Assembly: GCF_014652535.1 (NCBI RefSeq)
Contig: NZ_BMYZ01000002.1
Location: forward strand, 496,001-560,000
Origin: Cellvibrio zantedeschiae
GTDB taxonomy: Bacteria > Pseudomonadota > Gammaproteobacteria > Pseudomonadales > Cellvibrionaceae
DNA length: 64,000 nucleotides
Direction of reading: 5' to 3'
Positions within the stretch are counted from its first letter, which is position 1. The number at the start of each line of letters is the position of its first letter. Below, piece after piece: positions 1 to 64,000 of the stretch. Made by a program: the position numbers and the translations under genes. The notes beneath the pieces are model-generated. The model did no database searches, was not told the DNA's origin, and saw only the letters and a list, made by a program, of their open reading frames with translations.

Positions 1-150
1 GAGCTCTTTCTTTCGCCAGTATTCAACTGATTCCCGGCTTACCGGTCCTTCTTCGTTGGCTGTTCCGATGTAAAAGCCGGCCGCCGACTCCAAAACCTGT
101 AGTGGCAATCTGATCTGACAATGCGTTTTGGCAAGAAAACCTACCTTCAT
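1..150 (-). CDS. Partial hypothetical protein, ICE leader-linked gene 0
   Basis: The first 50 codons of a minus-strand gene that runs off the left edge of the window. The start is the ATG at 148-150, preceded by a near-perfect ribosome binding site (AAGGAGGT, about 6 nt upstream). The visible residues begin MKVGFLAKTH and include a stretch GFYIGTANEEGPVSRES followed by EYW. I do not recognise the family; small proteins with a GFYIGT and SRES pattern occur on plasmids and ICEs, but I cannot name a function. It is the first of four genes that each follow the repeated structured leader described below, so it is probably co-regulated with the DUF3577 and antirestriction genes. The C-terminal part is not visible. 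Confidence 0.7.
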   Translation of the reverse strand, partial: MKVGFLAKTHCQIRLPLQVLESAAGFYIGTANEEGPVSRESVEYWRKKEL

Positions 151-307
151 AATGAACCTCCTTAATTAAAGAAATCCATTAGGTGCCGTCATCCCATTGG
201 ATGAATGACCCAATGGGAGTGACAAAAATAAGCGCAATAAAATTCGACCCTATTGCAGCGCTTGTGAGGATCTTTTTAAAGTCACAACGGAAGCCGTTGC
301 CGCTTTA
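151..307 (-). promoter_or_regulatory. Structured 5' leader, copy L0 (divergent copy)
   Basis: Leader between its promoter and the gene starting at 150. Helices seen on the minus-strand RNA: P1 277-307 (outer TAAAG/CTTTA plus CAACGG/CCGTTG); P2 246-272 (GATCCT pairing with AGGGTC around a loop with CACAAGCGCTG); P5 193-217 (CCCATTGG/CCAATGGG, extended by an outer GTCA/TGAC). P3 and P4 of the other copies are not found here, and the ribosome binding site is not obviously hidden. P1 and P2 align with L1 and L2 almost base for base in the loop, so homology is clear even though the 3' half has diverged. Confidence 0.65.
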
Positions 308-309
308 AA

Positions 310-338
310 ATCTTCAATAAAGATGAATGCTTTGTAAA
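310..338 (-). promoter_or_regulatory. Putative sigma70 promoter of leader L0
   Basis: Minus-strand -35 TTTACA (333-338) and -10 GAAGAT (310-315) with a 17-nt spacer, placed just upstream of helix P1. The individual boxes are weak. The main support is that all four leader copies have a 17-nt-spaced candidate in the same position relative to P1. Confidence 0.4.
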
Positions 339-589
339 AAACACCCATGTTTATTAGAGATTTATTCGCGTCCATGCGAATAGAAACTTATCTGAATTCG
401 TCGCCGTGAATTACCAACAAGTTAACCATCGAGCACGGTCAAGTCCGCACAACGATTCACGTCAATTTTGCTCGCGGACGGACGCGGTTTAGGTGGGATT
501 TTGCGGCACTACGAACAGTCAGTGCGCTGAGAGTGAATCACGATAATGTACATGATCCATTGTCAACACACTGAAAATCCCGAAGATAA
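339..589. other. Gene-free stretch upstream of leader L0
   Basis: No credible gene. A perfect small hairpin lies at 364-381 (ATTCGC/GCGAAT). An imperfect inverted repeat GATAATG (542-548) and CATTGTC (558-564) with a 9-nt spacer could be an operator. Otherwise I see nothing that explains this stretch. Confidence 0.4.
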
Positions 590-900
590 GATGGCCCGGA
601 CGTTTACACATCCAGGGCCATGTTTTGATGGGAAGGTATCGCATCTCACTGCGATTGATACGCTGGGGGCAGTTAGAGCCAGTGGGGAGGACGCCAGCCA
701 AGGCAACCACCAGCTCACCCAACGAAAAGATACAAGGATCGTAAAACGATGCGGCAATTAAACCTCGTTCGAGCCGCCAAACCCCTAAGGGCTAAAGGTC
801 GCGGAAACAGCCGCGTCTGGAGAATCGTCATGGTGAAAATGTCGTTTTAACAACATTTTGGCCATGACGCCTCTGGGATGGAGTAATCCATCCCCGAAGC
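590..900. other. Hairpin-dense noncoding region, candidate structured RNA or origin element
   Basis: About 310 bp with no convincing gene but many inverted repeats: 592-620 (TGGCCCGGA with TCC-A-GGGCCA), 638-655 (ATCGCA/TGCGAT), 738-750 (ATCGT/ACGAT), 764-773 (CTCG/CGAG) inside a GCGGC/GCCGC pair, 800-815 (CGCGG/CCGCG), 826-869 (about 15 paired bases, CGTCATGG and AAAATGT arms with one 2-nt internal loop), and 875-894 (GGGATGGA/TCCATCCC with a GTAA loop). It lies just after the DUF3577 stop. It could be a noncoding RNA, a conjugation or replication origin element, or in its last hairpin a terminator for the DUF3577 gene. No U-tract follows that hairpin. Confidence 0.45.
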
Positions 901-935
901 ATACATGGCGCGCCAAACCAACACAATCCTACATC

Positions 936-1751
936 CTAATGGGGTTGTTGATAGGTGCGCTGTTGAGCAAATTGCTGGTTCGTTGAGCGAAATGCACCTT
1001 GCGGTTTATTGAACTCAAACTCCCAAGCTGTAGCCGCCTTGTTCCAGCGATATCCGAGTGATTTAAGCTCGGCCACCTTGGCCTGGAAATCCGGGTGGCT
1101 TTTATCCAGTCTCACAGAGGGTAATACCCAGGCTGTGAGATCTCTCGCCCAGCGATAACCCTCTCCCTTCAGGCGTTCCTTCGTAATTTCGAAGTTTGGC
1201 TCCGTCTGGGACAGTTGAACCACGAAAGGGCGATTGTTTGGAGCTTGCGAGGTAGGCTCTTGCGCTAGCTGAGCATTCCGAGCAGATCCTTGAGCATGTA
1301 CACCAAAATCGGTTGTAGTGGCTTTTTCATTCCGCTTCAGCTTCATCGTCTGATCACCCACTTTGAGATGGAGGATATTGATAAGCTTTGCCGAATAGTT
1401 AACCCCTAACTTACCTGGTGTCTGGCTTTCGGGACCGTACACAAATGGTTTTGCACGGTAGTCCGCCAGTCGTAAGCCAACGAATACTTTTGTGTCCGGA
1501 TCGTTAATGTGCTCCACAAACGGCAGCAGTTCATTAAGGGCCTTTTCACAAGGTATTTTCAACGAGATGAAAGTCTTATCAGGGTTGAGTGGATTTCCTT
1601 CCAGCATGCAAAAATTTGCAGACCAGAAAGGAGCAAAATCCTGACCGGACTTCGGGTTAACCAATTCAAGTGAATCAAGGTAACCCAAACCTTCAGTATG
1701 GGCGTTGAAATAATTTATTGGGGCTGATTGAGCTTTGGAATTCGAAATCAT
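936..1751 (-). CDS. STY4534-type ICE replication protein, DUF3577
   Basis: A 271-residue protein. The first ~125 residues fit DUF3577 (STY4534 family, found in PFGI-1/SPI-7 class ICEs): a YFNAHTEGLGYLDSL motif, a central FVGLRLADYRAKPF segment, and a GVNYSAKLINI strand. The C-terminal half is less usual: after a linker rich in Gln, Ala and Asn come two related segments, GYRWARDLTAW and GYRWNKAATAW, about 45 residues apart, then a Gln-rich tail. The start is the ATG at 1751 because the ribosome binding site (GGAG) sits 7 nt upstream; the longer open frame would read through the leader RNA. The exact biochemical role of DUF3577 is unknown to me; replication-associated is the family label. It has its own promoter and structured leader (L1). 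Confidence 0.8.
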   Translation of the reverse strand: MISNSKAQSAPINYFNAHTEGLGYLDSLELVNPKSGQDFAPFWSANFCMLEGNPLNPDKTFISLKIPCEKALNELLPFVEHINDPDTKVFVGLRLADYRAKPFVYGPESQTPGKLGVNYSAKLINILHLKVGDQTMKLKRNEKATTTDFGVHAQGSARNAQLAQEPTSQAPNNRPFVVQLSQTEPNFEITKERLKGEGYRWARDLTAWVLPSVRLDKSHPDFQAKVAELKSLGYRWNKAATAWEFEFNKPQGAFRSTNQQFAQQRTYQQPH

Positions 1752-1940
1752 GTTAATTCTCCGGGGGTAGAAAAAGAAAAACCCGGAGGCAACAGACTCC
1801 CGACGGGAGTAGTTCCCATCGGGCAAGATGAAGAAGCCAAAGCTTCAGAAATGAATATAAACGCCGTCTTTCGACACGATCCCATTACAGCGCTTGTGGG
1901 GATCTCTTAAAAGGCTCAACGAATAGCCGTTGAAGCTCTT
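1752..1940 (-). promoter_or_regulatory. Structured 5' leader, copy L1
   Basis: Minus-strand RNA helices, 5' to 3': P1 1909-1940 (12 of 13 pairs); P2 1878-1904 (GATCCC/GGGATC closing a loop with CACAAGCGCTGTAAT); P3 1866-1875 (GTC-GAAA-GAC, a GNRA loop); P4 1833-1846 (GAAGC/GCTTC); P5 1799-1823 (CCCGATGGG/CCCGTCGGG with one G-U); P6 1759-1788 (CTCCGGG/CCCGGAG), whose 3' arm contains the ribosome binding site of the DUF3577 gene. The G-U in P5 is only a pair on the minus-strand RNA (A-C on the other strand), which fixes the direction of transcription. Confidence 0.75.
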
Positions 1941-1949
1941 ACAAATGAA

Positions 1950-1978
1950 ATGGTAGTCAACCTCGTTGCGCATCGCAA
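1950..1978 (-). promoter_or_regulatory. Putative sigma70 promoter of leader L1
   Basis: Minus-strand -35 TTGCGA (1973-1978), 17-nt spacer, -10 TACCAT (1950-1955). A start site about 7 nt further would fall at the first base of helix P1, as in L2 and L3. Confidence 0.5.
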
Positions 1979-2046
1979 GCATAGAAGGTGATCTAGTCGA
2001 GATTCGGGGAAGTTGGCGTGGGGTACGTCTTACTGAATCAAAAAAT

Positions 2047-2076
2047 AAAATCCCCGGGTTAACGCTCGGGGATTTT
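2047..2076 (-). terminator. Intrinsic terminator after the gene at 2094-2816
   Basis: A perfect 10-bp stem AAAATCCCCG / CGGGGATTTT with a 10-nt loop; on the minus strand it is followed by TTTTATTTTTTG-like U-rich sequence (2040-2050). It lies 18 bp past the stop codon of the preceding gene and isolates that gene from leader L1 downstream. Confidence 0.85.
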
Positions 2077-2093
2077 ATAGTTTGATAAATACA

Positions 2094-2816
2094 TCACGCT
2101 GCAGCGTTCGCATCAGAATCAGGTAATTCAGTTGAAGCGAAATAAGCATCGACATTTGCAGTCACTGCTGTCATCAACTCAACGTGAAAATCTAACTCGA
2201 TTTTCGCACGACGCGTTGCAAGAGTTTCCTTATCGGCAATTCCTGCTCCGAGCAGCTTTTCTTTATCAGCTTCTATCCGTGGGGACAGTTGCTCTTTAGG
2301 GCTAACAGATTTAACTTCATTTCCGTTCTGACGCAGGCTTGCACCGTGATCAGCGTAAGCGCGAGTAGCACCTGGACGCTGGCCGTAAGTAGCAAACATG
2401 TTCAGTTCGGTGTGAACACCAATCTCAGCATTTACAAGTTTGCGCACGAGCATTTGAGCAGCTTCCTGAGACAGATTGACAGAAACGTAGTAACGCTCCT
2501 CTCCATCTTTCAAGCCCACATTGAGGTACGGTGTTGGGCGGCCATCAACATCACGCTCGATAACGCGGGCACTGTTAAGAATGCCTGATACATTAATCGG
2601 CGTAATACCTTTTTGACGCAAAAAATCCAGAGCCTTTGCAGACGCCGAATCGCCTTTATTGCCCTTGTACCCCTTTTTAGCTTCTTCGTCGCCAACGAGT
2701 GCTTTCGCATCGCTGATGAGCGCCTCAGATTCTGGGGTGGAAAAATACAGCATTCCCAAGAATGCACTGTAACGCAAGTTAAAAGCGGAATGATTGGTTT
2801 TGGTTTGAATAGCCAT
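2094..2816 (-). CDS. Hypothetical ICE protein, leader-linked gene 2
   Basis: A 240-residue soluble protein with no signal peptide or membrane segment. I do not recognise the family. Visible features: N-terminal MAIQTKTNHSAFNLRYSAFLG, a Lys/Gly-rich middle (KKGYKGNKGDSA), a strand-rich segment around PYLNVGLKDGEERYYVSVNLS, and a charged C-terminal helix ending in DSDANAAA. The start is the ATG at 2816, with GGAGA 7-8 nt upstream; the longer frame to 2912 would translate the leader. It stands between two genes with the same type of leader and has its own terminator, so it is a monocistronic cassette. Its place next to DUF3577 and antirestriction genes suggests a role in element establishment or DNA handling, but that is only context. 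Confidence 0.7.
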   Translation of the reverse strand: MAIQTKTNHSAFNLRYSAFLGMLYFSTPESEALISDAKALVGDEEAKKGYKGNKGDSASAKALDFLRQKGITPINVSGILNSARVIERDVDGRPTPYLNVGLKDGEERYYVSVNLSQEAAQMLVRKLVNAEIGVHTELNMFATYGQRPGATRAYADHGASLRQNGNEVKSVSPKEQLSPRIEADKEKLLGAGIADKETLATRRAKIELDFHVELMTAVTANVDAYFASTELPDSDANAAA

Positions 2817-3012
2817 GATGTTATCTCCGGGATAGAAAAATAAAAAAGCCCGAAGAGAAAACTGACCCCCGATGGGAGTAGTTTTCCCATCGGGCAATGA
2901 TGATGAAGCCAAAGCTTCAGATTAGTGAGTCTAAACGCGGTCTTGCGACTTGATCCCTTTGCAGCGTTTATGGGGACCTCTATAAAGGTTCAACGAACGC
3001 CGTTGATGCCTT
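2817..3012 (-). promoter_or_regulatory. Structured 5' leader, copy L2
   Basis: Helices on the minus-strand RNA: P1 2984-3012 (AAGG/CCTT, 2-nt internal loop, TCAACG/CGTTGA); P2 2952-2978 (GGTCCC/GGGATC, loop CATAAACGCTGCAAA); P3 2940-2949 (GTC-GCAA-GAC, GNRA); P4 2905-2918 (GAAGC/GCTTC); P5 2868-2894 (perfect CCCGATGGG/CCCATCGGG); P6 2825-2855 (CTTCGGG/CCCGGAG with one G-U), again covering the ribosome binding site. The P6 wobble pairs only on the minus strand. Compared with L1, P2 shows a base change that keeps pairing through G-U. Confidence 0.75.
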
Positions 3013-3021
3013 AACACACTC

Positions 3022-3050
3022 AGTCTAGCGCTAACCCTAAATGGGTTCAA
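3022..3050 (-). promoter_or_regulatory. Putative sigma70 promoter of leader L2
   Basis: Minus-strand -35 TTGAAC (3045-3050), 17-nt spacer, -10 TAGACT (3022-3027), about 9 nt before helix P1. Confidence 0.55.
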
Positions 3051-3077
3051 GATGAAACAGCGGAAATGGCGAGTGCA

Positions 3078-3497
3078 TTACTCGACAGCCCACCATATTT
3101 TCTCCCACTCAGGATGCGATTGGTAAAAGCTAGAAAGCCACATGTGATGAAGCGCCAATCGCGGATCCTCATCAGCGAGGAAGCAGAACGTGTACATACT
3201 GCAGATAATACCGAAAGCGTCTTTGGACACCACGCCGGAATAGTTTCGTCCGAATGGCAAATCAATAAGGAAGTTTTCTCCGGAGCTGGGTGCCATGTAA
3301 AAGCCACCGTTACCGAGCTCGAAAAAATCCCACTGATCAAAAACGTATTTGGCACAGATTCTTTCAGCAATATGGTGCGTGAAGTTCTCGAAACGGAAGT
3401 GCGCTTTTGGAAAATGCAAAGCAAGCACTTTTGCTCGATCCTGTTCAGGAACCTTTACAGAAAAAACGGAATTAGGCGAAACGGCCAAGCATGACAT
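3078..3497 (-). CDS. ArdB/KlcA-family antirestriction protein
   Basis: A 139-residue protein. It matches the ArdB/KlcA family, which protects incoming conjugative DNA from type I restriction: a WDFFELGNGGFYMAP motif at about residues 55-70, then a DAFGIICSMYTFCFL segment and a C-terminal HPEWEKIWWAVE end, in the same order and at about the family length (140 residues). The start is the ATG at 3497, with AGGAGA 8 nt upstream in the leader. It is the first gene transcribed of the four leader-controlled cassettes. It has a structured leader (L3) whose last helix can fully hide the ribosome binding site. This fits a gene that should be switched on transiently, for example after entry into a new host; that timing is inference. 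Confidence 0.82.
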   Translation of the reverse strand: MSCLAVSPNSVFSVKVPEQDRAKVLALHFPKAHFRFENFTHHIAERICAKYVFDQWDFFELGNGGFYMAPSSGENFLIDLPFGRNYSGVVSKDAFGIICSMYTFCFLADEDPRLALHHMWLSSFYQSHPEWEKIWWAVE

Positions 3498-3683
3498 AGT
3501 TATCTCCTGTAGAAATGAAAAAACCCGAGGAGATAAACTTGTCCCGTTGGGAAAATTTATCCCAACGGGTTTGTATCTGACGTTGAGGCTTACGCCTCGA
3601 ACTTGATGATAAGCACAACCTTTCGGTTTGACTCTGTTGCGGTGCTATTGAAAGTCTACTAACAAGTCCAGCATTGCTGAGCT
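3498..3683 (-). promoter_or_regulatory. Structured 5' leader, copy L3
   Basis: Helices on the minus-strand RNA: P1 3665-3683 (AG-TCAGC/GCTGGACT); P2 3630-3656 (GACTTT/AGAGTC); P3 3617-3628 (AACC-GAAA-GGTT, GNRA); P4 3585-3598 (GAGGC/GCCTC); P5 3543-3569 (CCCGTTGGG/CCCAACGGG); P6 3500-3536 (TTATCTCCT/AGGAGATAA, 9 bp, covering the ribosome binding site). The sequence is the most diverged of the complete copies, yet every helix is kept by compensatory changes: P4 GAAGC/GCTTC becomes GAGGC/GCCTC, P5 swaps an A-T for a T-A pair, P2 and P3 are rewritten but still pair. That is direct evidence of a conserved RNA fold. Confidence 0.78.
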
Positions 3684-3690
3684 TGGAAAA

Positions 3691-3719
3691 ATATTAAATC
3701 CAATTTCAATTAATCACAA
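3691..3719 (-). promoter_or_regulatory. Putative sigma70 promoter of leader L3
   Basis: Minus-strand -35 TTGTGA (3714-3719), 17-nt spacer, -10 TAATAT (3691-3696); the best -10 of the four. It overlaps the 3' end of the upstream gene (stop at 3710). Confidence 0.6.
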
Positions 3720-4105
3720 GTGACTATAGCGACATCTTTGTACTGAAAATATTTTTCCGCTAATTCCGAAAATAGAATCTTTTGAAATCCCAGATTTCCG
3801 GTTTCACTTTCGTAACATATTTCGCATTCCCTATCGACTTTAGAGTTCCCAAGATAGTTCAAAAACTGCATATATGCATCGCTGTTCATGTCCGGACAAG
3901 CCGCTAAGCTTCGTGCAATTTGGTTGATAATCCGCTGGCGCGTTCGATAGCGCCGAGACCGATTGGCCGACTGCTTTCTTTTCATTTCTGGAGTCGAAAT
4001 GACTGGGCGTCCGCGCAACTTGGCGATACCAAATGCATCCTCCGTGCGTTGGTCAAATTTATCTTTCATTTTTGCTAGTGGCACCAGAAATTTGCGTGAC
4101 GTCAC
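3710..4105 (-). CDS. Hypothetical basic protein with RGRP / Arg-rich segment
   Basis: 131 residues from a GTG start at 4105; an ATG at 4069 (MKDKFDQRTED) is an alternative, and neither has a strong ribosome binding site. A GRP motif followed by a very basic helix (KRKQSANRSRRYRTRQR, about residues 42-58 from the GTG) suggests nucleic-acid binding. The C-terminal half is acidic and has two Cys (ECEIC). I do not recognise a family. The stop overlaps the promoter of leader L3. It lies 16 bp downstream of the DUF2786 gene and may share its transcript. Confidence 0.55.
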   Translation of the reverse strand: MTSRKFLVPLAKMKDKFDQRTEDAFGIAKLRGRPVISTPEMKRKQSANRSRRYRTRQRIINQIARSLAACPDMNSDAYMQFLNYLGNSKVDRECEICYESETGNLGFQKILFSELAEKYFQYKDVAIVTCD

Positions 4106-4121
4106 GCCTAATGTTCGTAGA

Positions 4122-4808
4122 TCAAGTACTCAGCAATTCCAGCTGTTCCCGATGATCCTGCCCCATGGCTCTATGAATCTTAGCGCTGGCACCAGCGTTC
4201 CGGCCTGCGTGTGCGGCACTCAAATCTCGCTTGGTAACTTTGCGAGTCTCCAATGTTATGTTGACTACCTCTGGGTATTGTTTCGCAATATACGCAGAGA
4301 TAATTTCGTCGGCCGCTGGATCAGCTTCTGCAAATTTCGCGATTACATTCCAGACCGACGTAACCCAATGCTCCGCAAAGATTTCACCTTGGCGCCGTTT
4401 GGAAGAAAGTCGGCAACGGGAGGACATGGCTGCAACGTAATTGCGCCTATCCTGGATAAGTTGACGATGCAGAACATCGAACGTGTAGGTAGCAAAGTCC
4501 GGTTGATTTCCAACGCCGATAATCACTGCTTCTTTTCGAATCAATTTTTCGGTGATAACGGTGCAGGAGAACGCCTGAGCGCAGGTATTGGCTAATTTAA
4601 TCAGCCAAGTTGGCGGGCGTACACCGATGTTAAAGCGGGAGGTGACGGCAGCAGACGCGATGATGTCGGCCCTTCCTAGGTTATGGGCTGCCATTAAGGC
4701 CTTCGCCTGGCGCCAAGCAATTTCAGCTTCATGTGGATTGGAAGATTTTGCCATTGCCAAGCACTTGGATATTTTTTCCATAATGCGTTGATTAATATTT
4801 TCTGTCAT
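4122..4808 (-). CDS. DUF2786 domain protein
   Basis: 228 residues, start ATG at 4808 with a strong GGAGGAG ribosome binding site. The N-terminal ~40 residues fit DUF2786 (IMEKISKCLAMAKS, then EAEIAWRQAKALMAAHNL), a short helical domain common in phage and ICE proteins. The rest has an alpha/beta segment around the motif VIIGVGNQPDFATYTFDVLHR, and a C-terminal region with AHAGRNAGASAKI. The molecular function of the family is not known to me. It belongs to the ICE accessory block between traT and the antirestriction gene. Confidence 0.7.
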   Translation of the reverse strand: MTENINQRIMEKISKCLAMAKSSNPHEAEIAWRQAKALMAAHNLGRADIIASAAVTSRFNIGVRPPTWLIKLANTCAQAFSCTVITEKLIRKEAVIIGVGNQPDFATYTFDVLHRQLIQDRRNYVAAMSSRCRLSSKRRQGEIFAEHWVTSVWNVIAKFAEADPAADEIISAYIAKQYPEVVNITLETRKVTKRDLSAAHAGRNAGASAKIHRAMGQDHREQLELLST

Positions 4809-4824
4809 GTCTCCTCCGCTACTT

Positions 4825-5550
4825 TCAGAAATTTATTAATTTTGTAACAGGGCATGTAGCAGTCGGCATTTGAAACTCACCGCGCCGAAGACGAGTGCGC
4901 CTATCAATTATTTCTTCAACAGTTAATTGGGATGGTTGTTCTGGATAACTTGCGCCGGTCGGATTCAAATATGGTCCGTTGTGGTCATAGGTTGGATGGA
5001 AATATTCGCTCCAAATCGAGATGTCGTCCTTGCAGCCGAAATATCTGTAGATATGGATGAGATCTCTCGCAACTTCATTTTTTTTACCTGCGTCAAACGA
5101 GAGCCTGAAGGCGCTTAACGCACCGGAATAGTTAGAAGCTCTAGCCTGAGCTTCCGCTCTTCGTAATAAACCGATTGGTGATTTTCCGACGTATTGATCC
5201 CATTCACTGGCTAGCTGAAATGTGCGTTCCTCATCGTAGACGTTTGCCTGAATAAACGAGTCTATATTTCTGTAAGCCACCAAGGTCGAAATCACTTTGG
5301 AACTGTTAAATTGTCTTTTGCAATCCCAGTCATCAATCTTCATGCATTCAATAAGTACCATCCTTAGTCTTTCGAAGTTTGATTGGGTTGGTGAGGTTGT
5401 ATATTCTGCAATTGCGGCGTTTGTCTCTGAATCGATTTTCACCTCATGCAAAGTCGATCTCAAAAATAAATAGATAATAGCAACTGCCAGAAATATTCCA
5501 ACTAGAATATCCCACCTAAATTTTTCAAAAAAAAGCGATTTTAAGTTCAT
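4825..5550 (-). CDS. Hypothetical membrane-anchored protein
   Basis: 241 residues from the ATG at 5550; the frame stays open to 5616 but only with a TTG start. One N-terminal membrane helix (about residues 14-33, ILVGIFLAVAIIYLFL) is followed by a soluble, mostly helical domain of about 200 residues that includes ALSAFRLSFDAGKKNEVARDLIHIYRY-like helices reminiscent of Sel1/TPR repeats, though I cannot count clear repeats. Four Cys occur in the soluble part. No family recognised. It lies between traT and the DUF2786 gene on the ICE. Confidence 0.6.
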   Translation of the reverse strand: MNLKSLFFEKFRWDILVGIFLAVAIIYLFLRSTLHEVKIDSETNAAIAEYTTSPTQSNFERLRMVLIECMKIDDWDCKRQFNSSKVISTLVAYRNIDSFIQANVYDEERTFQLASEWDQYVGKSPIGLLRRAEAQARASNYSGALSAFRLSFDAGKKNEVARDLIHIYRYFGCKDDISIWSEYFHPTYDHNGPYLNPTGASYPEQPSQLTVEEIIDRRTRLRRGEFQMPTATCPVTKLINF

Positions 5551-5691
5551 GGCATTATCCGAAAAGAGACCGCCCCGGATCACCGGGATGATCAAGCAGA
5601 CCGCGCTAACGATCAATTCAAATACTGTGGTAGAAATTTGGTAAAAATGCCCTCCATGGCGCAGGGTAAAGCGATTAATTTATATGCAGGA

Positions 5692-6441
5692 TTAAAAGAA
5701 GCCTGCTATAGCGGCCGAGGTTTTTTTATACATCGGGTCTTGAGCTTCTTCGAGTTTTAGATTTGATTTATTTGCTGTCGTCACTATGCGCGTTGCATAT
5801 TCTTTTTGGTTGGATTGTTCGGTGGAGGATTGATGAACGCCACCGTTGTCCGAAACTTTCGTAGTAATGCTCGTGTCGCGGGTCACTAACACGCCTGACT
5901 TTGCGCGCTCTTTGATTTGTACATCGCATACAAGCATGTAGGTGACATCTTTTACCAATGCGCCACTGATCAAATCGGTTGCACCACCGACGACAGCGCC
6001 AGCAAGAGCGCCTTTGTAGCCATTGTTGGTCGCCCCTCCAATTGCGGCGCCCGCCAAGACGCCTCCACCCTGATACCCTCTGCCAAGCGCCTGCTGTGAT
6101 GCGGTAGGCGATGCTTTCTCCAGGTTAAGAACGAAGGCGCTCAGTACGTATTGCGCTTTTTCTGGATCGTCGATAATTTTGTAGCCATTGGAGTTCGTTG
6201 AGAAGGAATCTATAAGTAGGCGTTTAAACACGGCGCGATCAAATTCCTGCACACCGCTTTTAACATCAACATAAATAGTTCTCTTTTCGGGCGATACCGG
6301 ATCCACGAAAATTGCTGTGCTCGTTTTGGTTTGGACATCAAGATCTTTTTTGGAAATGGCAACTTCGGTTGCTGCGCAACCCATTAAAGTTGCGACTATT
6401 GAAAATGCCGATATCAATTTAACGTGTCGCAAAATACGCAT
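5692..6441 (-). CDS. traT: TraT-family surface exclusion lipoprotein
   Basis: 249 residues with a lipoprotein signal peptide (lipobox LMGC, Cys22). It is clearly related to TraT of F-like plasmids: the N-terminal KKDLDVQTKTS, the Gly/Ala-rich hydrophobic centre with GYQGGGVLAGAAIGGA, the YMLVCDVQIKER strand and the C-terminal EYATRIVTTANKSNLKLEEA all fall where TraT has them, and the length is the same. TraT sits in the outer membrane, blocks mating-pair stabilisation with cells already carrying the element, and gives serum resistance in enterobacteria. The start is the ATG at 6441 with AGGAG upstream. On this ICE it would provide entry exclusion. Confidence 0.88.
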   Translation of the reverse strand: MRILRHVKLISAFSIVATLMGCAATEVAISKKDLDVQTKTSTAIFVDPVSPEKRTIYVDVKSGVQEFDRAVFKRLLIDSFSTNSNGYKIIDDPEKAQYVLSAFVLNLEKASPTASQQALGRGYQGGGVLAGAAIGGATNNGYKGALAGAVVGGATDLISGALVKDVTYMLVCDVQIKERAKSGVLVTRDTSITTKVSDNGGVHQSSTEQSNQKEYATRIVTTANKSNLKLEEAQDPMYKKTSAAIAGFF

Positions 6442-6465
6442 AAAAAACTCCTGTTTCTAAATTAA

Positions 6466-6813
6466 CTATTGATTTCGTTTGGTAAAAATATCTACCAGCT
6501 TTTTAGAGCTGGACTTCTTTTCAACTTCATCCGGCTTTAAGTCAACGCCATGGATTCGAAAGAACCCAAGAGTGTCACGATCAATGTGTTCCACCAGGCG
6601 CTCATAGTGATGCCTTATTTCCTGGTGGTCATGGGTTTTACTGAATTTGAGTAGTGCAATTAAATCGCAAAAATCTTTGTGAACCAGAAATGTTTGCTTG
6701 CCATGCAATTGTGCGGTGATTGCAAGATTATTTATTCTTATTAACGTGCCAGTTCGAAATCGCAATTCTCCAAGCCTAAAAGAATAATCTGTCATCGCAT
6801 TCACCAATCGCAT
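6466..6813 (-). CDS. Hypothetical protein downstream of csrA
   Basis: 115 residues, no signal peptide or membrane segment. The ATG at 6813 directly follows the csrA stop codon, so the pair is translationally coupled; a second ATG at 6795 is possible. Contains two His-rich stretches (THDHQEIRHHYERLVEHIDRD) and a Lys/Ser-rich tail (KKSSSKK). No family recognised. Its tight link to csrA suggests a shared function, possibly as a partner or target of CsrA, but this is inference from gene order only. Confidence 0.6.
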   Translation of the reverse strand: MRLVNAMTDYSFRLGELRFRTGTLIRINNLAITAQLHGKQTFLVHKDFCDLIALLKFSKTHDHQEIRHHYERLVEHIDRDTLGFFRIHGVDLKPDEVEKKSSSKKLVDIFTKRNQ

Positions 6814-7050
6814 TTATTTTCTTCGGAAAGCGCTAGCAAATTTTTTCGCGGGCTGTCGATTTGGAGGTATGGAGGGGTGGTTACGTTCGGCCTGCTTGCG
6901 TAGGTAAATTTCTTCTCTGTCGATTGCCACGGTGGGATCTGCTTGAACGCCGATACGTACTTGATTTCCCTTAACGCCCAGTACGGTGATCACAATTTCG
7001 TGGTCGCCGACGATGAGGGATTCGCTAATGCGGCGAGTTAAAATCAGCAT
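6814..7050 (-). CDS. csrA: CsrA/RsmA-family RNA-binding regulator carried by the ICE
   Basis: 78 residues. Begins with the typical CsrA strand [16 protein letters not shown], then [21 protein letters not shown] and [11 protein letters not shown], covering the whole 60-residue fold, plus a basic tail of about 18 residues ([10 protein letters not shown]). CsrA dimers bind GGA motifs in RNA hairpins and usually repress translation. R44-equivalent in the VRIGV strand/loop and the N-terminal L4/R6 positions of the fold are present. The start ATG at 7050 has AAGGA just upstream, which itself fits the ANGGA core and could allow autoregulation. It lies between pilL and the orphan at 6466. Confidence 0.9.
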
Positions 7051-7063
7051 GATTATTCCTTTT

Positions 7064-7483
7064 TTAGTGTGTTAGTGAAGTTGTGGCAGAGGGCTTTACG
7101 GAAAACCAAATAGTACGGTGGAGATCATCTACTTCTAGCGTCCAAGCAGGACCAGCAATCGTCTCCAGGGCGTCTTTCAATCGAATCGGTCCCATATTAC
7201 GCACCACGGATGGCAGAGGCAGGGCAGTCAAAGCTTGGTCATCAACATGTTGTTCCCAGCGATATCCGGAACCGTTCAATGTTTCGGTGATCGCCTCACC
7301 CACTGTTCGTACATCGATTCCGAAGTTCATGGTGAGGATAGAAGTGAGCGGTTGTCGCTGATCGCCTTGCGGCTCCACTTTAGTGAGTGTGTAACGATCG
7401 GTTTTGACTTCCTCAGCTGCTTGGCTGCCGCAAGTTGTCATCATTAGCGCGAATCCAAAGCAGGCGATATTTCGTAGTTTCAT
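7064..7483 (-). CDS. pilL: PilL N-terminal-like protein, PFGI-1-class conjugative pilus
   Basis: 139 residues with a signal peptide (cleavage probably after SQA, residue ~22). The domain with [50 protein letters not shown] and [14 protein letters not shown] matches the PilL proteins that follow topB in PFGI-1/SPI-7 class ICEs (TIGR03748 type), a periplasmic or outer-membrane part of the type IV-like conjugative pilus. Start ATG at 7483 with GGAG upstream. Only this first pilus gene lies here; the following genes are csrA and traT instead of pilM-pilV, so the pilus cluster is interrupted or lies outside the window. Confidence 0.72.
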
Positions 7484-7504
7484 AGTAACTCCAAGGTGGT
7501 TTGG

Positions 7505-9499
7505 TTAGTGGGGCCAAGCAAAGTGCTTACACGTAGGGAAGTTGCTGCAGCCAATAAAAGACTTTCCAGCGTTCTTGCCGCCTTCTTTGAATTTCTTCAT
7601 AGAAAGTGTTCCGGTGGTGCAGTCCGGGCATTTTTGTCCAGGCATCGATTTGGTTTGAGCCGTTGTCTCTGCTTTGGGCGTCAATGGCTTTTGTCCATTG
7701 CTAGAGGGCTTGGAAGGCTTACTCTTAGTTTGGGCTGTCGGGGAACAGGACAAATCGAACGCGCTGACTGTGTCCGGTAAGGCAGCTCCCCTAAAGGCTG
7801 CTAATTCCCTATCCAGCGCATTCCATGCAGCGGTAACTACCGCCAGATAGTCAGATTTGCGATGTGCAATTAAGTCAAAGGACTGCTCGATCCGGGCGGT
7901 GTATCCATAATCCAGGAAGGAGAAGTGACCATCGAGCGCCAAGACAGTTGCTGTGCCTCGTGTAGTAGGGTCGAGTCGCAAACTCTTTGCTCGTGTGATA
8001 TAGCCGACCGAGAGGATTCTTTCGATAGTGGATGCGTAGGTACTTGGTCGGCCAATTCCTAATTTATCCAGCTTTTCAACCAACGTTTTCTCGGTAAAAC
8101 GCTCTGGTGGTTTTGTAGTTTTTATCTGCAGGTCAACTTTCAAGGGCTGAAGCTGTTCGCCAATCTCAAGCCTTGGCAATTTGCTCTGCTCAGCAACTGG
8201 ATCAGCAGGTGAGTTGGTATTATCTAAAGCAGTGGCAGCTTCAATTACTTCCTTGTCGGTGCCAAACTTTTGCGCAGCAGCTCGCCATCCAGCTTCCTTG
8301 GCAGACCGAGCACGAGCTATAAATGCATCGCTGTGAGCATTCTCAAAGGTAACTACAGTCGCTAGGTCTAGCCCATCACTCAACTGCGATTCAAGAGTGA
8401 TCTGCCACACCAGGCGATAGACGGAAATTAGTAATGGATCCTCAACACCTGAGATAAGTGCGTCTTGTAAGTTGATATCCGTCGCCCTCAGGCATTCGTG
8501 GCCTTCTTGAGCGTTCGCTGATGCTTTGTAATCGCGTGGGCTTGCTGGTACCGGGAGATTCTGGATTTTGGCAAAAGCTCTAATATTAGTTACCGCTTCA
8601 GCTGACATCGTTGGACTGTCAGTACGGTGATAGGTGATCAGCCCTTGCTCGTATAATTTCTGCGCCGCGTCCATTGCTTGTTTGGTGGTGAGTTTCAATG
8701 CTGCCGCCATCAATCGTACGAAAGAGCTGGTTGTTAACGGCTTGGGTGGTAGCACGACCCTGGGTTTCGAGTCAGAGGAGATCACCTTGAGCGACTGGGT
8801 GCGATCAACAACTTCTTGGGCTGTTGCTCGCAAGGTAACTAGTTCACCGTCCTTAATCTCTGGCTTCCAGGTTGCGAAGAACGGTATCGCGGATTTTTCC
8901 AATGAGACAGTAATGCCATAGTGCTGAATAGCTACAAAGCTGGTTATTTCCTTCTCGCGTTCAACAACCAGCTTTACGGCGACCGATTGGACACGACCTG
9001 ATGTAAGGAATCCGGTGTTTCCGAGTGACTTAAACTTCTTGGTGAGTTCAGGGGATACTTGGTAGCCAACGTATCGATCAATAATTCGTCTTGCTTCCTG
9101 GGCACGGACAAGGGGCCAGTCAATACTACGTTTGTTTTTAATTGCCAGATTAAGGGCGGCCTTCGACACTTCTGTGTAGGTAATTCGTGCAATTTTAGAG
9201 GCAGATGCTTTACCAATTGTGTTAGCGACGTGAGCGGCGATGGCTTCGCCTTCTCGGTCTGGGTCTGTCGCAAGGTAAATTACATCGGCTTGTTTAGCGG
9301 CGGCAATGAGATCCCTCTCCACTTGATACTTACCTTCCATGACAACCCATTCAGGTTTGTGGTCTGGAGGTTCAACGCCCATCCGGTCGGTGGGCAGGTC
9401 TTTGAAATGGCCAATGGTGGGAATTATTTTAAATTCCGGGAAATATCCCCGGAATTTTTTTGCCTTGTTTGGTGATTCAACTACGAGGAGAACATTCAT
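7505..9499 (-). CDS. topB: DNA topoisomerase III, ICE type
   Basis: 664 residues, type IA topoisomerase. Toprim motifs: VVESPNKAKK at the N-terminus and ATDPDREGEA at 77-86. The active-site tyrosine is Tyr290 in ITYHRTDS. A second conserved block GIGRPSTYASTI follows, and a C-terminal zinc ribbon has the CPDC and CSNFPTC pairs. It relaxes and decatenates single-stranded DNA intermediates during transfer or plasmid-like replication. Start ATG at 9499, with GGGAG upstream. It directly follows ssb (21 bp gap), the usual pairing in PFGI-1-class elements. Confidence 0.95.
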   Translation of the reverse strand: MNVLLVVESPNKAKKFRGYFPEFKIIPTIGHFKDLPTDRMGVEPPDHKPEWVVMEGKYQVERDLIAAAKQADVIYLATDPDREGEAIAAHVANTIGKASASKIARITYTEVSKAALNLAIKNKRSIDWPLVRAQEARRIIDRYVGYQVSPELTKKFKSLGNTGFLTSGRVQSVAVKLVVEREKEITSFVAIQHYGITVSLEKSAIPFFATWKPEIKDGELVTLRATAQEVVDRTQSLKVISSDSKPRVVLPPKPLTTSSFVRLMAAALKLTTKQAMDAAQKLYEQGLITYHRTDSPTMSAEAVTNIRAFAKIQNLPVPASPRDYKASANAQEGHECLRATDINLQDALISGVEDPLLISVYRLVWQITLESQLSDGLDLATVVTFENAHSDAFIARARSAKEAGWRAAAQKFGTDKEVIEAATALDNTNSPADPVAEQSKLPRLEIGEQLQPLKVDLQIKTTKPPERFTEKTLVEKLDKLGIGRPSTYASTIERILSVGYITRAKSLRLDPTTRGTATVLALDGHFSFLDYGYTARIEQSFDLIAHRKSDYLAVVTAAWNALDRELAAFRGAALPDTVSAFDLSCSPTAQTKSKPSKPSSNGQKPLTPKAETTAQTKSMPGQKCPDCTTGTLSMKKFKEGGKNAGKSFIGCSNFPTCKHFAWPH

Positions 9500-9519
9500 G
9501 TTCAGCTCCCACTAATCCG

Positions 9520-9999
9520 TTAGTTTTGAAGTTGTTGGGAATCGAAAGGAATGCTGTCACTGCTATCGTTTTCGGTAATGAATTCGTGGTTACCAGCGTC
9601 TGGTTGGCGTGGTTTACGCTTCGAATAAACGACGTCGTCAACGCCTAATAAAACTAGTGCGATGTAGGTCGCATCGATGTGTAGTGCAGTCGCCGTTTGG
9701 CCCGCACGTTCGCCTTTCTGAATAATGTATTCCTGTTGGCTTTGCTCGCCGACGACGAGGACACGGCAACCCTTTACCAACAGCTTGTGATTTATTTCAG
9801 CAAGTCGTCCCCATTGACTCACAGTGGCCCAAAATCCGCCAACATCTTCGTAAGCGCCGCTCTTCTGTTTTTGAACGTCGAAGCGGACATCTAATTCGAG
9901 CACTGGGCGTTGCTCGGTTCCGTTGGCCGTTGGTACTGGAACATATCTCAGTACTGGATCTGCGCCCAGGTTTCCTTCGTCGATAAATATATTACGCAT
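9520..9999 (-). CDS. ssb: Single-stranded DNA-binding protein, ICE type
   Basis: 159 residues from the ATG at 9999. OB-fold SSB pattern: N-terminal RNIFIDEGNLGADPVLRYVP, LELDVRFDVQ, FWATVSQWGRLAEI, KGCRVLVVGEQSQQEY and a final ALHIDATYIALVL strand. The C-terminal tail is acidic (ENDSSDSIPFDSQQLQN) but lacks the classic DDDIPF tip at the very end; a SIPFDS variant is internal. I chose 9999 over 10011 because GGAGAG lies just before it. Transcribed towards topB. Confidence 0.88.
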   Translation of the reverse strand: MRNIFIDEGNLGADPVLRYVPVPTANGTEQRPVLELDVRFDVQKQKSGAYEDVGGFWATVSQWGRLAEINHKLLVKGCRVLVVGEQSQQEYIIQKGERAGQTATALHIDATYIALVLLGVDDVVYSKRKPRQPDAGNHEFITENDSSDSIPFDSQQLQN

Positions 10000-10086
10000 T
10001 GCACTCTCCATTGATAAATTGGGAATGCTATGGTTGTTTACAGCACTAAATTTCTCTAGCGTTTAATTGCTGAATGTTTGTGCATA

Positions 10087-10335
10087 TTAGAGCTCATCAA
10101 TATCGCTCACGTTTCCAACGTCGTTGTGTTCCAGGATCGCGGGAATTATTTCCACATCACTTTTACTGATTGCTTGCTCGACTAACTCCAAACGGCGTAT
10201 TTCATTGTCCAAGGAAACAGCCGTGACACTCCATGGCTTCTCCCCGAGTTCTGCGAATAAGTCCATCACTCTCGTTTGTTCTTCTATAAATCTACTTTCA
10301 TCAACAATGCTATAAACGACTGTCATGTGTTTCAT
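10087..10335 (-). CDS. Small acidic hypothetical protein
   Basis: 82 residues from the ATG at 10335; the longer frame would include the upstream terminator. Sequence starts MKHMTVVYSIVDESRF and ends in an acidic DVGNVSDIDEL. No known domain recognised. It follows an intrinsic terminator (10348-10373), so its expression depends either on readthrough or on a promoter I could not locate in the short gap. It precedes ssb by 87 bp. Confidence 0.55.
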   Translation of the reverse strand: MKHMTVVYSIVDESRFIEEQTRVMDLFAELGEKPWSVTAVSLDNEIRRLELVEQAISKSDVEIIPAILEHNDVGNVSDIDEL

Positions 10336-10347
10336 GGGTGGCACCTG

Positions 10348-10373
10348 AAAAAAAGGCGCTCCGAAGAGCGCCT
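10348..10373 (-). terminator. Intrinsic terminator after the DnaT-like gene
   Basis: Perfect 8-bp stem (AGGCGCTC / GAGCGCCT, loop of 4) at 10354-10373, followed on the minus strand by a run of seven T (10348-10354). It separates the DnaT-like gene from the small gene and ssb. Confidence 0.85.
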
Positions 10374-10480
10374 GCAAGGTATTTTGACTTGACGTTGATT
10401 GATTTCTCTTAACCAACACTATCAGTCTAATGATCTGTTTGATGCGTAACGAGGCGAAAACTAAAATAACAATGTGCAGA

Positions 10481-11311
10481 TTAATTTCGCAGGACAACAC
10501 CGTCGGCCCAACTGCGGTCAATTAGGTCTTCCAGCAACGTTCTATCGCGCGTTCGCGTAACCGTGATTCCACCTTGCGACTTTAATCGTGGTTTAGGAGT
10601 ACGATTGTTTCGGTTCGATCCTTCATCGATATTTAGTTTCCTCGCCCAAAGAAATTTAATGTATTGTAAAAATTTTGTATTCCAAGATTGGCTAGTGCGT
10701 CCGGTATCTGACCAATAGATTATGAAATCAACTATTCGGCTATTCGCAAATTCGAGATCAATGTTGGCGGCTCGTAGCACATCTATCACAGCATCACTTG
10801 GCTTCCAATCAGATGGAATTTTTGTAGAAATATTTGTGGTCTCAAGCGCCGCTTTGTATCTTCGCCATTGATTCTTTACATGTATTGTAAATTTGCTGTT
10901 CCACGTATTACTAAGCTCGCCTCGTTCGTTCCAGTAAATAACAAATTCAGGAATTGAATCCTCAATAAATTCAGAGCTAATTTTAAGAGTGATCGTCAGC
11001 GCTTGAAATGCTGATTCGCTCGGTCTCCAACCTCGATCCATTGATAGCAGAGCAGTTGTTGGAGGTGGTGCGATTGTTTCGGTCTTCCCATCGTCGCAGG
11101 CTACTAGTTTCGCTCGCCAACGTTGTAGAATAAATTTAATAAATTGAGCTCTTAACGATAGGGAGCTAGTGGGCGACAGCTTGATCTGATTTTGAAAGGC
11201 GGCGATACAACCCTGAACGAAATCAGTAGGGATATTGTGCAGCGCTACTTGCTCAATTAGAGCCTCGTCAGGCATCCAGTTTTCACTTAATTCATTTTTT
11301 GCGAGATTCAT
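10481..11311 (-). CDS. Protein with three tandem DnaT-like ssDNA-binding domains
   Basis: 276 residues. Three repeats of about 58 residues each fit the DnaT C-terminal DNA-binding domain: residues 11-67 (degenerate), 94-152 (WRPS..., FVIYWNERGELSNTWNSKF) and 168-225 (WKPS..., FIIYWSDTGRTSQSWNTKF). The pattern W-x-P near the start, F-I/V-x-YW in the middle and W-N-x-K-F near the end is that of E. coli DnaT. A basic tail (about 231-256) follows. DnaT helps load DnaB during primosome assembly on single-stranded DNA. It overlaps the preceding small membrane gene by 20 nt. Its gene neighbours (ssb, topB, ParB) support a replication-priming job for the ICE. Confidence 0.75.
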   Translation of the reverse strand: MNLAKNELSENWMPDEALIEQVALHNIPTDFVQGCIAAFQNQIKLSPTSSLSLRAQFIKFILQRWRAKLVACDDGKTETIAPPPTTALLSMDRGWRPSESAFQALTITLKISSEFIEDSIPEFVIYWNERGELSNTWNSKFTIHVKNQWRRYKAALETTNISTKIPSDWKPSDAVIDVLRAANIDLEFANSRIVDFIIYWSDTGRTSQSWNTKFLQYIKFLWARKLNIDEGSNRNNRTPKPRLKSQGGITVTRTRDRTLLEDLIDRSWADGVVLRN

Positions 11312-11549
11312 AATCTAAAGAGATCCTGCTTATTTTTCTAGCGATAAAGATGATAAGTGGTTGCATGACTGCCAACATTCCAATTGCGTAGACGGAGTTA
11401 GAAAATTTATCGAAATCGCGCTGGAGTGCATTTGAAATTTCTTCAAATGTAAAAGCATTGTGCGTGCCGCCATACCATAAAATTGCTGCGACCCCGCCTA
11501 CAATTATCGTGAATCCTACTAATAGCCCATTCCAAAATTTATTGTTCAT
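11292..11549 (-). CDS. Small two-helix membrane protein
   Basis: 85 residues with two predicted membrane helices (about 7-27 and 52-71) joined by an amphipathic loop, and a basic C-terminus (ARKISRISLDYESRKK). Start ATG at 11549, with GGAG 8 nt upstream. Its 3' end overlaps the DnaT-like gene. No family recognised. Confidence 0.6.
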   Translation of the reverse strand: MNNKFWNGLLVGFTIIVGGVAAILWYGGTHNAFTFEEISNALQRDFDKFSNSVYAIGMLAVMQPLIIFIARKISRISLDYESRKK

Positions 11550-11572
11550 CGTGTGAGCTCCGACGCGTGTTG

Positions 11573-12115
11573 TTAGTATTCGTCTTTAGGCAAGCCAACT
11601 AGCTTCTCTGATATTGCATCAAACATATCAAGGTTGTGATAGGAAATTACCAGCTTGCCCGCTTTCTCATTTTTTGAATCTGCAATTATTTGGATATCAA
11701 AACCGGTTTGTTCTGAGTAGCTATTTGATAGTCGCTCCAAGTCTCGTATAAATTTTCCGTTATGATTGCCGGAGATCCTCTTCCTTAGGCTCACTACGCT
11801 TAGCCTTTTAGCAATTGCTTCCCTGGCGAAAAATTCTTGCTTCGCCAAGTCACTACTTGCGAGAACCTTGGCTTGGGAAAACGAAATTTTTCCCTGCTGG
11901 AAGAAACTAAATACTTCAGGTGTTAGTTTGGTATAAACCCTTCGATAGTGGCGTAGTTCGTAGTCCGCTATTCCGGCGTGCTTTTGAATGGCGCTGGCTT
12001 TCACGCCGCGCTCATCCAGGTCAGCAATCAACTTTGACTTAGTGGCGTGATCGCTCGCAGTTTTCAGCTCCGCTAAAAGTTCTAACGCTCTGGCTGTCAG
12101 GATTGCTTGTTTCAT
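11573..12115 (-). CDS. ParB/KorB-like DNA-binding regulator
   Basis: 180 residues, wholly helical. The central part has a pattern typical of the ParB/KorB helix-turn-helix region: SAIQKHAGIADYELRHYRRV, then LTPEVFSFFQQGKISFSQAKVLASSDLAKQEF, the latter resembling the ParB segment in which a run of helices follows the helix-turn-helix. The N-terminal nuclease/CTPase box of true ParB is absent, so this would be a DNA-binding-only relative. It may be the regulator that binds the palindromes at 13606-13623 and 15443-15458, but nothing in the sequence proves that. Confidence 0.6.
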   Translation of the reverse strand: MKQAILTARALELLAELKTASDHATKSKLIADLDERGVKASAIQKHAGIADYELRHYRRVYTKLTPEVFSFFQQGKISFSQAKVLASSDLAKQEFFAREAIAKRLSVVSLRKRISGNHNGKFIRDLERLSNSYSEQTGFDIQIIADSKNEKAGKLVISYHNLDMFDAISEKLVGLPKDEY

Positions 12116-12141
12116 GGAGACGCCCGAACCTAAGGAAATAT

Positions 12142-12795
12142 TTATCTGGTCTGTAGTCTCACCGTGGAACTACCATTCCCTTGTGATCTTGAAAGGTTGG
12201 GATTAAAAGGCGGTCTCGGTGCATTGCCATAAATTTCAGTGAATGGTATTACCCAGCCATTGAGTGGTTTGGCGCCTTTAAACTTGGTTTCAACCCAATA
12301 CGTATGCGATGAATTTCCATCGGCATTTGTGGTATGAATTTTAAGCTTGCGAAACTCGTTAGAGAGTTGTTCATGGAGGTCTTGGTCGATACCTTTCTCA
12401 ATTAAATACTGTTTAAAAATCGCTGGTTTCAAGAGAAATAGGCCTTCTTTTACTGAGTGAACCGCTGTGTAAGATCCGTTGATAGCGATCTCGCGTTTTA
12501 CGAGTCCAATACGAAGCCATCTGAGGAAATCAGAAGCATCCAGCGGAGCGTTAGATCTCCTAGAGCCCCCTCGTGCAGTGTGAGTTTGATCGAGATATTG
12601 GTGATCGTTGTATCCGGAGCCTGCGCTACTCAAAGCTGCTAAAGCAACGCAACCGCATTTACCGCTTACCCAAGCCACGTCGCAACCGAAATCGTTGGGA
12701 GCGTATTGAATCTCCTGGATGATATGTCCGGTCGATCCTACGGCTCCGCCGATGATTGGATGAAAATTTACAATGTCACCTGTATTTAGTTTCAT
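12142..12795 (-). CDS. Isolated TraI_2_C (MobH C-terminal) domain protein
   Basis: 217 residues in two parts. Residues ~1-65 (TGDIVNFHPIIGG, NDFGCDVAWVSGKCGCVALAAL) look like a small beta-barrel (SH3/KOW-like). Residues ~90-190 match the C-terminal domain of MobH/TraI_2-type ICE relaxases: DFLRWLRIGLVKREIAING, EGLFLLKPAIFKQYL, a FRKLKIHTTNADGNSSHTYWV strand and NGWVIPF. In those relaxases the domain is at the end of a long protein; here it stands alone next to replication genes. It could help process the nick at the transfer origin or act as a DNA-binding adaptor. Start ATG at 12795; it begins right after the membrane protein gene at 12798. Confidence 0.65.
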   Translation of the reverse strand: MKLNTGDIVNFHPIIGGAVGSTGHIIQEIQYAPNDFGCDVAWVSGKCGCVALAALSSAGSGYNDHQYLDQTHTARGGSRRSNAPLDASDFLRWLRIGLVKREIAINGSYTAVHSVKEGLFLLKPAIFKQYLIEKGIDQDLHEQLSNEFRKLKIHTTNADGNSSHTYWVETKFKGAKPLNGWVIPFTEIYGNAPRPPFNPNLSRSQGNGSSTVRLQTR

Positions 12796-12797
12796 GT

Positions 12798-13562
12798 TTA
12801 ATTTGCGTCCTTTTCTTCCGAATCGGCTGCGTCTATCGCATCGTCAGTAGCAGTCATTTGATTGAATGCTCGCTTCATCATTTGCGCCCAATCGCTATTC
12901 TTTATGACCCCATCAGAATCTGGATCAAGTGATGAGATGAGTTTTAACTGAGTGTTTTCCAAGTGGTAGTTCTTTGCAATTAATGAGGGAATTGTTATGA
13001 GGAGAGAGCGTGCCCGTTGCAAAAATTCCTTGAGGCCTTTCTCATCGAATTTTTCAATTATCGCGTCGGCGAACATTTGATTGACCAGAGTTTCAAACGC
13101 ATCCGCCTTTCTTCTTCGTTGAGCGTCAAAGTCGTCTGCCATCGGTGAGGTATCGAATAGCTTCGACTTTCGGTCCAAAAAGGGAAGTTGATTTTGTGCG
13201 TAGTGAATCATTGAATAATATTCGGAGCGAGTAATGATGCTACGACCAACAGCGTGAACAGAATCTATGTAGGATTTGATGCGCTGGTTGCTTTTATGGC
13301 TTTGTAGCGCGGTATACGCATCTGCTGATATTTCGAAGTCGTCAGTCATCCGATTGATGCATGAATATCCGGATATTAGGGAGGCGACAAAAAGTCCAAA
13401 GCTGAGCAATTCTAATACTGCGCCTGGAGCTGAAGAAAACCAAATTAGGGAAGCGACTAAGACAAGCACTGAAGCAATAAGTCCAGCCGTTAACCAACGC
13501 CCGCGGTTTTGAATTTGGGATTCTGTGAGTGGTATTAATTTATCAAAATCTTTAATGCGCAT
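12798..13562 (-). CDS. Membrane protein with an EF-hand-like loop
   Basis: 254 residues from the ATG at 13562 (GGTGA ribosome binding site); a GTG at 13571 would add three residues. Two membrane helices close together (about 25-45 and 50-68) are followed by a cytoplasmic or periplasmic domain of about 180 residues with no family I know. Near the C-terminus, DPDSDGVIKNSD fits the calcium-binding EF-hand loop (D at 1, 3, 5 and 12, G at 6, I at 8). Located between the TraI_2_C protein and a palindromic operator (13606-13623). Confidence 0.6.
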   Translation of the reverse strand: MRIKDFDKLIPLTESQIQNRGRWLTAGLIASVLVLVASLIWFSSAPGAVLELLSFGLFVASLISGYSCINRMTDDFEISADAYTALQSHKSNQRIKSYIDSVHAVGRSIITRSEYYSMIHYAQNQLPFLDRKSKLFDTSPMADDFDAQRRRKADAFETLVNQMFADAIIEKFDEKGLKEFLQRARSLLITIPSLIAKNYHLENTQLKLISSLDPDSDGVIKNSDWAQMMKRAFNQMTATDDAIDAADSEEKDAN

Positions 13563-13605
13563 TTCAATCACCAGAGTGGAGGGGTTCCGCCATTAGATTC
13601 AATTT

Positions 13606-13623
13606 CCGTGTCACGTGACACGG
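13606..13623. promoter_or_regulatory. 18-bp palindrome, putative operator copy 1
   Basis: CCGTGTCACGTGACACGG, a perfect palindrome 43 bp upstream of the membrane protein start at 13562 and just after the stop of the gene at 13625. The 16-bp core recurs at 15443-15458, at a similar distance upstream of another start codon. This is the pattern expected for operators of one ICE regulator. Confidence 0.6.
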
Positions 13624-13624
13624 T

Positions 13625-14341
13625 TTAATTGATTTCACTTGCGTCAGATTGTGCGGAAGTTTCGCCGTAGATGCCCGCAAGTATTTGCGCGAGTTCACCG
13701 GTCGAGTCGATATCGTTAACAAGCTTCCGGCTTAGGTTGACTGTTTGCTTGTCAAACAGATGCGGTGGTAAACCGTCAGCTTCAACTCGTACGCGATGCA
13801 GGTCCATGGCAACTTTTCGGTAAGCCTTCATTGTGTAATTGAGCGTATTTCTAACGGTCTCGTAAGCGGCAAGCACCTTGTAGTAGCCCGGCGCTTGCTT
13901 GGCTAAAAATTCCTGAACCATCGGGAACGTTTTATGATCAGCATCGAAGGGGTGTACTCGTCCGGTTTTAGAAAGCCCGTACGTATCAGCAAATGGTTTC
14001 TTAGCTCTCCACTCCAAAACGCAGGAAGACTTCAAACCTTCATGGGCTAAGTGATCGAATGCTTCGCGCCCTGTGTAATCCACCGTGAGCTTCTCACGGC
14101 GCTCAGTCGTCGCAAGGTACATGTCAACACATTCGCATCTGGCGATCTTTGCGCTTTGACGCTGGCTGGCAACCAGTGCCTCCATTGCGTCGTTCAACGC
14201 AATGATTTTGCGCTGAACTATGCGAATACTCTTTTCAGCATCCGCAACTCCCTTATCCCTTAAAAGGCCTTTTAAAGAATGGGCCGCAAAACTCGGATTC
14301 GCATCATCTGAATCTAACCAGATTCGATTACTTACGCGCAT
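13625..14341 (-). CDS. ICE protein in the DUF3158 position
   Basis: 238 residues, mostly helical, no signal peptide or membrane helix. In PFGI-1-class elements the gene after the TIGR03761 protein encodes DUF3158; I see a similar position and a helical make-up here, but the sequence similarity I can judge by eye is weak, so the family name is not certain. Its ATG overlaps the stop of the preceding gene by one base (TAATG), so the two are translationally coupled. Confidence 0.55.
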   Translation of the reverse strand: MRVSNRIWLDSDDANPSFAAHSLKGLLRDKGVADAEKSIRIVQRKIIALNDAMEALVASQRQSAKIARCECVDMYLATTERREKLTVDYTGREAFDHLAHEGLKSSCVLEWRAKKPFADTYGLSKTGRVHPFDADHKTFPMVQEFLAKQAPGYYKVLAAYETVRNTLNYTMKAYRKVAMDLHRVRVEADGLPPHLFDKQTVNLSRKLVNDIDSTGELAQILAGIYGETSAQSDASEIN

Positions 14342-15396
14342 TATTTGCTACCTTTTTTTCGTTCAACGTTAATTGGTTTCGTCGCACCATGTTTTTGCGC
14401 TAGTGAGTCTGCTGCCAGTTTTATATCGCTCATAATTTTGGTGCCCTGCGCAACATCGCTCAGGTAGCCCTCTAGAATGCGGTTCACCGGACTAAGCTTC
14501 GCTCTATATAAACCGCTCATTACCTCAGGAGTAAGCAGAATGCGGCGGCCTTGTGCTTCGTCGTAGCTCGCAATCGCGCGTCGAGCAAGTTTGTTTTTTT
14601 GACGAATGTCCTCGCGCTTCAGACCTGTTGATATCCAACCGTCTACCTGGGCGAACATGTGCCTCAACGCGCGCGCCGAATTATTGACGATTGACACCCA
14701 GTCATTGTCAGCAAATAGACCTATGTGTTTCGCTGTCAGCGCCATGCGCATAATCTTGTCGAATTGTTTGAGCAACATTGCACCGCGAAAGCCCCAAGGG
14801 CTGTAGAACTGCAAGCGAAATTCGACAGGTGCGTCACTGGCGCCAATGGAGACTTCAAAATCTTCCATCCCGTGAAGGAGATCGTTCATAGCTTTCTCTC
14901 TCGCGTCCAAAGTTTCTTTGGCAGCGTCATATGCTTCTTCGATGTCCAGTAACACCTGATCTGCAAATGGATCATCGATGCTCGAAGCCGACCACACCAA
15001 CGCGACCTGCCTTGCGAATCTGGCTAAACCGATAATGGGGCGAACATTATTTGCTGGGTCGCCTTTGCGCCCGCGAAATAAATTCACGGATTGAGTCGAA
15101 TGGAACTTGACCACAGCCGACGTATGGATTGCCCCAGGGGTCATGTTGGCCGTGCTTGGCCCGATAAGCGGATCCGCCAAGCCTGGCTGGTTGGACGGTT
15201 TGACAGCGCTGCGTGCTGCCGCCTTATGCGATGCAATTCTGGTGCGAAACATCGCTTCCGCTTCTGCATCGTCGCCAGCATTCGTAGCCATCTCTACAGC
15301 TTCAGATATTTTTTCATCATGCTCAGCAACATCGCTCATCGCAGTCAGCCTCGTAGTTTTGTTGGTGTTAGTTTTTCCTTCAGTTTCATTTCTCAT
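14341..15396 (-). CDS. TIGR03761 (PFL_4669) integrating conjugative element protein
   Basis: 351 residues. The region 85-300 carries the TIGR03761 landmarks: TQSVNLFRGRKGD, IIGLARFARQVALVW, DDPFADQVLLDIEEAYDAAKE, FRLQFYSPWGFRGAMLLKQFDKIMRMALTAKHIGL and a REDIRQKNKLARRAI segment. Function is unknown; the family is a constant member of the replication/partition end of PFGI-1 and SPI-7 class ICEs. Start ATG at 15396 with an AGGAGG ribosome binding site. The palindrome copy at 15443-15458 lies 47 bp upstream. Confidence 0.85.
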   Translation of the reverse strand: MRNETEGKTNTNKTTRLTAMSDVAEHDEKISEAVEMATNAGDDAEAEAMFRTRIASHKAAARSAVKPSNQPGLADPLIGPSTANMTPGAIHTSAVVKFHSTQSVNLFRGRKGDPANNVRPIIGLARFARQVALVWSASSIDDPFADQVLLDIEEAYDAAKETLDAREKAMNDLLHGMEDFEVSIGASDAPVEFRLQFYSPWGFRGAMLLKQFDKIMRMALTAKHIGLFADNDWVSIVNNSARALRHMFAQVDGWISTGLKREDIRQKNKLARRAIASYDEAQGRRILLTPEVMSGLYRAKLSPVNRILEGYLSDVAQGTKIMSDIKLAADSLAQKHGATKPINVERKKGSK

Positions 15397-15442
15397 GTCG
15401 TCCTCCTATGAATCTCTTTAACTTCGCGTTTACCGCTGAAAC

Positions 15443-15458
15443 CGTGTCACGTGACACG
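15443..15458. promoter_or_regulatory. 16-bp palindrome, putative operator copy 2
   Basis: CGTGTCACGTGACACG, identical to the core of the site at 13606-13623. Lies 47 bp upstream of the TIGR03761 gene start. Confidence 0.6.
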
Positions 15459-15480
15459 TTTAATTCTCTCGATTCTTGGG

Positions 15481-15650
15481 GTGTGGTCAGTGACCACACT
15501 TCCAGCTTCCTGAAATGTTTGGTCAGTGACCAAACTCCCAGCTTCAAGTAATTCAACTTCCAGCTTCCTGAAATGTTTGGTCAGTGACCAAACTCCCAGC
15601 TTCAAGTAATTCAACTTCCAGCTTCCTGAAATGTTTGGTCAGTGACCAAA
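15481..15650. repeat. 58-bp tandem repeats with GGTCAGTGACC palindromes
   Basis: Units start at 15499, 15557 and 15615 (period 58 bp; the third is cut short at 15650). Each holds a perfect 17-bp palindrome TTTGGTCAGTGACCAAA (15518-15534, 15576-15592, 15634-15650). A fourth, variant palindrome GTGTGGTCAGTGACCACAC lies at 15481-15499. The array fills the gap between the TIGR03761 gene and the end of the replication-protein gene. Possible roles are iterons of an ICE replication origin, a partition site for the ParB at 17545, or multiple operators. The last palindrome abuts the stop codon of the replication gene. Confidence 0.85.
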
Positions 15651-16997
15651 CTAGTCGCTCTGATCCTGCTGGCGCTTTCGAAACGCTGAACTGTCCGGAT
15701 TGTCGAAATACATAGGCGCGTCATTGCAGGCCAGGGCTCGCTTTAGCTCAAGAGCCCATTCGTCCGGATAGAATTGATCTGCATCCGCTCGTCGAATGAG
15801 CTCTCCAACAAACGCAATTGAGTTATGTAGTGGTCTTGCCGCCCAGCCGTGCAAGTAGGTCGCATTCCTTGCGATTGTCTGCATCAAAATATCTGTTCGA
15901 TGAGACTCGGGTGCTTTCTTAAGCATCCGCTCAATAACTGGAAGTTGGTTTTCACGAAATTGAAACATCGTAATCACGTAGCGCTTAATTTCAGGGCAGG
16001 TTGTTCCGAGGCTTGGAAAGTGCTGGAGCGCAAGTGTGTAGGTCTTCTCCGGATTGGCGTCGGGATTCGGGTTTGGATTGTCAGCGACAAACAGCTCAAT
16101 CTGCGAGTAATCGTCTTCATTCTCGTGCGTAGATATATATTTATTATCAAGATAATTATTATTACTACCGTGCGCGCGAGAAGGAAAAAAATTTCTTTCT
16201 GCGGTTAATGCACTTTTTTCAACCGATTCGACCGAGTCAAAATTTTTGATATGGTTTCCATCCGGCTTGCTTTTGTGTGTCTTCACCGAATCAAAATTTT
16301 GTAGGTGGCGCGGGGACTTAGCAAAATTCGACAATTTTTCACCTGCTGTAACCGTGTCAAAATTTTTGATGTGGTTATTGAAGGGTGATTCTTTTGCGGA
16401 ATTAAGTTGCGCAGAAATAAGATCGAGTTCAGTTGGTGCTTGGAGGCTACGGATACTATCGATTTCTTTTAGAATGTTTCCTGCGACAGTGCGGAGTCGT
16501 TTATTTGGCGATTGCGTCTGATTCTGTAAAAACTGAATGTACGACATATCTATCTGTAGGGTCGATTCCAATGACATTGGCTTGTCATGAAACAAATAGA
16601 TATCTCCTACAAACTGTCCATGCTTACGCACAGTTTTGCAAAAGGTAACCCATCGAGTTGCACGTAACATTGTTCGAGCGGCCGTTACTGTGGCTGCTGA
16701 GCAATTGATCATTGAAGCCAATTGGTCTCTGCGAGGTGTTGCTCCAGGTTTTTCTGGGCTAATTATGGATAAGCGAATTGCCTGCCAGCACACCTTTTCT
16801 AACGGCGACAAGGTTTGATTCAGTACAAGATGGCGGGGGAAGTTATCGCTCCATTGACCGGTAAAGAGGACAGCCATGCCGTCCTCTTGCTCAGGTGAAT
16901 CATCTGGACCGGTGCGCACTCTGATTAGGTCAAGTTCTGCCTTTTCAATTTGACGCGTAAGCCTTATCAAGTCGGTTTGATCAGTCATGTGATTCAT
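15651..16997 (-). CDS. STY4528-family pathogenicity-island replication protein
   Basis: 448 residues from the ATG at 16997; upstream ATG at 17027 lacks a ribosome binding site. The N-terminal half (residues ~40-150) includes AVLFTGQWSDNFPRHLVLNQTLSPLEKVCWQAIRL followed by a winged-helix-like segment ATPRRDQLASMINCSAATVTAARTMLRATRW, as in STY4528 proteins. The middle is low in complexity, with HIKNFDTV or HIKNFDSV repeated several times. The C-terminal part (about 330-430) is helical (YVITMFQFRENQLPVIERML). The family is named as replication protein in SPI-7-like islands. It lies beside the tandem repeats, which would suit an origin recognised by this protein. Confidence 0.75.
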   Translation of the reverse strand: MNHMTDQTDLIRLTRQIEKAELDLIRVRTGPDDSPEQEDGMAVLFTGQWSDNFPRHLVLNQTLSPLEKVCWQAIRLSIISPEKPGATPRRDQLASMINCSAATVTAARTMLRATRWVTFCKTVRKHGQFVGDIYLFHDKPMSLESTLQIDMSYIQFLQNQTQSPNKRLRTVAGNILKEIDSIRSLQAPTELDLISAQLNSAKESPFNNHIKNFDTVTAGEKLSNFAKSPRHLQNFDSVKTHKSKPDGNHIKNFDSVESVEKSALTAERNFFPSRAHGSNNNYLDNKYISTHENEDDYSQIELFVADNPNPNPDANPEKTYTLALQHFPSLGTTCPEIKRYVITMFQFRENQLPVIERMLKKAPESHRTDILMQTIARNATYLHGWAARPLHNSIAFVGELIRRADADQFYPDEWALELKRALACNDAPMYFDNPDSSAFRKRQQDQSD

Positions 16998-16999
16998 AC

Positions 17000-17542
17000 T
17001 CAAAATGCTTGCTTTATCGCGATCCATGCGCGATCAAGTGAGATTTGAGTTTCATCAAACACGGCAAGTAACCGCGTTAGCGGATCGACAATTATTTGAT
17101 GCTTTTGCCAAGCGCGTAGAACCGCAATTTCGTCGTCTTCGTTTAAGTTTTCGATGCGTCCCTTACTGTGTTCAGGGATTTCCATGCGTTCGCGTCTAAA
17201 CGTGAAGTCGCGCCGAGTAATACCTTTGAGTTCTTCGAGTACAGGTTGACGGATACCAGCTCGAATGGCCTTGTTAATTTGGTCGTCTTCTCTGGTTTTC
17301 TCGCTCGCCATGTTCACAAACATTTGTAGCTGGCGCTTGTCGATCTGGCAGTGGAGTAGGGAACCTCTGAAATCAATCAAACAGCTTAGATGATCCATCT
17401 GGAGTTCTTTAAGCTGCTTCGCAAGCTCACTGTCTATTTCCGCCAGCCCCATTTGTTCAAGAGTACGAGTGTCGTCACGCTGAATTGCAGAGACTGCCAG
17501 CATGATCGCCTGTTGGTTGATAATGAAGATATTGGGCGCCAT
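17000..17542 (-). CDS. DUF2857 protein
   Basis: 180 residues, helical. Pattern and place between parB and the STY4528-type gene match DUF2857 of PFGI-1-class ICEs: LGLAEIDSELAKQLKELQMDHLSCLIDF-like segment, then QINKAIRAGIRQPVLEELKGITRRDFTFRRERM and a C-terminal DEIAVLRAWQKHQIIVDPLTRLLAVF helix pair. The middle segment could form a helix-turn-helix, similar to the FlhD/STY4523-like regulators. Start ATG at 17542 with a GGAGGTG ribosome binding site. Confidence 0.75.
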   Translation of the reverse strand: MAPNIFIINQQAIMLAVSAIQRDDTRTLEQMGLAEIDSELAKQLKELQMDHLSCLIDFRGSLLHCQIDKRQLQMFVNMASEKTREDDQINKAIRAGIRQPVLEELKGITRRDFTFRRERMEIPEHSKGRIENLNEDDEIAVLRAWQKHQIIVDPLTRLLAVFDETQISLDRAWIAIKQAF

Positions 17543-17544
17543 GA

Positions 17545-19122
17545 CTACACCTCCTTCGCTTTGCGAAAGCTCAGTATTCCAACCGTCAATTCGAGCTCAT
17601 CCAGCGTTGGGAAGAGTCTCCCAAGTGGGTGTTGAGCAGCGCTAGCAGCACGTAATAGCGCTCGCTTTTCGGTGGTTAGGCAAAGCAGATTTTGAAAGCG
17701 GTCAAGGCCGAGGTAATCGATTGGTACAGATGTCGAAACTAAGGAGAATTCGGGGGCGTTGTGGTCTGTTACGAACCAACTACTGAGTTGGTACAGCGTT
17801 ACGAAGTAGAATGCCTCGATCTCATTGAGAGTCTTTTCTGAATCACCTGGTAGCAAATAGAACCCGCTATTTAAACCGCCGCCAAGAGATGCAGGTGCAA
17901 ATTCAACCAATGTGTCAAAGCCAAGGTTAAATGCGCATTCGTAGGCCAGACCGTAAGCGTGGCTCATTAGCTCTTCTGACGACATCCCAAGGAGTCGTTG
18001 AGCCTTAGTTGAATCGGATCCAACCATTTGAGCCTGCAGCGCGTCTCCAATCAGTTCGGTCTGCTCAATACCGGATGGACTATTCGGTTGCTTGTTCTGT
18101 TCACTGTCTCTTTCTCGAGGGGCAGCGCCCTGAGAATTTTTCCTGCCGTCACCTGCCTTATATGTATTGGCATTCCCTTTAGATTTGTCGGAAGCGCCGA
18201 GGGCGGCACCTTGCGGATTTTCGAAAGGCTTTTCAGGTCGTACGCCGCCCGGACTTATGCCTTGTGCGATTGCTTGAATTTCAGCTCGCACCGAACTGAT
18301 TGGAGCGTCCAGGCGGGAGGCGATATCTGACTCAAGTTGGTTTTGTGCCTCGTTAATATCAAAGCCGTCGCCGTCAAGAGCTGTAAAAGTAGCTTGCCAA
18401 ATTTCATCAAAGGAACCTTCATCCGGTTTGGCAACCGAGTCCCAAAATGTTTTGGAATTGTCCAAAATTTTTCGGATTGCCTTGACTGCGGGCCTTCCCA
18501 AACCATTCCAGAATGCTGTTGGAATAATGGGAAACAATGTTTCATGGGCATAAAGAAGCTGGTTTAGGTTGCTTTGTTCAATTGCCCATCCGCGTGTTGA
18601 TAATTCTTTAGCTAGGGCATTTATTGAGAATTGCTTTTGAAATTTGTCTTCAAGAAGTATTTTTGAATCGTACGCGGCAAGGGCGCGCTCAATAAATAGC
18701 ATATCGCCGCGTTCTTCATTTTCAACAGTACCTCCGATCAATAACTCAAGATCCCCTTCTTTTGGCCAGGGAACAAACATGCAATCGAAGGAAAAGAATT
18801 TGGGATCTTGAGTCTCTTGCCAAAGCTCATTCAAAATTTGTAGTCGAGTATTTCCTCCGCGCTTCACCATGTAGGGATCGCTTGGATTTTCGCGAGTTAC
18901 CTGTGGTGGCTCGTCAAGCCCACGTGCGAATATCGACGCTTTTATGCTGTCGAATTTTGGATTCTGGGTTCTCCTTGGATTGCGTCTTGAGGGAATGACG
19001 TTGTCCAAGGTTACTCTTACACGTGTTGGAACCGAGGGGTCTGGCGGTACGGTGCCCGACTCTTCAGATGCTTGGAAATGAGGTGCATTTAACGCTGCAG
19101 CAAAGTCATGATTTCTAGACAT
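17545..19122 (-). CDS. parB: ParB-family partition protein, PFGI-1 class ICE
   Basis: 525 residues, of the long ICE ParB type. The ParB-like box at about 33-110 (VIPSRRNPRRTQNPKFDSIKASI, then VKRGGNTRLQILNEL) is followed by a helical DNA-binding region (INALAKELSTRGWAIEQSNLNQLLYAHETLFPIIP). A long, charged, low-complexity linker (about 290-360) separates it from a C-terminal helical domain. It overlaps parA by 8 nt, and its start ATG at 19122 has GGAGAGG upstream. It would bind a centromere-like site, for which the repeats at 15481-15650 are a candidate, and act with ParA to keep the excised element stable. Confidence 0.85.
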   Translation of the reverse strand: MSRNHDFAAALNAPHFQASEESGTVPPDPSVPTRVRVTLDNVIPSRRNPRRTQNPKFDSIKASIFARGLDEPPQVTRENPSDPYMVKRGGNTRLQILNELWQETQDPKFFSFDCMFVPWPKEGDLELLIGGTVENEERGDMLFIERALAAYDSKILLEDKFQKQFSINALAKELSTRGWAIEQSNLNQLLYAHETLFPIIPTAFWNGLGRPAVKAIRKILDNSKTFWDSVAKPDEGSFDEIWQATFTALDGDGFDINEAQNQLESDIASRLDAPISSVRAEIQAIAQGISPGGVRPEKPFENPQGAALGASDKSKGNANTYKAGDGRKNSQGAAPRERDSEQNKQPNSPSGIEQTELIGDALQAQMVGSDSTKAQRLLGMSSEELMSHAYGLAYECAFNLGFDTLVEFAPASLGGGLNSGFYLLPGDSEKTLNEIEAFYFVTLYQLSSWFVTDHNAPEFSLVSTSVPIDYLGLDRFQNLLCLTTEKRALLRAASAAQHPLGRLFPTLDELELTVGILSFRKAKEV

Positions 19123-19996
19123 TTGTCGCCTCTCCCTGCACCCGTTTTGCGTTCATTCCGTTCCATTCTGGCTCGATTCCTATCAGCTTCGGTTCGAGTT
19201 CATAAATAAGGTCTAACATGGTCTGAAGAGCGGGAAGCGTAGAGCCGGGGCGGGTTTGCTCCAGGCGATGTACTGGAGTCCCTAGGCTTGATTCCGCGTA
19301 CACTTTCAGGCGAGGAATGATGGTATTAAGCACGGTGACTTGGCCGTCCACTTCCTTGTCGAATTCGGCGCGTAGGTATCTGGAAACGCTTTCTGAGTCG
19401 GAGTTTCTATCCCATTGGCTAAAAAGAACTTTAACTGGAGGAAGGGCTCTACCGGTAATCGATGTGAAACCTGGGCGCGGTTTGAATTTATTGATCAGCG
19501 TGACTGTGCCGTGGATAAATTCGCGACCATCTAAAACCTTTGGCTGGACTGGGGAAAGTAAAACATCTGCTGCGAATATAACTGTCTCTTGAATGATGCC
19601 TTTGGCACCTTGAGTATCTATTAAAATGTAGTCGTATTGATTGCGTATGCCTTCAATGGCATAGAACAGGTGCTGGAAATGTGTAATTGATTCTCGGAGA
19701 AAGGTCGAAATGGCGCCACTGTCGCCACCCGGATCATCGTTAATGACGATATCCAGATTCGAATAAACAGTTTTCGATATGCAGCCCTCGGCATTAGCAT
19801 TGCGATAAAGCTGCGTTAACCCGAAGTTGGCTTTTTGTTGAAGTTGATATAAACGAGAAAGGCTTTGTTGCGGATCGGCATCAATAAGTAGAACTCGCTG
19901 ACCCATGTCAGCAAGTAAAGCACCGGTGTTTGCTGTGGTTGTGGTCTTGCCGACACCACCCTTTGTACAGGTGATACCATAAGTTTTGGCTGGCAT
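19115..19996 (-). CDS. parA: ParA/Soj-family partition ATPase of the ICE
   Basis: 293 residues from the ATG at 19996 (GAGG upstream; the longer frame needs a TTG). Deviant Walker A TKGGVGKTT at residues 11-19 and the DTQGAKG switch region mark it as a ParA ATPase. Length and domain order are normal. As in other PFGI-1-class ICEs, soj/parA is the terminal gene next to the attachment site. ParA overlaps parB directly; many relatives have a dnaB-like gene between the two, which is missing here. Confidence 0.9.
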   Translation of the reverse strand: MPAKTYGITCTKGGVGKTTTTANTGALLADMGQRVLLIDADPQQSLSRLYQLQQKANFGLTQLYRNANAEGCISKTVYSNLDIVINDDPGGDSGAISTFLRESITHFQHLFYAIEGIRNQYDYILIDTQGAKGIIQETVIFAADVLLSPVQPKVLDGREFIHGTVTLINKFKPRPGFTSITGRALPPVKVLFSQWDRNSDSESVSRYLRAEFDKEVDGQVTVLNTIIPRLKVYAESSLGTPVHRLEQTRPGSTLPALQTMLDLIYELEPKLIGIEPEWNGMNAKRVQGEATNV

Positions 19997-20113
19997 TTTT
20001 TCTATCCTCACTAACGTCAAGTTATTGAGGAACTAGAAAAAACAGACTACTTGAGTATTGCGGCGACCTTATTTAGATAGGGCCTCCCACGTAAGTAGGA
20101 GACCCTTTCAATA

Positions 20114-20190
20114 TGGTAGCTAGAGGCGGGATTGAACCGCCGACCCCAGCATTATGAGTGCTGTGCTCTAACCAGCTGAGCTATCTAGCC
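20114..20190 (-). tRNA. tRNA-Met (CAT), likely ICE attachment gene
   Basis: 77 nt with encoded CCA (20114-20116). Acceptor GGCTAGA / TCTAGCT, D-arm, anticodon loop CTCATAA with CAT, T-loop GGTTCAATC. It has the elongator tRNA-Met character (GGCTA...). The 3' end faces the ICE and parA, as expected when an integrase uses the 3' half of a tRNA as attB. Confidence 0.95.
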
Positions 20191-20381
20191 ATAGTCAAGG
20201 GCGCGCATTTTGGCGTTTGGGGCGGACAATGTCAACCCTGAAAATGATAGTTTTTCATGGGCTTGGGCAACTTGGGTGCAAATCTGGAGGGCGGTTAGTG
20301 GTATAGTGCGCGGGTATTTTCAGGCATCAATTTCCGCATGTAATTGTATTGTTCAAACCCAAGAATAGTTAAAGGTTCACG

Positions 20382-21668
20382 ATGGAATTCCTCGATTTAA
20401 ATCCCGCCAGCAAGGCCAAAGGCCTGGTTCATTTGCCCGGCTCCAAAAGCATTTCTAACCGCACTTTGTTGCTTGCCGCCTTGGCTTCGGGCACTACTGA
20501 AATTCGCGACCTGCTTAAATCAGACGACACTGACCGTATGCTTGAGGCGCTTGCTGCATTAGGCGTGAGCGTGACCAAGACTGGCGAGAACGACTATACA
20601 ATCGTGGGTACTGGTGGGAGTTTCCCTAATAAAGAGGGCGACTTGTTTTTAGGCAATGCGGGCACGGCGTTTCGTCCTTTGACCGCAGCGCTCGCCTTGA
20701 GCGGCGGTACTTACAAATTGCATGGCGTTGCCCGTATGCATGAGCGCCCCATTGGCGATTTGGTGGATGCGTTGCGTCAGATAGGCGCGGATATCACTTA
20801 TCTTGGCGAGGAAGGTTTCCCTCCGTTATTGATTAAGCCTGCGACTATCGCGGCCAATGGCGTGATCAAGATTCGTGGTGATGTTTCGAGCCAGTTCCTT
20901 ACTGCGCTTTTGATGGCCCTTCCTATGACAGGGAAGGAGACTCATATTGAAATGGTGAGCGAGCTTATTTCCAAACCTTACATTGAAATTACCCTTAAGT
21001 TGATGGCGCAATTCGGGGTAAATGTTGTACGCGATGGTTGGGAGCGTTTTACAGTTCCGGCCGCAGCGGGCTATAAAACCCCGGGTACTGTGTTTGTGGA
21101 AGGTGATGCGTCTTCGGCCTCTTATTTCCTTGCTGCAGGTGCAATTGGCGGTGGCCCGGTTCGCGTGCAGGGCGTCGGCGCTAGCAGTATTCAAGGCGAT
21201 GTTGCTTTTGCCGATGCATTGGAAGCCATTGGTGTGACGATTACAAAAGGTGAGAACTGGATTGAAGCTTCTGCACCATCTTTACCGCTTAAAGCCTTTG
21301 ATCGCGATTTCAACCATATCCCCGATGCAGCCATGACGCTCGCGGTAGTTGCGCTCTTTTGCGATGGACCTTCGCGTTTAACTAACATCGCCAGTTGGCG
21401 AGTAAAAGAAACAGACCGCATTTCTGCTATGGCTACCGAGTTGCGCAAGTTGGGTGCAATTGTAGAAGAGGGTGAGGATTGGTTGCGTGTGACACCGGTG
21501 GAAAAATTAATCCCGAATGCAGCAATTGATACTTACGATGATCACCGCATGGCAATGTGTTTTTCTCTCGCAACTTTTGGTGGTGTGCCTGTGCGCATTA
21601 ACGATCCAAAATGCACTGCAAAAACTTTCCCAACCTATTTTGATGTGTTTGCGTCTGTCGTTAGTTAA
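20382..21668 (+). CDS. aroA: 3-phosphoshikimate 1-carboxyvinyltransferase (EPSP synthase)
   Basis: 428 residues, normal length. Joins shikimate-3-phosphate and PEP in aromatic amino-acid synthesis. Motifs: [10 protein letters not shown] near the N-terminus, [10 protein letters not shown] (the PEP/glyphosate loop, with the conserved Gly, Thr, Arg and Pro present), [14 protein letters not shown], and [17 protein letters not shown] near the C-terminus. This is the E. coli-like class I form. Start ATG at 20382 with AAAGG upstream. The usual neighbours tyrA, cmk and rpsA are not here; it is a single gene between a tRNA and a thioesterase gene. Confidence 0.97.
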
Positions 21669-21690
21669 GTTTCGACGAGCAACACTTTTA

Positions 21691-21715
21691 ACGGAGGCTG
21701 CGGCCTCCGTTTTTA
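21691..21715 (+). terminator. Intrinsic terminator after aroA
   Basis: Stem ACGGAGGC / GCCTCCGT with loop TGCG at 21691-21710, followed by TTTTA. It lies 22 bp past the aroA stop. Confidence 0.85.
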
Positions 21716-21750
21716 TTCCAGCCGACATTTGGCAATAAGGAGTTTGAACA

Positions 21751-22173
21751 ATGGCTATATTTACCCTTGATTTTAAAGTGCGTGACTATGAATGCGATAT
21801 GCAGGGCATAGTGAATAACAGCGTTTACCAAAATTATTTGGAACACACTCGTCACGAATTTTTGTTGTCGCGCGGTGTGGATTTTGCGGAGCTGGCGCGT
21901 CAAAAAATTAATTTGGTTGTGTTGCGCGCAGAGCTGGATTACAAAGCACCTCTGGTGAGTGGCGATGAATTTTATGTAGATACCGTTGTGGTGCAATCCT
22001 CGCGCGTGCGGTTTGATTTTTTGCAAAATATCTATCGCAAAAAAGATAACAAGCTGATGTTGTCGGGTAAGATTACAGGTACGTCATTAAATGAGCGTGG
22101 CCGTCCATTTGTGCCAGATGTGATTGCGGCATTAATGGAATCGGAAGCTGTAATTGAAACGCCTTCGGAATAG
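21751..22173 (+). CDS. Acyl-CoA thioesterase, 4HBT hotdog family
   Basis: 140 residues, hotdog fold of the YbgC/FadM/4-hydroxybenzoyl-CoA thioesterase group. The segment ECDMQGIVNNSVYQNYLEHTRHEF carries the family pattern (Asp, then G-x-V-x-N-x-x-Y, then E-x-x-R), with the catalytic Asp in place. Substrate is unknown. Start ATG at 21751 with AAGGAG 9 nt upstream. Possibly in its own transcription unit after the aroA terminator. Confidence 0.85.
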   Translation: MAIFTLDFKVRDYECDMQGIVNNSVYQNYLEHTRHEFLLSRGVDFAELARQKINLVVLRAELDYKAPLVSGDEFYVDTVVVQSSRVRFDFLQNIYRKKDNKLMLSGKITGTSLNERGRPFVPDVIAALMESEAVIETPSE

Positions 22174-22337
22174 GTTGTTGCGCGCGACCAAAATACTGGC
22201 GCTTAAATGTTGATCTTAATGAATATGTCTCTGTGAGTTGGCGCTTGTCTGTGCAAATATAGCGAGGTTCAACCCGGCCTAATCCAAGAATAATTGGCCA
22301 GAACGCTATCGGGAACATATTCATTAGGAGACGTGAA

Positions 22338-22763
22338 ATGGAAACGCTGCTCGTCAAACTGGTGCAATTGGGGGCCATGGGGCTAATTGGTTTTACCCTC
22401 TACACCTCGTTCTTATTAATTCGTGAAGGCAAACGCGGCGCTTATAAATTTATGGGCTTCGCGCTAGGTTGCTCGTTACTTGCTGCAGGTGTGGAGGCTT
22501 TCAAGCTGCTGCATCCTTCGCAAATCAGTATTCATATTTCCCCTTCAAAACCCATGCTGGCAAATCTTCCTCCACCAACGGTATCTGTGCGCGGCGCGGT
22601 GTTGACCATGGGTGAAAATGGTGAGGCCGATATAGTGCTCGCTCCTGGCGACTCGGTGAAATTCAGCTACGAAAACACGCTGATTAAATTAATTACGGAT
22701 CGCGATATTGCCTTAGCAAAAAGCAGCAATGATGCAGGAGGAAGCAGTGATGAAGCACCTTAA
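22338..22763 (+). CDS. Hypothetical two-helix membrane protein
   Basis: 141 residues. Two membrane helices (about 7-28 and 38-58), then a periplasmic or cytoplasmic domain of 80 residues with beta-type residues (VSVRGAVLTMGENGEADIVLAPGDSVKFSY). No family recognised. Its end overlaps the following TPR gene by 14 nt, so the two are made together. Start ATG at 22338 with AGGAGA upstream. Confidence 0.7.
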   Translation: METLLVKLVQLGAMGLIGFTLYTSFLLIREGKRGAYKFMGFALGCSLLAAGVEAFKLLHPSQISIHISPSKPMLANLPPPTVSVRGAVLTMGENGEADIVLAPGDSVKFSYENTLIKLITDRDIALAKSSNDAGGSSDEAP

Positions 22764-23394
22764 TCTATTTCAATGCGCGTGCGCAGTTTTATTACTGCTA
22801 ACGCAACTGCTTTTTGCGGAGCTGGCATTTGCAGATGATCCCATCCAGCCGCAATACAAAGGCGCTGATGCCAAAGCGGTAGATACCGCGAAAACTTTGC
22901 GACTTGCGCAGCGATATAACGAATCAATTGAATTGTTGCTGCCCATCACCAAGCGCGAACCTGAATATTATCGTGCAATGTATCAGCTCGCATTGGCCTG
23001 TGCAGAGCGCGCGCAAAGTTTATCAAAACAACCTAAAGATATTGAAAATGCAGATAAATGGTTTCGCATGGCGATTGCGCAAAAAGAACAGCTGCAAGCA
23101 GCCGGTAAACCGCTGGATGAATACACTATTTATAATTCCTACGGTTGGTTTTTAATTGAAAACGGACGCTTTAAAGATGCAGAAGCCAGTTTGCTTAAAG
23201 GGCTTAACGAATTAGATAAATTACCCAGCGTTACCTCACGTCAACGGGTGTTGAATAATTTATCGTTGGTTTATAAACGCCAAGGCAGATTTAAAGAAGC
23301 CGCTGATTTATCCAAAAAGGCGATTGAGCTAGGTAGTGTGACTGCACAAAAAAATCTTGTGGAAATTCGGCAGATGGCCAAGAGTAAAAATTAA
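22750..23394 (+). CDS. Secreted tetratricopeptide-repeat protein
   Basis: 214 residues from the ATG at 22750 (GGAGGA upstream). A signal peptide (about 1-28, LLLLTQLLFAELAFA) leads to helical repeats: YNESIELLLPITKREPEYYRAMYQLALACAE, NSYGWFLIENGRFKDAEASLLKGLNELD and NNLSLVYKRQGRFKEAADLSKKAIELG look like three TPR units. Probably a periplasmic protein-protein interaction module, coupled to the membrane protein upstream. Confidence 0.75.
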   Translation: MKHLNLFQCACAVLLLLTQLLFAELAFADDPIQPQYKGADAKAVDTAKTLRLAQRYNESIELLLPITKREPEYYRAMYQLALACAERAQSLSKQPKDIENADKWFRMAIAQKEQLQAAGKPLDEYTIYNSYGWFLIENGRFKDAEASLLKGLNELDKLPSVTSRQRVLNNLSLVYKRQGRFKEAADLSKKAIELGSVTAQKNLVEIRQMAKSKN

Positions 23395-23478
23395 ACACGC
23401 TGACAAAATTGCCGGGTCATTAGAAGCCATTCAATAATCTGTGTTAAGGTGTCGTCCACAAAATTACTGAGAAATTTT

Positions 23479-24846
23479 ATGTTTGTGGGTTTCGACTACG
23501 GCACCTCTAATTGCGCTATGGCCTATGTTCATAATGGTCAAGCGCGTTTAATCCCGCTTTACGGTAGTAATACTTTTGCGCATTCCACTCTTTACGCCTG
23601 TGAGCGTTCCTTTATTGCAGAAGCTGTTTGGCAACAATTGCCGCAAGGCGAAGATAAGCTCCTGTTTGCAAAAAGTCGCTCTGCTTTATTGAGTCAATCT
23701 CGCGCCGGTAAGCAAGAGCACTCTATTGCTAATGTGCGCGACGGTTTATTTTTTGGGCAAGATGCCATTGATCACTACATAGCGGCACCAAGCGAAGGCT
23801 ATTTTATTAAATCGCCCAAGTCTTTTTTAGGCGCGAGCGGTTTACGCCAGCAGTCGGTCGATTTTTTTGAAGATGTAGTTGCAGCCATGATGCTCAATGT
23901 GAAAATTCGCGCAGAAGAACATCTGGGGCAAACAATTACGCAAGCCGTTATAGGTCGCCCGGTAAATTTTCAGGGTATTAATGCTCAGCATAGCAACCAA
24001 CAAGCGCAAGACATTTTAACTGCGGCGGGCAAGCGGGTTGGTTTTCGCGAGATAGAATTTTTGTTTGAACCTTTGGCCGCCGGTTTCGATTTTGAAACGC
24101 GATTGACGGAAAACAAACGCGTGCTGGTGGTGGATATTGGTGGCGGTACTACAGATTGCTCCATGGTGTTGATGGGGCCTGCACATATTCAGCAGCTTGA
24201 TCGTGCGCAGGATTTTTTAGGGCACACTGGCGAGCGCGTTGGTGGTAATGATTTTGATATTCAATTCGCGCAAAAATTGCTGATGCCGGAATTCGGAATT
24301 AACTCACCACTGTCCACCGGGTTGCCAATGCCCATCATGCCTTTTGTAAATGCAATGGCGATTAATGATATAGGTGCGCAAACCGATTTTTATGATATGA
24401 AAACAACTCAGTTGCTTGAAAAACTTTCGCGTGAAACAACTGAACCCTTGCTATTAAATCGTTTTATTAAAATGCGTGAGGGTAAGCATAATTTTGCGGT
24501 GGTTCGTGAAGCTGAAGGTGGAAAGATCGCGCTTTCTACACAAAGCAATTGCGCGATTGATTTAGGTTTTATTGAAAGCAATTTAGCACCTGTTTGTGCG
24601 GCGCAAGACTTTGCCGAGGTCAGCACGCAACTGCTGCAAAAAATATCTGCGCTGATTACTGAAGCTGTTGCGCAAGCTGAAGCCCAACCGGATATTGTTT
24701 ATCTTACAGGTGGTAGTGCCAAATCACCCCTGATTCAGCGCGTTATTCGTTCGCTATTTGGCGAGCAAATTGCTGTGGTAGATGGCGATCATTTCGGCAG
24801 TGTTGCCGCGGGTTTAGGTGTGTGGGCGGGTAGGGTGTTTCGCTAG
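23479..24846 (+). CDS. yegD: Hsp70-like chaperone YegD
   Basis: 455 residues from the ATG at 23479, chosen because YegD proteins begin MFxGFDYGTxNC. The actin/Hsp70 ATPase fold is clear: phosphate-1 loop FDYGTSNCAMAYV, KSPKSFLGASGL, ITQAVIGRPVNFQG, phosphate-2 loop VVDIGGGTTDCS, and YLTGGSAKSPLI near the end. YegD lacks a full substrate-binding domain, as here. It may act as a specialised chaperone; its client is not known. Single gene. Confidence 0.93.
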   Translation: MFVGFDYGTSNCAMAYVHNGQARLIPLYGSNTFAHSTLYACERSFIAEAVWQQLPQGEDKLLFAKSRSALLSQSRAGKQEHSIANVRDGLFFGQDAIDHYIAAPSEGYFIKSPKSFLGASGLRQQSVDFFEDVVAAMMLNVKIRAEEHLGQTITQAVIGRPVNFQGINAQHSNQQAQDILTAAGKRVGFREIEFLFEPLAAGFDFETRLTENKRVLVVDIGGGTTDCSMVLMGPAHIQQLDRAQDFLGHTGERVGGNDFDIQFAQKLLMPEFGINSPLSTGLPMPIMPFVNAMAINDIGAQTDFYDMKTTQLLEKLSRETTEPLLLNRFIKMREGKHNFAVVREAEGGKIALSTQSNCAIDLGFIESNLAPVCAAQDFAEVSTQLLQKISALITEAVAQAEAQPDIVYLTGGSAKSPLIQRVIRSLFGEQIAVVDGDHFGSVAAGLGVWAGRVFR

Positions 24847-24856
24847 ATTAATTTAA

Positions 24857-26086
24857 CTAGTTTTCTGACGTAGGTTTTTCTGCTTTGCCCCAATTATACA
24901 ATTCTGGAAATAGCCGCAACCAAAGCGCGGCTACAAGCAGCGTTCCAATTCCTCCCACTACAACGGCGGGCACCACGCCTAACCATTCAGCAGTTACACC
25001 AGATTCAAACTCGCCTAGTTGATTGGATGCACCAATAAAAATGGAGTTCACTGCACCGACTCGCCCGCGCATATCGTTAGGAGTTTGCAATTGAACGAGC
25101 GTGGAGCGAATCACAACGCTCACCATATCCGCAGCACCCATAATAATCAGCGCGATTAGCGATAGGAAAAACCATTCTGACAAACCAAAAATTAATGTCG
25201 TGATTCCAAAAATTGCGACACAAATAAACATGGTTCTGCCGGCATTTTTTTGCAGCGGGTAGCGCGATAAATACACGGCGAGAAACAGCGCACCTATAGC
25301 GGGGCCAGCGCGTAAAAAGCCGAGGCCAACAGCGCCGACATGTAAAATTTGTTCGGCATAAATAGGGAGTAGTGCTGTTGCACCGCCGAGAAGAACCGAA
25401 AATAAATCCAGCGAAATTGCACCTAACACAACTTTGCGTTGCCAAATAAATTGAATGCCTGCGGTTAATACTTTCCAGCTTAGGGGTGCATTTTGGCGAG
25501 TCTGTTCCGTAAACCTAATGGAAAATATTTGCGTAAAAGCAATGATAAAAAATAAACCGCTGGACGCATAAACAAAGGTTGTTCCACCTAAAAATAACAA
25601 GCCGCCAAGAGCGGGGCCTGCAATAGTGGCGAACTGACGCGATGCGGAACCCAGGGCAATCGCTTTGGGTAATAAATCTAATCCCACTAGACTGGGTAAG
25701 AGTGCTTGTAGCGCTGGGCCTTGAAATGCGCGTACTCCACCAATACAAAATGCTGCAATAAATATCCAATGTGACGATGCAATATCAAAAATTACACTGG
25801 CGCAAAGCGTTAAGGAAATGACGGCTTCTAAAAATTGGGTGATAAGAATTATTTTGCGGCGGTTATAGCGATCTGCGACTTGTCCAACAACCAATACCAA
25901 AAGTACCTGTGGTAAAAACAATACCAAGCCTAAATAGCCAAGGCTGAGCGCACTGTGAGTTAAGGTATATAGATGCCAGGCCAGAGCCATCATGACAATT
26001 TGGTTTGCCATGAATGAAAGTATTTGGCTAAACCAAAAACGTTTGTAGTCGCGATTCTGCGCTAATGCGGGGTCGAGAATAATCAA
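24857..26086 (-). CDS. MFS transporter, EntS-like
   Basis: 409 residues, about 12 membrane helices. Loop 2-3 has the MFS motif A form VGQVADRYNRRKII. Overall resemblance to the EntS/MFS_3 group (N-terminal DYKRFWFSQILSFMANQI, ALAWHLYTLT). Exports small molecules; the substrate is unknown. No ATG is available in the right place; the TTG at 26086 is the most likely start. Converges with yegD, whose stop is only 10 bp away. Confidence 0.8.
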   Translation of the reverse strand: MIILDPALAQNRDYKRFWFSQILSFMANQIVMMALAWHLYTLTHSALSLGYLGLVLFLPQVLLVLVVGQVADRYNRRKIILITQFLEAVISLTLCASVIFDIASSHWIFIAAFCIGGVRAFQGPALQALLPSLVGLDLLPKAIALGSASRQFATIAGPALGGLLFLGGTTFVYASSGLFFIIAFTQIFSIRFTEQTRQNAPLSWKVLTAGIQFIWQRKVVLGAISLDLFSVLLGGATALLPIYAEQILHVGAVGLGFLRAGPAIGALFLAVYLSRYPLQKNAGRTMFICVAIFGITTLIFGLSEWFFLSLIALIIMGAADMVSVVIRSTLVQLQTPNDMRGRVGAVNSIFIGASNQLGEFESGVTAEWLGVVPAVVVGGIGTLLVAALWLRLFPELYNWGKAEKPTSEN

Positions 26087-26134
26087 TATGAATTGCCGGT
26101 AGGAATTGCGAGGTTCTATTGTAAAGAATTCTGC

Positions 26135-26875
26135 TTATGCTGCCAGTGCGGGATGAGGAATTTTTCCATCTTTGCAAAAATCTTCGCGCTTGAATTCAAA
26201 ATTTTCATTGCCGCTGGCGCGCACAAACACACAAGTGTTGCTGGTGAATTTCACGTGCCAGAGTTGTTGCACGGCTGGCTCTTTATCAAAAAATGCTTTG
26301 GGCGAAAATACTGCGATGTTTTTACCGCCGCGAAAACGCGCTGAGGGATATACAATAAATTCCGCGTCTGCTTCACGCAATTTAGCGCCCAGCTCTTGGG
26401 TATAGCTCCATGATGCAGGATTGCTTATGTGTTCGTATTGGCTTTCAAAATCATCGCTGTGCAAATCCAGCGCCTTCTGACTTGAGAGCTTCACCTTAAA
26501 CGCTGTGCGCTGGTCGCGAATATGTTCAAGTGCGCCAAGTTCAGTAGGGCCTTGTTGGAACAACCAAAAATAAACGGCCGTTTCTGCAAGGGCTGTTTGC
26601 AATTCGCAGGAGCCGTAAAAAATGCCGCGCTCCCAGGTTGTACCAAAACGGGAACCGTAACGTAATGGCGGGTAACGGAAGGGCGTCATTAACAAATAAT
26701 TTAAGCCAAGAGTATCCGCAGGAATTTTGGGTTTGGATAAATCGAGCAACTCTTCCAGGCGACTTTGTTCCGTTGCCGATTGGGTAATGGCCATGGTGGC
26801 GGCCGTCTCCTGGGTTTCAACAATGCGCCAGCAGCTGCCAATGATGTGAGGGCGAAGCAGGGAAGCTAAATCCAT
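26135..26875 (-). CDS. RES-domain toxin (NAD-degrading family)
   Basis: 246 residues from the ATG at 26875. The RES domain shows at about 70-150: RYPPLRYGSRFGTTWERGIFYGSCELQTALAE, with the conserved Arg, Tyr, Glu and Ser/Tyr positions of the family; ARTs of this type deplete NAD+. Length (246) is longer than the minimal RES toxin. It follows an Xre antitoxin gene by 17 bp, the usual gene order, so the two form a type II toxin-antitoxin pair. The pair lies on the chromosome, away from the ICE. Confidence 0.85.
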   Translation of the reverse strand: MDLASLLRPHIIGSCWRIVETQETAATMAITQSATEQSRLEELLDLSKPKIPADTLGLNYLLMTPFRYPPLRYGSRFGTTWERGIFYGSCELQTALAETAVYFWLFQQGPTELGALEHIRDQRTAFKVKLSSQKALDLHSDDFESQYEHISNPASWSYTQELGAKLREADAEFIVYPSARFRGGKNIAVFSPKAFFDKEPAVQQLWHVKFTSNTCVFVRASGNENFEFKREDFCKDGKIPHPALAA

Positions 26876-26892
26876 TTGCTCAAATCCAATCC

Positions 26893-27264
26893 TTAAATGC
26901 GCCCGCGCATGGCATCCAGATACCAAAGCACTTTGGTTAGGCCATCCGCTTTGCGGATTAATTCTGCTGGCGCTTCATCGCCCAAATGGCGGTTGGGTGT
27001 ACTGATCCAATGACGCATAGCCTCGGTATTACCACCCAGAATTGAAAACAGTGAGCGGTAAACACGAATCAGTAAAAGAGACATTTCAAAAGGTTTTTGC
27101 TCAGGTACTGGAGAAGAACCGTTGCGCATACGGGCAATGGTGGATACCGAAACACCAATAGTTTCGGCGAGTTGATCGCGGGCAAGCCCCAAGGCATCGG
27201 CAGCGTTTATGACGCTATTGCCGACCAGATTGAGGTCTGAAATAGAAACGGGTTTAGTGTTCAT
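26893..27264 (-). CDS. Xre/MbcA/ParS-type antitoxin (DUF2384)
   Basis: 123 residues from the ATG at 27264; a GTG at 27291 lies inside the operator and is rejected. N-terminal helix-turn-helix (LGLARDQLAETIGVSVSTIARMRNG, about 26-50) and a C-terminal toxin-binding domain with the MRHWISTPNRHLG segment typical of DUF2384. It neutralises the RES toxin downstream and represses the pair through the inverted repeat at 27281-27317. Confidence 0.85.
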   Translation of the reverse strand: MNTKPVSISDLNLVGNSVINAADALGLARDQLAETIGVSVSTIARMRNGSSPVPEQKPFEMSLLLIRVYRSLFSILGGNTEAMRHWISTPNRHLGDEAPAELIRKADGLTKVLWYLDAMRGRI

Positions 27265-27280
27265 AACCGGTCTGCCTGTA

Positions 27281-27317
27281 TCAAGTGACACTTTTTATTA
27301 TAGAGAGTGTCACTTGA
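27281..27317. promoter_or_regulatory. 12-bp inverted repeat, operator of the RES/Xre pair
   Basis: TCAAGTGACACT (27281-27292) and AGTGTCACTTGA (27306-27317), perfect arms with a 13-bp AT-rich spacer containing the likely promoter -10 region. It lies 17 bp upstream of the antitoxin start. The position and perfect symmetry fit an autorepression operator. Confidence 0.75.
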
Positions 27318-27405
27318 AATGCAAGAGGTGGGTGGTAAATCAACTAGGTCAGCTCGCGCCGGATTTGTGAACACCAGTACCGGCGCCCATAGGAAAGCAG
27401 AAGAG

Positions 27406-28317
27406 CTAGCCAACCTGTCGTTCGAGGCTTGCTATAGCTGCTTTGCCCATATAAATGTCACCCTTACCTAAAGCCGACATAAAGTTCTTATTAACGGGAA
27501 TTTCTGTGTTGCCCATCAAAATTGCCACTCCGTTGCCTGAGGCTAAACGCTTGAACCGACGTACGGCTGACAGGCGCACCAGTGCCGACCTATGAGTGCG
27601 CACAAAGTCTTGTCCGGCTAGCAAGGCTTCCATATTTTTCATGGTGTCGCGCACAATGTATTCTCCGTGAGAGCAGTAAATATCCAAATAGTTGCGAGCG
27701 GCAACTACGCCTTCTATATCTGCCAGGCAGATAAAGGCTTTGTCGCGCCCTTTAAACGCCACCAGACCTGCCGGGGGGGTATGGGTTTGACAATTTGGCG
27801 TGCTATCAGCAAGTTCTGCCTTAACCGGTGGAACTAGGGTCAATGTAGGTGCTGTAGATTGCCGCTGTGTTTGCCAGCAGTGTGCGACCAGAGTTTTATT
27901 GCGCCAAAGCCATGCAAGTGTCAGTACCAGAATGGCCAAGCTGTAGCGGGGGAGGAAATAAAGTGTGTAAGTAACGATATTAAGAGTTGGGTCCAATAAG
28001 CTTTGAATCAGGAACTCCAGTGCCAGCAGAAGTCCGCAGCATAGAAGTGCTGGTGGGACAAAGTCTTTTAAAGAGATGGTGCCAGCGCGGGCGCGTTTAT
28101 AGTAAACGTCATAAAGAAGTGGGGTGACAACTAGCCAAAGCCCCCAGGTTTGCACATACCAGAGCAGGTCAGCCGTTAACCGCGCGGGCGCTTGATGGAC
28201 AAGCACATCGTACGCAATGCATTGGCCAATCAAGGCCACCAGCAATGCAAGCCAGCAGCTAAAAACCATGTCCATGTCGCGCACCCATGCTGACGTGAAA
28301 GGCAATGTCGTGGCCAC
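27406..28317 (-). CDS. Membrane-anchored LytTR-family regulator
   Basis: 303 residues from a GTG at 28317 with GGGAGA 6 nt upstream. Four hydrophobic segments (about 18-38, 45-66, 88-108, 113-132) precede a C-terminal LytTR DNA-binding domain (about 200-300: VAARNYLDIYCSHGEYIVRDTMKNMEALL, FVRTHRSALVRL, VNKNFMSAL). No kinase or receiver domain, so this is a one-component membrane regulator. Divergent from the DUF5916 gene, with a 226-bp gap. Confidence 0.85.
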   Translation of the reverse strand: MATTLPFTSAWVRDMDMVFSCWLALLVALIGQCIAYDVLVHQAPARLTADLLWYVQTWGLWLVVTPLLYDVYYKRARAGTISLKDFVPPALLCCGLLLALEFLIQSLLDPTLNIVTYTLYFLPRYSLAILVLTLAWLWRNKTLVAHCWQTQRQSTAPTLTLVPPVKAELADSTPNCQTHTPPAGLVAFKGRDKAFICLADIEGVVAARNYLDIYCSHGEYIVRDTMKNMEALLAGQDFVRTHRSALVRLSAVRRFKRLASGNGVAILMGNTEIPVNKNFMSALGKGDIYMGKAAIASLERQVG

Positions 28318-28460
28318 AATTAATCTCCCAAGTTATTTCTCCATCAAATTCTAGCGAATTGCAGCCCTATACAGAACTACCCGCTCTCACTTTCGTCCCG
28401 CCATTCGTCCCTCCAATGATTTTTTTTAGGGTGTTTTAGGTTTTTGTCACCGCAAAAGTC

Positions 28461-28536
28461 AGTTTGTCCCAAGGTGCTTGGGCTTGCCCGGGTGCTTGAT
28501 CAGCATAGTCCCGACAGCTGGACAAACTACTTGGGA
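28461..28536 (+). promoter_or_regulatory. Structured leader of the DUF5916 gene
   Basis: Inverted repeat AGTTTGTCC (28461-28469) / GGACAAACT (28520-28528) bounds a segment with a hairpin CCCAAG-GTG-CTTGGG (28468-28482) and GGGC-TT-GCCC (28480-28489). A second copy of CTTGGGA (28530-28536) sits 7 bp before the ATG, so CCCAAG can pair with either. This could be a two-state leader, or a protein operator. Confidence 0.4.
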
Positions 28537-28543
28537 TTTACCT

Positions 28544-30718
28544 ATGGCGATAAAAACCTTTATAAGCACACTACTATTGCTAGGCAATGTAGCTTGGGCG
28601 GAAGCTCCCACTAACTACAGTCATCAGGAAGTGCAAGCTTGTGATCTGCGCAGCGCGGCCACAAAGCCTGTTATTGATGGTCTTTTGGATGACAGCATTT
28701 GGCGCGAGCACACTCCCGAATCTGATCTGCATCAGTTGCGACCGCAAGAATATGGCACTCCTACGGAGCGCACCGAGTTTTGGGTGTGTTACGACAAAGA
28801 CTTCCTCTATCTGGGCGTTATGGCCTACATGCAAGACCCTTCGCTAATTGTTGCGCGCCAGCATATCCAAGGCTTGCCTATGGAAAGCGATGACCAAATC
28901 CATATTTCTATCGACCCTTTTAATCAAAAGCGCGAAGGCTACTTCCTGCAGGTTAACCCCAACGGAATTCGTAACGATGCGCTAATTTGGGATGCTGCCA
29001 ACGGCTTCAACTCGGATTGGGATGGCATTTGGTTTGCCGCCGCTAAAAAATTGGCTAAGGGTTGGTCTGCCGAAATGAAAATTCCGTTTCGCACTATAGG
29101 TTTTGACCCCGCCACTAAACGTTGGGGATTTAACCTGGGGCGTTTCATTCGGGCTAAAAATGAATTGGTGGTGTGGAACAGCCTGGGTGGTGCAGTTTGG
29201 GAAATGGGGCCAGTAGCCTTGGGCAGTATGGGGGACATTAGCGATGTTTCCATTGGCAGAGGTTTGGAAATTCAAGCTTCGGCCAAGCAGGCATACGAAT
29301 ACCGGGCGCACGGCGAAGACCAATCGCAGACGACATTGGAGCCATCGCTAGATGTGTTTTATCGACCCATCCCAAAAGTAACTCTGGCCGCCACCATCAA
29401 TACTGATTTCTCAGCAACGGATGTTGATGACCGGATTATTAACCTCGACCGTTACGATCTTTACTTGCCGGAAAAGCGCGAATTCTTTTTGCAGGATGCG
29501 AGCCGCTTTGCCTTTGGCGAGATTATGGATAATGGTTCGCCGTTTTTCTCGCGGCGCATAGGTCTGGCCGGTAACAGCCAGCCACTGGATATGCATTGGG
29601 GTTTAAAAGCCAGCGGTAGTTTGGACAACACCAGTTTTGGCGCTTTGGCCGTTAATCAAGACAGTTTGGCTGCAGGCGTTGATACCAAAACCTTGTTTGC
29701 AGCACGTGTTGCACAAAATCTTTCTCCGCAACTCACCTTGGGGGGCGTGTACACCAACGGCAATCCAGATACGGGCGCAAGCGCGAGCACTGCCGGGGTC
29801 GATATGGCCTACAACAATTTGGGGCAGGAATCCTGGCTGCCGTTTCGCAGTTCACTTTGGTATCAGCAAACCGGGCCCAAGCAAGAGGGCAAGGAACAGG
29901 CTGCCTATGGTGCTGGCCTAACCTTACCCGGTAGCCGGTACGAACTTTTGTGGAATTTGGTCAATATCGAAAAAGATTTTGATCCGGGTTTAGGCTTTGT
30001 AAATCGCCGCGATATCCGCCACAACTATGCCGAAGGCCGCTACAGATACTATTTTGATTCGGGCGTAATCCAAGCCTATTACCCGGAGTTTTACGCTAGT
30101 CATGTCACAAACCTGGATGGTGAATTCCAGTCGCAATTCGTACAAATCAATCCGCTCAAATTTGTTAGCCGTTGGGGTGACCGCATAGGCGTAGGTCGTA
30201 TTTTTAAACGCGAACATTTGGATAGCGATTTTAGTCCTGTAAAAAACCTGACCATTAAGGCTGGCAATTATGAATTTGCCAGCAACGCCTTATCCATAAA
30301 AACTGCCGAAGCACGTCGAATTTTTGCAGAGCTGGATTTGAAGCAAGGCGATTTTTATTCGGGCCAAAGTCGCCAGCAAAAACTGAGCATAGGCTTGCGC
30401 CCGTGGGATAGATTTTTATTTCAATTCACCTATGGCGAAAATGATTTGAAGCTGGACCAACAAGATGTCACCACTCGCTTGATTGCTTACAAACACGAAA
30501 TTGCCATCTCTAACAGCTGGGCTTGGTTAACCAATATCCAATACGACAATCAATCGCGCCGTGCGAATTTTAATTATCGCTTGCGCTGGATGCCCGAGCC
30601 GCGCATGGAAATGTATTTGCTCTACAACCGTGGCGCACAAAAAACTGAATTGGACAATCGCTTTGAAACTGAAGAAGAAACAGCAGCTTTAAAGTTTTCT
30701 TATATTTTTGGCCTTTAA
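28544..30718 (+). CDS. Outer-membrane protein with CBM9-like domain and DUF5916 barrel
   Basis: 724 residues from the ATG at 28544, with a signal peptide (cleavage near AWA-EAP, residue ~20). N-terminal domain (about 35-225) resembles the family 9 carbohydrate-binding/DOMON-like fold (VIDGLLDDSIWREHTPESDLHQL, FWVCYDKDFLYLGVMAY, GFNLGRFI). The rest is a DUF5916 outer-membrane beta-barrel with many alternating strands and a final Phe-type end (LKFSYIFGL). Role is not established; such proteins occur with polysaccharide users. The longer frame start at 28478 was rejected because it would precede the signal peptide. The weak GGGA before the ATG lies in the leader structure. Confidence 0.8.
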   Translation: MAIKTFISTLLLLGNVAWAEAPTNYSHQEVQACDLRSAATKPVIDGLLDDSIWREHTPESDLHQLRPQEYGTPTERTEFWVCYDKDFLYLGVMAYMQDPSLIVARQHIQGLPMESDDQIHISIDPFNQKREGYFLQVNPNGIRNDALIWDAANGFNSDWDGIWFAAAKKLAKGWSAEMKIPFRTIGFDPATKRWGFNLGRFIRAKNELVVWNSLGGAVWEMGPVALGSMGDISDVSIGRGLEIQASAKQAYEYRAHGEDQSQTTLEPSLDVFYRPIPKVTLAATINTDFSATDVDDRIINLDRYDLYLPEKREFFLQDASRFAFGEIMDNGSPFFSRRIGLAGNSQPLDMHWGLKASGSLDNTSFGALAVNQDSLAAGVDTKTLFAARVAQNLSPQLTLGGVYTNGNPDTGASASTAGVDMAYNNLGQESWLPFRSSLWYQQTGPKQEGKEQAAYGAGLTLPGSRYELLWNLVNIEKDFDPGLGFVNRRDIRHNYAEGRYRYYFDSGVIQAYYPEFYASHVTNLDGEFQSQFVQINPLKFVSRWGDRIGVGRIFKREHLDSDFSPVKNLTIKAGNYEFASNALSIKTAEARRIFAELDLKQGDFYSGQSRQQKLSIGLRPWDRFLFQFTYGENDLKLDQQDVTTRLIAYKHEIAISNSWAWLTNIQYDNQSRRANFNYRLRWMPEPRMEMYLLYNRGAQKTELDNRFETEEETAALKFSYIFGL

Positions 30719-30739
30719 TTTTTAGTGAGAGGATGGGTT

Positions 30740-31288
30740 ATGGTAGAAACCGCTAAATTAAGCCGTATAACTATTGCGTTGCATTGGTTGGTGGCGATTG
30801 GATTTGTCAGTTTGTGCGTCATGGGAATTTATATTGTTAAAGCAGAAGCCTGGACATGGTATTGGACGCACAAATCTCTGGGCGTAATACTTTTTATGAT
30901 TATAGTTGCGCGAGCATGGTGGCGATTGGTTCAGGGCTGGCCAGCTCCGATCAATACCTACGATAAAGTCGAACAAAAAATTTCCAAGTTCGTTCATTGG
31001 GGGTTGTTAGCGGGCACAATGTTTATCCCAATTTCCGGCATGATTCATTCAAGTGCCAGCGGCCACGGATTTGGGATTTTTGCATGGCATATAGTTGCGG
31101 ATAACCCTGCCCTTGATCCAAAAGATGGCGTGATTGCTTACAGCAGTTTCTGGGCGTCGTTTGGGCAGCTCACTCACAAATGGGTCGCTTATTGTTTACT
31201 GTGCATGATTGTTTTACACGTTGCAGGTGCGCTTAAACATCACGTGGTTTATAAAGATAAAACCCTGCTGCGAATGCTAGGCAAATAA
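30740..31288 (+). CDS. Cytochrome b561
   Basis: 182 residues, four membrane helices. The His ligands of two haems are visible: H17-type (IALHWLVAIG), THKSLGV, FVHWGL and VLHVAGALKHH. Moves electrons across the inner membrane. Start ATG at 30740 with a GAGAGGA upstream; 21 bp after the DUF5916 gene, so they may share a transcript. Confidence 0.9.
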   Translation: MVETAKLSRITIALHWLVAIGFVSLCVMGIYIVKAEAWTWYWTHKSLGVILFMIIVARAWWRLVQGWPAPINTYDKVEQKISKFVHWGLLAGTMFIPISGMIHSSASGHGFGIFAWHIVADNPALDPKDGVIAYSSFWASFGQLTHKWVAYCLLCMIVLHVAGALKHHVVYKDKTLLRMLGK

Positions 31289-31357
31289 ATCAGGTTAATT
31301 TTGTGTTCAGTTAGCCTTTGTTAGGCTCCCTACCTTTGGTAAAAAAGGGAGCCTGCT

Positions 31358-32500
31358 ATGGCTGGTTTGATTCTGGCAGTAAGCCTGCTGACATTGCTTT
31401 TGTTTGCTCCGTTAATGATGTTGGGAAAATCACGCGCAGCCAATCGATGGTTGGCTGCATACCTGCTATGCCTATCCCTGATTGGTTTTAGCGAATACGC
31501 GGATGTCACTCGACTGTATTTGGAGCACCCGCGTTTATGGGGATGGTTTGATTTAGCGTTCACCTTAATAGGTATTACCTATTACCAATACGCCAACGCT
31601 TTAATGGGGCGCAGTTTTAAACCACACCAACTCTGGCATTTTTTACCCTTTGCAATTGTATTCGGAATTGTAGCGCTCACGCATTTCAGCGTTGGTCGTG
31701 AAGAACTTATTGCAGCAATTATCGCAGATGAACAAACGACATCGGGCGATAACACATGGACGCTCTTCTTCCAGGGAATGGCCTTAGCTTATATGCTCGC
31801 GGTAATTTTCCGACTCTATCAATTTCGCCAGCTGTTGAAACAAAATTTTTCGTCACTAAAAACCTGGGATTTGCATTGGTTATTTTGGATTACCCTGGCA
31901 AATGCGGTCATGCTGCTATTGTGGTTTACAGCCAACCAATCGAACGCTGGCTTAGCGCTGCAACTGGGTTGCCGCTTGGTGTTGGTTTATGCCTTAGTGT
32001 GGTACGGCATTAAACAACGCGTGATCTTTATTCCACCCGCTATCGACCACGAAAAAATTAATCTGGATGCACCTGATGAGCTGGAAGAAAAATATTCACG
32101 TTCAGGATTAACGGAATCTGCCGCCGAACTCATTGAAAAACGTTTGCAACGTATTATGAAAAGCGAACAACGCTTTTTGGAACCCAACCTGACGCTCAAT
32201 CAATTAGCCGATGCAGTTGGCGCTTCACCGCAATGGCTGTCGCAATATATTAACCAATATCATCAATGTAATTTTTTTGATTATGTTAATAGCTTTCGCG
32301 TAAATCATGTTCAGCAATTGATTCGCGAATCAATCGACACTGAAAGCACTTTGTTGGATCTTGCGCTGGCGGCGGGGTTTAATACCAAATCAACGTTTAA
32401 TAGCAGTTTCAAAAAAATAACAGGTTACACGCCATCAAATTGGCGAAAACAGGTAAAAAATATGTCCACGCCTATCTGCTCAGACGAAATTACTGCCTGA
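31358..32500 (+). CDS. Membrane AraC-family transcriptional regulator
   Basis: 380 residues. About seven N-terminal membrane helices (to ~residue 225) are followed by an AraC HTH domain at about 260-370 (LTLNQLADAVGASPQWLSQYINQYHQCNFFDYVNSFRV, LDLALAAGFNTKSTFNSSFKKITGYTPSNWR). It likely senses a signal in the membrane and controls a neighbouring gene, perhaps the serine hydrolase right after it. Start ATG at 31358 with GGGAG. Confidence 0.87.
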   Translation: MAGLILAVSLLTLLLFAPLMMLGKSRAANRWLAAYLLCLSLIGFSEYADVTRLYLEHPRLWGWFDLAFTLIGITYYQYANALMGRSFKPHQLWHFLPFAIVFGIVALTHFSVGREELIAAIIADEQTTSGDNTWTLFFQGMALAYMLAVIFRLYQFRQLLKQNFSSLKTWDLHWLFWITLANAVMLLLWFTANQSNAGLALQLGCRLVLVYALVWYGIKQRVIFIPPAIDHEKINLDAPDELEEKYSRSGLTESAAELIEKRLQRIMKSEQRFLEPNLTLNQLADAVGASPQWLSQYINQYHQCNFFDYVNSFRVNHVQQLIRESIDTESTLLDLALAAGFNTKSTFNSSFKKITGYTPSNWRKQVKNMSTPICSDEITA

Positions 32501-32540
32501 TCTGAACAATATGGTCACTCCTGAATCATTGGAGGTGACC

Positions 32541-33662
32541 ATGAACTTATCGTCTTTTATTTCATTTGTAGTTTCAATTTTCATATCCGTGCTTTTATTG
32601 GGTTGTAATACAGGCGCTAATAAAAAACCTGATGACACAAAGAATCCACCAAGTCTGACTGAGCAAGTTAGTAAGCTTCAGCAGCAAAAAAATATCCCGG
32701 CGGTATCTTTTGCCGTATTGGAAAATGGCCAGCCACAGTTCGCTCTAGCCGGAACGCTTGCCGTTAGTTCTGCACAAAAAATAGTGACATCCGATCTTTT
32801 GCCCTTGGGTTCAAATTCCAAAGCTTTTACGGCAAGCTTAATTGCGCGCTTTGTAGAGCAGGGCAAACTACATTGGAATGATAAGGTCAGTCAGTGGCTG
32901 CCATTGCATGCCAGCTACAAAGATTTAACCTTGGAACAATTGCTACGCCACGAATCTGGGTTGTCACCTCTGACGGAAATGAAAGATGTAGCGGATGCGA
33001 TAAATGCTATAGGTGGACTAACCGGAGATCTTACGAAAGACCAGGACGCTCTTATCAATTGGGTCTTAGCAACGCCTTCGCGTTTTATGCCGGGTGGTAA
33101 AACGGAATATGGCAACACCAATTATGTTATTGCCGGGCGAATTGCAGAACATGTTGGAAAAGACTCTTATGAAAACCTGGTCCGCCGTGAAATTTTTATT
33201 CCGCTTGGAATCAACGGACAATTCAATGCACCTAAAAATGGCGTGCTGGGGCACAGCTGGGAAAACAATCAATGGAAAGTAAAAAATATCACACCCGAAG
33301 AAGAATATATTAACAGCCAACTCGCGCTTGCTGCGGGCGGGTGGTATATGTCCATGCCTGATTACACGCAATTTTTAAAAGCGAATATTGACGGCTTACG
33401 CGGTCAAAGCACTTGGCTAAAAGAACCAACCTTAAAATATATGCACAGCACAACCCGTGCAGATCAATTGGGAATTGGCTGGCAGGTGCTCAATTCAAAT
33501 GGCGAAACCTTCAGCCAGCATTTAGGTTCGGATGAAGAAAGCTATTTACACGGCGTTATTTTTTCGCAAAAGTCTGGCAAGGCGGTAGCATTTTTTACTA
33601 GCGGTTATAGCGATGCTGCGGTGAATGCAGTGAGTGATTTAGCGTTGCAATGGGAAAAATAA
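32541..33662 (+). CDS. Serine hydrolase lipoprotein, beta-lactamase-like fold
   Basis: 373 residues. Lipobox LLLGC with Cys22. The serine hydrolase triad is visible: S91-N-S-K94 (LGSNSKAFTA), the YGN motif (EYGNTNYVIAG) and a C-terminal HxG-like segment (SQHLGSDEESY). Class C beta-lactamase/DD-peptidase fold, but a true resistance enzyme is not implied. Start ATG at 32541 with GGAGGTGACC; the earlier ATG at 32511 has no ribosome binding site. It follows the AraC regulator by 40 bp. Confidence 0.85.
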   Translation: MNLSSFISFVVSIFISVLLLGCNTGANKKPDDTKNPPSLTEQVSKLQQQKNIPAVSFAVLENGQPQFALAGTLAVSSAQKIVTSDLLPLGSNSKAFTASLIARFVEQGKLHWNDKVSQWLPLHASYKDLTLEQLLRHESGLSPLTEMKDVADAINAIGGLTGDLTKDQDALINWVLATPSRFMPGGKTEYGNTNYVIAGRIAEHVGKDSYENLVRREIFIPLGINGQFNAPKNGVLGHSWENNQWKVKNITPEEEYINSQLALAAGGWYMSMPDYTQFLKANIDGLRGQSTWLKEPTLKYMHSTTRADQLGIGWQVLNSNGETFSQHLGSDEESYLHGVIFSQKSGKAVAFFTSGYSDAAVNAVSDLALQWEK

Positions 33663-33670
33663 CTGAAATA

Positions 33671-33697
33671 AAAAAGCCACCAGTTCGGTGGCTTTTT
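33671..33697. terminator. Bidirectional intrinsic terminator
   Basis: AAAAAGCCACC / GGTGGCTTTTT with a 5-nt loop (33682-33686); A-run on one side and T-run on the other serve the serine hydrolase gene and the convergent LysR gene. Confidence 0.9.
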
Positions 33698-33731
33698 AAC
33701 AAGATGTTTACAATCGATCTATAGAAGTAGT

Positions 33732-34619
33732 TTATGTTAAAACCAGTTGCTCACATTCGCTGGCTGCGAGTTCAATAAAAGCGCGCACCTTGGGTGTTAA
33801 AAAACGCTGGCTCGGGAATACAGCGTAAACTGGAATAGCAGGAACATCGAATTCGCCAAGGATGCGTACCAGCTTTTTCTCATCGCGCTCCGGTAAGCCA
33901 ATAGGTAGGCGTGCTACGCCAAAACCTTGCTCGGCCGCCGATAAAACAGCAAACAAGTTGTTAATTTTTAGGCTGCCATTTACCTGCACTTCCTCTACTT
34001 TTTTGTCTACAAAAAAAGGCCAGATATTTTTTAATCCGGCATTAAAAATAATGCAGTTATGGTTTGTTAGTTCTTGTGGGTGCCGGGGTATGCCATGTTT
34101 TTCAATATAGCTTGGTGCAGCATATAGACCGTATTGTAATTGCCCCAAACGTTTGGCAATCAAGGTGGAGTCATCCAGTTCTCCTAGCCTGATGGCCAGA
34201 TCAAACCCTTCATGGATTAAATCAACAAGTTTGCTGGTGTAGTTTGCTTCAACAGTGACCTGTGGATGGGTCTGCATAAAATGATTAATCCATTTGCTCA
34301 CGAACAACATACCGAACTCTACGCCACAGGTTAGGCGTAATAAGCCTTGGGGCTCGCCCCATTCCTGCTTTGCCAGGCTTTCCGCTTCAGTCAGCGTATC
34401 CATAATCAACACGCATTTTTCATAAATACTTTGCCCAATGGGCGTGATGACTAGAGTACGTGTATTGCGCTCCAGCAAACGTACCTGCAACTTTTTTTCA
34501 AGATTACTGATTACCCGTGACACATTGGATTTTTGTGTCCCCAAGATTTCTGCTGTACGGGTAAAACTGCCGGTTTGTACCAATTTTACAAATGTATTTA
34601 TCTCAAGTATTTCCATCAT
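33732..34619 (-). CDS. LysR-family transcriptional regulator
   Basis: 295 residues from the ATG at 34619 (an adjacent ATG at 34616 is equivalent). N-terminal winged HTH (FVKLVQTGSFTRTAEILGTQKSNVSRVISNLEKKLQVRLLERNTRTL) and a C-terminal effector domain of the CrgA/LysR type. Divergent from an ABM/DJ-1 pair. The 190-bp gap contains TGTTATC-N6-GATAACA at 34700-34719, a likely binding site. Confidence 0.9.
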   Translation of the reverse strand: MMEILEINTFVKLVQTGSFTRTAEILGTQKSNVSRVISNLEKKLQVRLLERNTRTLVITPIGQSIYEKCVLIMDTLTEAESLAKQEWGEPQGLLRLTCGVEFGMLFVSKWINHFMQTHPQVTVEANYTSKLVDLIHEGFDLAIRLGELDDSTLIAKRLGQLQYGLYAAPSYIEKHGIPRHPQELTNHNCIIFNAGLKNIWPFFVDKKVEEVQVNGSLKINNLFAVLSAAEQGFGVARLPIGLPERDEKKLVRILGEFDVPAIPVYAVFPSQRFLTPKVRAFIELAASECEQLVLT

Positions 34620-34699
34620 AGATTTTTTGCCTTTGAAGACACAAAAAAATTGTAGTGAAAATAACATAAATTGCGTTAATCAAGGCGGATTACTTTCGT

Positions 34700-34719
34700 T
34701 GTTATCCGTTGCGATAACA
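34700..34719. promoter_or_regulatory. LysR-type binding site candidate
   Basis: TGTTATC (34700-34706) and GATAACA (34713-34719), perfect 7-bp arms, spacer 6 bp, containing a T-N11-A core. It lies between the divergent LysR gene and the ABM/DJ-1 pair. Confidence 0.6.
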
Positions 34720-34809
34720 GTCTGTTGCAAAATCGGCCGTTGAATTCAAACGCTCTTAGCCAAATGATGGACAGGTCTACAACAATCAGGAAATTCCACA
34801 GGAGATTGC

Positions 34810-35097
34810 ATGATTACTGAAATTATTCGTTACCAAATTGATCCCGCCGAAGCCGCAAGTTTTATTGAAACCTATCGAGAAGCTATGGCAATTGTGGACG
34901 AAACTGGCTTCGCACTAAGTTGGGAAATATTGCAGCAGGACGAAGATACCAGTCTTTTTCACATCATTATCCGCTGGCAATCCAGGGAGGCGCATTTGTC
35001 AGGCTTTCGTCAATCGTCATCGTTTGCCAGGTTTTTTGCCAAAGTAAAACCTTACTTTCAATCCATTTTAGAAATACAACATTATTCAAACAAATAG
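34810..35097 (+). CDS. ABM-type monooxygenase-like protein
   Basis: 95 residues, dimeric ferredoxin-like fold of the antibiotic-biosynthesis monooxygenase type: MITEIIRYQID start, ALSWEILQQDEDTSLFHIIIRWQSREAHLSGFRQS. No cofactor motif can be seen. Start ATG at 34810 with CAGGAGA. Nine bp before the DJ-1 gene; both are likely under the LysR regulator, a setup often linked to quinone or electrophile stress (inference). Confidence 0.75.
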   Translation: MITEIIRYQIDPAEAASFIETYREAMAIVDETGFALSWEILQQDEDTSLFHIIIRWQSREAHLSGFRQSSSFARFFAKVKPYFQSILEIQHYSNK

Positions 35098-35106
35098 GAA
35101 CAGCAC

Positions 35107-35880
35107 ATGAGCTTAAAAGATATCAACAAAGTTAATTCACAGGTCGTCAAAAAAATTGCATTGGTTATTGCCAACCCGGATACATCTACCACAACGCAAT
35201 TTCCCGTTGGCTTTTGGTGGAGTGAATTAACTCACCCCTATATGGAATTTATAGATGCTGGTTACGCTGTGGATATTTTCAGTCCGCAGGGGGGCGAGTG
35301 TATTGCCGATACTATGAGTGATCCTAACGATGCCAGCGGTTATTCGCGAGCAGATTTAATATCTCAGGGTTTTATTAATACTTCAGAGCTGGCCGCCTTG
35401 GTTAAAAATACAAAATCCGTTGAAGAGATCAGTGTTGCTGACTACGATGCGATTTTTGTGGCGGGTGGCCAATCACCTATGTTCAGTTTTGCATCAGCGA
35501 CTTCTCTGCATAAAAAATTTATGGAATTTTATAATGCACAGAAACTGTGTGTAGCGCTTTGCCACGGAACGGCGCTATTAAAATATTTAACTTTGGCCGA
35601 CGGCACGGCCTTGGTGAAAGGCAAAACGGTGACTGCTTTTGCTAACCTTGAAGAAGATTTTGCCGATAATGCCGTTTGGTCCTACGGCATTTTGCCGCAG
35701 GGTCAACACCTGATGCCATGGCGCATTGAAGATAGCTTGAGAGAGCTGGGCGCTAATTATGTGCAAGCAGGTATGTGGCGCAGCTTTGCTATTCGCGATG
35801 GGAACCTTATTACTGGCCAGCAAAATTTTTCTGGTCGTGAGACAGCGCAACTATTAATTCAAAGCTTGGGGCTGAGTTAA
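35107..35880 (+). CDS. DJ-1/PfpI (Hsp31-like) family protein
   Basis: 257 residues. The nucleophile elbow with Cys is ALCHGTALL, preceded by FVAGGQSPMFSFA. The large size and insertion resemble the type 1 glutamine amidotransferase-like/Hsp31 group, which handles glyoxals or acts as a chaperone. Probable operon with the ABM gene. Confidence 0.85.
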   Translation: MSLKDINKVNSQVVKKIALVIANPDTSTTTQFPVGFWWSELTHPYMEFIDAGYAVDIFSPQGGECIADTMSDPNDASGYSRADLISQGFINTSELAALVKNTKSVEEISVADYDAIFVAGGQSPMFSFASATSLHKKFMEFYNAQKLCVALCHGTALLKYLTLADGTALVKGKTVTAFANLEEDFADNAVWSYGILPQGQHLMPWRIEDSLRELGANYVQAGMWRSFAIRDGNLITGQQNFSGRETAQLLIQSLGLS

Positions 35881-36015
35881 GAAAAAACTGCCGATGCCAA
35901 ATGGCGTTGGCAATTTTTTCATACTTAACTGCAAACAAATAAGGCGATTTGTTATGGATGAATCTCCTGTTAAATTGGTTGCGGTTAAATAACGACAATA
36001 ATACGAGTCATTTCC

Positions 36016-37773
36016 ATGGATCATCACAGCAAGCTGCAAGTTATTTATTTTTTATTGGCTGCCATAGTCGCTGTCCCTATTTTCCGGCGGTTAGGCTTGG
36101 GGGCTATTCTCGGTTATTTAATTGCGGGTGCAGCCATTGGTCCTTACGCGCTGAAATTAATTCCCGATCCTGCGTCAGCAATGCACTTGGCGGAATTTGG
36201 TGTGGTGATGCTGTTGTTTGTAATTGGGTTGGAAATTAATCCCGCGCGCTTGTGGGAGGCACGCAATAAAGTTGTATTGCTAGGCGGTGGGCAAATGCTG
36301 TTGACGGGGTTTGCGTTGGCTGTTGTCTTGTCGACTTTTGTATTTGAGTGGAAACAGGCGATTCTGGTGGGACTTACTCTCGCGCTATCATCCACCGCAT
36401 TCGCTGTGCCGCTGATGGAAGAAAAAAATTACATGGCCACACCCATGGGGCGCGATGGCTTTGCTGTGTTGTTAATGCAAGATCTCGCAGTTATCCCACT
36501 TTTATTATTGTTGGCTGCTTGGTCTCCAGTCCAGGTTGTTGGTGAATCTTCACCGCCACTTTGGTGGGGGTTGATTGCGATTGCGGGAGTTATTCTCGCG
36601 GGGCGTTATTTGCTTACACCTTTGCTAAATATTATTGCTCGCTATGGCAGTCGCGAGATTATGACGGCCACAGATTTATTGGTGGTGTTGGGTACGGCAA
36701 TGCTAATGGAAGCTGTGGGCCTATCCATGGGCATGGGAGCTTTTATGGCAGGCCTGTTACTGACTAGCTCCAGTTTTAAACATCAGCTCGCGGCAGATAT
36801 AGAACCCTTTAAAGGTTTGCTGCTCGGTTTGTTTTTTATTGCAGTAGGCATGACGCTCGATCTCGATTTACTGTGGGCCCATCCAATATTAATTGTAAGT
36901 TTGGCGCTTGCGATGATGTTAATTAAAGCGCTGACAGTGGGGCTTATTTTTCGTATTGCACGCTACGCTTTTAAAGAAGCGTTTGTGTTGGGATTGCTTA
37001 TGGCTCAGGGCGGTGAGTTTGCGTTTGTTATTATGGATAAAGCAAAGCTGATCAATTTTATTCCCAGTGCTTACGCTAATTACACTGTGTTAGTTGTAGG
37101 TGTTTCTATGGCATTGACAGCACCTTTAGTGATTATGTTGCAAGCGCTTTTGCGTAAAGAAAAAATTCAGAACCAGGCGTTTGATACAGTGGACGATGCT
37201 GAGAACGAAGTGATCATTGTTGGTTTTGGACGCTTTGGCCAAATTGTCGGGCGCATTATGCGAGCGAGCGACGTGAGTTTTAGTGCGTTAGAGAAGGATG
37301 CCACCCAAGTCGATTTTATGAAGCAGTTTGGAGCCAAATCCTATTTCGGCGATGCAACACGAATGGACTTGTTAGAGGCTGCGGGCATCGCCAAGGCAAC
37401 AACTCTGGTAGTGGCAATAGATAATGTTGAAGACAGTGTAACTATCGTACGAGAAGTAAAACATCTTTATCCGCACATCAAATTTATTGTGCGTGCACGC
37501 AATCGCTTGCATGCATATCAACTGCAAGAACTTGGTATCGCCGATTCAATTCGCGAAACCTTTGACAGCAGCTTACTAGCGGCGAGTCGAACTTTATCTT
37601 CAGTTGGCTTTACCGATAGCCAGGTGATTGAGAAGGTGGGAATCTATCGCGACTGGGATGAAAAAATTTTGCTGCGTGCTGGTACTGTCTATAAAGACGA
37701 TGCTGCATTGCGAGTTCTGGCAAAGGAGGGGGCAGATGAGTTACGTGTACTTATGAATAGGTCCGATATCTAA
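36016..37773 (+). CDS. KefB/KefC-like monovalent cation:proton antiporter (CPA2), copy 1
   Basis: 585 residues. About 12-13 membrane helices with the CPA2 pattern (GLEINPARLW; GLTLALSSTAFAVPLMEE; FKGLLLGLFFIAVGMTLD) and a cytosolic TrkA-N/RCK domain from about residue 395 (VIIVGFGRFGQIVGRIM). Effluxes potassium in exchange for protons; the RCK domain responds to nucleotides or glutathione adducts in KefB/C. Paralogue of the gene at 49630. Start ATG at 36016. Confidence 0.88.
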   Translation: MDHHSKLQVIYFLLAAIVAVPIFRRLGLGAILGYLIAGAAIGPYALKLIPDPASAMHLAEFGVVMLLFVIGLEINPARLWEARNKVVLLGGGQMLLTGFALAVVLSTFVFEWKQAILVGLTLALSSTAFAVPLMEEKNYMATPMGRDGFAVLLMQDLAVIPLLLLLAAWSPVQVVGESSPPLWWGLIAIAGVILAGRYLLTPLLNIIARYGSREIMTATDLLVVLGTAMLMEAVGLSMGMGAFMAGLLLTSSSFKHQLAADIEPFKGLLLGLFFIAVGMTLDLDLLWAHPILIVSLALAMMLIKALTVGLIFRIARYAFKEAFVLGLLMAQGGEFAFVIMDKAKLINFIPSAYANYTVLVVGVSMALTAPLVIMLQALLRKEKIQNQAFDTVDDAENEVIIVGFGRFGQIVGRIMRASDVSFSALEKDATQVDFMKQFGAKSYFGDATRMDLLEAAGIAKATTLVVAIDNVEDSVTIVREVKHLYPHIKFIVRARNRLHAYQLQELGIADSIRETFDSSLLAASRTLSSVGFTDSQVIEKVGIYRDWDEKILLRAGTVYKDDAALRVLAKEGADELRVLMNRSDI

Positions 37774-37841
37774 ATCCAAAAAAATTTTTTGTCAATTTGA
37801 ATTCGTATGCCACCAATCATATTTATTTATACGAGACATTT

Positions 37842-38933
37842 ATGAAAAAAATACGGCGATTTTGTATCTTATTTGTTGCTGCCAGCTCCGTATTCTTGGG
37901 GCAAGTAGCGTTTGCTTGTTCGACATTTGTATTGCACGATAACGTTAATACTATTTACGCCCATCATTTAGATGAGCGCAGTGCAATTGATGCGTTGTTA
38001 GTGATTAATAAACGCGGCGCAGAGCGCACCGGTGTAACCTGGAATCAATTGATAACGGGTAAAAAGGACAATACATTTAGTTGGATAGCCAAGTGGGGTT
38101 CAATCACAGTAAATCTTTGGGGGCTGGGATTACCCGATGGTGGCATGAATGAAAAAGGTTTGTATATTCAGGAAATGAGTTTGGTAGCCTCCAAAGCACC
38201 AATTGAAAATCGTCAGGCAATTTATGCATCCTCCTGGATTCAGCACGCGTTGGATACCTATGAAACGGTTGATCAAGTTATTGCCAGTACCCAACAATTT
38301 TCTGTTGATGGGATGGAATGGCATTATCTGGTTGCTGATGCACGCGGACGCAAAGCCGCTATCGAATTTATTGATGGCAAAGCTGTCATTCACGCGAATC
38401 AGGAAATGCCGGTGCCCTTGATGTGCAACGATGCCTACGCTAAAGAGTTGGAGCTGTTTAAATCTCTCAAACCGCAAATTCAAGCCAGCCAAGTGGAAGA
38501 CCGTTTTAGCAAAGGTGCGCTGACTTATAGTAACTCCACAAAAGATGGTGCAACTTATGATAGAGCGGTGCAGATATTAGGAAGCTTGCGTCAACCAGGC
38601 ACACAGCTAACCTACGTGTTTGATGTGAACAAAAAGCAGCTGCATTACAACACCAGTGTAAATACTGAATGGAAAATATTTAATTGGAAAACTATCAAAT
38701 TTGATAAGGGGCCAACATTGGTATGGGATATTCATGAGCCAGACAAGACTCAATGGTTGAAACCGGCAACCGCAGAAACGCAAAAAATTATTGCGAGTAA
38801 AGCTGTAACAAAATTCCAGGAATGGGTCGGTGCGGAGAGATTGAATACTTATTTGGCATCCGTAGGTGGTTCAACCAGTATCTTGCAAGAACAATTATCA
38901 GCAACGACTCATTGGTCAAAGATACAACAATAA
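37842..38933 (+). CDS. Secreted linear amide C-N hydrolase (choloylglycine hydrolase-like)
   Basis: 363 residues from the ATG at 37842. The signal peptide ends AFA with the following Cys (about 26) becoming the N-terminal nucleophile (CSTFVL), as in Ntn hydrolases. Other family positions: YAHHLDERSA and a GMNEKGLYIQEM segment. Penicillin V acylase/bile-salt-hydrolase-like; the substrate is unknown. Confidence 0.82.
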   Translation: MKKIRRFCILFVAASSVFLGQVAFACSTFVLHDNVNTIYAHHLDERSAIDALLVINKRGAERTGVTWNQLITGKKDNTFSWIAKWGSITVNLWGLGLPDGGMNEKGLYIQEMSLVASKAPIENRQAIYASSWIQHALDTYETVDQVIASTQQFSVDGMEWHYLVADARGRKAAIEFIDGKAVIHANQEMPVPLMCNDAYAKELELFKSLKPQIQASQVEDRFSKGALTYSNSTKDGATYDRAVQILGSLRQPGTQLTYVFDVNKKQLHYNTSVNTEWKIFNWKTIKFDKGPTLVWDIHEPDKTQWLKPATAETQKIIASKAVTKFQEWVGAERLNTYLASVGGSTSILQEQLSATTHWSKIQQ

Positions 38934-38943
38934 AGTAACAAAT

Positions 38944-38975
38944 AAAAAAGCCACTCATTGGAGTGGCTTTTTTTT
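38944..38975. terminator. Bidirectional intrinsic terminator
   Basis: AAAAAAGCCACTC (38944-38956), loop ATTG, then GAGTGGC and eight T; it ends the hydrolase gene and the convergent ychF. Confidence 0.9.
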
Positions 38976-38992
38976 GGAGTGATAGATAAAAA

Positions 38993-40084
38993 TTACACGT
39001 TAAACAAGAAGTGCAATACGTCGCCATCTTTAACGATGTAATCCTTGCCTTCTTTACGTGCCTTACCAGCGTTTTTCGCGCCTTGCTCACCTTTGTATTG
39101 TACAAAGTCGTCGTAAGAAATGGTTTCGGCGCGAATAAAGCCTTTCTCAAAGTCTGTGTGGATTTTTCCTGCGGCTTGTGGAGCAGTTGCACCTACAGGA
39201 ATTGTCCAGGCGCGAACTTCTTTTACGCCAGCGGTGAAATAAGTTTGCAGACCGAGTAATTGATAGCCAGCGCGAATCACACGGTTCAAGCCAGGTTCTT
39301 CCATGCCCATTTCGTCGAGGAATTCCTTTTTGTCGTCGCCTTCAAGTTCTGCAATGTCTGCTTCTAATTTGTTGCAGATGGGTACAACAATAGATTTTTC
39401 TTCTGCGGCAATTTTGCGTACTACATCCAAATGCGGATTATTTTCAAAACCATCTTCCGCCACGTTGGCGATGTACATTGTGGGTTTGAGCGTAAGTAAA
39501 TTGATTTCTTTTAGCAGCGCAATCTCTTCCTTATCGAGCGGAAAAGAGCGTAGTGGTTTGGCTTCGTTTAAATGTGGCTGGATTTTTTCCAAAGCACCTT
39601 TCATGGCGACAGCGTGCTTATCGCCACCCTTGGCGGATTTGGCGTAGCGATTAAGCGCTTTATCAACGGCTTCCAAATCGGCAAGTGCGAGTTCGGTGTT
39701 GATTACTTCAATATCAGCCGCGGGATTAACGCCGTTGGCAACGTGGATAACATTGTCGTCATCAAAGCAACGCACCACATGGGCAATGGCATCTGTTTCG
39801 CGGATGTTGGCGAGAAATTTGTTGCCAAGACCCTCCCCCTTGGATGCGCCCGCCACAATCCCGGCAATGTCGATAAATTCCATGGTGGTAGCGATGACTT
39901 TCTCCGGCTTAACGATTTCAGCGAGTACATCCTGACGTGGATCAGGCACTGTAACTATGCCTGCGTTGGGTTCAATAGTGCAGAAGGGGAAGTTTTCCGC
40001 GCTAATACCGGCGTTGGTAAGTGCGTTAAACAGTGTTGATTTGCCGACGTTGGGAAGGCCGACGATGCCGCAATTGAAGCCCAT
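38993..40084 (-). CDS. ychF: Ribosome-binding ATPase/GTPase YchF
   Basis: 363 residues, the family length. GTPase motifs: G1 [16 protein letters not shown]3 [17 protein letters not shown], the NKLEAD region in the YchF-specific place, and a C-terminal TGS domain ([31 protein letters not shown] ... [10 protein letters not shown]). Binds ATP better than GTP and associates with the ribosome. Start ATG at 40084. Confidence 0.97.
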
Positions 40085-40205
40085 GATGCTGATCCGCTAT
40101 AAAAATGAAAAGAGGGTAAATCGAGAGGGCGCGATTATACATGCTTGAAGGGGGATTATTGAAACCTCTTGGTTCAAAATCCCCGTTCACGGAGGCTTGG
40201 CTGAT

Positions 40206-42170
40206 TTAAAGGCAATGTTTAATCACTGGCGTGACCCATAAGCCGTGGTCGCAGCGGTTGGATGCCCCCGCCTCGGTAACAAAGCTGATTCGTTTGGCTC
40301 TGTTGAGGGGGATGGAGGCAAACTTGAGTTGCCCGGGCCGCATGATACTGCTGTCAAAGGCGAGCTTGTTATCCACCAGGATTTTAAATCGCTGGCCATC
40401 GGAACAACCGGAGCTGGAGGACAAGCCCATGCCCAGTTCCAATCGCTCGGCAGAGGCTGGAAGTTCCATGCTCCATTGGCTGTTGCCATGCACGCCGAAC
40501 CCCTCATTGAAAATTCCACCAGCGATTGGCAAGCCCAAGTCGGTGGCATCCACTTCTTTATTGAGCGCAAAAGTTTGGTAATCCTGCTGGCCTGTTAGTG
40601 GCTGAACATCCAATGCCTTCAAACACATCATTTGCTCAGGTGTTTTTCGAGTCACGGCAGCGTAGTTGCCAAACGTGTGAAGGTTGTAAGCAAAGAGGTT
40701 GAATTGGTTTAGCTCAGAAATATGTGCAACCCAATAATGTTGCGTGCCGATATTTTCAGGTTGAATGCCAAAACTGAAGCGCCCAAATTTTTCTACTGTT
40801 TGGAAAGGTGAATTCCGGTTTGGGATTTGAACACTGCGCACATATTCTTTGGGATCAGGCTGTGCAAAAAATAAAGTTGAAGTGTAGACACTATTATTGG
40901 TGATAACGATTGGGGCATCTTTAGGTGCGGCTTTTAAAACCGCTTGGATTGATTCACCCAAGCCCACAAAAAAGTTATCAGCTATTCGTGCTTGCCAGGA
41001 CGTGAAGTAATGAACCGAGAAAAGAACTCCTAACGCGAACACGGATATTTGTGCAATGCGATTGAGTGTTGCCTTGGGTGAAAATAACCAAAGCCCACGC
41101 GCTGCTAACCAAAGTGCGGGAAGCCAAATCAAATTGATTCGGTTGATGTTGGCAGACGTACAAAATGCAGTGAGAAGCGCACATATCAACCAGGCCAGCA
41201 TCAGCCTGTCAGTGAGAGATTTTTCACGCAAAGCAAATGCGATTCCGAGCATTAAAAAAGGCGTAAGAATCCAATATTGCGCCCCCCAGGTTGGAATAGC
41301 ATTCCAGGGTAAACCATCGTCTTGCGCGCCTAATAATAATTGGATAACTGCAACGGCATTATTAGGGATTTGTTCCCAACCATTAGACATGAGCGGTAAA
41401 AAAATTCCGTCGTAACGAGCCTCACCGGGATATTTGGGAATACTGATAGGTCCCCAATGAAGCGTGCTATTGCCGAAACTATTATTGAAAATAAACACCA
41501 TCATGGGCAGTGCAATAATAAATGCGATTAGCGCGCTAAGTGCGTAGGGCTTCCATTGGAATTTGCGATCATAGCCAACAAAAATCCATGCACACAACAT
41601 AAACGCGGGTGCAAAAACATAAGCAGTACCGTAAGCGTAAACCGAAATTGCTAATAAAGCGGAACCGAAATACAACCATTTATTATTTTCACGCGCGCGC
41701 GCAAAACAATAGGTTGCGAATAAAACTACTGCCGGCGCTGCATTGGATTCAAGTGCCCAACGCGAAGCCATAATTTGCCAAGGGCTGGTTGCGATAATTA
41801 ACAATGCCCATAGTCCCATATGCGAACCGGAGCGTTTGCCCAATCGCCAAAAAATCCATACAGATGCAACACCGAGAATAGCAGCGGCAAGACGAACACT
41901 CGTAGTGGTTAAGCCAAAGAGTGCAATAAACGGCATAGAGAGATAAGCGTAAAGTGCATTTTGGCCGCTGCCCCAGGCAATAAAATTGACGGGCCAGCTT
42001 ATGCCGTGGCGATCAATTCCATCCTGCAATAATGCCCAGGCATCGTAACCTGTTGAAGCTTCATCTTGATTCAATCCGCCGGGAATATCGCCTAACCACA
42101 GAACTCTGATTAATGCTGCTAATGCAAAAAGTACAATGGGCAGGCTTATATATTTTGAAAAATTAATCAT
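40206..42170 (-). CDS. Membrane glycosyltransferase (GT39/ArnT-like) with C-terminal NPCBM-like domain
   Basis: 654 residues from the ATG at 42170 with AGGAG upstream. N-terminal two-thirds: about 10-12 membrane helices, with the first loop carrying GLNQDEASTGYDAW, the acidic loop of polyprenyl-phosphate-sugar transferases. The C-terminal ~130 residues look like an NPCBM-type carbohydrate-binding domain: GIFNEGFGVHGNSQWSMELP, LELGMGLSSSSGCSDGQRFKILVDN, and a final CDHGLWVTPVI. Overlaps the upstream acyltransferase gene by 8 nt. The pair would glycosylate and acylate a cell-surface glycan (inference). Confidence 0.75.
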   Translation of the reverse strand: MINFSKYISLPIVLFALAALIRVLWLGDIPGGLNQDEASTGYDAWALLQDGIDRHGISWPVNFIAWGSGQNALYAYLSMPFIALFGLTTTSVRLAAAILGVASVWIFWRLGKRSGSHMGLWALLIIATSPWQIMASRWALESNAAPAVVLFATYCFARARENNKWLYFGSALLAISVYAYGTAYVFAPAFMLCAWIFVGYDRKFQWKPYALSALIAFIIALPMMVFIFNNSFGNSTLHWGPISIPKYPGEARYDGIFLPLMSNGWEQIPNNAVAVIQLLLGAQDDGLPWNAIPTWGAQYWILTPFLMLGIAFALREKSLTDRLMLAWLICALLTAFCTSANINRINLIWLPALWLAARGLWLFSPKATLNRIAQISVFALGVLFSVHYFTSWQARIADNFFVGLGESIQAVLKAAPKDAPIVITNNSVYTSTLFFAQPDPKEYVRSVQIPNRNSPFQTVEKFGRFSFGIQPENIGTQHYWVAHISELNQFNLFAYNLHTFGNYAAVTRKTPEQMMCLKALDVQPLTGQQDYQTFALNKEVDATDLGLPIAGGIFNEGFGVHGNSQWSMELPASAERLELGMGLSSSSGCSDGQRFKILVDNKLAFDSSIMRPGQLKFASIPLNRAKRISFVTEAGASNRCDHGLWVTPVIKHCL

Positions 42171-43398
42171 GGCTTTTCTCCTGCGGCGAAGCCACAAGAT
42201 TTGCGTTATGAGTTGCCGTTGAAGAGTGCAGGCTGCGTAAGAAATGTGTAAGTTTTGATGTTGATTTTATGGCAGGCCATTCAATCCAATACCATGAAAG
42301 GCTTGCTAAACCTATAATGACGGGCGTGCACAAAAACATCAGTAACCAATGCTGTAAAACGCTGAGGCTTTCACCTATTTGCGTATCGAGCACGAAAGTA
42401 AACAAAACGTAGAGCACTAAACCATGCGTAAGATAAACGCCATAACTCACGGTGCTCAATGCGCGAGCTGCACGATTATCGAGTAAGCCAAAAAGATTTG
42501 CGCCGCAGGCAATAAAACACATGCATACACTCAGGATTATTAAACGAGTATAAAAAGTGCCGTTGTCAAATACGGTGTAAGAAACAATTAAACCGGCGAG
42601 CAAAATCCAGTTTATTCCTCGGCCTTGGTGCAGCTCGCGCAACCAGGGAGTTCGTGCAACAAAGGCGGCAAAGCCACCACCAACAAATCCCCATAACAGG
42701 GTGGAGTCCAACCGCCATCTGCTGAAACTGATAATGCACGCAATGCTTATAATGAGCCAAATTGTTGGGTTGGTTTTGCTTTTTACACCCAGTAATAAAC
42801 CCAGCGCGGGCAAACACAAATAAAAATACCATTCGTAAGGTAAAGTCCAAATCACACCAGAAACTAATAAATGTGTGTTGGAAAATTGATTGATGTCGGG
42901 ATGACCCGGAATAGTGAAAAATAGCCAGCTAAAAATATCGTTACGCAGATCAACTGTAGTGTCAAACTGAACAAAACCGGATCGCACAGCGATAATGCTT
43001 AGCATAATTGCCACCACTGCAACATAAAGTGGCGTAAGCCGTAAAAAGCGCGAGCAAAATAATTTCAGCCAATCAATTTCTTTTGTTCTGCTTTCAAGCA
43101 ACTTATGAGTAAATAAAAAGCCGCTCAACATAAAAAACAAGCTGATACTGGTTTGCCCAAAATTGTGATAAAGCGTAGAACTGGTGCCAACCCACGAATT
43201 CACATGCGAGTAGTTAAACCAATAAGCGGAGTGATGTAAAAATACAAAGAGCGCTAAAAAACCGCGCAAGCCGTCAATACTGGCAAACTCATGGTTATCG
43301 TTGGCGGAAGTGTCCCTGACAAAAAGAAATGCAGAGATTAAGGCGATAAGTGTCACCAGCGCGGCGGGTAACAGACCTGTAAGAGAGAATAGCGACAT
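42163..43398 (-). CDS. Acyltransferase family 3 (OafA/YrhL-like) membrane protein
   Basis: 411 residues, about ten membrane helices. Contains the family motif FASIDGLRGFLALFVFLHHSAYW (R-G-x-A-type start with His pair) and RFLRLTPLYVAVV. Transfers acyl groups to surface polysaccharides. Start ATG at 43398. Precedes and overlaps the glycosyltransferase gene. Confidence 0.85.
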   Translation of the reverse strand: MSLFSLTGLLPAALVTLIALISAFLFVRDTSANDNHEFASIDGLRGFLALFVFLHHSAYWFNYSHVNSWVGTSSTLYHNFGQTSISLFFMLSGFLFTHKLLESRTKEIDWLKLFCSRFLRLTPLYVAVVAIMLSIIAVRSGFVQFDTTVDLRNDIFSWLFFTIPGHPDINQFSNTHLLVSGVIWTLPYEWYFYLCLPALGLLLGVKSKTNPTIWLIISIACIISFSRWRLDSTLLWGFVGGGFAAFVARTPWLRELHQGRGINWILLAGLIVSYTVFDNGTFYTRLIILSVCMCFIACGANLFGLLDNRAARALSTVSYGVYLTHGLVLYVLFTFVLDTQIGESLSVLQHWLLMFLCTPVIIGLASLSWYWIEWPAIKSTSKLTHFLRSLHSSTATHNANLVASPQEKSHD

Positions 43399-43545
43399 TT
43401 TATTGTTGTTCCATTTGTGGCTGTTCCATTTATTTCTGCTCCATTTATATAATTTTCGAATCCCTTTTATTTATAGCATGGCTTGCAAAACTGACATATT
43501 ACCCACATCACGCAAACGCTAATTTAAGAAAATATACATTCGTTA

Positions 43546-44139
43546 TTATTTTTTTGGCTCTGTATGCAAATTTTTCATCGCCGTATTCCAATCGCCTTTT
43601 ACTGCATCGGGCAGTGCTTTGGTTGCGCGGTAAATAGCCTCATCAATTAATTCTTGTTCTGCTTGTGGTGCGCGTTTTAGTACAAAGTTTGCGACTAGCG
43701 GTGCTGCTCCGGGGTGGCCAATGCCGAGACGCAGGCGAGGGAAGTTCTGGTTGTTGCCCAGTGCGCTGATAATATCGCGTAGACCATTGTGGCCGCCGTG
43801 ACCGCCGCCATGTTTGAAGCGCGCTGTACCTGGTGCTAAATCAAGTTCGTCGTGCGCGACTAAAATTGCGGCAGGTTCAATTTTGAAAAAATTTGCCATG
43901 GCGCCGACAGATTGACCGCTGCGGTTCATATAGGTGGTGGGAATCAACAAGCGCAGATCTGCACCTTGGTAATTGATACGGGCAGTTAGGCCAAAATATT
44001 TACCATCGGCGACTAAATTCGCCCCAGCTTGACGAGCAAGCTCCGCAACAAAATCCGCGCCCGCATTGTGGCGGGTGCGATCATATTCGCTGCCTGGATT
44101 GCCCAAGCCCACAATGAGTTGGATTGGTGTATTGGTCAT
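43546..44139 (-). CDS. pth: Peptidyl-tRNA hydrolase
   Basis: 197 residues. Active-site segments: [17 protein letters not shown] (Asn and catalytic His), [14 protein letters not shown] and [13 protein letters not shown]. Recycles peptidyl-tRNA that has fallen off the ribosome. Follows rplY across an intrinsic terminator. Confidence 0.97.
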
Positions 44140-44184
44140 GCTGGCCTCGCTACATCAATTAAACGCAAATTAAACAAACAATAA

Positions 44185-44216
44185 AAAAGGGCAGAAGATA
44201 TGTCTTCTGCCCTTTT
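44185..44216 (-). terminator. Intrinsic terminator between rplY and pth
   Basis: Stem of 14 bp, AAAAGGGCAGAAGA / TCTTCTGCCCTTTT, loop of 4, with T-run (44184-44190 complement). Partial readthrough would be needed for co-transcription of pth. Confidence 0.85.
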
Positions 44217-44243
44217 GATTGCAACTGAAAAGTGCAGCTGAAA

Positions 44244-44858
44244 TTATTCAGCAGCAGTTTCTTCAGCAGCGCCTTTCGGCTTGACGATAGTAGCAACAGC
44301 CAAATCGTGATCAGCGCCGTGAGCAAGAGCAACAGAAGTCACGCCGCTTGGCAATTTAAGATCAGAGATGTGGATGATGGTGCCGATTTCAGCATTGCCC
44401 AAATCAACTTCGATGAACTCTGGCAAGTTGTGTGGCAAGCAAGAAACGTCGATAGAGGTCAGGTTGTGAACAACTTTACCGCCCTGGATTTTCACGCCTT
44501 TGCTGGTTGCTTCGTTGATGAAGTGCAGAGGTACGTGAGTAGTCAAACGAGTTGCTTTATCGATGCGCAAAAAGTCTGCGTGCAATACAACTGGTTTGGC
44601 TGGGTGACGTTGCAAGTCTTTCAGGATTACGTCTTGCGCAACGCCATCAACGCTCAGGCTGATGATGTGTGAGTAAAACGCTTCGTGTTCCAAGTGCTTC
44701 AACAATTCATTGTGAGATACGCTGATGCTGATTGGGGCAACATTGCCACCGTATACAACACCTGGCACTTGGTCAGCCAAACGACGTAGGCGGCGGCTCG
44801 CACCTTTCCCTAAATCGTTACGGGCTGTTGCATCTAATTTAAAGTCTTCTTGAGACAT
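44244..44858 (-). CDS. rplY: 50S ribosomal protein L25/Ctc
   Basis: 204 residues: N-terminal L25 domain (LDATARNDLGKGASRRLRRLADQVPGVVYGG) plus the C-terminal TL5/Ctc domain (VPLHFINEATSKGVKIQGG, HNLPEFIEVDLGNAEIGTIIHISDLKLP), Glu/Ala-rich end. Binds 5S rRNA. Sits between prs and pth, a standard gammaproteobacterial order. Confidence 0.97.
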   Translation of the reverse strand: MSQEDFKLDATARNDLGKGASRRLRRLADQVPGVVYGGNVAPISISVSHNELLKHLEHEAFYSHIISLSVDGVAQDVILKDLQRHPAKPVVLHADFLRIDKATRLTTHVPLHFINEATSKGVKIQGGKVVHNLTSIDVSCLPHNLPEFIEVDLGNAEIGTIIHISDLKLPSGVTSVALAHGADHDLAVATIVKPKGAAEETAAE

Positions 44859-44953
44859 GGTTACTTCCTCAAATTGCCAAATCCGCGACCAGAACTTGGC
44901 AGGTTTTAATTACCGCATTGCGAATGCGTTGCGGCGGTTTTCCTTAGTAGATG

Positions 44954-45895
44954 TTATCTAAACATCGCACTCAGGGATTCTTCATTGCTCAAGCGGCGCA
45001 TGGCTTCCGCGAGCATTCTGGATAAAGTCAGCTGACGCACTTTGGCGCAGTTCTTTATCGCATCGCTCAATGGGATTGAGTCGGTAACAACCAATTCATC
45101 CAACACTGAGTTATTTAAATTTTCTACAGCTTTACCTGATAACACCGGGTGGGTTGCGTAGGCAATTACGCGCTTGGCACCGTGTTCTTTCAAGGCTTTT
45201 GCAGCGCTGCACAAGGTGCCGGCGGTATCGACCATGTCGTCAACCAGCAAGCAGGTGCGGCCTTCAATTTCACCGATAATGTGCATCACTTCTGCCACAT
45301 TGGCGCGTGGGCGGCGTTTATCGATAATCGCTAAATCTATACCTAATTGTTTTGCTACCGCACGGGCACGAACTACGCCGCCGATATCGGGTGATACTAC
45401 AATCAGGTTTTCAAATTTTTGGGCTTCTATGTCTTCGAGCAGCACTGGTGAACCGTAAACGTTATCTACGGGCACATCGAAGAAACCCTGGATCTGTTCT
45501 GCGTGGAGATCAACCGTCAATACGCGGTCTACACCTACACCTACCATCATATCCGCGACAACTTTTGCCGTAATAGGCACACGCGCTGAACGTACGCGAC
45601 GATCCTGACGGGCATAACCGAAGTAGGGAACTACGGCGGTGATGCGGCCAGCGGAGGCGCGACGCAGGGCGTCTACCATCACGATGAGTTCCATCAAATT
45701 GTCGTTGGTGGGCGCGCAGGTGGGTTGCACCACAAACACATCGCGTCCACGCACATTTACATTCAATTCAACCGCAATTTCACCATCAGAGAACTGGTCT
45801 ACTGAGGCATCGCCCAGCGTCATACCAAGTTCATCAACGATTCTGTTAGCCAAATCAGGATTAGCGTTACCGGTAAAGACCATGAAGTCAGTCAC
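44954..45895 (-). CDS. prs: Ribose-phosphate pyrophosphokinase
   Basis: 313 residues from the GTG at 45895, giving [16 protein letters not shown], the same N-terminus length as Pseudomonas PrsA, with AAAGGTG 6-7 nt upstream. Motifs: [53 protein letters not shown] and the PRPP loop [13 protein letters not shown]. Makes PRPP for nucleotide, His and Trp synthesis. The longer frame needs a TTG at 45949 and is rejected. Confidence 0.95.
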
Positions 45896-46155
45896 GTCAG
45901 ACACCTTTGTGATTGCTGTTGTTGTGTTGGATTGGGCCAACTGGGCCAATTCGGCCGTTTAGACCTGCTTTGATTGCTAAGCGCAAATCAGAGTTTTTTA
46001 CCCTTGGGGATTTCGGGGTGCTACTCGCTAAGTCGTCGTATGTCGAATTGGAATAGATGAGTATAGATGGTGAGATCATTGTTGTGACTTCTACAACTGT
46101 ATATATAGAACAGCGCTTGGGCTGAATAATCACTTAAAACAATGACTCTGGAAAA

Positions 46156-46230
46156 TGGCAGGGGCGGAAGGACTCGAACCTACGAATGGCGGGATCAAAA
46201 CCCGCTGCCTTACCACTTGGCGACGCCCCT
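46156..46230 (-). tRNA. tRNA-Gln (TTG)
   Basis: 75 nt with encoded CCA (46156-46158). Acceptor AGGGGCG / CGCCCCT, anticodon stem GCGGG / CCCGC with loop TTTTGAT (anticodon TTG), T-arm GGTTCGAGTCC. Between ispE and prs, as in Pseudomonas and relatives. Confidence 0.95.
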
Positions 46231-46241
46231 ATTTTGGTACT

Positions 46242-47090
46242 TCAACTTGAACTGGTTAACGCGTAGAGCGGCGATTGATTGACGCCTTGCGCTACAAAAC
46301 CGGGCAGATGTTTAGGTAAACTTTGCAACACTTTTTGCGCTGCTTCTGCCGTTGCGAGCTGCGTAAAAACGCATGCTCCGGTTCCGGTTAACTTTGCTTG
46401 GTGACCGCGTTCTGCAAACCAGTTTAGTGCTTCATCAACTTGTGGATAAAGCCTTCTAACCAAGGCTTGGCAAGCATTTTGGCCACCCTGCTCAAGAAAG
46501 GCCGCCACTTTAATGGCAGGCGAGTCTCTTGTCAAATCTTTATGCGAAAAAATCTGCTGCGTGGATACGTGGCAATCAGGTTGTACAACCAAGAACCAAT
46601 TTTTAGGCATTTCAATGGGTTGGAGCGCTTCACCGACCCCTTCTGCCCATGCAGTTTGGGCGTTTACGAATACCGGAACATCGGCTCCTAACTGCAACCC
46701 GAGCTGCTGTAATTGGGTGCTATTTAAGCCGCATTTCCATAAATAGTTAAGTGCCACCAGGGTTGTTGCGGCGTTGCTGCTGCCACCGCCAATTCCACCG
46801 CCCATGGGAAGGCGTTTTTCCAATCGGATATCTACCCCTAAACCTACGCCTGTTTGTTTTTGGAGTGTACGAACAGCTTTGATAATCAAATTATCTTCAA
46901 AGGCGACGCCGGGAATGTTCGGTGTGAGCCTAACCAGTCCATCATTACGCGGAGTGAAAGCCAGGGTGTCGCCGTAGTCGAGCAACTGAAACAGGGTTTG
47001 CAGGTTGTGATAACCGTCGGCACGGCGACCGGTGATGTGTAAAAACAGGTTGAGCTTAGCGGGTGATAGCAATTCTAAAGTCTGCGTCAT
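46242..47090 (-). CDS. ispE: 4-diphosphocytidyl-2-C-methyl-D-erythritol kinase
   Basis: 282 residues from the ATG at 47090, which overlaps the lolB stop (ATGA). GHMP kinase motifs: [22 protein letters not shown] at the N-terminus and [25 protein letters not shown] pathway of isoprenoid synthesis. Confidence 0.96.
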
Positions 47091-47716
47091 AGCGCCGGTT
47101 CCATTTGCCATTCGCGGATCACCAGAGTCAAACGCATATCTTTAAATTCGGCAGTAATCCGTCCCGGCATGGCGAGGGTTTCTGTTCCAGCGTTTACGCT
47201 CAGGTACTCCCCATAGGTGACTTTCCAGCCCAGTTGTTCCAGTTCGCCAATTAAACCCTGAGCATTAGGTGCGAAGTGCGTAATTTTTGCCGTGGGTGCA
47301 GGAAGCCCGCGCACCCAGAAAGTGAGTTGGGCTACGGGAATTGTCCAACCGGTGTTCCGGCGAATGAGTTCTTCTGCTGTCTTTGCGGTGATGGGGGCTT
47401 TACCTGGTTCGCTGAGCGTAACTTCGCCGGCTTTGCCAGCAATGCCCAAAATGTTTTGGCCGAAGGGGCCGGTAAAGTCTATGGCGAAATCATTGGGTTG
47501 TTGTTGCCAGCGGAGGGTCATGCTGCCGCCGTCGTTTGGCACTTTTACGCCGAGTTTGCCGGTCGCCTGCCACTTGCCCAAGGCTTCTACTTGCGCCTGA
47601 TGCTTTGGCCAGTCTTCGCTAATTAACGGAGCTTTGGGTAATTTATGGGCGCAACCGCTCAATAACAGGCTGATGAATAAAAGACGCAACAAAAGTAGGG
47701 CGGGAAAAACCTTCAT
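47087..47716 (-). CDS. lolB: Outer-membrane lipoprotein receptor LolB
   Basis: 209 residues with lipobox LLLSGC (Cys22). LolB pattern: [42 protein letters not shown], then [26 protein letters not shown]. Inserts lipoproteins into the outer membrane after LolA. Operon with ispE. Confidence 0.95.
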
Positions 47717-47724
47717 TAATAACT

Positions 47725-49443
47725 CTATTCAGCTTTAAGCCGTTTCATGGTGGCCGGAATGCTCGTGTCTTCCGGTGCTTGTTTAATACCTTCCTGCCAA
47801 ATGGAGCGCGCCTCTTCCTGTGCGCCCGTTATCCATAGTACTTCGCCCAAATGAGCGGCAACGGCGGGTTCTTGATAGCTCGCATAAGCCTGGCGCAATT
47901 CGCGTATGGCTTGGACGTAATTGCCCTGGCGATAGTGCAGCCAACCGAGGCTATCGATAATGACCGGATCATCCGGCTTTAAGGTATGGGCTTTGGTCAG
48001 CAGCTCTTCCGCTTCACGATAACGCTGGCTGTCATCCGTTAGCATGTAGCCCAGCGAGTTGAGGGCGACGGCATTGTCAGGTTCAAACTGTAAAATCTGG
48101 CGCAAATCACGCTCGGCATCAGCGCGCTGGTTGCGTTGGATATAGAGCATGGCGCGCGCATAAAGTAATTTGCTGTTGTTGGCGAGGTTTGCCAAAGCAT
48201 CGTTGAGGATTTTTTCGCCCTCAACCAAATAGTTGTGTTTGATTAGCGCTTGCGAATGCAATAAATACAAACTCTCTGCTTGATCGGGAAAACGGATGCG
48301 CACACGATTCATATGTTGCTGTGCGCTAATAAAATCGCCTTGCTTGATAAAAATATCCAGCAAGCTAATTGTTGCAGATAAAAAATCGTTACCGCGTTCA
48401 ACCTGCAAATAATTAAAAATCGCTTCCTGCCAGTTTTGTTGTGCTTCTGCCAGGCGTCCTAAATAATAATGTGCGGTGGATGAATGTTGTTCTTCGTCCA
48501 GTAATTTTTCAAACGCGCGATTCGCGGCTTTGTAATCTTTGCGCTCCATGGCGATAATGCCAAGCGATAAAACTGCATCAGCATTTTTAGGTTGCTGCTT
48601 GGCGATAATGGCAAATTGTTGCTGCGCCAGCGCTAAATCATAGTGCGTAAGAATGTGGGCATATTGATTGCGCAGGCTAATGTTATCGGGATAAAAGGTC
48701 AGCAGCTCGGCCATTTTGGCGATGGCTTCGCGGTCGCGTTTTAATTCGTGCAGCAAATTTGCTTCTAAAATTGCAGCGGGAATACTGCGTGGATAGAGCG
48801 TGAGTGCTTTTTCTGTGTAGGTCATGGCCTCGTCGAAACTGTGTTGCTGTTGTAAAAGCAAACCAATTCCAACTAACAATTGTTCATCGCGATTGTAACG
48901 CGGCAATAAAGTTTTAAAGCTTTGCAGCAAACGTTCACGTGCAGGGCGTGTGAGGCCTTCTGCGTTGGCGGCAATATTTTGAAACAGGGGTTCGCCACCG
49001 GCAACATACAAACGCCGCGACATTTCAAAAGCTTCTTGCAAACGATTTGCTTGCATTAAGCCGAGTGACGCATTGGCTAGCGCTTCTTTATCTTTAGGCG
49101 CGCGTTCAGCCCACAGCAGCGACATCTCCAAACCGGTTTGGGTTGCGCCTAAATAGCGGGCAATCATAGTTGCGCGTGCAGCAACTTGCGGGTCGCGGGT
49201 AACGCGCGCTTGCTGGGTGTAATTGGCAAGCGCTAAATCATATTGTTGGCGGCTGCCGGCAATCTCTGCTGTGAGTAGCGCATAAAGCGTATCTGTAGAA
49301 AATTTGCGCTCAACCGGTTTGCTTGATGCACTCGGAGCGGCTGTGGTTTGGGAATGATTTTGCGCGTAGGTTGCCACACTGTAGCTATATGCAAACGCAT
49401 AGCCGAGCAGTGAGGTGAACAATGTAAATGGGCGCAATTTCAT
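47725..49443 (-). CDS. Secreted multi-TPR protein upstream of lolB
   Basis: 572 residues with a signal peptide (about 1-26). About ten or more tetratricopeptide units; clear ones include YNRDEQLLVGIGLLLQQQHSFDEAMTYTEKALTLYP, AQQNWQEAIFNYLQVERG, and VALNSLGYMLTDDSQRYREAEELLTKAHTLKPDDPVIIDSLGWLHYRQGNYVQAIRELRQAY. This gene precedes lolB in Pseudomonas relatives. Likely a periplasmic scaffold. Divergent from the second Kef gene. Confidence 0.88.
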   Translation of the reverse strand: MKLRPFTLFTSLLGYAFAYSYSVATYAQNHSQTTAAPSASSKPVERKFSTDTLYALLTAEIAGSRQQYDLALANYTQQARVTRDPQVAARATMIARYLGATQTGLEMSLLWAERAPKDKEALANASLGLMQANRLQEAFEMSRRLYVAGGEPLFQNIAANAEGLTRPARERLLQSFKTLLPRYNRDEQLLVGIGLLLQQQHSFDEAMTYTEKALTLYPRSIPAAILEANLLHELKRDREAIAKMAELLTFYPDNISLRNQYAHILTHYDLALAQQQFAIIAKQQPKNADAVLSLGIIAMERKDYKAANRAFEKLLDEEQHSSTAHYYLGRLAEAQQNWQEAIFNYLQVERGNDFLSATISLLDIFIKQGDFISAQQHMNRVRIRFPDQAESLYLLHSQALIKHNYLVEGEKILNDALANLANNSKLLYARAMLYIQRNQRADAERDLRQILQFEPDNAVALNSLGYMLTDDSQRYREAEELLTKAHTLKPDDPVIIDSLGWLHYRQGNYVQAIRELRQAYASYQEPAVAAHLGEVLWITGAQEEARSIWQEGIKQAPEDTSIPATMKRLKAE

Positions 49444-49629
49444 TGGGATTTTATGGTGGATCTTATGAAGAGTTTCATAGGGAGTCTGGGTCGCAATACT
49501 GCAAATTCAAGCGTGCATTCAACAAACGCAAGCTGTTGCAGTAGGCTGCACATAATAAACACCCGTGAAACTTAGTGCGAGTGATATATTCTGTTTCATT
49601 CTCATAGTAGTCGATTTTTGGAGTCAATT

Positions 49630-51438
49630 TTGGAACAACATCAAAGCTTGCTGCATGCCATTTATTATTTGTTGGCAGCGGTCATAGCAGTACCGGTTTT
49701 CAGGCGTTGGGGTTTGGGCGCCATCCTTGGCTATTTGGTAGCGGGCGTGGTGATTGGCCCACAGGTTTTGGGTTTGATTTTTGAAACTGAATCCGCCATG
49801 CATTTATCCGAATTCGGTGTGGTCATGCTCTTGTTCGTCATTGGTCTTGAGCTTAACCCGGAGCAATTATGGAAAAGCCGCTATGAAGTAGGGTTGCTCG
49901 GCGGTGCACAAATTTTGCTCAGTGCTGTGGTCATAGCAGCGTTTTTATTGATGTTATTTTCGCTGACGTGGCAGCAAGCTTTTGTCATAGGTTTAACCTT
50001 GGCGCTGTCATCAACGGCCTTTGCGGTGCCCTTGATGGAAGAGCAAAAAATCATGGGCTTACCTCTAGGGCGCAAAGGTTTTTCCATGTTGCTCTCGCAG
50101 GATATGGCGGTTATCCCGATCCTTTTATTACTCGCCAGCATGGCGCCAGTTGCAAGTAGCCACGGCGAGCGTTTGCCCTGGTGGGTTGGGGTGCTCACAG
50201 TATTGGGAATGATTGTGGCCGCGCGCGTGCTGTTCAATCCATTGTTAAAACTTGCCGCCAAATATGGCAGCCGTGAGATCCTGACGGCAGCCGGTTTGTT
50301 AATTGTGCTGGGTGTTTCCCTGCTGATGTTAACTGTGGGCTTGTCCATGAGTTTGGGCGCTTTCCTTGCAGGTTTGTTGTTGGCGCAGTCCAGTTATCGC
50401 CACCAGCTCGCTGCGGATATAGAGCCGTTTAAAGGATTGCTGCTCGGTTTGTTTTTTATCGCTGTCGGCATGTCACTCAATTTGAAGTTATTGTTTGAGC
50501 ATCCACTGTTGGTGATGGCTTTAGCGCTTGCATTAATGACCATCAAAGTTGGTGTCATTGCCTTAATTTTAAAAGTGCGCAAATTCAGTTTTCGCGAGGG
50601 GATTTTCCTGGGGATTATGCTTGCGCAGGGCGGTGAGTTCGCGTTCGTGTTAATGGCTTCTGCCGAAGAACTTAACTTCTTGCCCGCTGTTATCACCAGC
50701 TATGTCGTCTTGGTGGTGGGTATTTCCATGGCACTTACCGGGCCTTTGGTTATTGGTTATGAACGTTTGATACAGCGAACTACACTGCAGGAAAAAGCGC
50801 TGGCTGATATGGAGTTGCATAAAGAATCACTTTCAGCGCTTGAACAGCCACAAGAACATAAGCCCGAAGTTATCATCGCGGGCTTTGGCCGCTTTGGGCA
50901 GATTATTGGTCGTATCCTCACTGCTAACAACATTCCCTATAACGCTCTGGATCGTAATGCAGATCACATTGAGTTCCTCAAGCAATTTGGGGTGCAAAGC
51001 TATTACGGCGACCCCGCACGTCTGGATTTACTGGAGGCTGCAGGTGTTCGCGAAGCAAAAGTACTGGTAGTAGCGGTGGATGGGGTGGAGGAATCCCTGA
51101 AGGTTGTGCGCCTGGTGAAGGAAAAATATCCCCATGTGGCCCTTATAGTGCGCGCCCGCGACCGTGCCCATGTCTATCAATTGGTGGAGTTGGGGGTGGA
51201 GAATCCAATTCGCGAGATCTATGAATCCAGCTTGTCGGCTGCTATGCAAACCTTGCTGGAGCTGGGTTTCACCGAGGGTCAATCGCAAAATACCATTGAT
51301 CTTTTCCGTGAGCACGATGAGCAAATGCTACAAAAATCATCGCTCGTCCATAACGATCTGGCCGCCATGATAAAAGTGGCAGAAGACGGCCGCCGCGAAT
51401 TGAAAGAACTCTTCGCGAAGGATACGCAGATTCAGTAG
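49630..51438 (+). CDS. KefB/KefC-like monovalent cation:proton antiporter (CPA2), copy 2
   Basis: 602 residues from the TTG at 49630, chosen because GGAG lies 6 nt upstream and the start then aligns with the paralogue at 36016. Same layout: CPA2 membrane domain (GLELNPEQLW, GLTLALSSTAFAVPLMEE) and TrkA-N domain (VIIAGFGRFGQIIGRIL). The longer TTG at 49618 is less likely. Confidence 0.87.
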   Translation: MEQHQSLLHAIYYLLAAVIAVPVFRRWGLGAILGYLVAGVVIGPQVLGLIFETESAMHLSEFGVVMLLFVIGLELNPEQLWKSRYEVGLLGGAQILLSAVVIAAFLLMLFSLTWQQAFVIGLTLALSSTAFAVPLMEEQKIMGLPLGRKGFSMLLSQDMAVIPILLLLASMAPVASSHGERLPWWVGVLTVLGMIVAARVLFNPLLKLAAKYGSREILTAAGLLIVLGVSLLMLTVGLSMSLGAFLAGLLLAQSSYRHQLAADIEPFKGLLLGLFFIAVGMSLNLKLLFEHPLLVMALALALMTIKVGVIALILKVRKFSFREGIFLGIMLAQGGEFAFVLMASAEELNFLPAVITSYVVLVVGISMALTGPLVIGYERLIQRTTLQEKALADMELHKESLSALEQPQEHKPEVIIAGFGRFGQIIGRILTANNIPYNALDRNADHIEFLKQFGVQSYYGDPARLDLLEAAGVREAKVLVVAVDGVEESLKVVRLVKEKYPHVALIVRARDRAHVYQLVELGVENPIREIYESSLSAAMQTLLELGFTEGQSQNTIDLFREHDEQMLQKSSLVHNDLAAMIKVAEDGRRELKELFAKDTQIQ

Positions 51439-51441
51439 TTC

Positions 51442-51477
51442 TAGCGGTTAGTGACTGCTTTTTGTCACTAGCCGCTA
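51442..51477. repeat. 14-bp inverted repeat between kefC-like gene and hemA
   Basis: TAGCGGTTAGTGAC (51442-51455) and GTCACTAGCCGCTA (51464-51477), one G-T wobble, loop of 8 that is T-rich. No T-run follows, so it is not a classic intrinsic terminator; it may be a Rho-related or mRNA-stability element. Confidence 0.55.
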
Positions 51478-51549
51478 ATTCCCCCTTGTCATAGTCCGGC
51501 TAGAGCCGGACAATACCGCCCTTTGCGCTGCTGCCCCAATTTCGCCCAT

Positions 51550-52842
51550 ATGACGCTACTTGCCTTCGGTATTAACCACACCACCGCATCCCTCTCGGTT
51601 CGCGAGCGCATGGCGTTCGCACCGGAAGCAGTGGAGTCGTCGTTAAAATCGGCGATTGAGCAGGCGGGCTTGGCAGAAGTTGCGATTTTATCCACCTGTA
51701 ATCGCACGGAGATTTACGCCAATAGCGAAAGCGAACTGGATAAGCTCACCGAGTGGTTGCTGGCGCACACCAATATCAAACCTGATGAATTGGCCCATTG
51801 TTACTACTGCTACCAAGGCGACGAAGCTGTGCGCCATATGATGAAAGTAGCCGGTGGTTTGGATTCGCTGGTGTTGGGCGAACCCCAGATTCTCGGCCAA
51901 ATGAAATCTGCCTACGCCGTAGCCTGTGATGCGGGTACCATCGGCGGTGAATTGCATACCACTTTCCAGCAAGTGTTCAGTATTGCCAAGCGCGTGCGTA
52001 CCGAAACCGCTATTGGCGAAAACCCGGTGTCAGTGGCTTACGCGGCAGTGAGTTTAGCGCAGCAAATTTTTTCGGATTTAAAACAAGATACGGCGCTTTT
52101 GATTGGCGCTGGTGAAACGATTGAATTGGTTGCCCGCCATTTAGCGCAGCACGGAATTCATCGCATCATAGTCGCCAACCGCACGCTCGACCGCGCCCAG
52201 CGTTTAGCGCGCGAATTTAATGGCGAAGCGATTTTGCTTGCGGATATTCCCGAGCATTTGCATCGTGCGGATATTGTGATTTCGTCCACCGCGAGCCAGC
52301 TGCCTTTGTTAGGTAAGGGCGCTGTGGAAAGTGCGCTCAAAAAGCGTAAACACAAACCTATGTTTATGCTCGACATCGCCGTGCCGCGCGATATTGAAGA
52401 ACAAGTCGGCGAGTTGGACGATGTGTATTTGTACACGGTTGACGATTTGCACGCGGTTATCGACGAAAACAAAAAATCCCGCGTAGCCGCGGCCGATAAA
52501 GCTGAAGAAATTATTGCCGAAGGTGTGGAGCTTTATCGTCGCCAGCAGCGCTCGCTCAATGCGTTAACCACCATCAAAGCCTATCGCAAAAAAGCAGAAA
52601 CTATGCGTGACCTGGAGTTGCAAAAAGCGCTCAGTGCTTTGGAATCTGGCGGCAACCCTGAACAAGTGTTGCAACAGCTTGCGCGCAACCTGACCAATAA
52701 ATTAATTCATTCGCCGACTACTCATTTGAAAGAAGCCAGCGCGAGCGGCCAAACCCAAGTAGTTCAATTAGCCCACGCTTTGTTCGATCTTAATCCAAAC
52801 GATTTAGAAGACACAGACTCTGGAACGGAAAATAATTTCTAA
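51550..52842 (+). CDS. hemA: Glutamyl-tRNA reductase
   Basis: 430 residues from the ATG at 51550 ([19 protein letters not shown]). The catalytic Cys is in [10 protein letters not shown]; also [10 protein letters not shown] and the NADPH domain around [16 protein letters not shown]. First step of tetrapyrrole synthesis. Its stop overlaps the prfA start (TAATG), starting the operon hemA-prfA-ABM-prmC-moeB. Confidence 0.97.
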
Positions 52843-53924
52843 TGAAAGCATCGATTTTAGAAAAGTTAGATCGCCTTAAAGAACGCTATGAAGAAGTGAG
52901 CGCGCTTTTGTCCGAGGCTGAGGTTATTAACAATCAAAATAAATTTCGCGAGCTTTCTAAAGAGTATGCGGAATTGGAGCCAGTGGTTGTTGGCTACAAG
53001 AATTATTTGCAGCTGTTGGACAATATGGAAGAAGCCAAGCATTTAATTGCCGATGGTGATGCCGACATGAAAGAAATGGCAGAAGAGGAGCTGCGCGATT
53101 GCGAAGCACAGCTTGAGCCAGCGCAATTAGAATTGCAGCGTTTGTTGTTGCCGAAAGATCCCAATGATGAAAAGAACTGCTATCTGGAAATTCGTGCTGG
53201 AACCGGCGGCGATGAAGCAGCTATTTTCTCCGGCGATTTATTCCGCATGTATTCCAAATACGCAGAGTCTCAAGGTTGGCGAGTTGAAGTCTTAAGTCAA
53301 AGCGATGGCGAACACGGCGGCTATAAAGAAATTATTACTCTGGTTACCGGCAGCGGTGTGTATTCAAAATTAAAATTTGAATCAGGCGCGCATCGTGTAC
53401 AGCGCGTACCTGCAACCGAAACCCAAGGGCGTATCCACACCTCCGCTTGTACAGTTGCCATTATTCCTGAAGCGGATGAAATGGAAGAAATCAACATTAA
53501 CAAAGCGGATTTGCGCATTGATACCTTTCGCTCGTCGGGCGCTGGTGGTCAACACGTTAACAAAACTGATTCGGCAATTCGTATCGTTCACATTCCAACG
53601 GGTCTTGTTGTTGAATGCCAGGATGAGCGCTCGCAACATAAAAACCGTGCGCGTGCCTTAAGCGTTTTAGCGTCCAGATTAAAAGCCATGCAAGAAGAAG
53701 CTGCGCATAAATCTATGGCGGACGAACGTAAAAGTTTAGTGGGAAGCGGAGATCGTTCTGAGCGCATCCGCACTTACAATTATCCGCAAGGCCGCGTGAC
53801 AGATCACCGCATTAACCTCACCTTGTATTCGCTCGACGCAGTTATGCAAGGTGATTTGGCGGGCATTATTCAGCCTTTGGCGAACGAATACCAAGCGGAT
53901 CAATTAGCTGCGATTTCGGATTAA
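52842..53924 (+). CDS. prfA: Peptide chain release factor 1
   Basis: 360 residues. PxT-type region and the GGQ motif ([13 protein letters not shown]) are present. Ends translation at UAA and UAG. Its GGQ glutamine is methylated by PrmC, encoded two genes downstream. Confidence 0.98.
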
Positions 53925-53932
53925 GCATTCGA

Positions 53933-54262
53933 ATGTATACCGCCACCTTTATTTTTGCAGCCGGGCAATACGATGAAGAGTTTTACCAACTCGACGAACA
54001 AATAGCGGAAGTTGCCCGCAGTATTCCCGGTTATTTGGGCGAAGAGTCGTGGGAAAACAAAGAGACGGGTCGTGTTTCAAATGTTTATTATTGGGAAAAT
54101 TTGGCCGCCTTGCAGTCGCTGATTAAACATCCCAAACATATTGAAGCTAAAGCTAAGCAAGAAAAATGGTTGAGTGGATATCAAGTTGTTATTGCAGAAG
54201 TGCAACGCGTTTATGGCGATGGTGCCTTTGTGCATCCTGCAGATTCATTTGTTAATCCTTAA
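53933..54262 (+). CDS. ABM-domain protein in the prfA-prmC operon
   Basis: 109 residues, antibiotic-biosynthesis-monooxygenase-like fold: ATFIFAAGQYDEEFYQLDEQIAEVARSIPGYLGEESWENKETGRVSNVYYWENLAALQSL. Similar proteins degrade haem or simply bind small ligands. Eight bp after prfA, so in the operon; a link to hemA/haem chemistry is tempting but unproven. Confidence 0.75.
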   Translation: MYTATFIFAAGQYDEEFYQLDEQIAEVARSIPGYLGEESWENKETGRVSNVYYWENLAALQSLIKHPKHIEAKAKQEKWLSGYQVVIAEVQRVYGDGAFVHPADSFVNP

Positions 54263-54291
54263 CATTTGGGAATAATCAAGTTGGAATTGAA

Positions 54292-55152
54292 ATGAATTTA
54301 TTGACAATCGCCGACTGCTTGAAAAAATCCTCACAGCTCCTCAATGTCAGCGACAGCCCGCGTCTTGATATTGAGCTATTGCTTACACACATTTTACAAA
54401 AAGATCGCACTTATCTTTTTACCTGGCCGGAAAAGCAACTTACCGAACAAGAAGTAAATCAGTTCAATGATTTCTTTGCCCGCCGTTTAACCGGCGAACC
54501 GGTGGCGCACATTATGGGCCAGCGGGAGTTCTGGTCATTGCCCTTAATGGTTAATAGCTCCACCTTAATTCCCCGCCCGGATACAGAGCTTTTGGTTGAA
54601 GCAACGCTCGGGTTATTTGCTGAAGATGAAACAAAACAATCGCGTCGCTTATTAGATTTGGGTACAGGTACAGGTGCAATTGTCTTGGCGCTCGCTAATG
54701 AAAAACCGTCGTGGCAATGTGTGGGTGTGGATAAAGAAATTGCCGCCGTTGAGCTGGCTGAAAAAAATCGCCTTCAACTCAAATTAGATAATGTAAAAAT
54801 CCAGCAGAGCAATTGGTTTGCTGCGCTGGAAAGCGAAGCTCCTTTTGATGTTATTGTCAGTAATCCACCTTATATTGATCCGCAAGACGAGCACCTTACC
54901 CAAGGTGATGTTCGCTTTGAACCTTTGTCGGCGCTCATTGCAGATAATAAAGGCTTGGCTGATTTGGAATTAATTATCGCGCAGGCGCCAAAATTTCTGA
55001 CGGCTAATGGCTGGTTGTTGGTCGAGCACGGTTACGATCAAGGTGAGGCTGTACGTAATTTGTTTGAGCATAATCATTTTGATCAAATAAATACTTTTCG
55101 CGATTTTGGTCGCAATGAACGTGTAACAATTGGTCAACGCAAATCAATTTAA
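54292..55152 (+). CDS. prmC: Release factor glutamine methyltransferase
   Basis: 286 residues. SAM motif DLGTGTGAIVLALA, and the NPPY motif in SNPPYIDPQDEHL; N-terminal helical substrate-binding domain (RLDIELLLTHIL). Methylates the GGQ glutamine of RF1 and RF2. Confidence 0.97.
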   Translation: MNLLTIADCLKKSSQLLNVSDSPRLDIELLLTHILQKDRTYLFTWPEKQLTEQEVNQFNDFFARRLTGEPVAHIMGQREFWSLPLMVNSSTLIPRPDTELLVEATLGLFAEDETKQSRRLLDLGTGTGAIVLALANEKPSWQCVGVDKEIAAVELAEKNRLQLKLDNVKIQQSNWFAALESEAPFDVIVSNPPYIDPQDEHLTQGDVRFEPLSALIADNKGLADLELIIAQAPKFLTANGWLLVEHGYDQGEAVRNLFEHNHFDQINTFRDFGRNERVTIGQRKSI

Positions 55153-55176
55153 TGATTTCAGGCTGATGAGAATTCT

Positions 55177-55926
55177 ATGAACGATCAACAACTGCTTCGC
55201 TATTCCCGCCAAATTATGCTGCCCGATATTGATCTGGATGGGCAGGAAAAATTGTTGGCTGCGCGCGTGTTAATTATTGGCCTTGGTGGTTTGGGTTCGC
55301 CTGTTGCTATGTATTTGGCAGCGGCAGGCGTTGGCAATTTACTTTTGGCAGATTTTGATACGGTTGATTTGAGTAACTTGCAACGGCAAATCGCTCACAC
55401 AACAGATCGTATCGGTCAAACCAAAGTTGAATCCGCCGCGCAAACTTTACGTGCGTTAAATCCAGATGTGCAAATTACCTGCATCACTCAATCACTGGAT
55501 GCGGATGCCCTAAAAACCCTCCTTGCCCAAACAGATGTAGTTGTAGATTGTTGCGATAATTTTGCAACGCGCTTTGCTGTTAATGCGGCTTGTGTTGCGG
55601 CAAAAGTGCCCTTGGTGTCGGGGGCAGCCATTCGCTTGGAAGGGCAGGTTTCAGTGTTTGATAATCGCCAGCTCGATTGTCCCTGTTACCGCTGCTTGTA
55701 CGACGAAGAATCTGAAGAAAACACCAGCTGTGCTGCTAATGGCGTGCTTTCTCCTTTGGTGGGAATTATCGGTAGCATGCAGGCATTGGAAACGATTAAA
55801 TTGATTGCCGGATTTGGCAAAACGCTTGCTGGAAAACTATTGGTTTTTGACGCGCGCTACAGCCAATGGCGTGAGCTAAAGCTGCCTAAAGATAAAAATT
55901 GCCCCGTCTGCGGCAATGCCAATTAA
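55177..55926 (+). CDS. moeB: HesA/MoeB/ThiF-family adenylyltransferase
   Basis: 249 residues. Nucleotide loop VLIIGLGGLGSPVAMYLAAAGVG, DxDTVDLSNLQRQIAHTT, and two Cys pairs (CPCYRC, CPVCG) that bind zinc. Activates MoaD or ThiS. Position after prmC matches moeB in related genomes. Last gene of the operon. Confidence 0.9.
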   Translation: MNDQQLLRYSRQIMLPDIDLDGQEKLLAARVLIIGLGGLGSPVAMYLAAAGVGNLLLADFDTVDLSNLQRQIAHTTDRIGQTKVESAAQTLRALNPDVQITCITQSLDADALKTLLAQTDVVVDCCDNFATRFAVNAACVAAKVPLVSGAAIRLEGQVSVFDNRQLDCPCYRCLYDEESEENTSCAANGVLSPLVGIIGSMQALETIKLIAGFGKTLAGKLLVFDARYSQWRELKLPKDKNCPVCGNAN

Positions 55927-56034
55927 CCCGCGCCTCCCCATCTATTTAGCTCGCGACTTGGCAGTAAAAATTTGCTAGGATCGCGCTCGTAATGCCTAAT
56001 AAATCAAACTTATAAAAATCTACACGGAGTTTTT

Positions 56035-57498
56035 ATGTCTAATCCGCAATTTGAGGTTGTTCTAAAGGGTGTACTGGCCGGTGCTGATGAAGCGAAAGCC
56101 AAAGCAGATTTTGCCGCACTTTTTTCGTTAGATGCAGACAAAGCAGAACGTTTGTTTTCTGCCAAAAGAGCTGTTTTAAAATCCGGTATAACATTAGACC
56201 TTGCCAATAAATATGTTGCTCGCTTGGCCGGTATTGGTGTTGAAGCAGTTGCCGAGGCTATAGCTGTTGAAGAGCCTTTAAGTTTGGTTCCTATTGATAA
56301 CCCTTCGAATGAAGGCGCGTCAGAAAATCAGGCGTCCTCACAAGAAGCCAGCGCTGATGAAGTTGCCCCCAGTGTATCGACTAGCCAAACTAGTCTTGAG
56401 GCTGATACACGTGCAGAAAGATTTCAAAGTGGGTTCGAGTCAGCGCAATCTGGAACAGACTCGCAACAAAAACATCGCCACCAATTTTTATTTAGCGGTG
56501 TCGGTTTTGAATATTTTAAAATCTGGATTGTTAATATACTCCTAAGCATTGTAACCATAGGTATTTATTCTGCCTGGGCCAAGGTGCGTAACAAGCAATA
56601 TTTTTACGGTAACACTCATATTGCCGACGCAACTTTTGAATACACAGCGGAACCTATAAAAATTCTAAAAGGTAGATTGATTGCGTTTGCCTTGTACGTT
56701 GCGCTTGCATTTTCGGGTCATATCTCACCGATTCTCTCACTCGTTGTGTCTATCTTATTCCTGGTATTTTTGCCATGGATTATCGTTAACTCGCTAAAAT
56801 TTAATGCGCGTCATACAAGCTATCGCAATATTCCTTTCCGCTTTCATGGAACTATTGGCGGCGCCTTAAAAGTGTTTATTGGTTGGCCAATTCTGGGAAT
56901 ATTATCTTTAGGCATACTGTTTCCTTTTGTTTGGAAAAAACAAACCCAATACATCACCAACAATCATTCATACAGTGCCGAGCCATTTGTTTTTGATGTG
57001 CACGTGAAAGAATATTACAAGATGCTGCTAATTCTGATTGGCGCAACCGTAGTGTTTGCAATCGTATTTGCTATGGTTGTAGGCGGCTCTGTTATGGCAA
57101 TGGTTGGTATGGGTGGTGATTTTGATCCGGCGGCAGTCTTAACAGTTATTCCAATTATTCTTGGTTATCTGGCTTTTTATTTTGCGCTGGGTGCCTATGT
57201 TGTAGTGGCTATGGCAAACATTCATTGGAACAACACTAAGCTGCAAAATCATCAATTTGAATCAGATTGGGCAGTGCTTTCTTATCTTGGTTTAATTGTC
57301 ACTAACACATTGGGTATTTTGTTAACGCTTGGCTTGTTTATTCCTTTTGCCAAAGTTCGTGCGGCGGCATACAAGGCAAATCACACAGCCTTGGTTGTTG
57401 CGGGCGATCTGGATGGATTTATTGCCAATAAACTGGAAGAGTCCAATTCGCTCGCCGAAGGTGTACATGATCTGTTTGACATAGATATTAGTATCTAA
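56035..57498 (+). CDS. DUF898 (YjgN-like) membrane protein, copy 1
   Basis: 487 residues. N-terminal ~75-residue domain (NPQFEVVLKGVLAGADEAKAKADFAALFSLDADKAERLFS ... VARLAGIGVEAVAE) shared with copy 2, then a Ser/Ala/Glu-rich linker, then a DUF898 domain with repeated helices and the motifs YSAWAKVRNKQYFYGNTHI and PFAKVRAAAYKANHTAL. About seven membrane helices. Function unknown. It begins an operon with the M48 protease and copy 2. Confidence 0.82.
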   Translation: MSNPQFEVVLKGVLAGADEAKAKADFAALFSLDADKAERLFSAKRAVLKSGITLDLANKYVARLAGIGVEAVAEAIAVEEPLSLVPIDNPSNEGASENQASSQEASADEVAPSVSTSQTSLEADTRAERFQSGFESAQSGTDSQQKHRHQFLFSGVGFEYFKIWIVNILLSIVTIGIYSAWAKVRNKQYFYGNTHIADATFEYTAEPIKILKGRLIAFALYVALAFSGHISPILSLVVSILFLVFLPWIIVNSLKFNARHTSYRNIPFRFHGTIGGALKVFIGWPILGILSLGILFPFVWKKQTQYITNNHSYSAEPFVFDVHVKEYYKMLLILIGATVVFAIVFAMVVGGSVMAMVGMGGDFDPAAVLTVIPIILGYLAFYFALGAYVVVAMANIHWNNTKLQNHQFESDWAVLSYLGLIVTNTLGILLTLGLFIPFAKVRAAAYKANHTALVVAGDLDGFIANKLEESNSLAEGVHDLFDIDISI

Positions 57499-57512
57499 AA
57501 GTGAGGCAGGAA

Positions 57513-58793
57513 ATGGCACTGCAAGGAATTTGGTTTGATGGTAAAACCTCTGCATCACAAGCAGTTGAGTTGCAAATGGATGATGTGGGAGAAATCTCCG
57601 TTATACAGATTGCAAATGCATCTGTTCTGGCGCGAGTGCCTTTTTCTGCTGTAAAAGTTTCCTCACGCGTGGGCAACACCCCACGCTTTTTATATTTCCC
57701 GGACGGCGAAAAATTTGAAACCCGGCAGCATGATCAAGTTGATCAATGGTTGCAAAAGTATCGCCCGTCCTTCTGGCATAACCTTGCGCATCAATTAGAA
57801 ACCCACACCTATTTTGTTGCGCTAACCTTGGTACTGGTAATAACTTTTACCTGGGCTGTAGCGGTTTATGGGCTTCCCGCAGCCTCGCGTTATATTGCGT
57901 TTCAATTACCGCAAAATGTTATGAACAGGGCGGCGACAGAAACATTGCAGTTCCTGGACAAGGCGCACTTAAAACCAACAAAATTAGATGCACAAACACA
58001 GAAACAAATCCTTGCGCATTTTGCGCCCGCTATAGAGCAAAATAAAAACCTGCATATCAAAGTTATATTCCGTGGCGGCGGCGCTATAGGTGCAAACGCT
58101 TTTGCGCTTCCGGACGGAACGGTTTTATTTACTGACGAAATTGTTCGTTTGGCCAAAAACAATGATGAATTGCTGGCAGTGCTTGCACATGAAATTGGCC
58201 ATGTTAAATATCGCCATTCACTGCGATCAGTTATTCAGGGTTCGGTTATAAGTTTTGGTGTTGCCATGCTAACGGGAGATTTGTCGGCGGCCTCAAATTT
58301 ATTGGCAAGCTTACCTGTTGTAATTACCAATATGTCTTACTCTCGCGATTTTGAACGCGAGGCAGATGACAATTCACTCGTGTTTTTAGATGCGCATCAC
58401 ATAGAACGCCATTATTTTGTAGATTTAATGGAACGTTTAACCTATCAGGCCGAATGTAGTCAGTTAATGATGGGCGCGCAGATAAAAGAAAAATGGACCT
58501 TTAAAAAATCAAGCTCTTCCTCATCGCAGTCTTCATCTGCTTCAAACTCTAATAAAGAACATGAAGCAAAAGATGATGAAGATATCGCCGCTGAAACAAA
58601 CGAAGATGACGACGATGATAAAAGCCAGCCGTGGTTGGATGTGGAAAAGCATAAAGCGCAGTGCGACAAGCTAATTGCAGAACATAAGAAAAGCTTTTTT
58701 GATGCGAAAGTCATGGGGTATTTCGCGTCACATCCAGAAACGAATGAACGCACCATCAAGTTCAAAAAACCACCAGCTAAAACTCAGCCGTAA
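57513..58793 (+). CDS. M48-family membrane metalloprotease
   Basis: 426 residues from the ATG at 57513. Membrane helix about 108-128; zinc ligands in HEIGH at 226-230 and a Glu at 281 (EREADDNS). A Ser-rich then Asp/Glu-rich low-complexity insert (about 330-375) lies before the C-terminal helix, unusual for M48. N-terminal ~95-residue domain (GIWFDGKTSASQAVEL) precedes the membrane helix. Sits between the two DUF898 genes. Confidence 0.85.
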   Translation: MALQGIWFDGKTSASQAVELQMDDVGEISVIQIANASVLARVPFSAVKVSSRVGNTPRFLYFPDGEKFETRQHDQVDQWLQKYRPSFWHNLAHQLETHTYFVALTLVLVITFTWAVAVYGLPAASRYIAFQLPQNVMNRAATETLQFLDKAHLKPTKLDAQTQKQILAHFAPAIEQNKNLHIKVIFRGGGAIGANAFALPDGTVLFTDEIVRLAKNNDELLAVLAHEIGHVKYRHSLRSVIQGSVISFGVAMLTGDLSAASNLLASLPVVITNMSYSRDFEREADDNSLVFLDAHHIERHYFVDLMERLTYQAECSQLMMGAQIKEKWTFKKSSSSSSQSSSASNSNKEHEAKDDEDIAAETNEDDDDDKSQPWLDVEKHKAQCDKLIAEHKKSFFDAKVMGYFASHPETNERTIKFKKPPAKTQP

Positions 58794-58823
58794 AATGATC
58801 GGGTTTGATTCGGGTATATGGGT

Positions 58824-60068
58824 ATGTCGTCACCGCAATTCGATATAGTTTTTCGCGGTGTGCGTGCAGGCTTTGATCCCGAATTGGTTAAAAACCAGTT
58901 TGCGAATTTGTTTAAGCTGGAGCCGGCTAAAGTCGACCGAATTTTCAAGTCTAGAAACGTCACCTTAAAAAATCATGCAGATGAACGCTTGGCAAATATT
59001 TTTGTGGCGCGTTTGCTGGCTATAGGTGTGCATGCAGATAAGCTTCCTGTCGAACGTCTTCCATCAAAAGCAATTTACTTAAAAGATTCAGGTGAGGTGG
59101 CAACTGATGCGCACCCCATGCATCAGCCCGTGGAGTTCCTATATGGTGAGCATATCAGGCGAATTCCTTTTGTATTTAATGGTAGCGGGCTTGAGTATCT
59201 TAAGCTTTGGTTGGTGAACCTACTTGCTTGTATATTAAGTGCAGGTATTTTGTACCCCTGGGCGAAAGTGCGCTCCTTGCGTTATTTTTATCAACGCACC
59301 CACTTGGATAATGTCGAGTTCTTCTATACCTCTAATCCGCAAAAGATATTTTTAGTGCAGTTTGCACTCTCGCTTTATTTAGCTGGCTTGGCGTACGCTT
59401 TTTTTCGCGCGCCACTTATATGCTTAATCGGTGGTGTGATATTGATTGCAGTGCTTCCCTATTATTGGTTAAAACGCAGCACCTTTGAACAACAACATTC
59501 ATTGTATTGTGATACGCATTTCCAAAAAAAATCCGACCTGCGTGAGACTTATAAAATATTTTTGCTGTGGCCTCTGATCGCAGTATTAACAGCAGGCTTG
59601 GCAGCTCCCTATGCAATTTTTAAAATCCAGCAGCATCGCGTAGAAAGTATTTCAATTGGTGGTTACGCTTTTTCATTCTCAGGTAGTTTTAAACATTATT
59701 TATCCTTACTACCATCACTATTGATTGCAGAAGCGCTAAGTGCCGCCTGTTTATATTATCGTGAATATTTACCTTTTGGTTTTTCGGTATTATTGGTGGC
59801 AGGATTATGGATGCTTGTGTTCATACGGTGGCGAGTAACTCTGGTTAATTTGCAATGGAATTCAATTAATACCAAGCTGGGTTACTTTGTAGCGAATTGG
59901 GATTTGCAAAGCTATAACGCATTAGTAACGAGCAATTTAATCTTATGCATTATTACCGCCGGTTGTTATTGGCCCTGGGCTCGTATAAAAAGCGCTCGTT
60001 ATAAATCAGAGCGGTTAGCTTTTTTTGCTAACCAACGCTTTGCTAAATGGCGACGAAGCGTGTTGTGA
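58824..60068 (+). CDS. DUF898 (YjgN-like) membrane protein, copy 2
   Basis: 414 residues; the ATG at 58824 (MSSPQFDIVFRGVRAG) is preferred over 58818 because it matches copy 1. The same N-terminal domain (LVKNQFANLFKLEPAKVDRIF) and DUF898 body (YPWAKVRSLRYFYQRTHLDNVEFFY, YWPWARIKSARYKSERLAFF), about seven membrane helices. Less hydrophilic linker than copy 1. Confidence 0.82.
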   Translation: MSSPQFDIVFRGVRAGFDPELVKNQFANLFKLEPAKVDRIFKSRNVTLKNHADERLANIFVARLLAIGVHADKLPVERLPSKAIYLKDSGEVATDAHPMHQPVEFLYGEHIRRIPFVFNGSGLEYLKLWLVNLLACILSAGILYPWAKVRSLRYFYQRTHLDNVEFFYTSNPQKIFLVQFALSLYLAGLAYAFFRAPLICLIGGVILIAVLPYYWLKRSTFEQQHSLYCDTHFQKKSDLRETYKIFLLWPLIAVLTAGLAAPYAIFKIQQHRVESISIGGYAFSFSGSFKHYLSLLPSLLIAEALSAACLYYREYLPFGFSVLLVAGLWMLVFIRWRVTLVNLQWNSINTKLGYFVANWDLQSYNALVTSNLILCIITAGCYWPWARIKSARYKSERLAFFANQRFAKWRRSVL

Positions 60069-60121
60069 GACTGTCTTGCTAAAGCTGTCCTAACATTTAT
60101 ATGAAAAAGTGGAGTATTGAT

Positions 60122-60781
60122 GTGGATAAAGAATTGTCAGGCACAATTAAACAATGGAATGACCAAAAAGGATTTGGATTTATTGCAGCAGACTCGCCTA
60201 GCGACGTTTTTTTTCATATTAGTGCATTGCGCGGGGATCGTCGGCCGCAAATAGGAGATGAAATCTTTTATGTTCCAACGAAAGATGAAAAAGGGCGCCT
60301 GATTGCATCTCGCATTAGGTATGTTGATATTAAAAGTAATATGAATAAGAGCTCAAAATCCAACGCGATTGGTAATTCAGGTAATCAAAGAAATGTCGTC
60401 TTTAAAAATATTAAAATTAAAGTTTTTATATTTGCCCTTTTGTTAGCGCCTGTAGTAATTGGTATAGCAGCAGTTTGGATTCATAAAAATTTTCCTTGGG
60501 CTGCATATCTATATTTTTCAATGAGTCTATTTAGCTTTTACTTGTATTGGAACGATAAGCGGCATGCCGAAATCGATGCTCGGCGCATTTCTGAAGCTAG
60601 ATTACATTTTTTTGAGTTGGTAGGCGGTTGGCCGGGTGCCTTGATTGCGCAACAGGTATTCCGTCATAAGACTAGAAAGCTATCGTATCAGTTTATTTTT
60701 TGGTTGATTGTCATTCTTCATGAGCTATTTTGGTTGGACCAAGTTTTAGTCGCGGGAAAAGTTTTTGGGGCTATTAGCTGA
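60122..60781 (+). CDS. Cold-shock-domain plus DUF1294 membrane protein
   Basis: 219 residues from the GTG at 60122, because GGAG lies 7 nt upstream; the ATG at 60101 has none. N-terminal cold-shock domain (LSGTIKQWNDQKGFGFIAADSPSDVFFHISAL, with both RNP-like motifs), linker, then DUF1294 with three or four helices (FFELVGGWPGALIAQQVFRHKTRKLSYQ). Probably senses or binds nucleic acid near the membrane; known only as a domain pair. Confidence 0.82.
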   Translation: MDKELSGTIKQWNDQKGFGFIAADSPSDVFFHISALRGDRRPQIGDEIFYVPTKDEKGRLIASRIRYVDIKSNMNKSSKSNAIGNSGNQRNVVFKNIKIKVFIFALLLAPVVIGIAAVWIHKNFPWAAYLYFSMSLFSFYLYWNDKRHAEIDARRISEARLHFFELVGGWPGALIAQQVFRHKTRKLSYQFIFWLIVILHELFWLDQVLVAGKVFGAIS

Positions 60782-60905
60782 GCCCCATCCAATCTATATT
60801 AAATTTTCTGCGTTCGAATCGCACTCATCATTTTTAAGCGAGCATGTGATTCGTAATTCTCCCAAATTTCCTCCTGCTTACAAATCGATAGTCCCGCGGT
60901 CGCGT

Positions 60906-60941
60906 ACACTTAAAGTGTCCGCGGTCACAGTTGCGGACACT
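60906..60941. promoter_or_regulatory. Inverted repeats, candidate enhancer-binding site
   Basis: ACACTTAAAGTGT palindrome (60906-60918) overlaps AGTGTCCGC (60914-60922) / GCGGACACT (60933-60941), perfect 9-bp arms with a 10-bp spacer. Lies 53 bp before a sigma54 promoter, the usual upstream place of a bEBP site. Confidence 0.65.
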
Positions 60942-60993
60942 CTTCAAGAAAAATTATTTCTCTAAAAACAACAAGTTATAAAAATAAAAAAGA

Positions 60994-61009
60994 TGGCACA
61001 GGCTGTGCA
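60994..61009 (+). promoter_or_regulatory. Putative sigma54 (-24/-12) promoter of the MFP-ABC operon
   Basis: TGGCACAGGCTGTGCA: the GG and GC pairs are exactly 12 bp apart, as in the consensus TGGCACG-N4-TTGCW, with 13 of 16 specified or free positions satisfied. A start site near 61021 would leave about 38 nt before the ATG at 61059. Confidence 0.7.
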
Positions 61010-61058
61010 AAAGCTATAGCAATACTGAAATTGCTTAAACGGCTTGAGGTTTACGGAA

Positions 61059-62324
61059 ATGATTAAAGGTACTGAACAGCAAGATATCCCGCTGGTTAGC
61101 AAAGCAAAAAAATCAACTATGCGCATTACTGCTATCTCTGCAGCTGTGCTATCGATATTTGGTGCTGCGGTGTGGTTTTACGCCGATGGGCCCAATGCAT
61201 CTCTGGTAATGGAAAAAGATCAAGTACAAATTGCCAGCGTAAGCCGAGGTGATCTTGTGCGCGATTTGGCAGTGCAGGGCAAAGTGGTTGCAGCAAATGC
61301 GCCCACACTTTTTAGCCAAGCTGAAGGCCAAATCCGGTTTATTAAGCAACCTGGCGAAGCAGTGAATATGGGTGACTTAATTGCGTTGGTAGAAAGCCCC
61401 ACGTTAAAAAATGAGGTTGCTCAGCAGCAAGCACTTTTGTCGTCAATGAAATCGGAAATGGAACGTTCACAATTGAATGCACGTGAACAACAATTGGATA
61501 TGGAGCAATTGCGTAATAGCGCGCAAGTTAATTTGCAAGCTGCAAAACGCAATTTGGCCCGCGCAGAACAATCCATTGCTATAGGTGTGATTCGTAAAGT
61601 GGATTTTGAAATAGCACGTGATGCTATGGAAAAAGCAGAAATGGAGTTTATTCATGCACAACATAAAGTGGCTCTCGCATCCGACAAATTAAAATTCGAG
61701 CAGCGAGCCAGCGAACAATCCTTGGCTCGCCAAACCTTGGCCGTTGAAGAATTGGAGCGCAAGCTTGCCAGTTTGCAAATTAAAGCACCCGTAACAGGGC
61801 AAGTAGGGAATTGGTTAGCAGGCCAAGAGAGCCGAGTGGCAGAAGGTAGTGGCTTGTTAACGGTAATCGACCTTGGTCAATATGAAGCTGAAATTTATAT
61901 TCCAGAAAATTATGCCGCTGAGTTATCACCAGGGCTTGCAGTAGAGATTAGCTATAACGGTGAAAAACTACCGGGCACACTCAATCATGTTGCTCCGGAA
62001 GTAAAAGAAGGCAGTGTTAGCGCCCGCGTCCGTTTCAATCAGAATGATGCCAAAAGCTTGCGTCAAAACCAACGGTTATCAGCACGTATTTTATTTGAAG
62101 AAAAGCGCAACGTCTTGCGTGTAGCCCGTGGTGATTTTGTCAGTTCTGGTGGAGGGCATAGTTTGTATAAAGTTGAACAAAACCTGGCGGTGCGTGTACC
62201 GGTTGAGCTTGGCGCTTTATCTGTGCAATGGGTGGAATTGGTAAAAGGTGTTAAAGAAGGCGACCGAATTGTTATTTCCAACGTGCAAGCCTTTAAAAAT
62301 GTCGAACGTGTACGTTTGAATTAA
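61059..62324 (+). CDS. Membrane fusion protein, HlyD/MacA-like
   Basis: 421 residues from the ATG at 61059. One membrane helix (about 22-42), then a lipoyl-like half (QGKVVAANAPTLFSQAEGQIRFI), a long coiled coil (about 105-235, many Gln, Glu, Leu heptads), and beta-barrel segments (LQIKAPVTGQVGNWL; ISYNGEKLPGTLNHVAPEVKEGSVSARVRF). Links an inner-membrane ABC exporter to an outer-membrane channel. First gene of the operon. Confidence 0.87.
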   Translation: MIKGTEQQDIPLVSKAKKSTMRITAISAAVLSIFGAAVWFYADGPNASLVMEKDQVQIASVSRGDLVRDLAVQGKVVAANAPTLFSQAEGQIRFIKQPGEAVNMGDLIALVESPTLKNEVAQQQALLSSMKSEMERSQLNAREQQLDMEQLRNSAQVNLQAAKRNLARAEQSIAIGVIRKVDFEIARDAMEKAEMEFIHAQHKVALASDKLKFEQRASEQSLARQTLAVEELERKLASLQIKAPVTGQVGNWLAGQESRVAEGSGLLTVIDLGQYEAEIYIPENYAAELSPGLAVEISYNGEKLPGTLNHVAPEVKEGSVSARVRFNQNDAKSLRQNQRLSARILFEEKRNVLRVARGDFVSSGGGHSLYKVEQNLAVRVPVELGALSVQWVELVKGVKEGDRIVISNVQAFKNVERVRLN

Positions 62325-62356
62325 ATTATTTTGTATTTTTTAAGAAGGAATCAAAC

Positions 62357-63055
62357 ATGATTAATATCCTCAACTTAAGTAAATCTTATCGCACAGAGCT
62401 TATTGAAACTCACGCGTTAAAAAATATTAGCCTGCAAGTCAGTGAGGGTGAATTTGTTGCGCTCACAGGTCCATCGGGTTCAGGAAAATCAACTTTGTTG
62501 AATGTGCTGGGGACTTTGGAAAATTTTGATCAAGGCGATTATCTGCTTGATGGAAAATCCTTAAAGGGGCTTTCTGATACCGACCTTTCGAAGATTCGCA
62601 ATGAGAAAATTGGTTTTATTTTCCAGGGCTTTAATTTGATTAAAGACTACAGCATCAGTGACAACATTGAATTACCACTTCGCTATCGCGGATTTTCGGC
62701 TGCAGAGCGCAAGCGCCGTGTTGAGAGGGTTCTGGATTTAGTCGGTTTGGCTGCGCGCAGGGATTATTACCCATCACAACTTTCGGGCGGACAACAGCAA
62801 CGTGTTGCTATAGCACGCGCGATTGCGGGTGAGCCGCGCATTCTGCTAGCGGACGAACCAACCGGTAATCTGGATTCGCTAATGGCGCGTCAGGTGATGG
62901 AGCTGCTGGCAGAAATTAATAAGCAGGGTTGCACGATTTTAATGGTGACCCATGATCCGGATCAGGCTCGCCGTGCAGATCGACAAGTACAAATAATCGA
63001 TGGCCATTTGAGTGATTCGGTTATGTATGAACCACTTTCCCAAGCAATTGCCTAG
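62357..63055 (+). CDS. ABC transporter ATP-binding protein, MacB/LolD type
   Basis: 232 residues. Walker [10 protein letters not shown] (38-46), signature [14 protein letters not shown], Walker [14 protein letters not shown], and HD switch THDP. The MacB/LolD group works with FtsX-type permeases. Start ATG at 62357 with GAAGGA. Part of the operon 61059-64000. Confidence 0.93.
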
Positions 63056-63061
63056 GAGATT

Positions 63062-64000
63062 ATGATGGAACAATTTATTCACTATTTATCTTCTGCATGG
63101 GTAAGTATTAAGCGCGCTCCTTTGCCTTATGCCTTGACTATTTTGATTATGGGTTTAGGGCTTGGTGTGTTTTTTAGTAATGCGACTTTTTATTACTGGG
63201 TTAACCATGATCCTTTGAAACATAAGAGCGATAAATTATTTTTTCCGCGCATTGCCAGCATGCCTAATGAATGCCATGGCTGTGAACCACCGCCGGTGCT
63301 GAGTTATGCTGACATTAAAAAGCTAAGCGGTAGCAATATCCCCAGCGCGAGCGCCGCTATGTTTTCGGCACTCGGTTACGCCAAAACAGATGAGCGCAGT
63401 TCAGCAGGTTCTGCAACTATACGTTTTACGCAAAAAGATTTTTTTAAATTGTTTGATGTGCCCATATTGCACGGACAGGTTTGGCCAGACAATAACGCGC
63501 GCATGGAGGCCATTTTAAGCAAAGCTTTTGCAGAAAAATTGTTTGGTAATAATGATGTAGTAGGCAAAAGTTTTTTGCTGGATGATCGTGTATATACAGT
63601 GTCTGCTGTTTTGGATAAATGGGATATGTGGCCAAAACTTTACGACGTGAATGTGGGTGGCTACCGCGAACCTGTCGAAGATATCTATTTACCACTCGAG
63701 CTTTCGTATGACCTGAATTATCACTCCAAAGGCAATACGCGCACTTACGAACCTATTAATCCGAGTAAGTATGCAACTGAGGGCCGCGAAAAAGCGTTTC
63801 ATCGATTGCAATTCTGGGTGCAACTGGATTCGCCTGAACAAAAAAATAACTATCTGGCGTTTATGCATAATTTGGTTTTAGACGAAAAGAAAGCTGGCAG
63901 GCACCCCAATGTGGATACCAGCGTGTTGCATCCTATGTCTGAAATTATGAGTGCATTTCACATTCAGGATACGGAAGTGAAAGCCTTTGCCTTGGTTACT
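63062..64000 (+). CDS. Partial FtsX/MacB-type ABC permease
   Basis: 313 codons from the ATG at 63062 (an ATG at 63065 follows) with TAGGAG upstream; continues past the window. One membrane helix (about residues 23-45) followed by a periplasmic domain of MacB_PCD type (KIFFPRIAS-like, then FTQKDFFKLFDVPILHGQVW, LSKAFAEKLFGNNDVVGKSFLLDDRVYTVSAVL). A CHGC motif near residue 75 is unusual. The last permease helices lie off the edge. Confidence 0.85.
   Translation, partial: MMEQFIHYLSSAWVSIKRAPLPYALTILIMGLGLGVFFSNATFYYWVNHDPLKHKSDKLFFPRIASMPNECHGCEPPPVLSYADIKKLSGSNIPSASAAMFSALGYAKTDERSSAGSATIRFTQKDFFKLFDVPILHGQVWPDNNARMEAILSKAFAEKLFGNNDVVGKSFLLDDRVYTVSAVLDKWDMWPKLYDVNVGGYREPVEDIYLPLELSYDLNYHSKGNTRTYEPINPSKYATEGREKAFHRLQFWVQLDSPEQKNNYLAFMHNLVLDEKKAGRHPNVDTSVLHPMSEIMSAFHIQDTEVKAFALVT

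Follow-up and report, generated by a model that had tools for sequence, protein, structure and literature searches.

Four consecutive minus-strand genes of Cellvibrio zantedeschiae, starting at positions 150, 1751, 2816 and 3497 of the window (the whole 64,000-nucleotide stretch of DNA that was analysed), are each preceded by a leader RNA with one common fold. In this fold, the loop of hairpin P2 pairs with a stretch beyond hairpin P3 (usually with a GNRA loop) to form a pseudoknot, and a three-way switch follows on its 3' side. Judging from sequence comparison and energy models, the leaders are probably cis-acting RNA switches that work through successive locks, with the pseudoknot sensing an element-wide cue and the copies constituting a regulon. 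Most likely, they act in cis to switch the antirestriction, RadC and replication genes of the element.

Fold of the four leaders

An earlier note had described a four-copy structured leader, and its presence is confirmed, with genes and leaders at the places given there. The helices P1, P2 and P5 are indeed found in all four copies, and P3 (with its GNRA loop) and P4 in three. P6, also assigned to three copies, corresponds to the strand that pairs with the SD, leader 1 holding a different SD hairpin instead. The exchanges quoted for P2 (GATCCC/GGGATC against GACTTT/AGAGTC) and P4 (GAAGC/GCTTC against GAGGC/GCCTC) are correct. Three features were absent from that description: the pseudoknot, which is the key one, the second partner of the 5' arm of P5, and five more leader copies in the same genome, outside the window.

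All the features that follow lie on the minus strand. Leader 1 (151..308; match of the leader covariance model, R2, at 223-308, 66.9 bits) consists of P1 (303-308/276-281 and 294-299/285-290), P2 (267-272/246-251), the pseudoknot (258-263/230-235), P5 (210-217/193-200) and an SD (157-163) within a hairpin, and lacks the GNRA P3, P4 and the U-run. The gene behind it (1..150) is the start of a small protein that extends off the window. By eye and regex, its product resembles the proteins behind leaders L053:5181 and L057:5841, with which it has an LPL-VL stretch in common.

Leader 2 (1752..1941; R2 match 1852-1941, 88.8 bits) precedes a DUF3577 gene (936..1751; PF12101, E 2.3e-18), which the model of the STY4534-type ICE replication protein matches below its cut-off, at 56.9 of 160 bits. 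It holds an inner P1 (1928-1932/1917-1921), P2 (1899-1904/1878-1883), the pseudoknot (1890-1895/1859-1864), P3 (1873-1875/1866-1868) and P4 (1842-1846/1833-1837), and then P5 with arms a (1815-1823) and b (1799-1807), strand c (1782-1789) with a U-run after it, and the SD strand d (1759-1765).

Leader 3 (2817..3014; R2 match 2926-3014, 83.1 bits) lies ahead of the gene for an unnamed 240-aa protein (2094..2816) with relatives on stretches of genomes G001, G006 and G013. Its parts are an inner P1 (3001-3005/2991-2995), P2 (2973-2978/2952-2957), the pseudoknot (2964-2969/2933-2938), P3 (2947-2949/2940-2942), P4 (2914-2918/2905-2909), P5 (a 2886-2894, b 2868-2876), c (2849-2856), again with a U-run after it, and d (2824-2831).

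Leader 4 (3498..3687; R2 match 3604-3687, 66.8 bits) belongs to an antirestriction gene (3078..3497; PF03230, E 1.6e-14) and comprises P1 (3682-3685/3663-3666 and 3676-3679/3669-3672), P2 (3651-3656/3630-3635), the pseudoknot (3642-3646/3612-3616), P3 (3625-3627/3618-3620), P4 (3594-3598/3585-3589), P5 (a 3561-3569, b 3543-3551), c (3529-3536), followed by a U-run, and d (3500-3507).

A sigma70-like promoter with 17-nt spacing had been proposed for each copy, and the best-scoring sites do lie ahead of all four leaders, though the scorer favours a spacing of 17. Among the 53 leaders of the wider set, the signal of promoter-like sites ahead of P1 is modest (8.58 against 7.89 in shuffles, 38 of 53 scoring above their own shuffles).

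Conservation and covariation of the pairing

The wider alignment (A7) draws on eleven genomes and holds 53 leaders, 52 of them distinct, with 24 structure pairs. Ten of the 63 matches were dropped: three in L064, with sequences identical to L066, one in L075, identical to L065, and six above E 0.02. Three of these six (window 2983, window 276 and L054 13046) are antisense echoes of P1, and by eye the others (L069:6691, L069:7965 and L055:2225) look like cut copies or like true leaders that lack P1.

In the 53 leaders, 93.4% of 1211 pair cells are paired, as against 66.0 ± 0.9% in shuffles, a figure to be read with the fact that the alignment was fitted to P1-P3 and favours those helices. The share drops to 27-38% when the 3' partners are slid by one to three columns. 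Cells changed on both sides number 354 (107.7 in shuffles), and such changes are present at all 24 pairs. Taken alone, the pseudoknot, which is outside the fitted structure, but whose bases were counted as sequence, is paired in 88.8% of its 303 cells (64.1% in shuffles) and shows 95 double changes (33.1 in shuffles). Of the 53 leaders, 39 satisfy a strict descriptor of the knot, as do 2 out of 53 shuffles. Covariation in a wider alignment had been named as the check on this fold, and the pairs do covary there: 12 of the 24, two of them in the pseudoknot, reach E < 0.05 in a home-made tree-based null, which is different from R-scape. Two pairs outside the structure (120-141 and 120-125) are also significant, and therefore subfamily structure adds noise to this test.

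G-U cells outnumber A-C cells by 66 to 4, which argues for an RNA of the gene-sense strand. A covarying gene-sense structure lies directly upstream of genes, as expected of a cis-acting leader, and the wider set supports the view of a conserved leader of this kind repeated over one ICE. Few unpaired bases are conserved (C59 100%, A152 94% and T156 92%, n = 53), whereas most small-molecule riboswitches hold more of them.

A three-way switch on the 3' side of the pseudoknot domain

In the switch platform, strand a has two alternative partners, b (giving hairpin P5) and c, and c in turn can pair with either a or the SD strand d. The a:c hairpin is terminator-like, with a U-run in 31 of 49 leaders. 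These 49 are the leaders on which the platform statistics rest; two others have no called start, one has a wrongly called start, and in one the script found no P5. The strands were delimited by script, and the folds begin at P5, leaving aside the core and the kinetics.

The c:d pairing amounts to -10.8 kcal/mol, compared with -7.86 ± 0.31 when partners are swapped among leaders, and a:c to -12.86 compared with -9.18 ± 0.35 kcal/mol, both beyond all 200 permutations, with a leader's own partner within the best tenth in just 28 of 49 leaders for c:d and 25 of 49 for a:c. In the energy models, before d is made, a:c outweighs a:b in 31 of the 49 leaders and in 21 of the 31 with a U-run. After d has been made, c:d is predicted to be stronger than a:c in 48 of 49 leaders; the SD is likewise predicted to be mostly paired in 48 of 49, in several of them through pairs other than c:d. 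For the leaders with a U-run, both predicted states are off, so that the on state must have an unseen source. In those without it, formation of a:c would leave the SD free and so act with the opposite sign.

Distribution and genes served

The covariance model finds nine copies in the C. zantedeschiae genome, all on one contig within 441-500 kb, on a PFGI-1-type ICE, of which both strands bear copies. No repeat of the tRNA region near 20117 turned up in the 124 kb searched. Leader copies occur in 10 of 144 Cellvibrionaceae genomes. The matches are weak in G817 (E 7.8e-4 at best) and in G010 (E 0.024). An R2 search of 390 genomes of the order and 369 of the class matched the C. zantedeschiae genome alone. 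The scoring there covered just 11-12 candidates in each genome, which makes the absence of leaders beyond Cellvibrionaceae provisional.

The leaders run up to the SD and start codon of element genes, in gene sense wherever a start is called. The genes behind the 51 leaders with a called start encode small 70-aa proteins (10), RadC (7), DUF3577 (7), DUF3275 (6), MAIQ-type (4), LPLQVL-type (3) and other proteins (14), as classed by regex on the first 60 residues, with Pfam for representatives of the C. zantedeschiae element. The suggestion of a regulon device of the element, with the leaders as putative controls of expression, agrees with this list.

Relationship to known structured RNAs

No Rfam family matches the leaders at gathering score; such a match had been named earlier as the sign of an RNA already described. 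A relaxed search gave 12 sub-threshold matches to unrelated families in window 1-5000 and one in L003 14500-19500.

The closest of the known systems, in build and place, is radC RNA (RF01754), which had not been named among the candidates for comparison; STAXI, which had been, is not matched. radC RNA and the leaders share a gene module (STY4534/DUF3577, DUF3275, DUF6094 and a helicase), and the Cellvibrio leaders likewise sit in an ICE replication/antirestriction module. RF01754 is found in the DUF3577/DUF3275 module of three of the seven plasmids examined, those of Stutzerimonas, Pseudomonas veronii and Enterobacter carrying 3, 2 and 4 copies, and locus L077 holds one. It has no match in the other four plasmid stretches or in 11 of 12 other loci with the DUF3275 gene of the module. 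Common to both RNAs is a unit of P1 with an internal loop, P2, the P2-loop pseudoknot and P3. All ten radC RNAs fit a descriptor of this unit, as do 13 of 200 shuffles, and among the ten its strands exchange, e.g., GGATC/GATCC and TGACC/GGTCA. On its 3' side, a CCCnnCGGG-like string followed by an SD-complementary strand is seen in eight of the nine radC RNAs looked at.

The two RNAs also differ. P3 is longer in radC RNA, and all ten copies hold a second 3' pseudoknot unit (GCAUC/GAUGC type; 3 of 200 shuffles). Among 51 Cellvibrio leaders, the descriptor reports such a unit in three, each time within the P5 region, and in 3 of 204 shuffles, so that none of these second units is credible. The c:d pairing of radC RNA is just slightly better than with swapped partners (-10.41 against -9.02, in 9 of 10 radC leaders, L100:4718 omitted by hand). 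With a cut-off of at least 40 bits, RF01754 has no match in the window or in seven related loci. Ten genomes with leaders likewise give none, their sub-threshold matches lying away from the leaders. Conversely, R2 gives no match at radC RNAs, and R3, built from radC, none at the Cellvibrio leaders. Membership of the leaders in RF01754 was therefore rejected on score, tested both ways, and common descent is unproven because the sequence models do not cross-detect. The phrases "radC RNA" and "radC motif" were not found in the literature searched.

In the preQ1-II riboswitch, a 5' hairpin is followed by an H-type pseudoknot into which a further hairpin is inserted; they lie ahead of an SD, which the knot itself takes up. 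The leaders resemble it in the 5' hairpin, the H-type knot with inserted hairpin and the place ahead of the SD. However, they have no Rfam match to it, and their SD is handled by a separate platform rather than by the knot.

STAXI is described, in the passages of Weinberg et al. 2010 that deal with it (PMC2864571), as a pseudoknot in two to three tandem repeats, often with UUCG loops, near ssb, topoisomerase and antirestriction genes. The leaders are like it, as far as that description goes, in their pseudoknots and in this neighbourhood, since the element carries genes of all three kinds. However, they hold one unit, mostly with GNRA, no tandem of at least two repeats is seen by descriptor in 51 leaders, and none matches RF01728. 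The STAXI search gave 0 of 369 class genomes and likewise 0 of 14 controls, and so says nothing on absence; a published 20-nt primer had no matches in viral contigs.

Proposed mechanism and alternatives

By sequence comparison, the gene-sense transcript folds into P1 and then P2, with its loop knotted to a stretch behind P3, the three-way switch coming after. In leaders with a U-run, a:c would act as a first lock, an intrinsic terminator causing an early stop. The second lock, and the sole one in leaders without a U-run, would be c:d, which hides the SD. The default state of the leader genes would thus be off. The pseudoknot domain is proposed to read a cue common to the element, which may be an element or host protein or a small molecule, and which would shift the balance so that the SD opens. 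Antirestriction, RadC, DUF3275/DUF6094/helicase and replication-linked genes may then come on together, e.g., during transfer.

Among the alternatives, a pseudoknot that is the aptamer of a small-molecule riboswitch would suit the anatomy, a compact 5' pseudoknot domain with a terminator/SD platform, and radC carries a question mark as a riboswitch in a table of Weinberg et al. 2010 (PMC2864571). It is somewhat unlikely, as the helices and most loop bases vary even among copies on one element, few unpaired bases are invariant, and the target genes point to no metabolite.

It is less probable still that the leaders are targets of the CsrA of the element, bound at GGA near the P5 loop and the SD for repression, the folds merely presenting the sites. 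The element-borne csrA (6814..7050, minus strand) is a doubtful candidate for a trans-acting partner. An extra csrA is found in seven of seven leader-bearing Cellvibrio genomes, 1.6-7.3 kb from a leader in six (G000, G001, G007, G009, G012 and G013) and on the same contig in G006, as against 2 of 13 leader-less genomes, with G010 (one marginal match) set aside; GGGA occurs in the pre-SD region of 47 of 49 leaders. Nevertheless, the co-occurrence may simply reflect the shared element, G817 holds no second csrA, and G021 has a weak fragment on another contig. The CsrA core motif, A-N-GGA, occurs 6 times in the leaders when the last 18 nt are set aside, well below the 23.7 ± 4.8 expected, and is present in just 4 of 49 SD regions; plain GGA, with a count of 95, is at the chance level of 102.3. 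CsrA binding, suggested by the co-occurrence, was rejected on this depletion.

A role of the structures as ssDNA in the transferred strand, as an entry promoter or a start of replication, once suggested for STAXI in the part of that paper concerned with it (PMC2864571), would fit the antirestriction, ssb and topoisomerase genes of the element. It is very improbable, given that the 66:4 ratio and the GNRA loops indicate RNA, that copies lie on both strands of the element, in gene sense wherever a start is called, and that the promoter-like sites ahead of P1 are outside the folds. That the four copies are mere recent duplicates with functionless inherited pairing is likewise very improbable: leaders 1-3 do have long strings in common, but a blastn-type search of the own genome with this region (E <= 0.001) found a terminator-like inverted repeat alone and no copy-to-copy match, and pairing is maintained across the 354 double-changed cells.

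Significance

The cis-acting switch proposed here would represent a previously undescribed RNA tied to radC RNA, which was published as a motif in 2010. As a tentative extension, the leaders (one unit), radC (two) and perhaps STAXI (two to three) might belong to a single superfamily that combines a repeatable pseudoknot module with a shared a/b/c/d platform, and by which a large class of conjugative elements would co-switch anti-defence and replication genes on one element-specific cue. Since one genome holds nine natural variants of one device, the question of the effector is directly testable. The leaders thus offer a strongly covarying fold and a testable switch for genes that aid the establishment of conjugative elements.

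Fold of the four leaders

The helices P1 to P6 that the earlier note had drawn for the leaders of four minus-strand genes (starting at window positions 150, 1751, 2816 and 3497) are present as described, by reading and by alignment. All four leaders also hold a feature overlooked there, an H-type pseudoknot in which the P2 loop (AAGCGC, AAGCGC, AAACGC and AGCAC in leaders 1–4) is complementary to a stretch 3' of P3, or of the place of P3 (GCGCTT, GCGTTT, GCGTTT and GTGCT), P3 being an insert. A strong inverted repeat between T and A runs (2042–2083), behind the gene ending at 2094, is probably a bidirectional terminator.

An alignment of 53 leaders, 52 of them distinct, drawn from eleven genomes covers 24 pairs, pseudoknot included. 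Its cells are 93.4% paired, against 66.0% when shuffled and 27–38% when slid. Double changes occur at 24 of 24 pairs (shuffled mean 20.1; 24 attained by 3 of 500 shuffles), with 354 double-changed cells against 107.7 and a score of 0.751 against 0.247. The pseudoknot alone is 88.8% paired, with 95 double changes against 33.1; on two of its five measures, 34 and 41 of the 500 shuffles do as well. The covariation expected in a wider alignment was borne out by a home-made, R-scape-like tree-based null of 60 simulated alignments, where 12 of the 24 pairs reached E < 0.05, namely four in P2, three each in P1 and P3, and two in the pseudoknot; so did two pairs that lie outside the structure. G-U pairs fill 66 cells and A-C four; the fold thus belongs to RNA from the gene-sense strand.

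Element and distribution

Judged by sequence, the element is a PFGI-1-type ICE. TIGR03761, STY4528 and PFGI-1 ParB proteins score above their cut-offs in the window, and TraU and TraG_N immediately precede the leader copy at contig position 441674. Behind leaders lie, among others, genes for DUF3577, antirestriction and RadC proteins, an SNF2-type helicase, DUF3275 (followed by DUF6094) and small proteins roughly 70 residues long. The element also groups genes for a DndB-like protein, an unknown protein, a NotI-type restriction endonuclease and a D12-class adenine methyltransferase by Pfam (locus L003:5333-9312), likely a defence island.

A covariance model built on the four leaders found eight copies in their own genome, all on the same contig; of the 96 genomes that were searched as relatives, 8 (own genome counted) carried copies. 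A second model, from 27 copies, found nine in the own genome, and copies in 8 of 21 Cellvibrio and 10 of 144 family genomes, the matches in genomes G010 (E 0.024) and G817 being marginal and weak, respectively. Copies in other genomes cluster on one to three contigs each; in genome G007, one (453498) is distant from the other five. In searches of 390 genomes of the order and 369 of the class, which scored few candidates in each, the own genome alone matched, and 19 DUF3275-bearing loci of other taxa gave no match at E up to 10.

Platform and switch

The core is followed by an optional P4, the P5 hairpin (a:b), strand c, strand d with the SD, and the start codon; 31 of 49 leaders carry at least five consecutive U between P5 and the SD. 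Pairings c:d and a:c are each better than in any of 200 permutations that exchanged partners between leaders, which suggests that both exclusive pairings are kept by selection. In predicted folds from P5 to 20 nt inside the gene, 48 of 49 leaders favour c:d over a:c, and 48 of 49 have a mostly paired SD; without d, a:c outcompetes a:b in 31 of 49 (21 of 31 with the U-run, 10 of 18 without). These predicted folds fit a ladder of two successive off locks; in the U-less leaders, a short-lived a:c state might alternatively leave the SD open.

CsrA has been considered as the effector of the leaders. The element bears a csrA gene (6814–7050); csrA genes on ICEs are known from Legionella (csrT). With G010 set aside, extra csrA genes accompany leaders across the genus (7 of 7 leader-bearing genomes against 2 of 13 leader-less ones). 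However, the leaders hold fewer CsrA core motifs than expected, and CsrA is kept as a rival rather than as the main reading.

Likeness to radC RNA

The leaders match no Rfam family at its gathering score. Literature searches found no papers under "radC RNA" or "radC motif" and nothing on a pseudoknotted noncoding RNA in Cellvibrio; for pseudoknotted ICE leader RNAs they gave only a review on frameshifting. As far as searched, the leaders are undescribed in print.

The radC RNA (RF01754) occurs in the same gene module, in two to four copies each, on three of seven DUF3275-bearing plasmid stretches (Stutzerimonas, Pseudomonas veronii and Enterobacter), those of Shewanella, Aliivibrio, Paraburkholderia and Comamonas having none, and in one (L077) of 12 further loci. 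A pseudoknot-unit descriptor found a first unit in 10 of 10 radC RNAs (13 of 200 shuffles) and a second in 10 of 10 (3 of 200). Each RNA thus reads as two tandem units, with several copies on one element: L095:6174-6317, 7533-7678 and 11368-11506; L096:9674-9819 and 10297-10444; L100:4718, 6652, 7563 and 11122; and L077:2806-2954. In 8 of 9 radC RNAs examined, a CCCnnCGGG-like string comes next on the 3' side, ahead of a strand complementary to the SD. Covariance-model structure lines generally leave out pseudoknots, and that of RF01754 draws neither knot. A 2020 study (PMC7657543) places radC among families whose covarying pairs are absent from the database structure.

Two weak matches at locus L069 (6691-6783 and 7965-8055) lack P1; inspected by eye, they combine the knot with a UUCG-looped P3 of 8 bp, a form between those of Cellvibrio and radC. 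Upstream of L101:10971 (Comamonas plasmid) and L099:9982 (Paraburkholderia), which have no RF01754 match, the same hairpin and SD-complementary platform were seen by eye; L101 also shows by eye a knot resembling that of the leaders (descriptor 21.8 against 18.7, the best of 8 shuffles), and the descriptor found none at L099. These betaproteobacterial elements perhaps hold further families of this kind. The leaders themselves are filed as a new family built like radC RNA rather than as RF01754 members, because model cross-searches gave no match in either direction.
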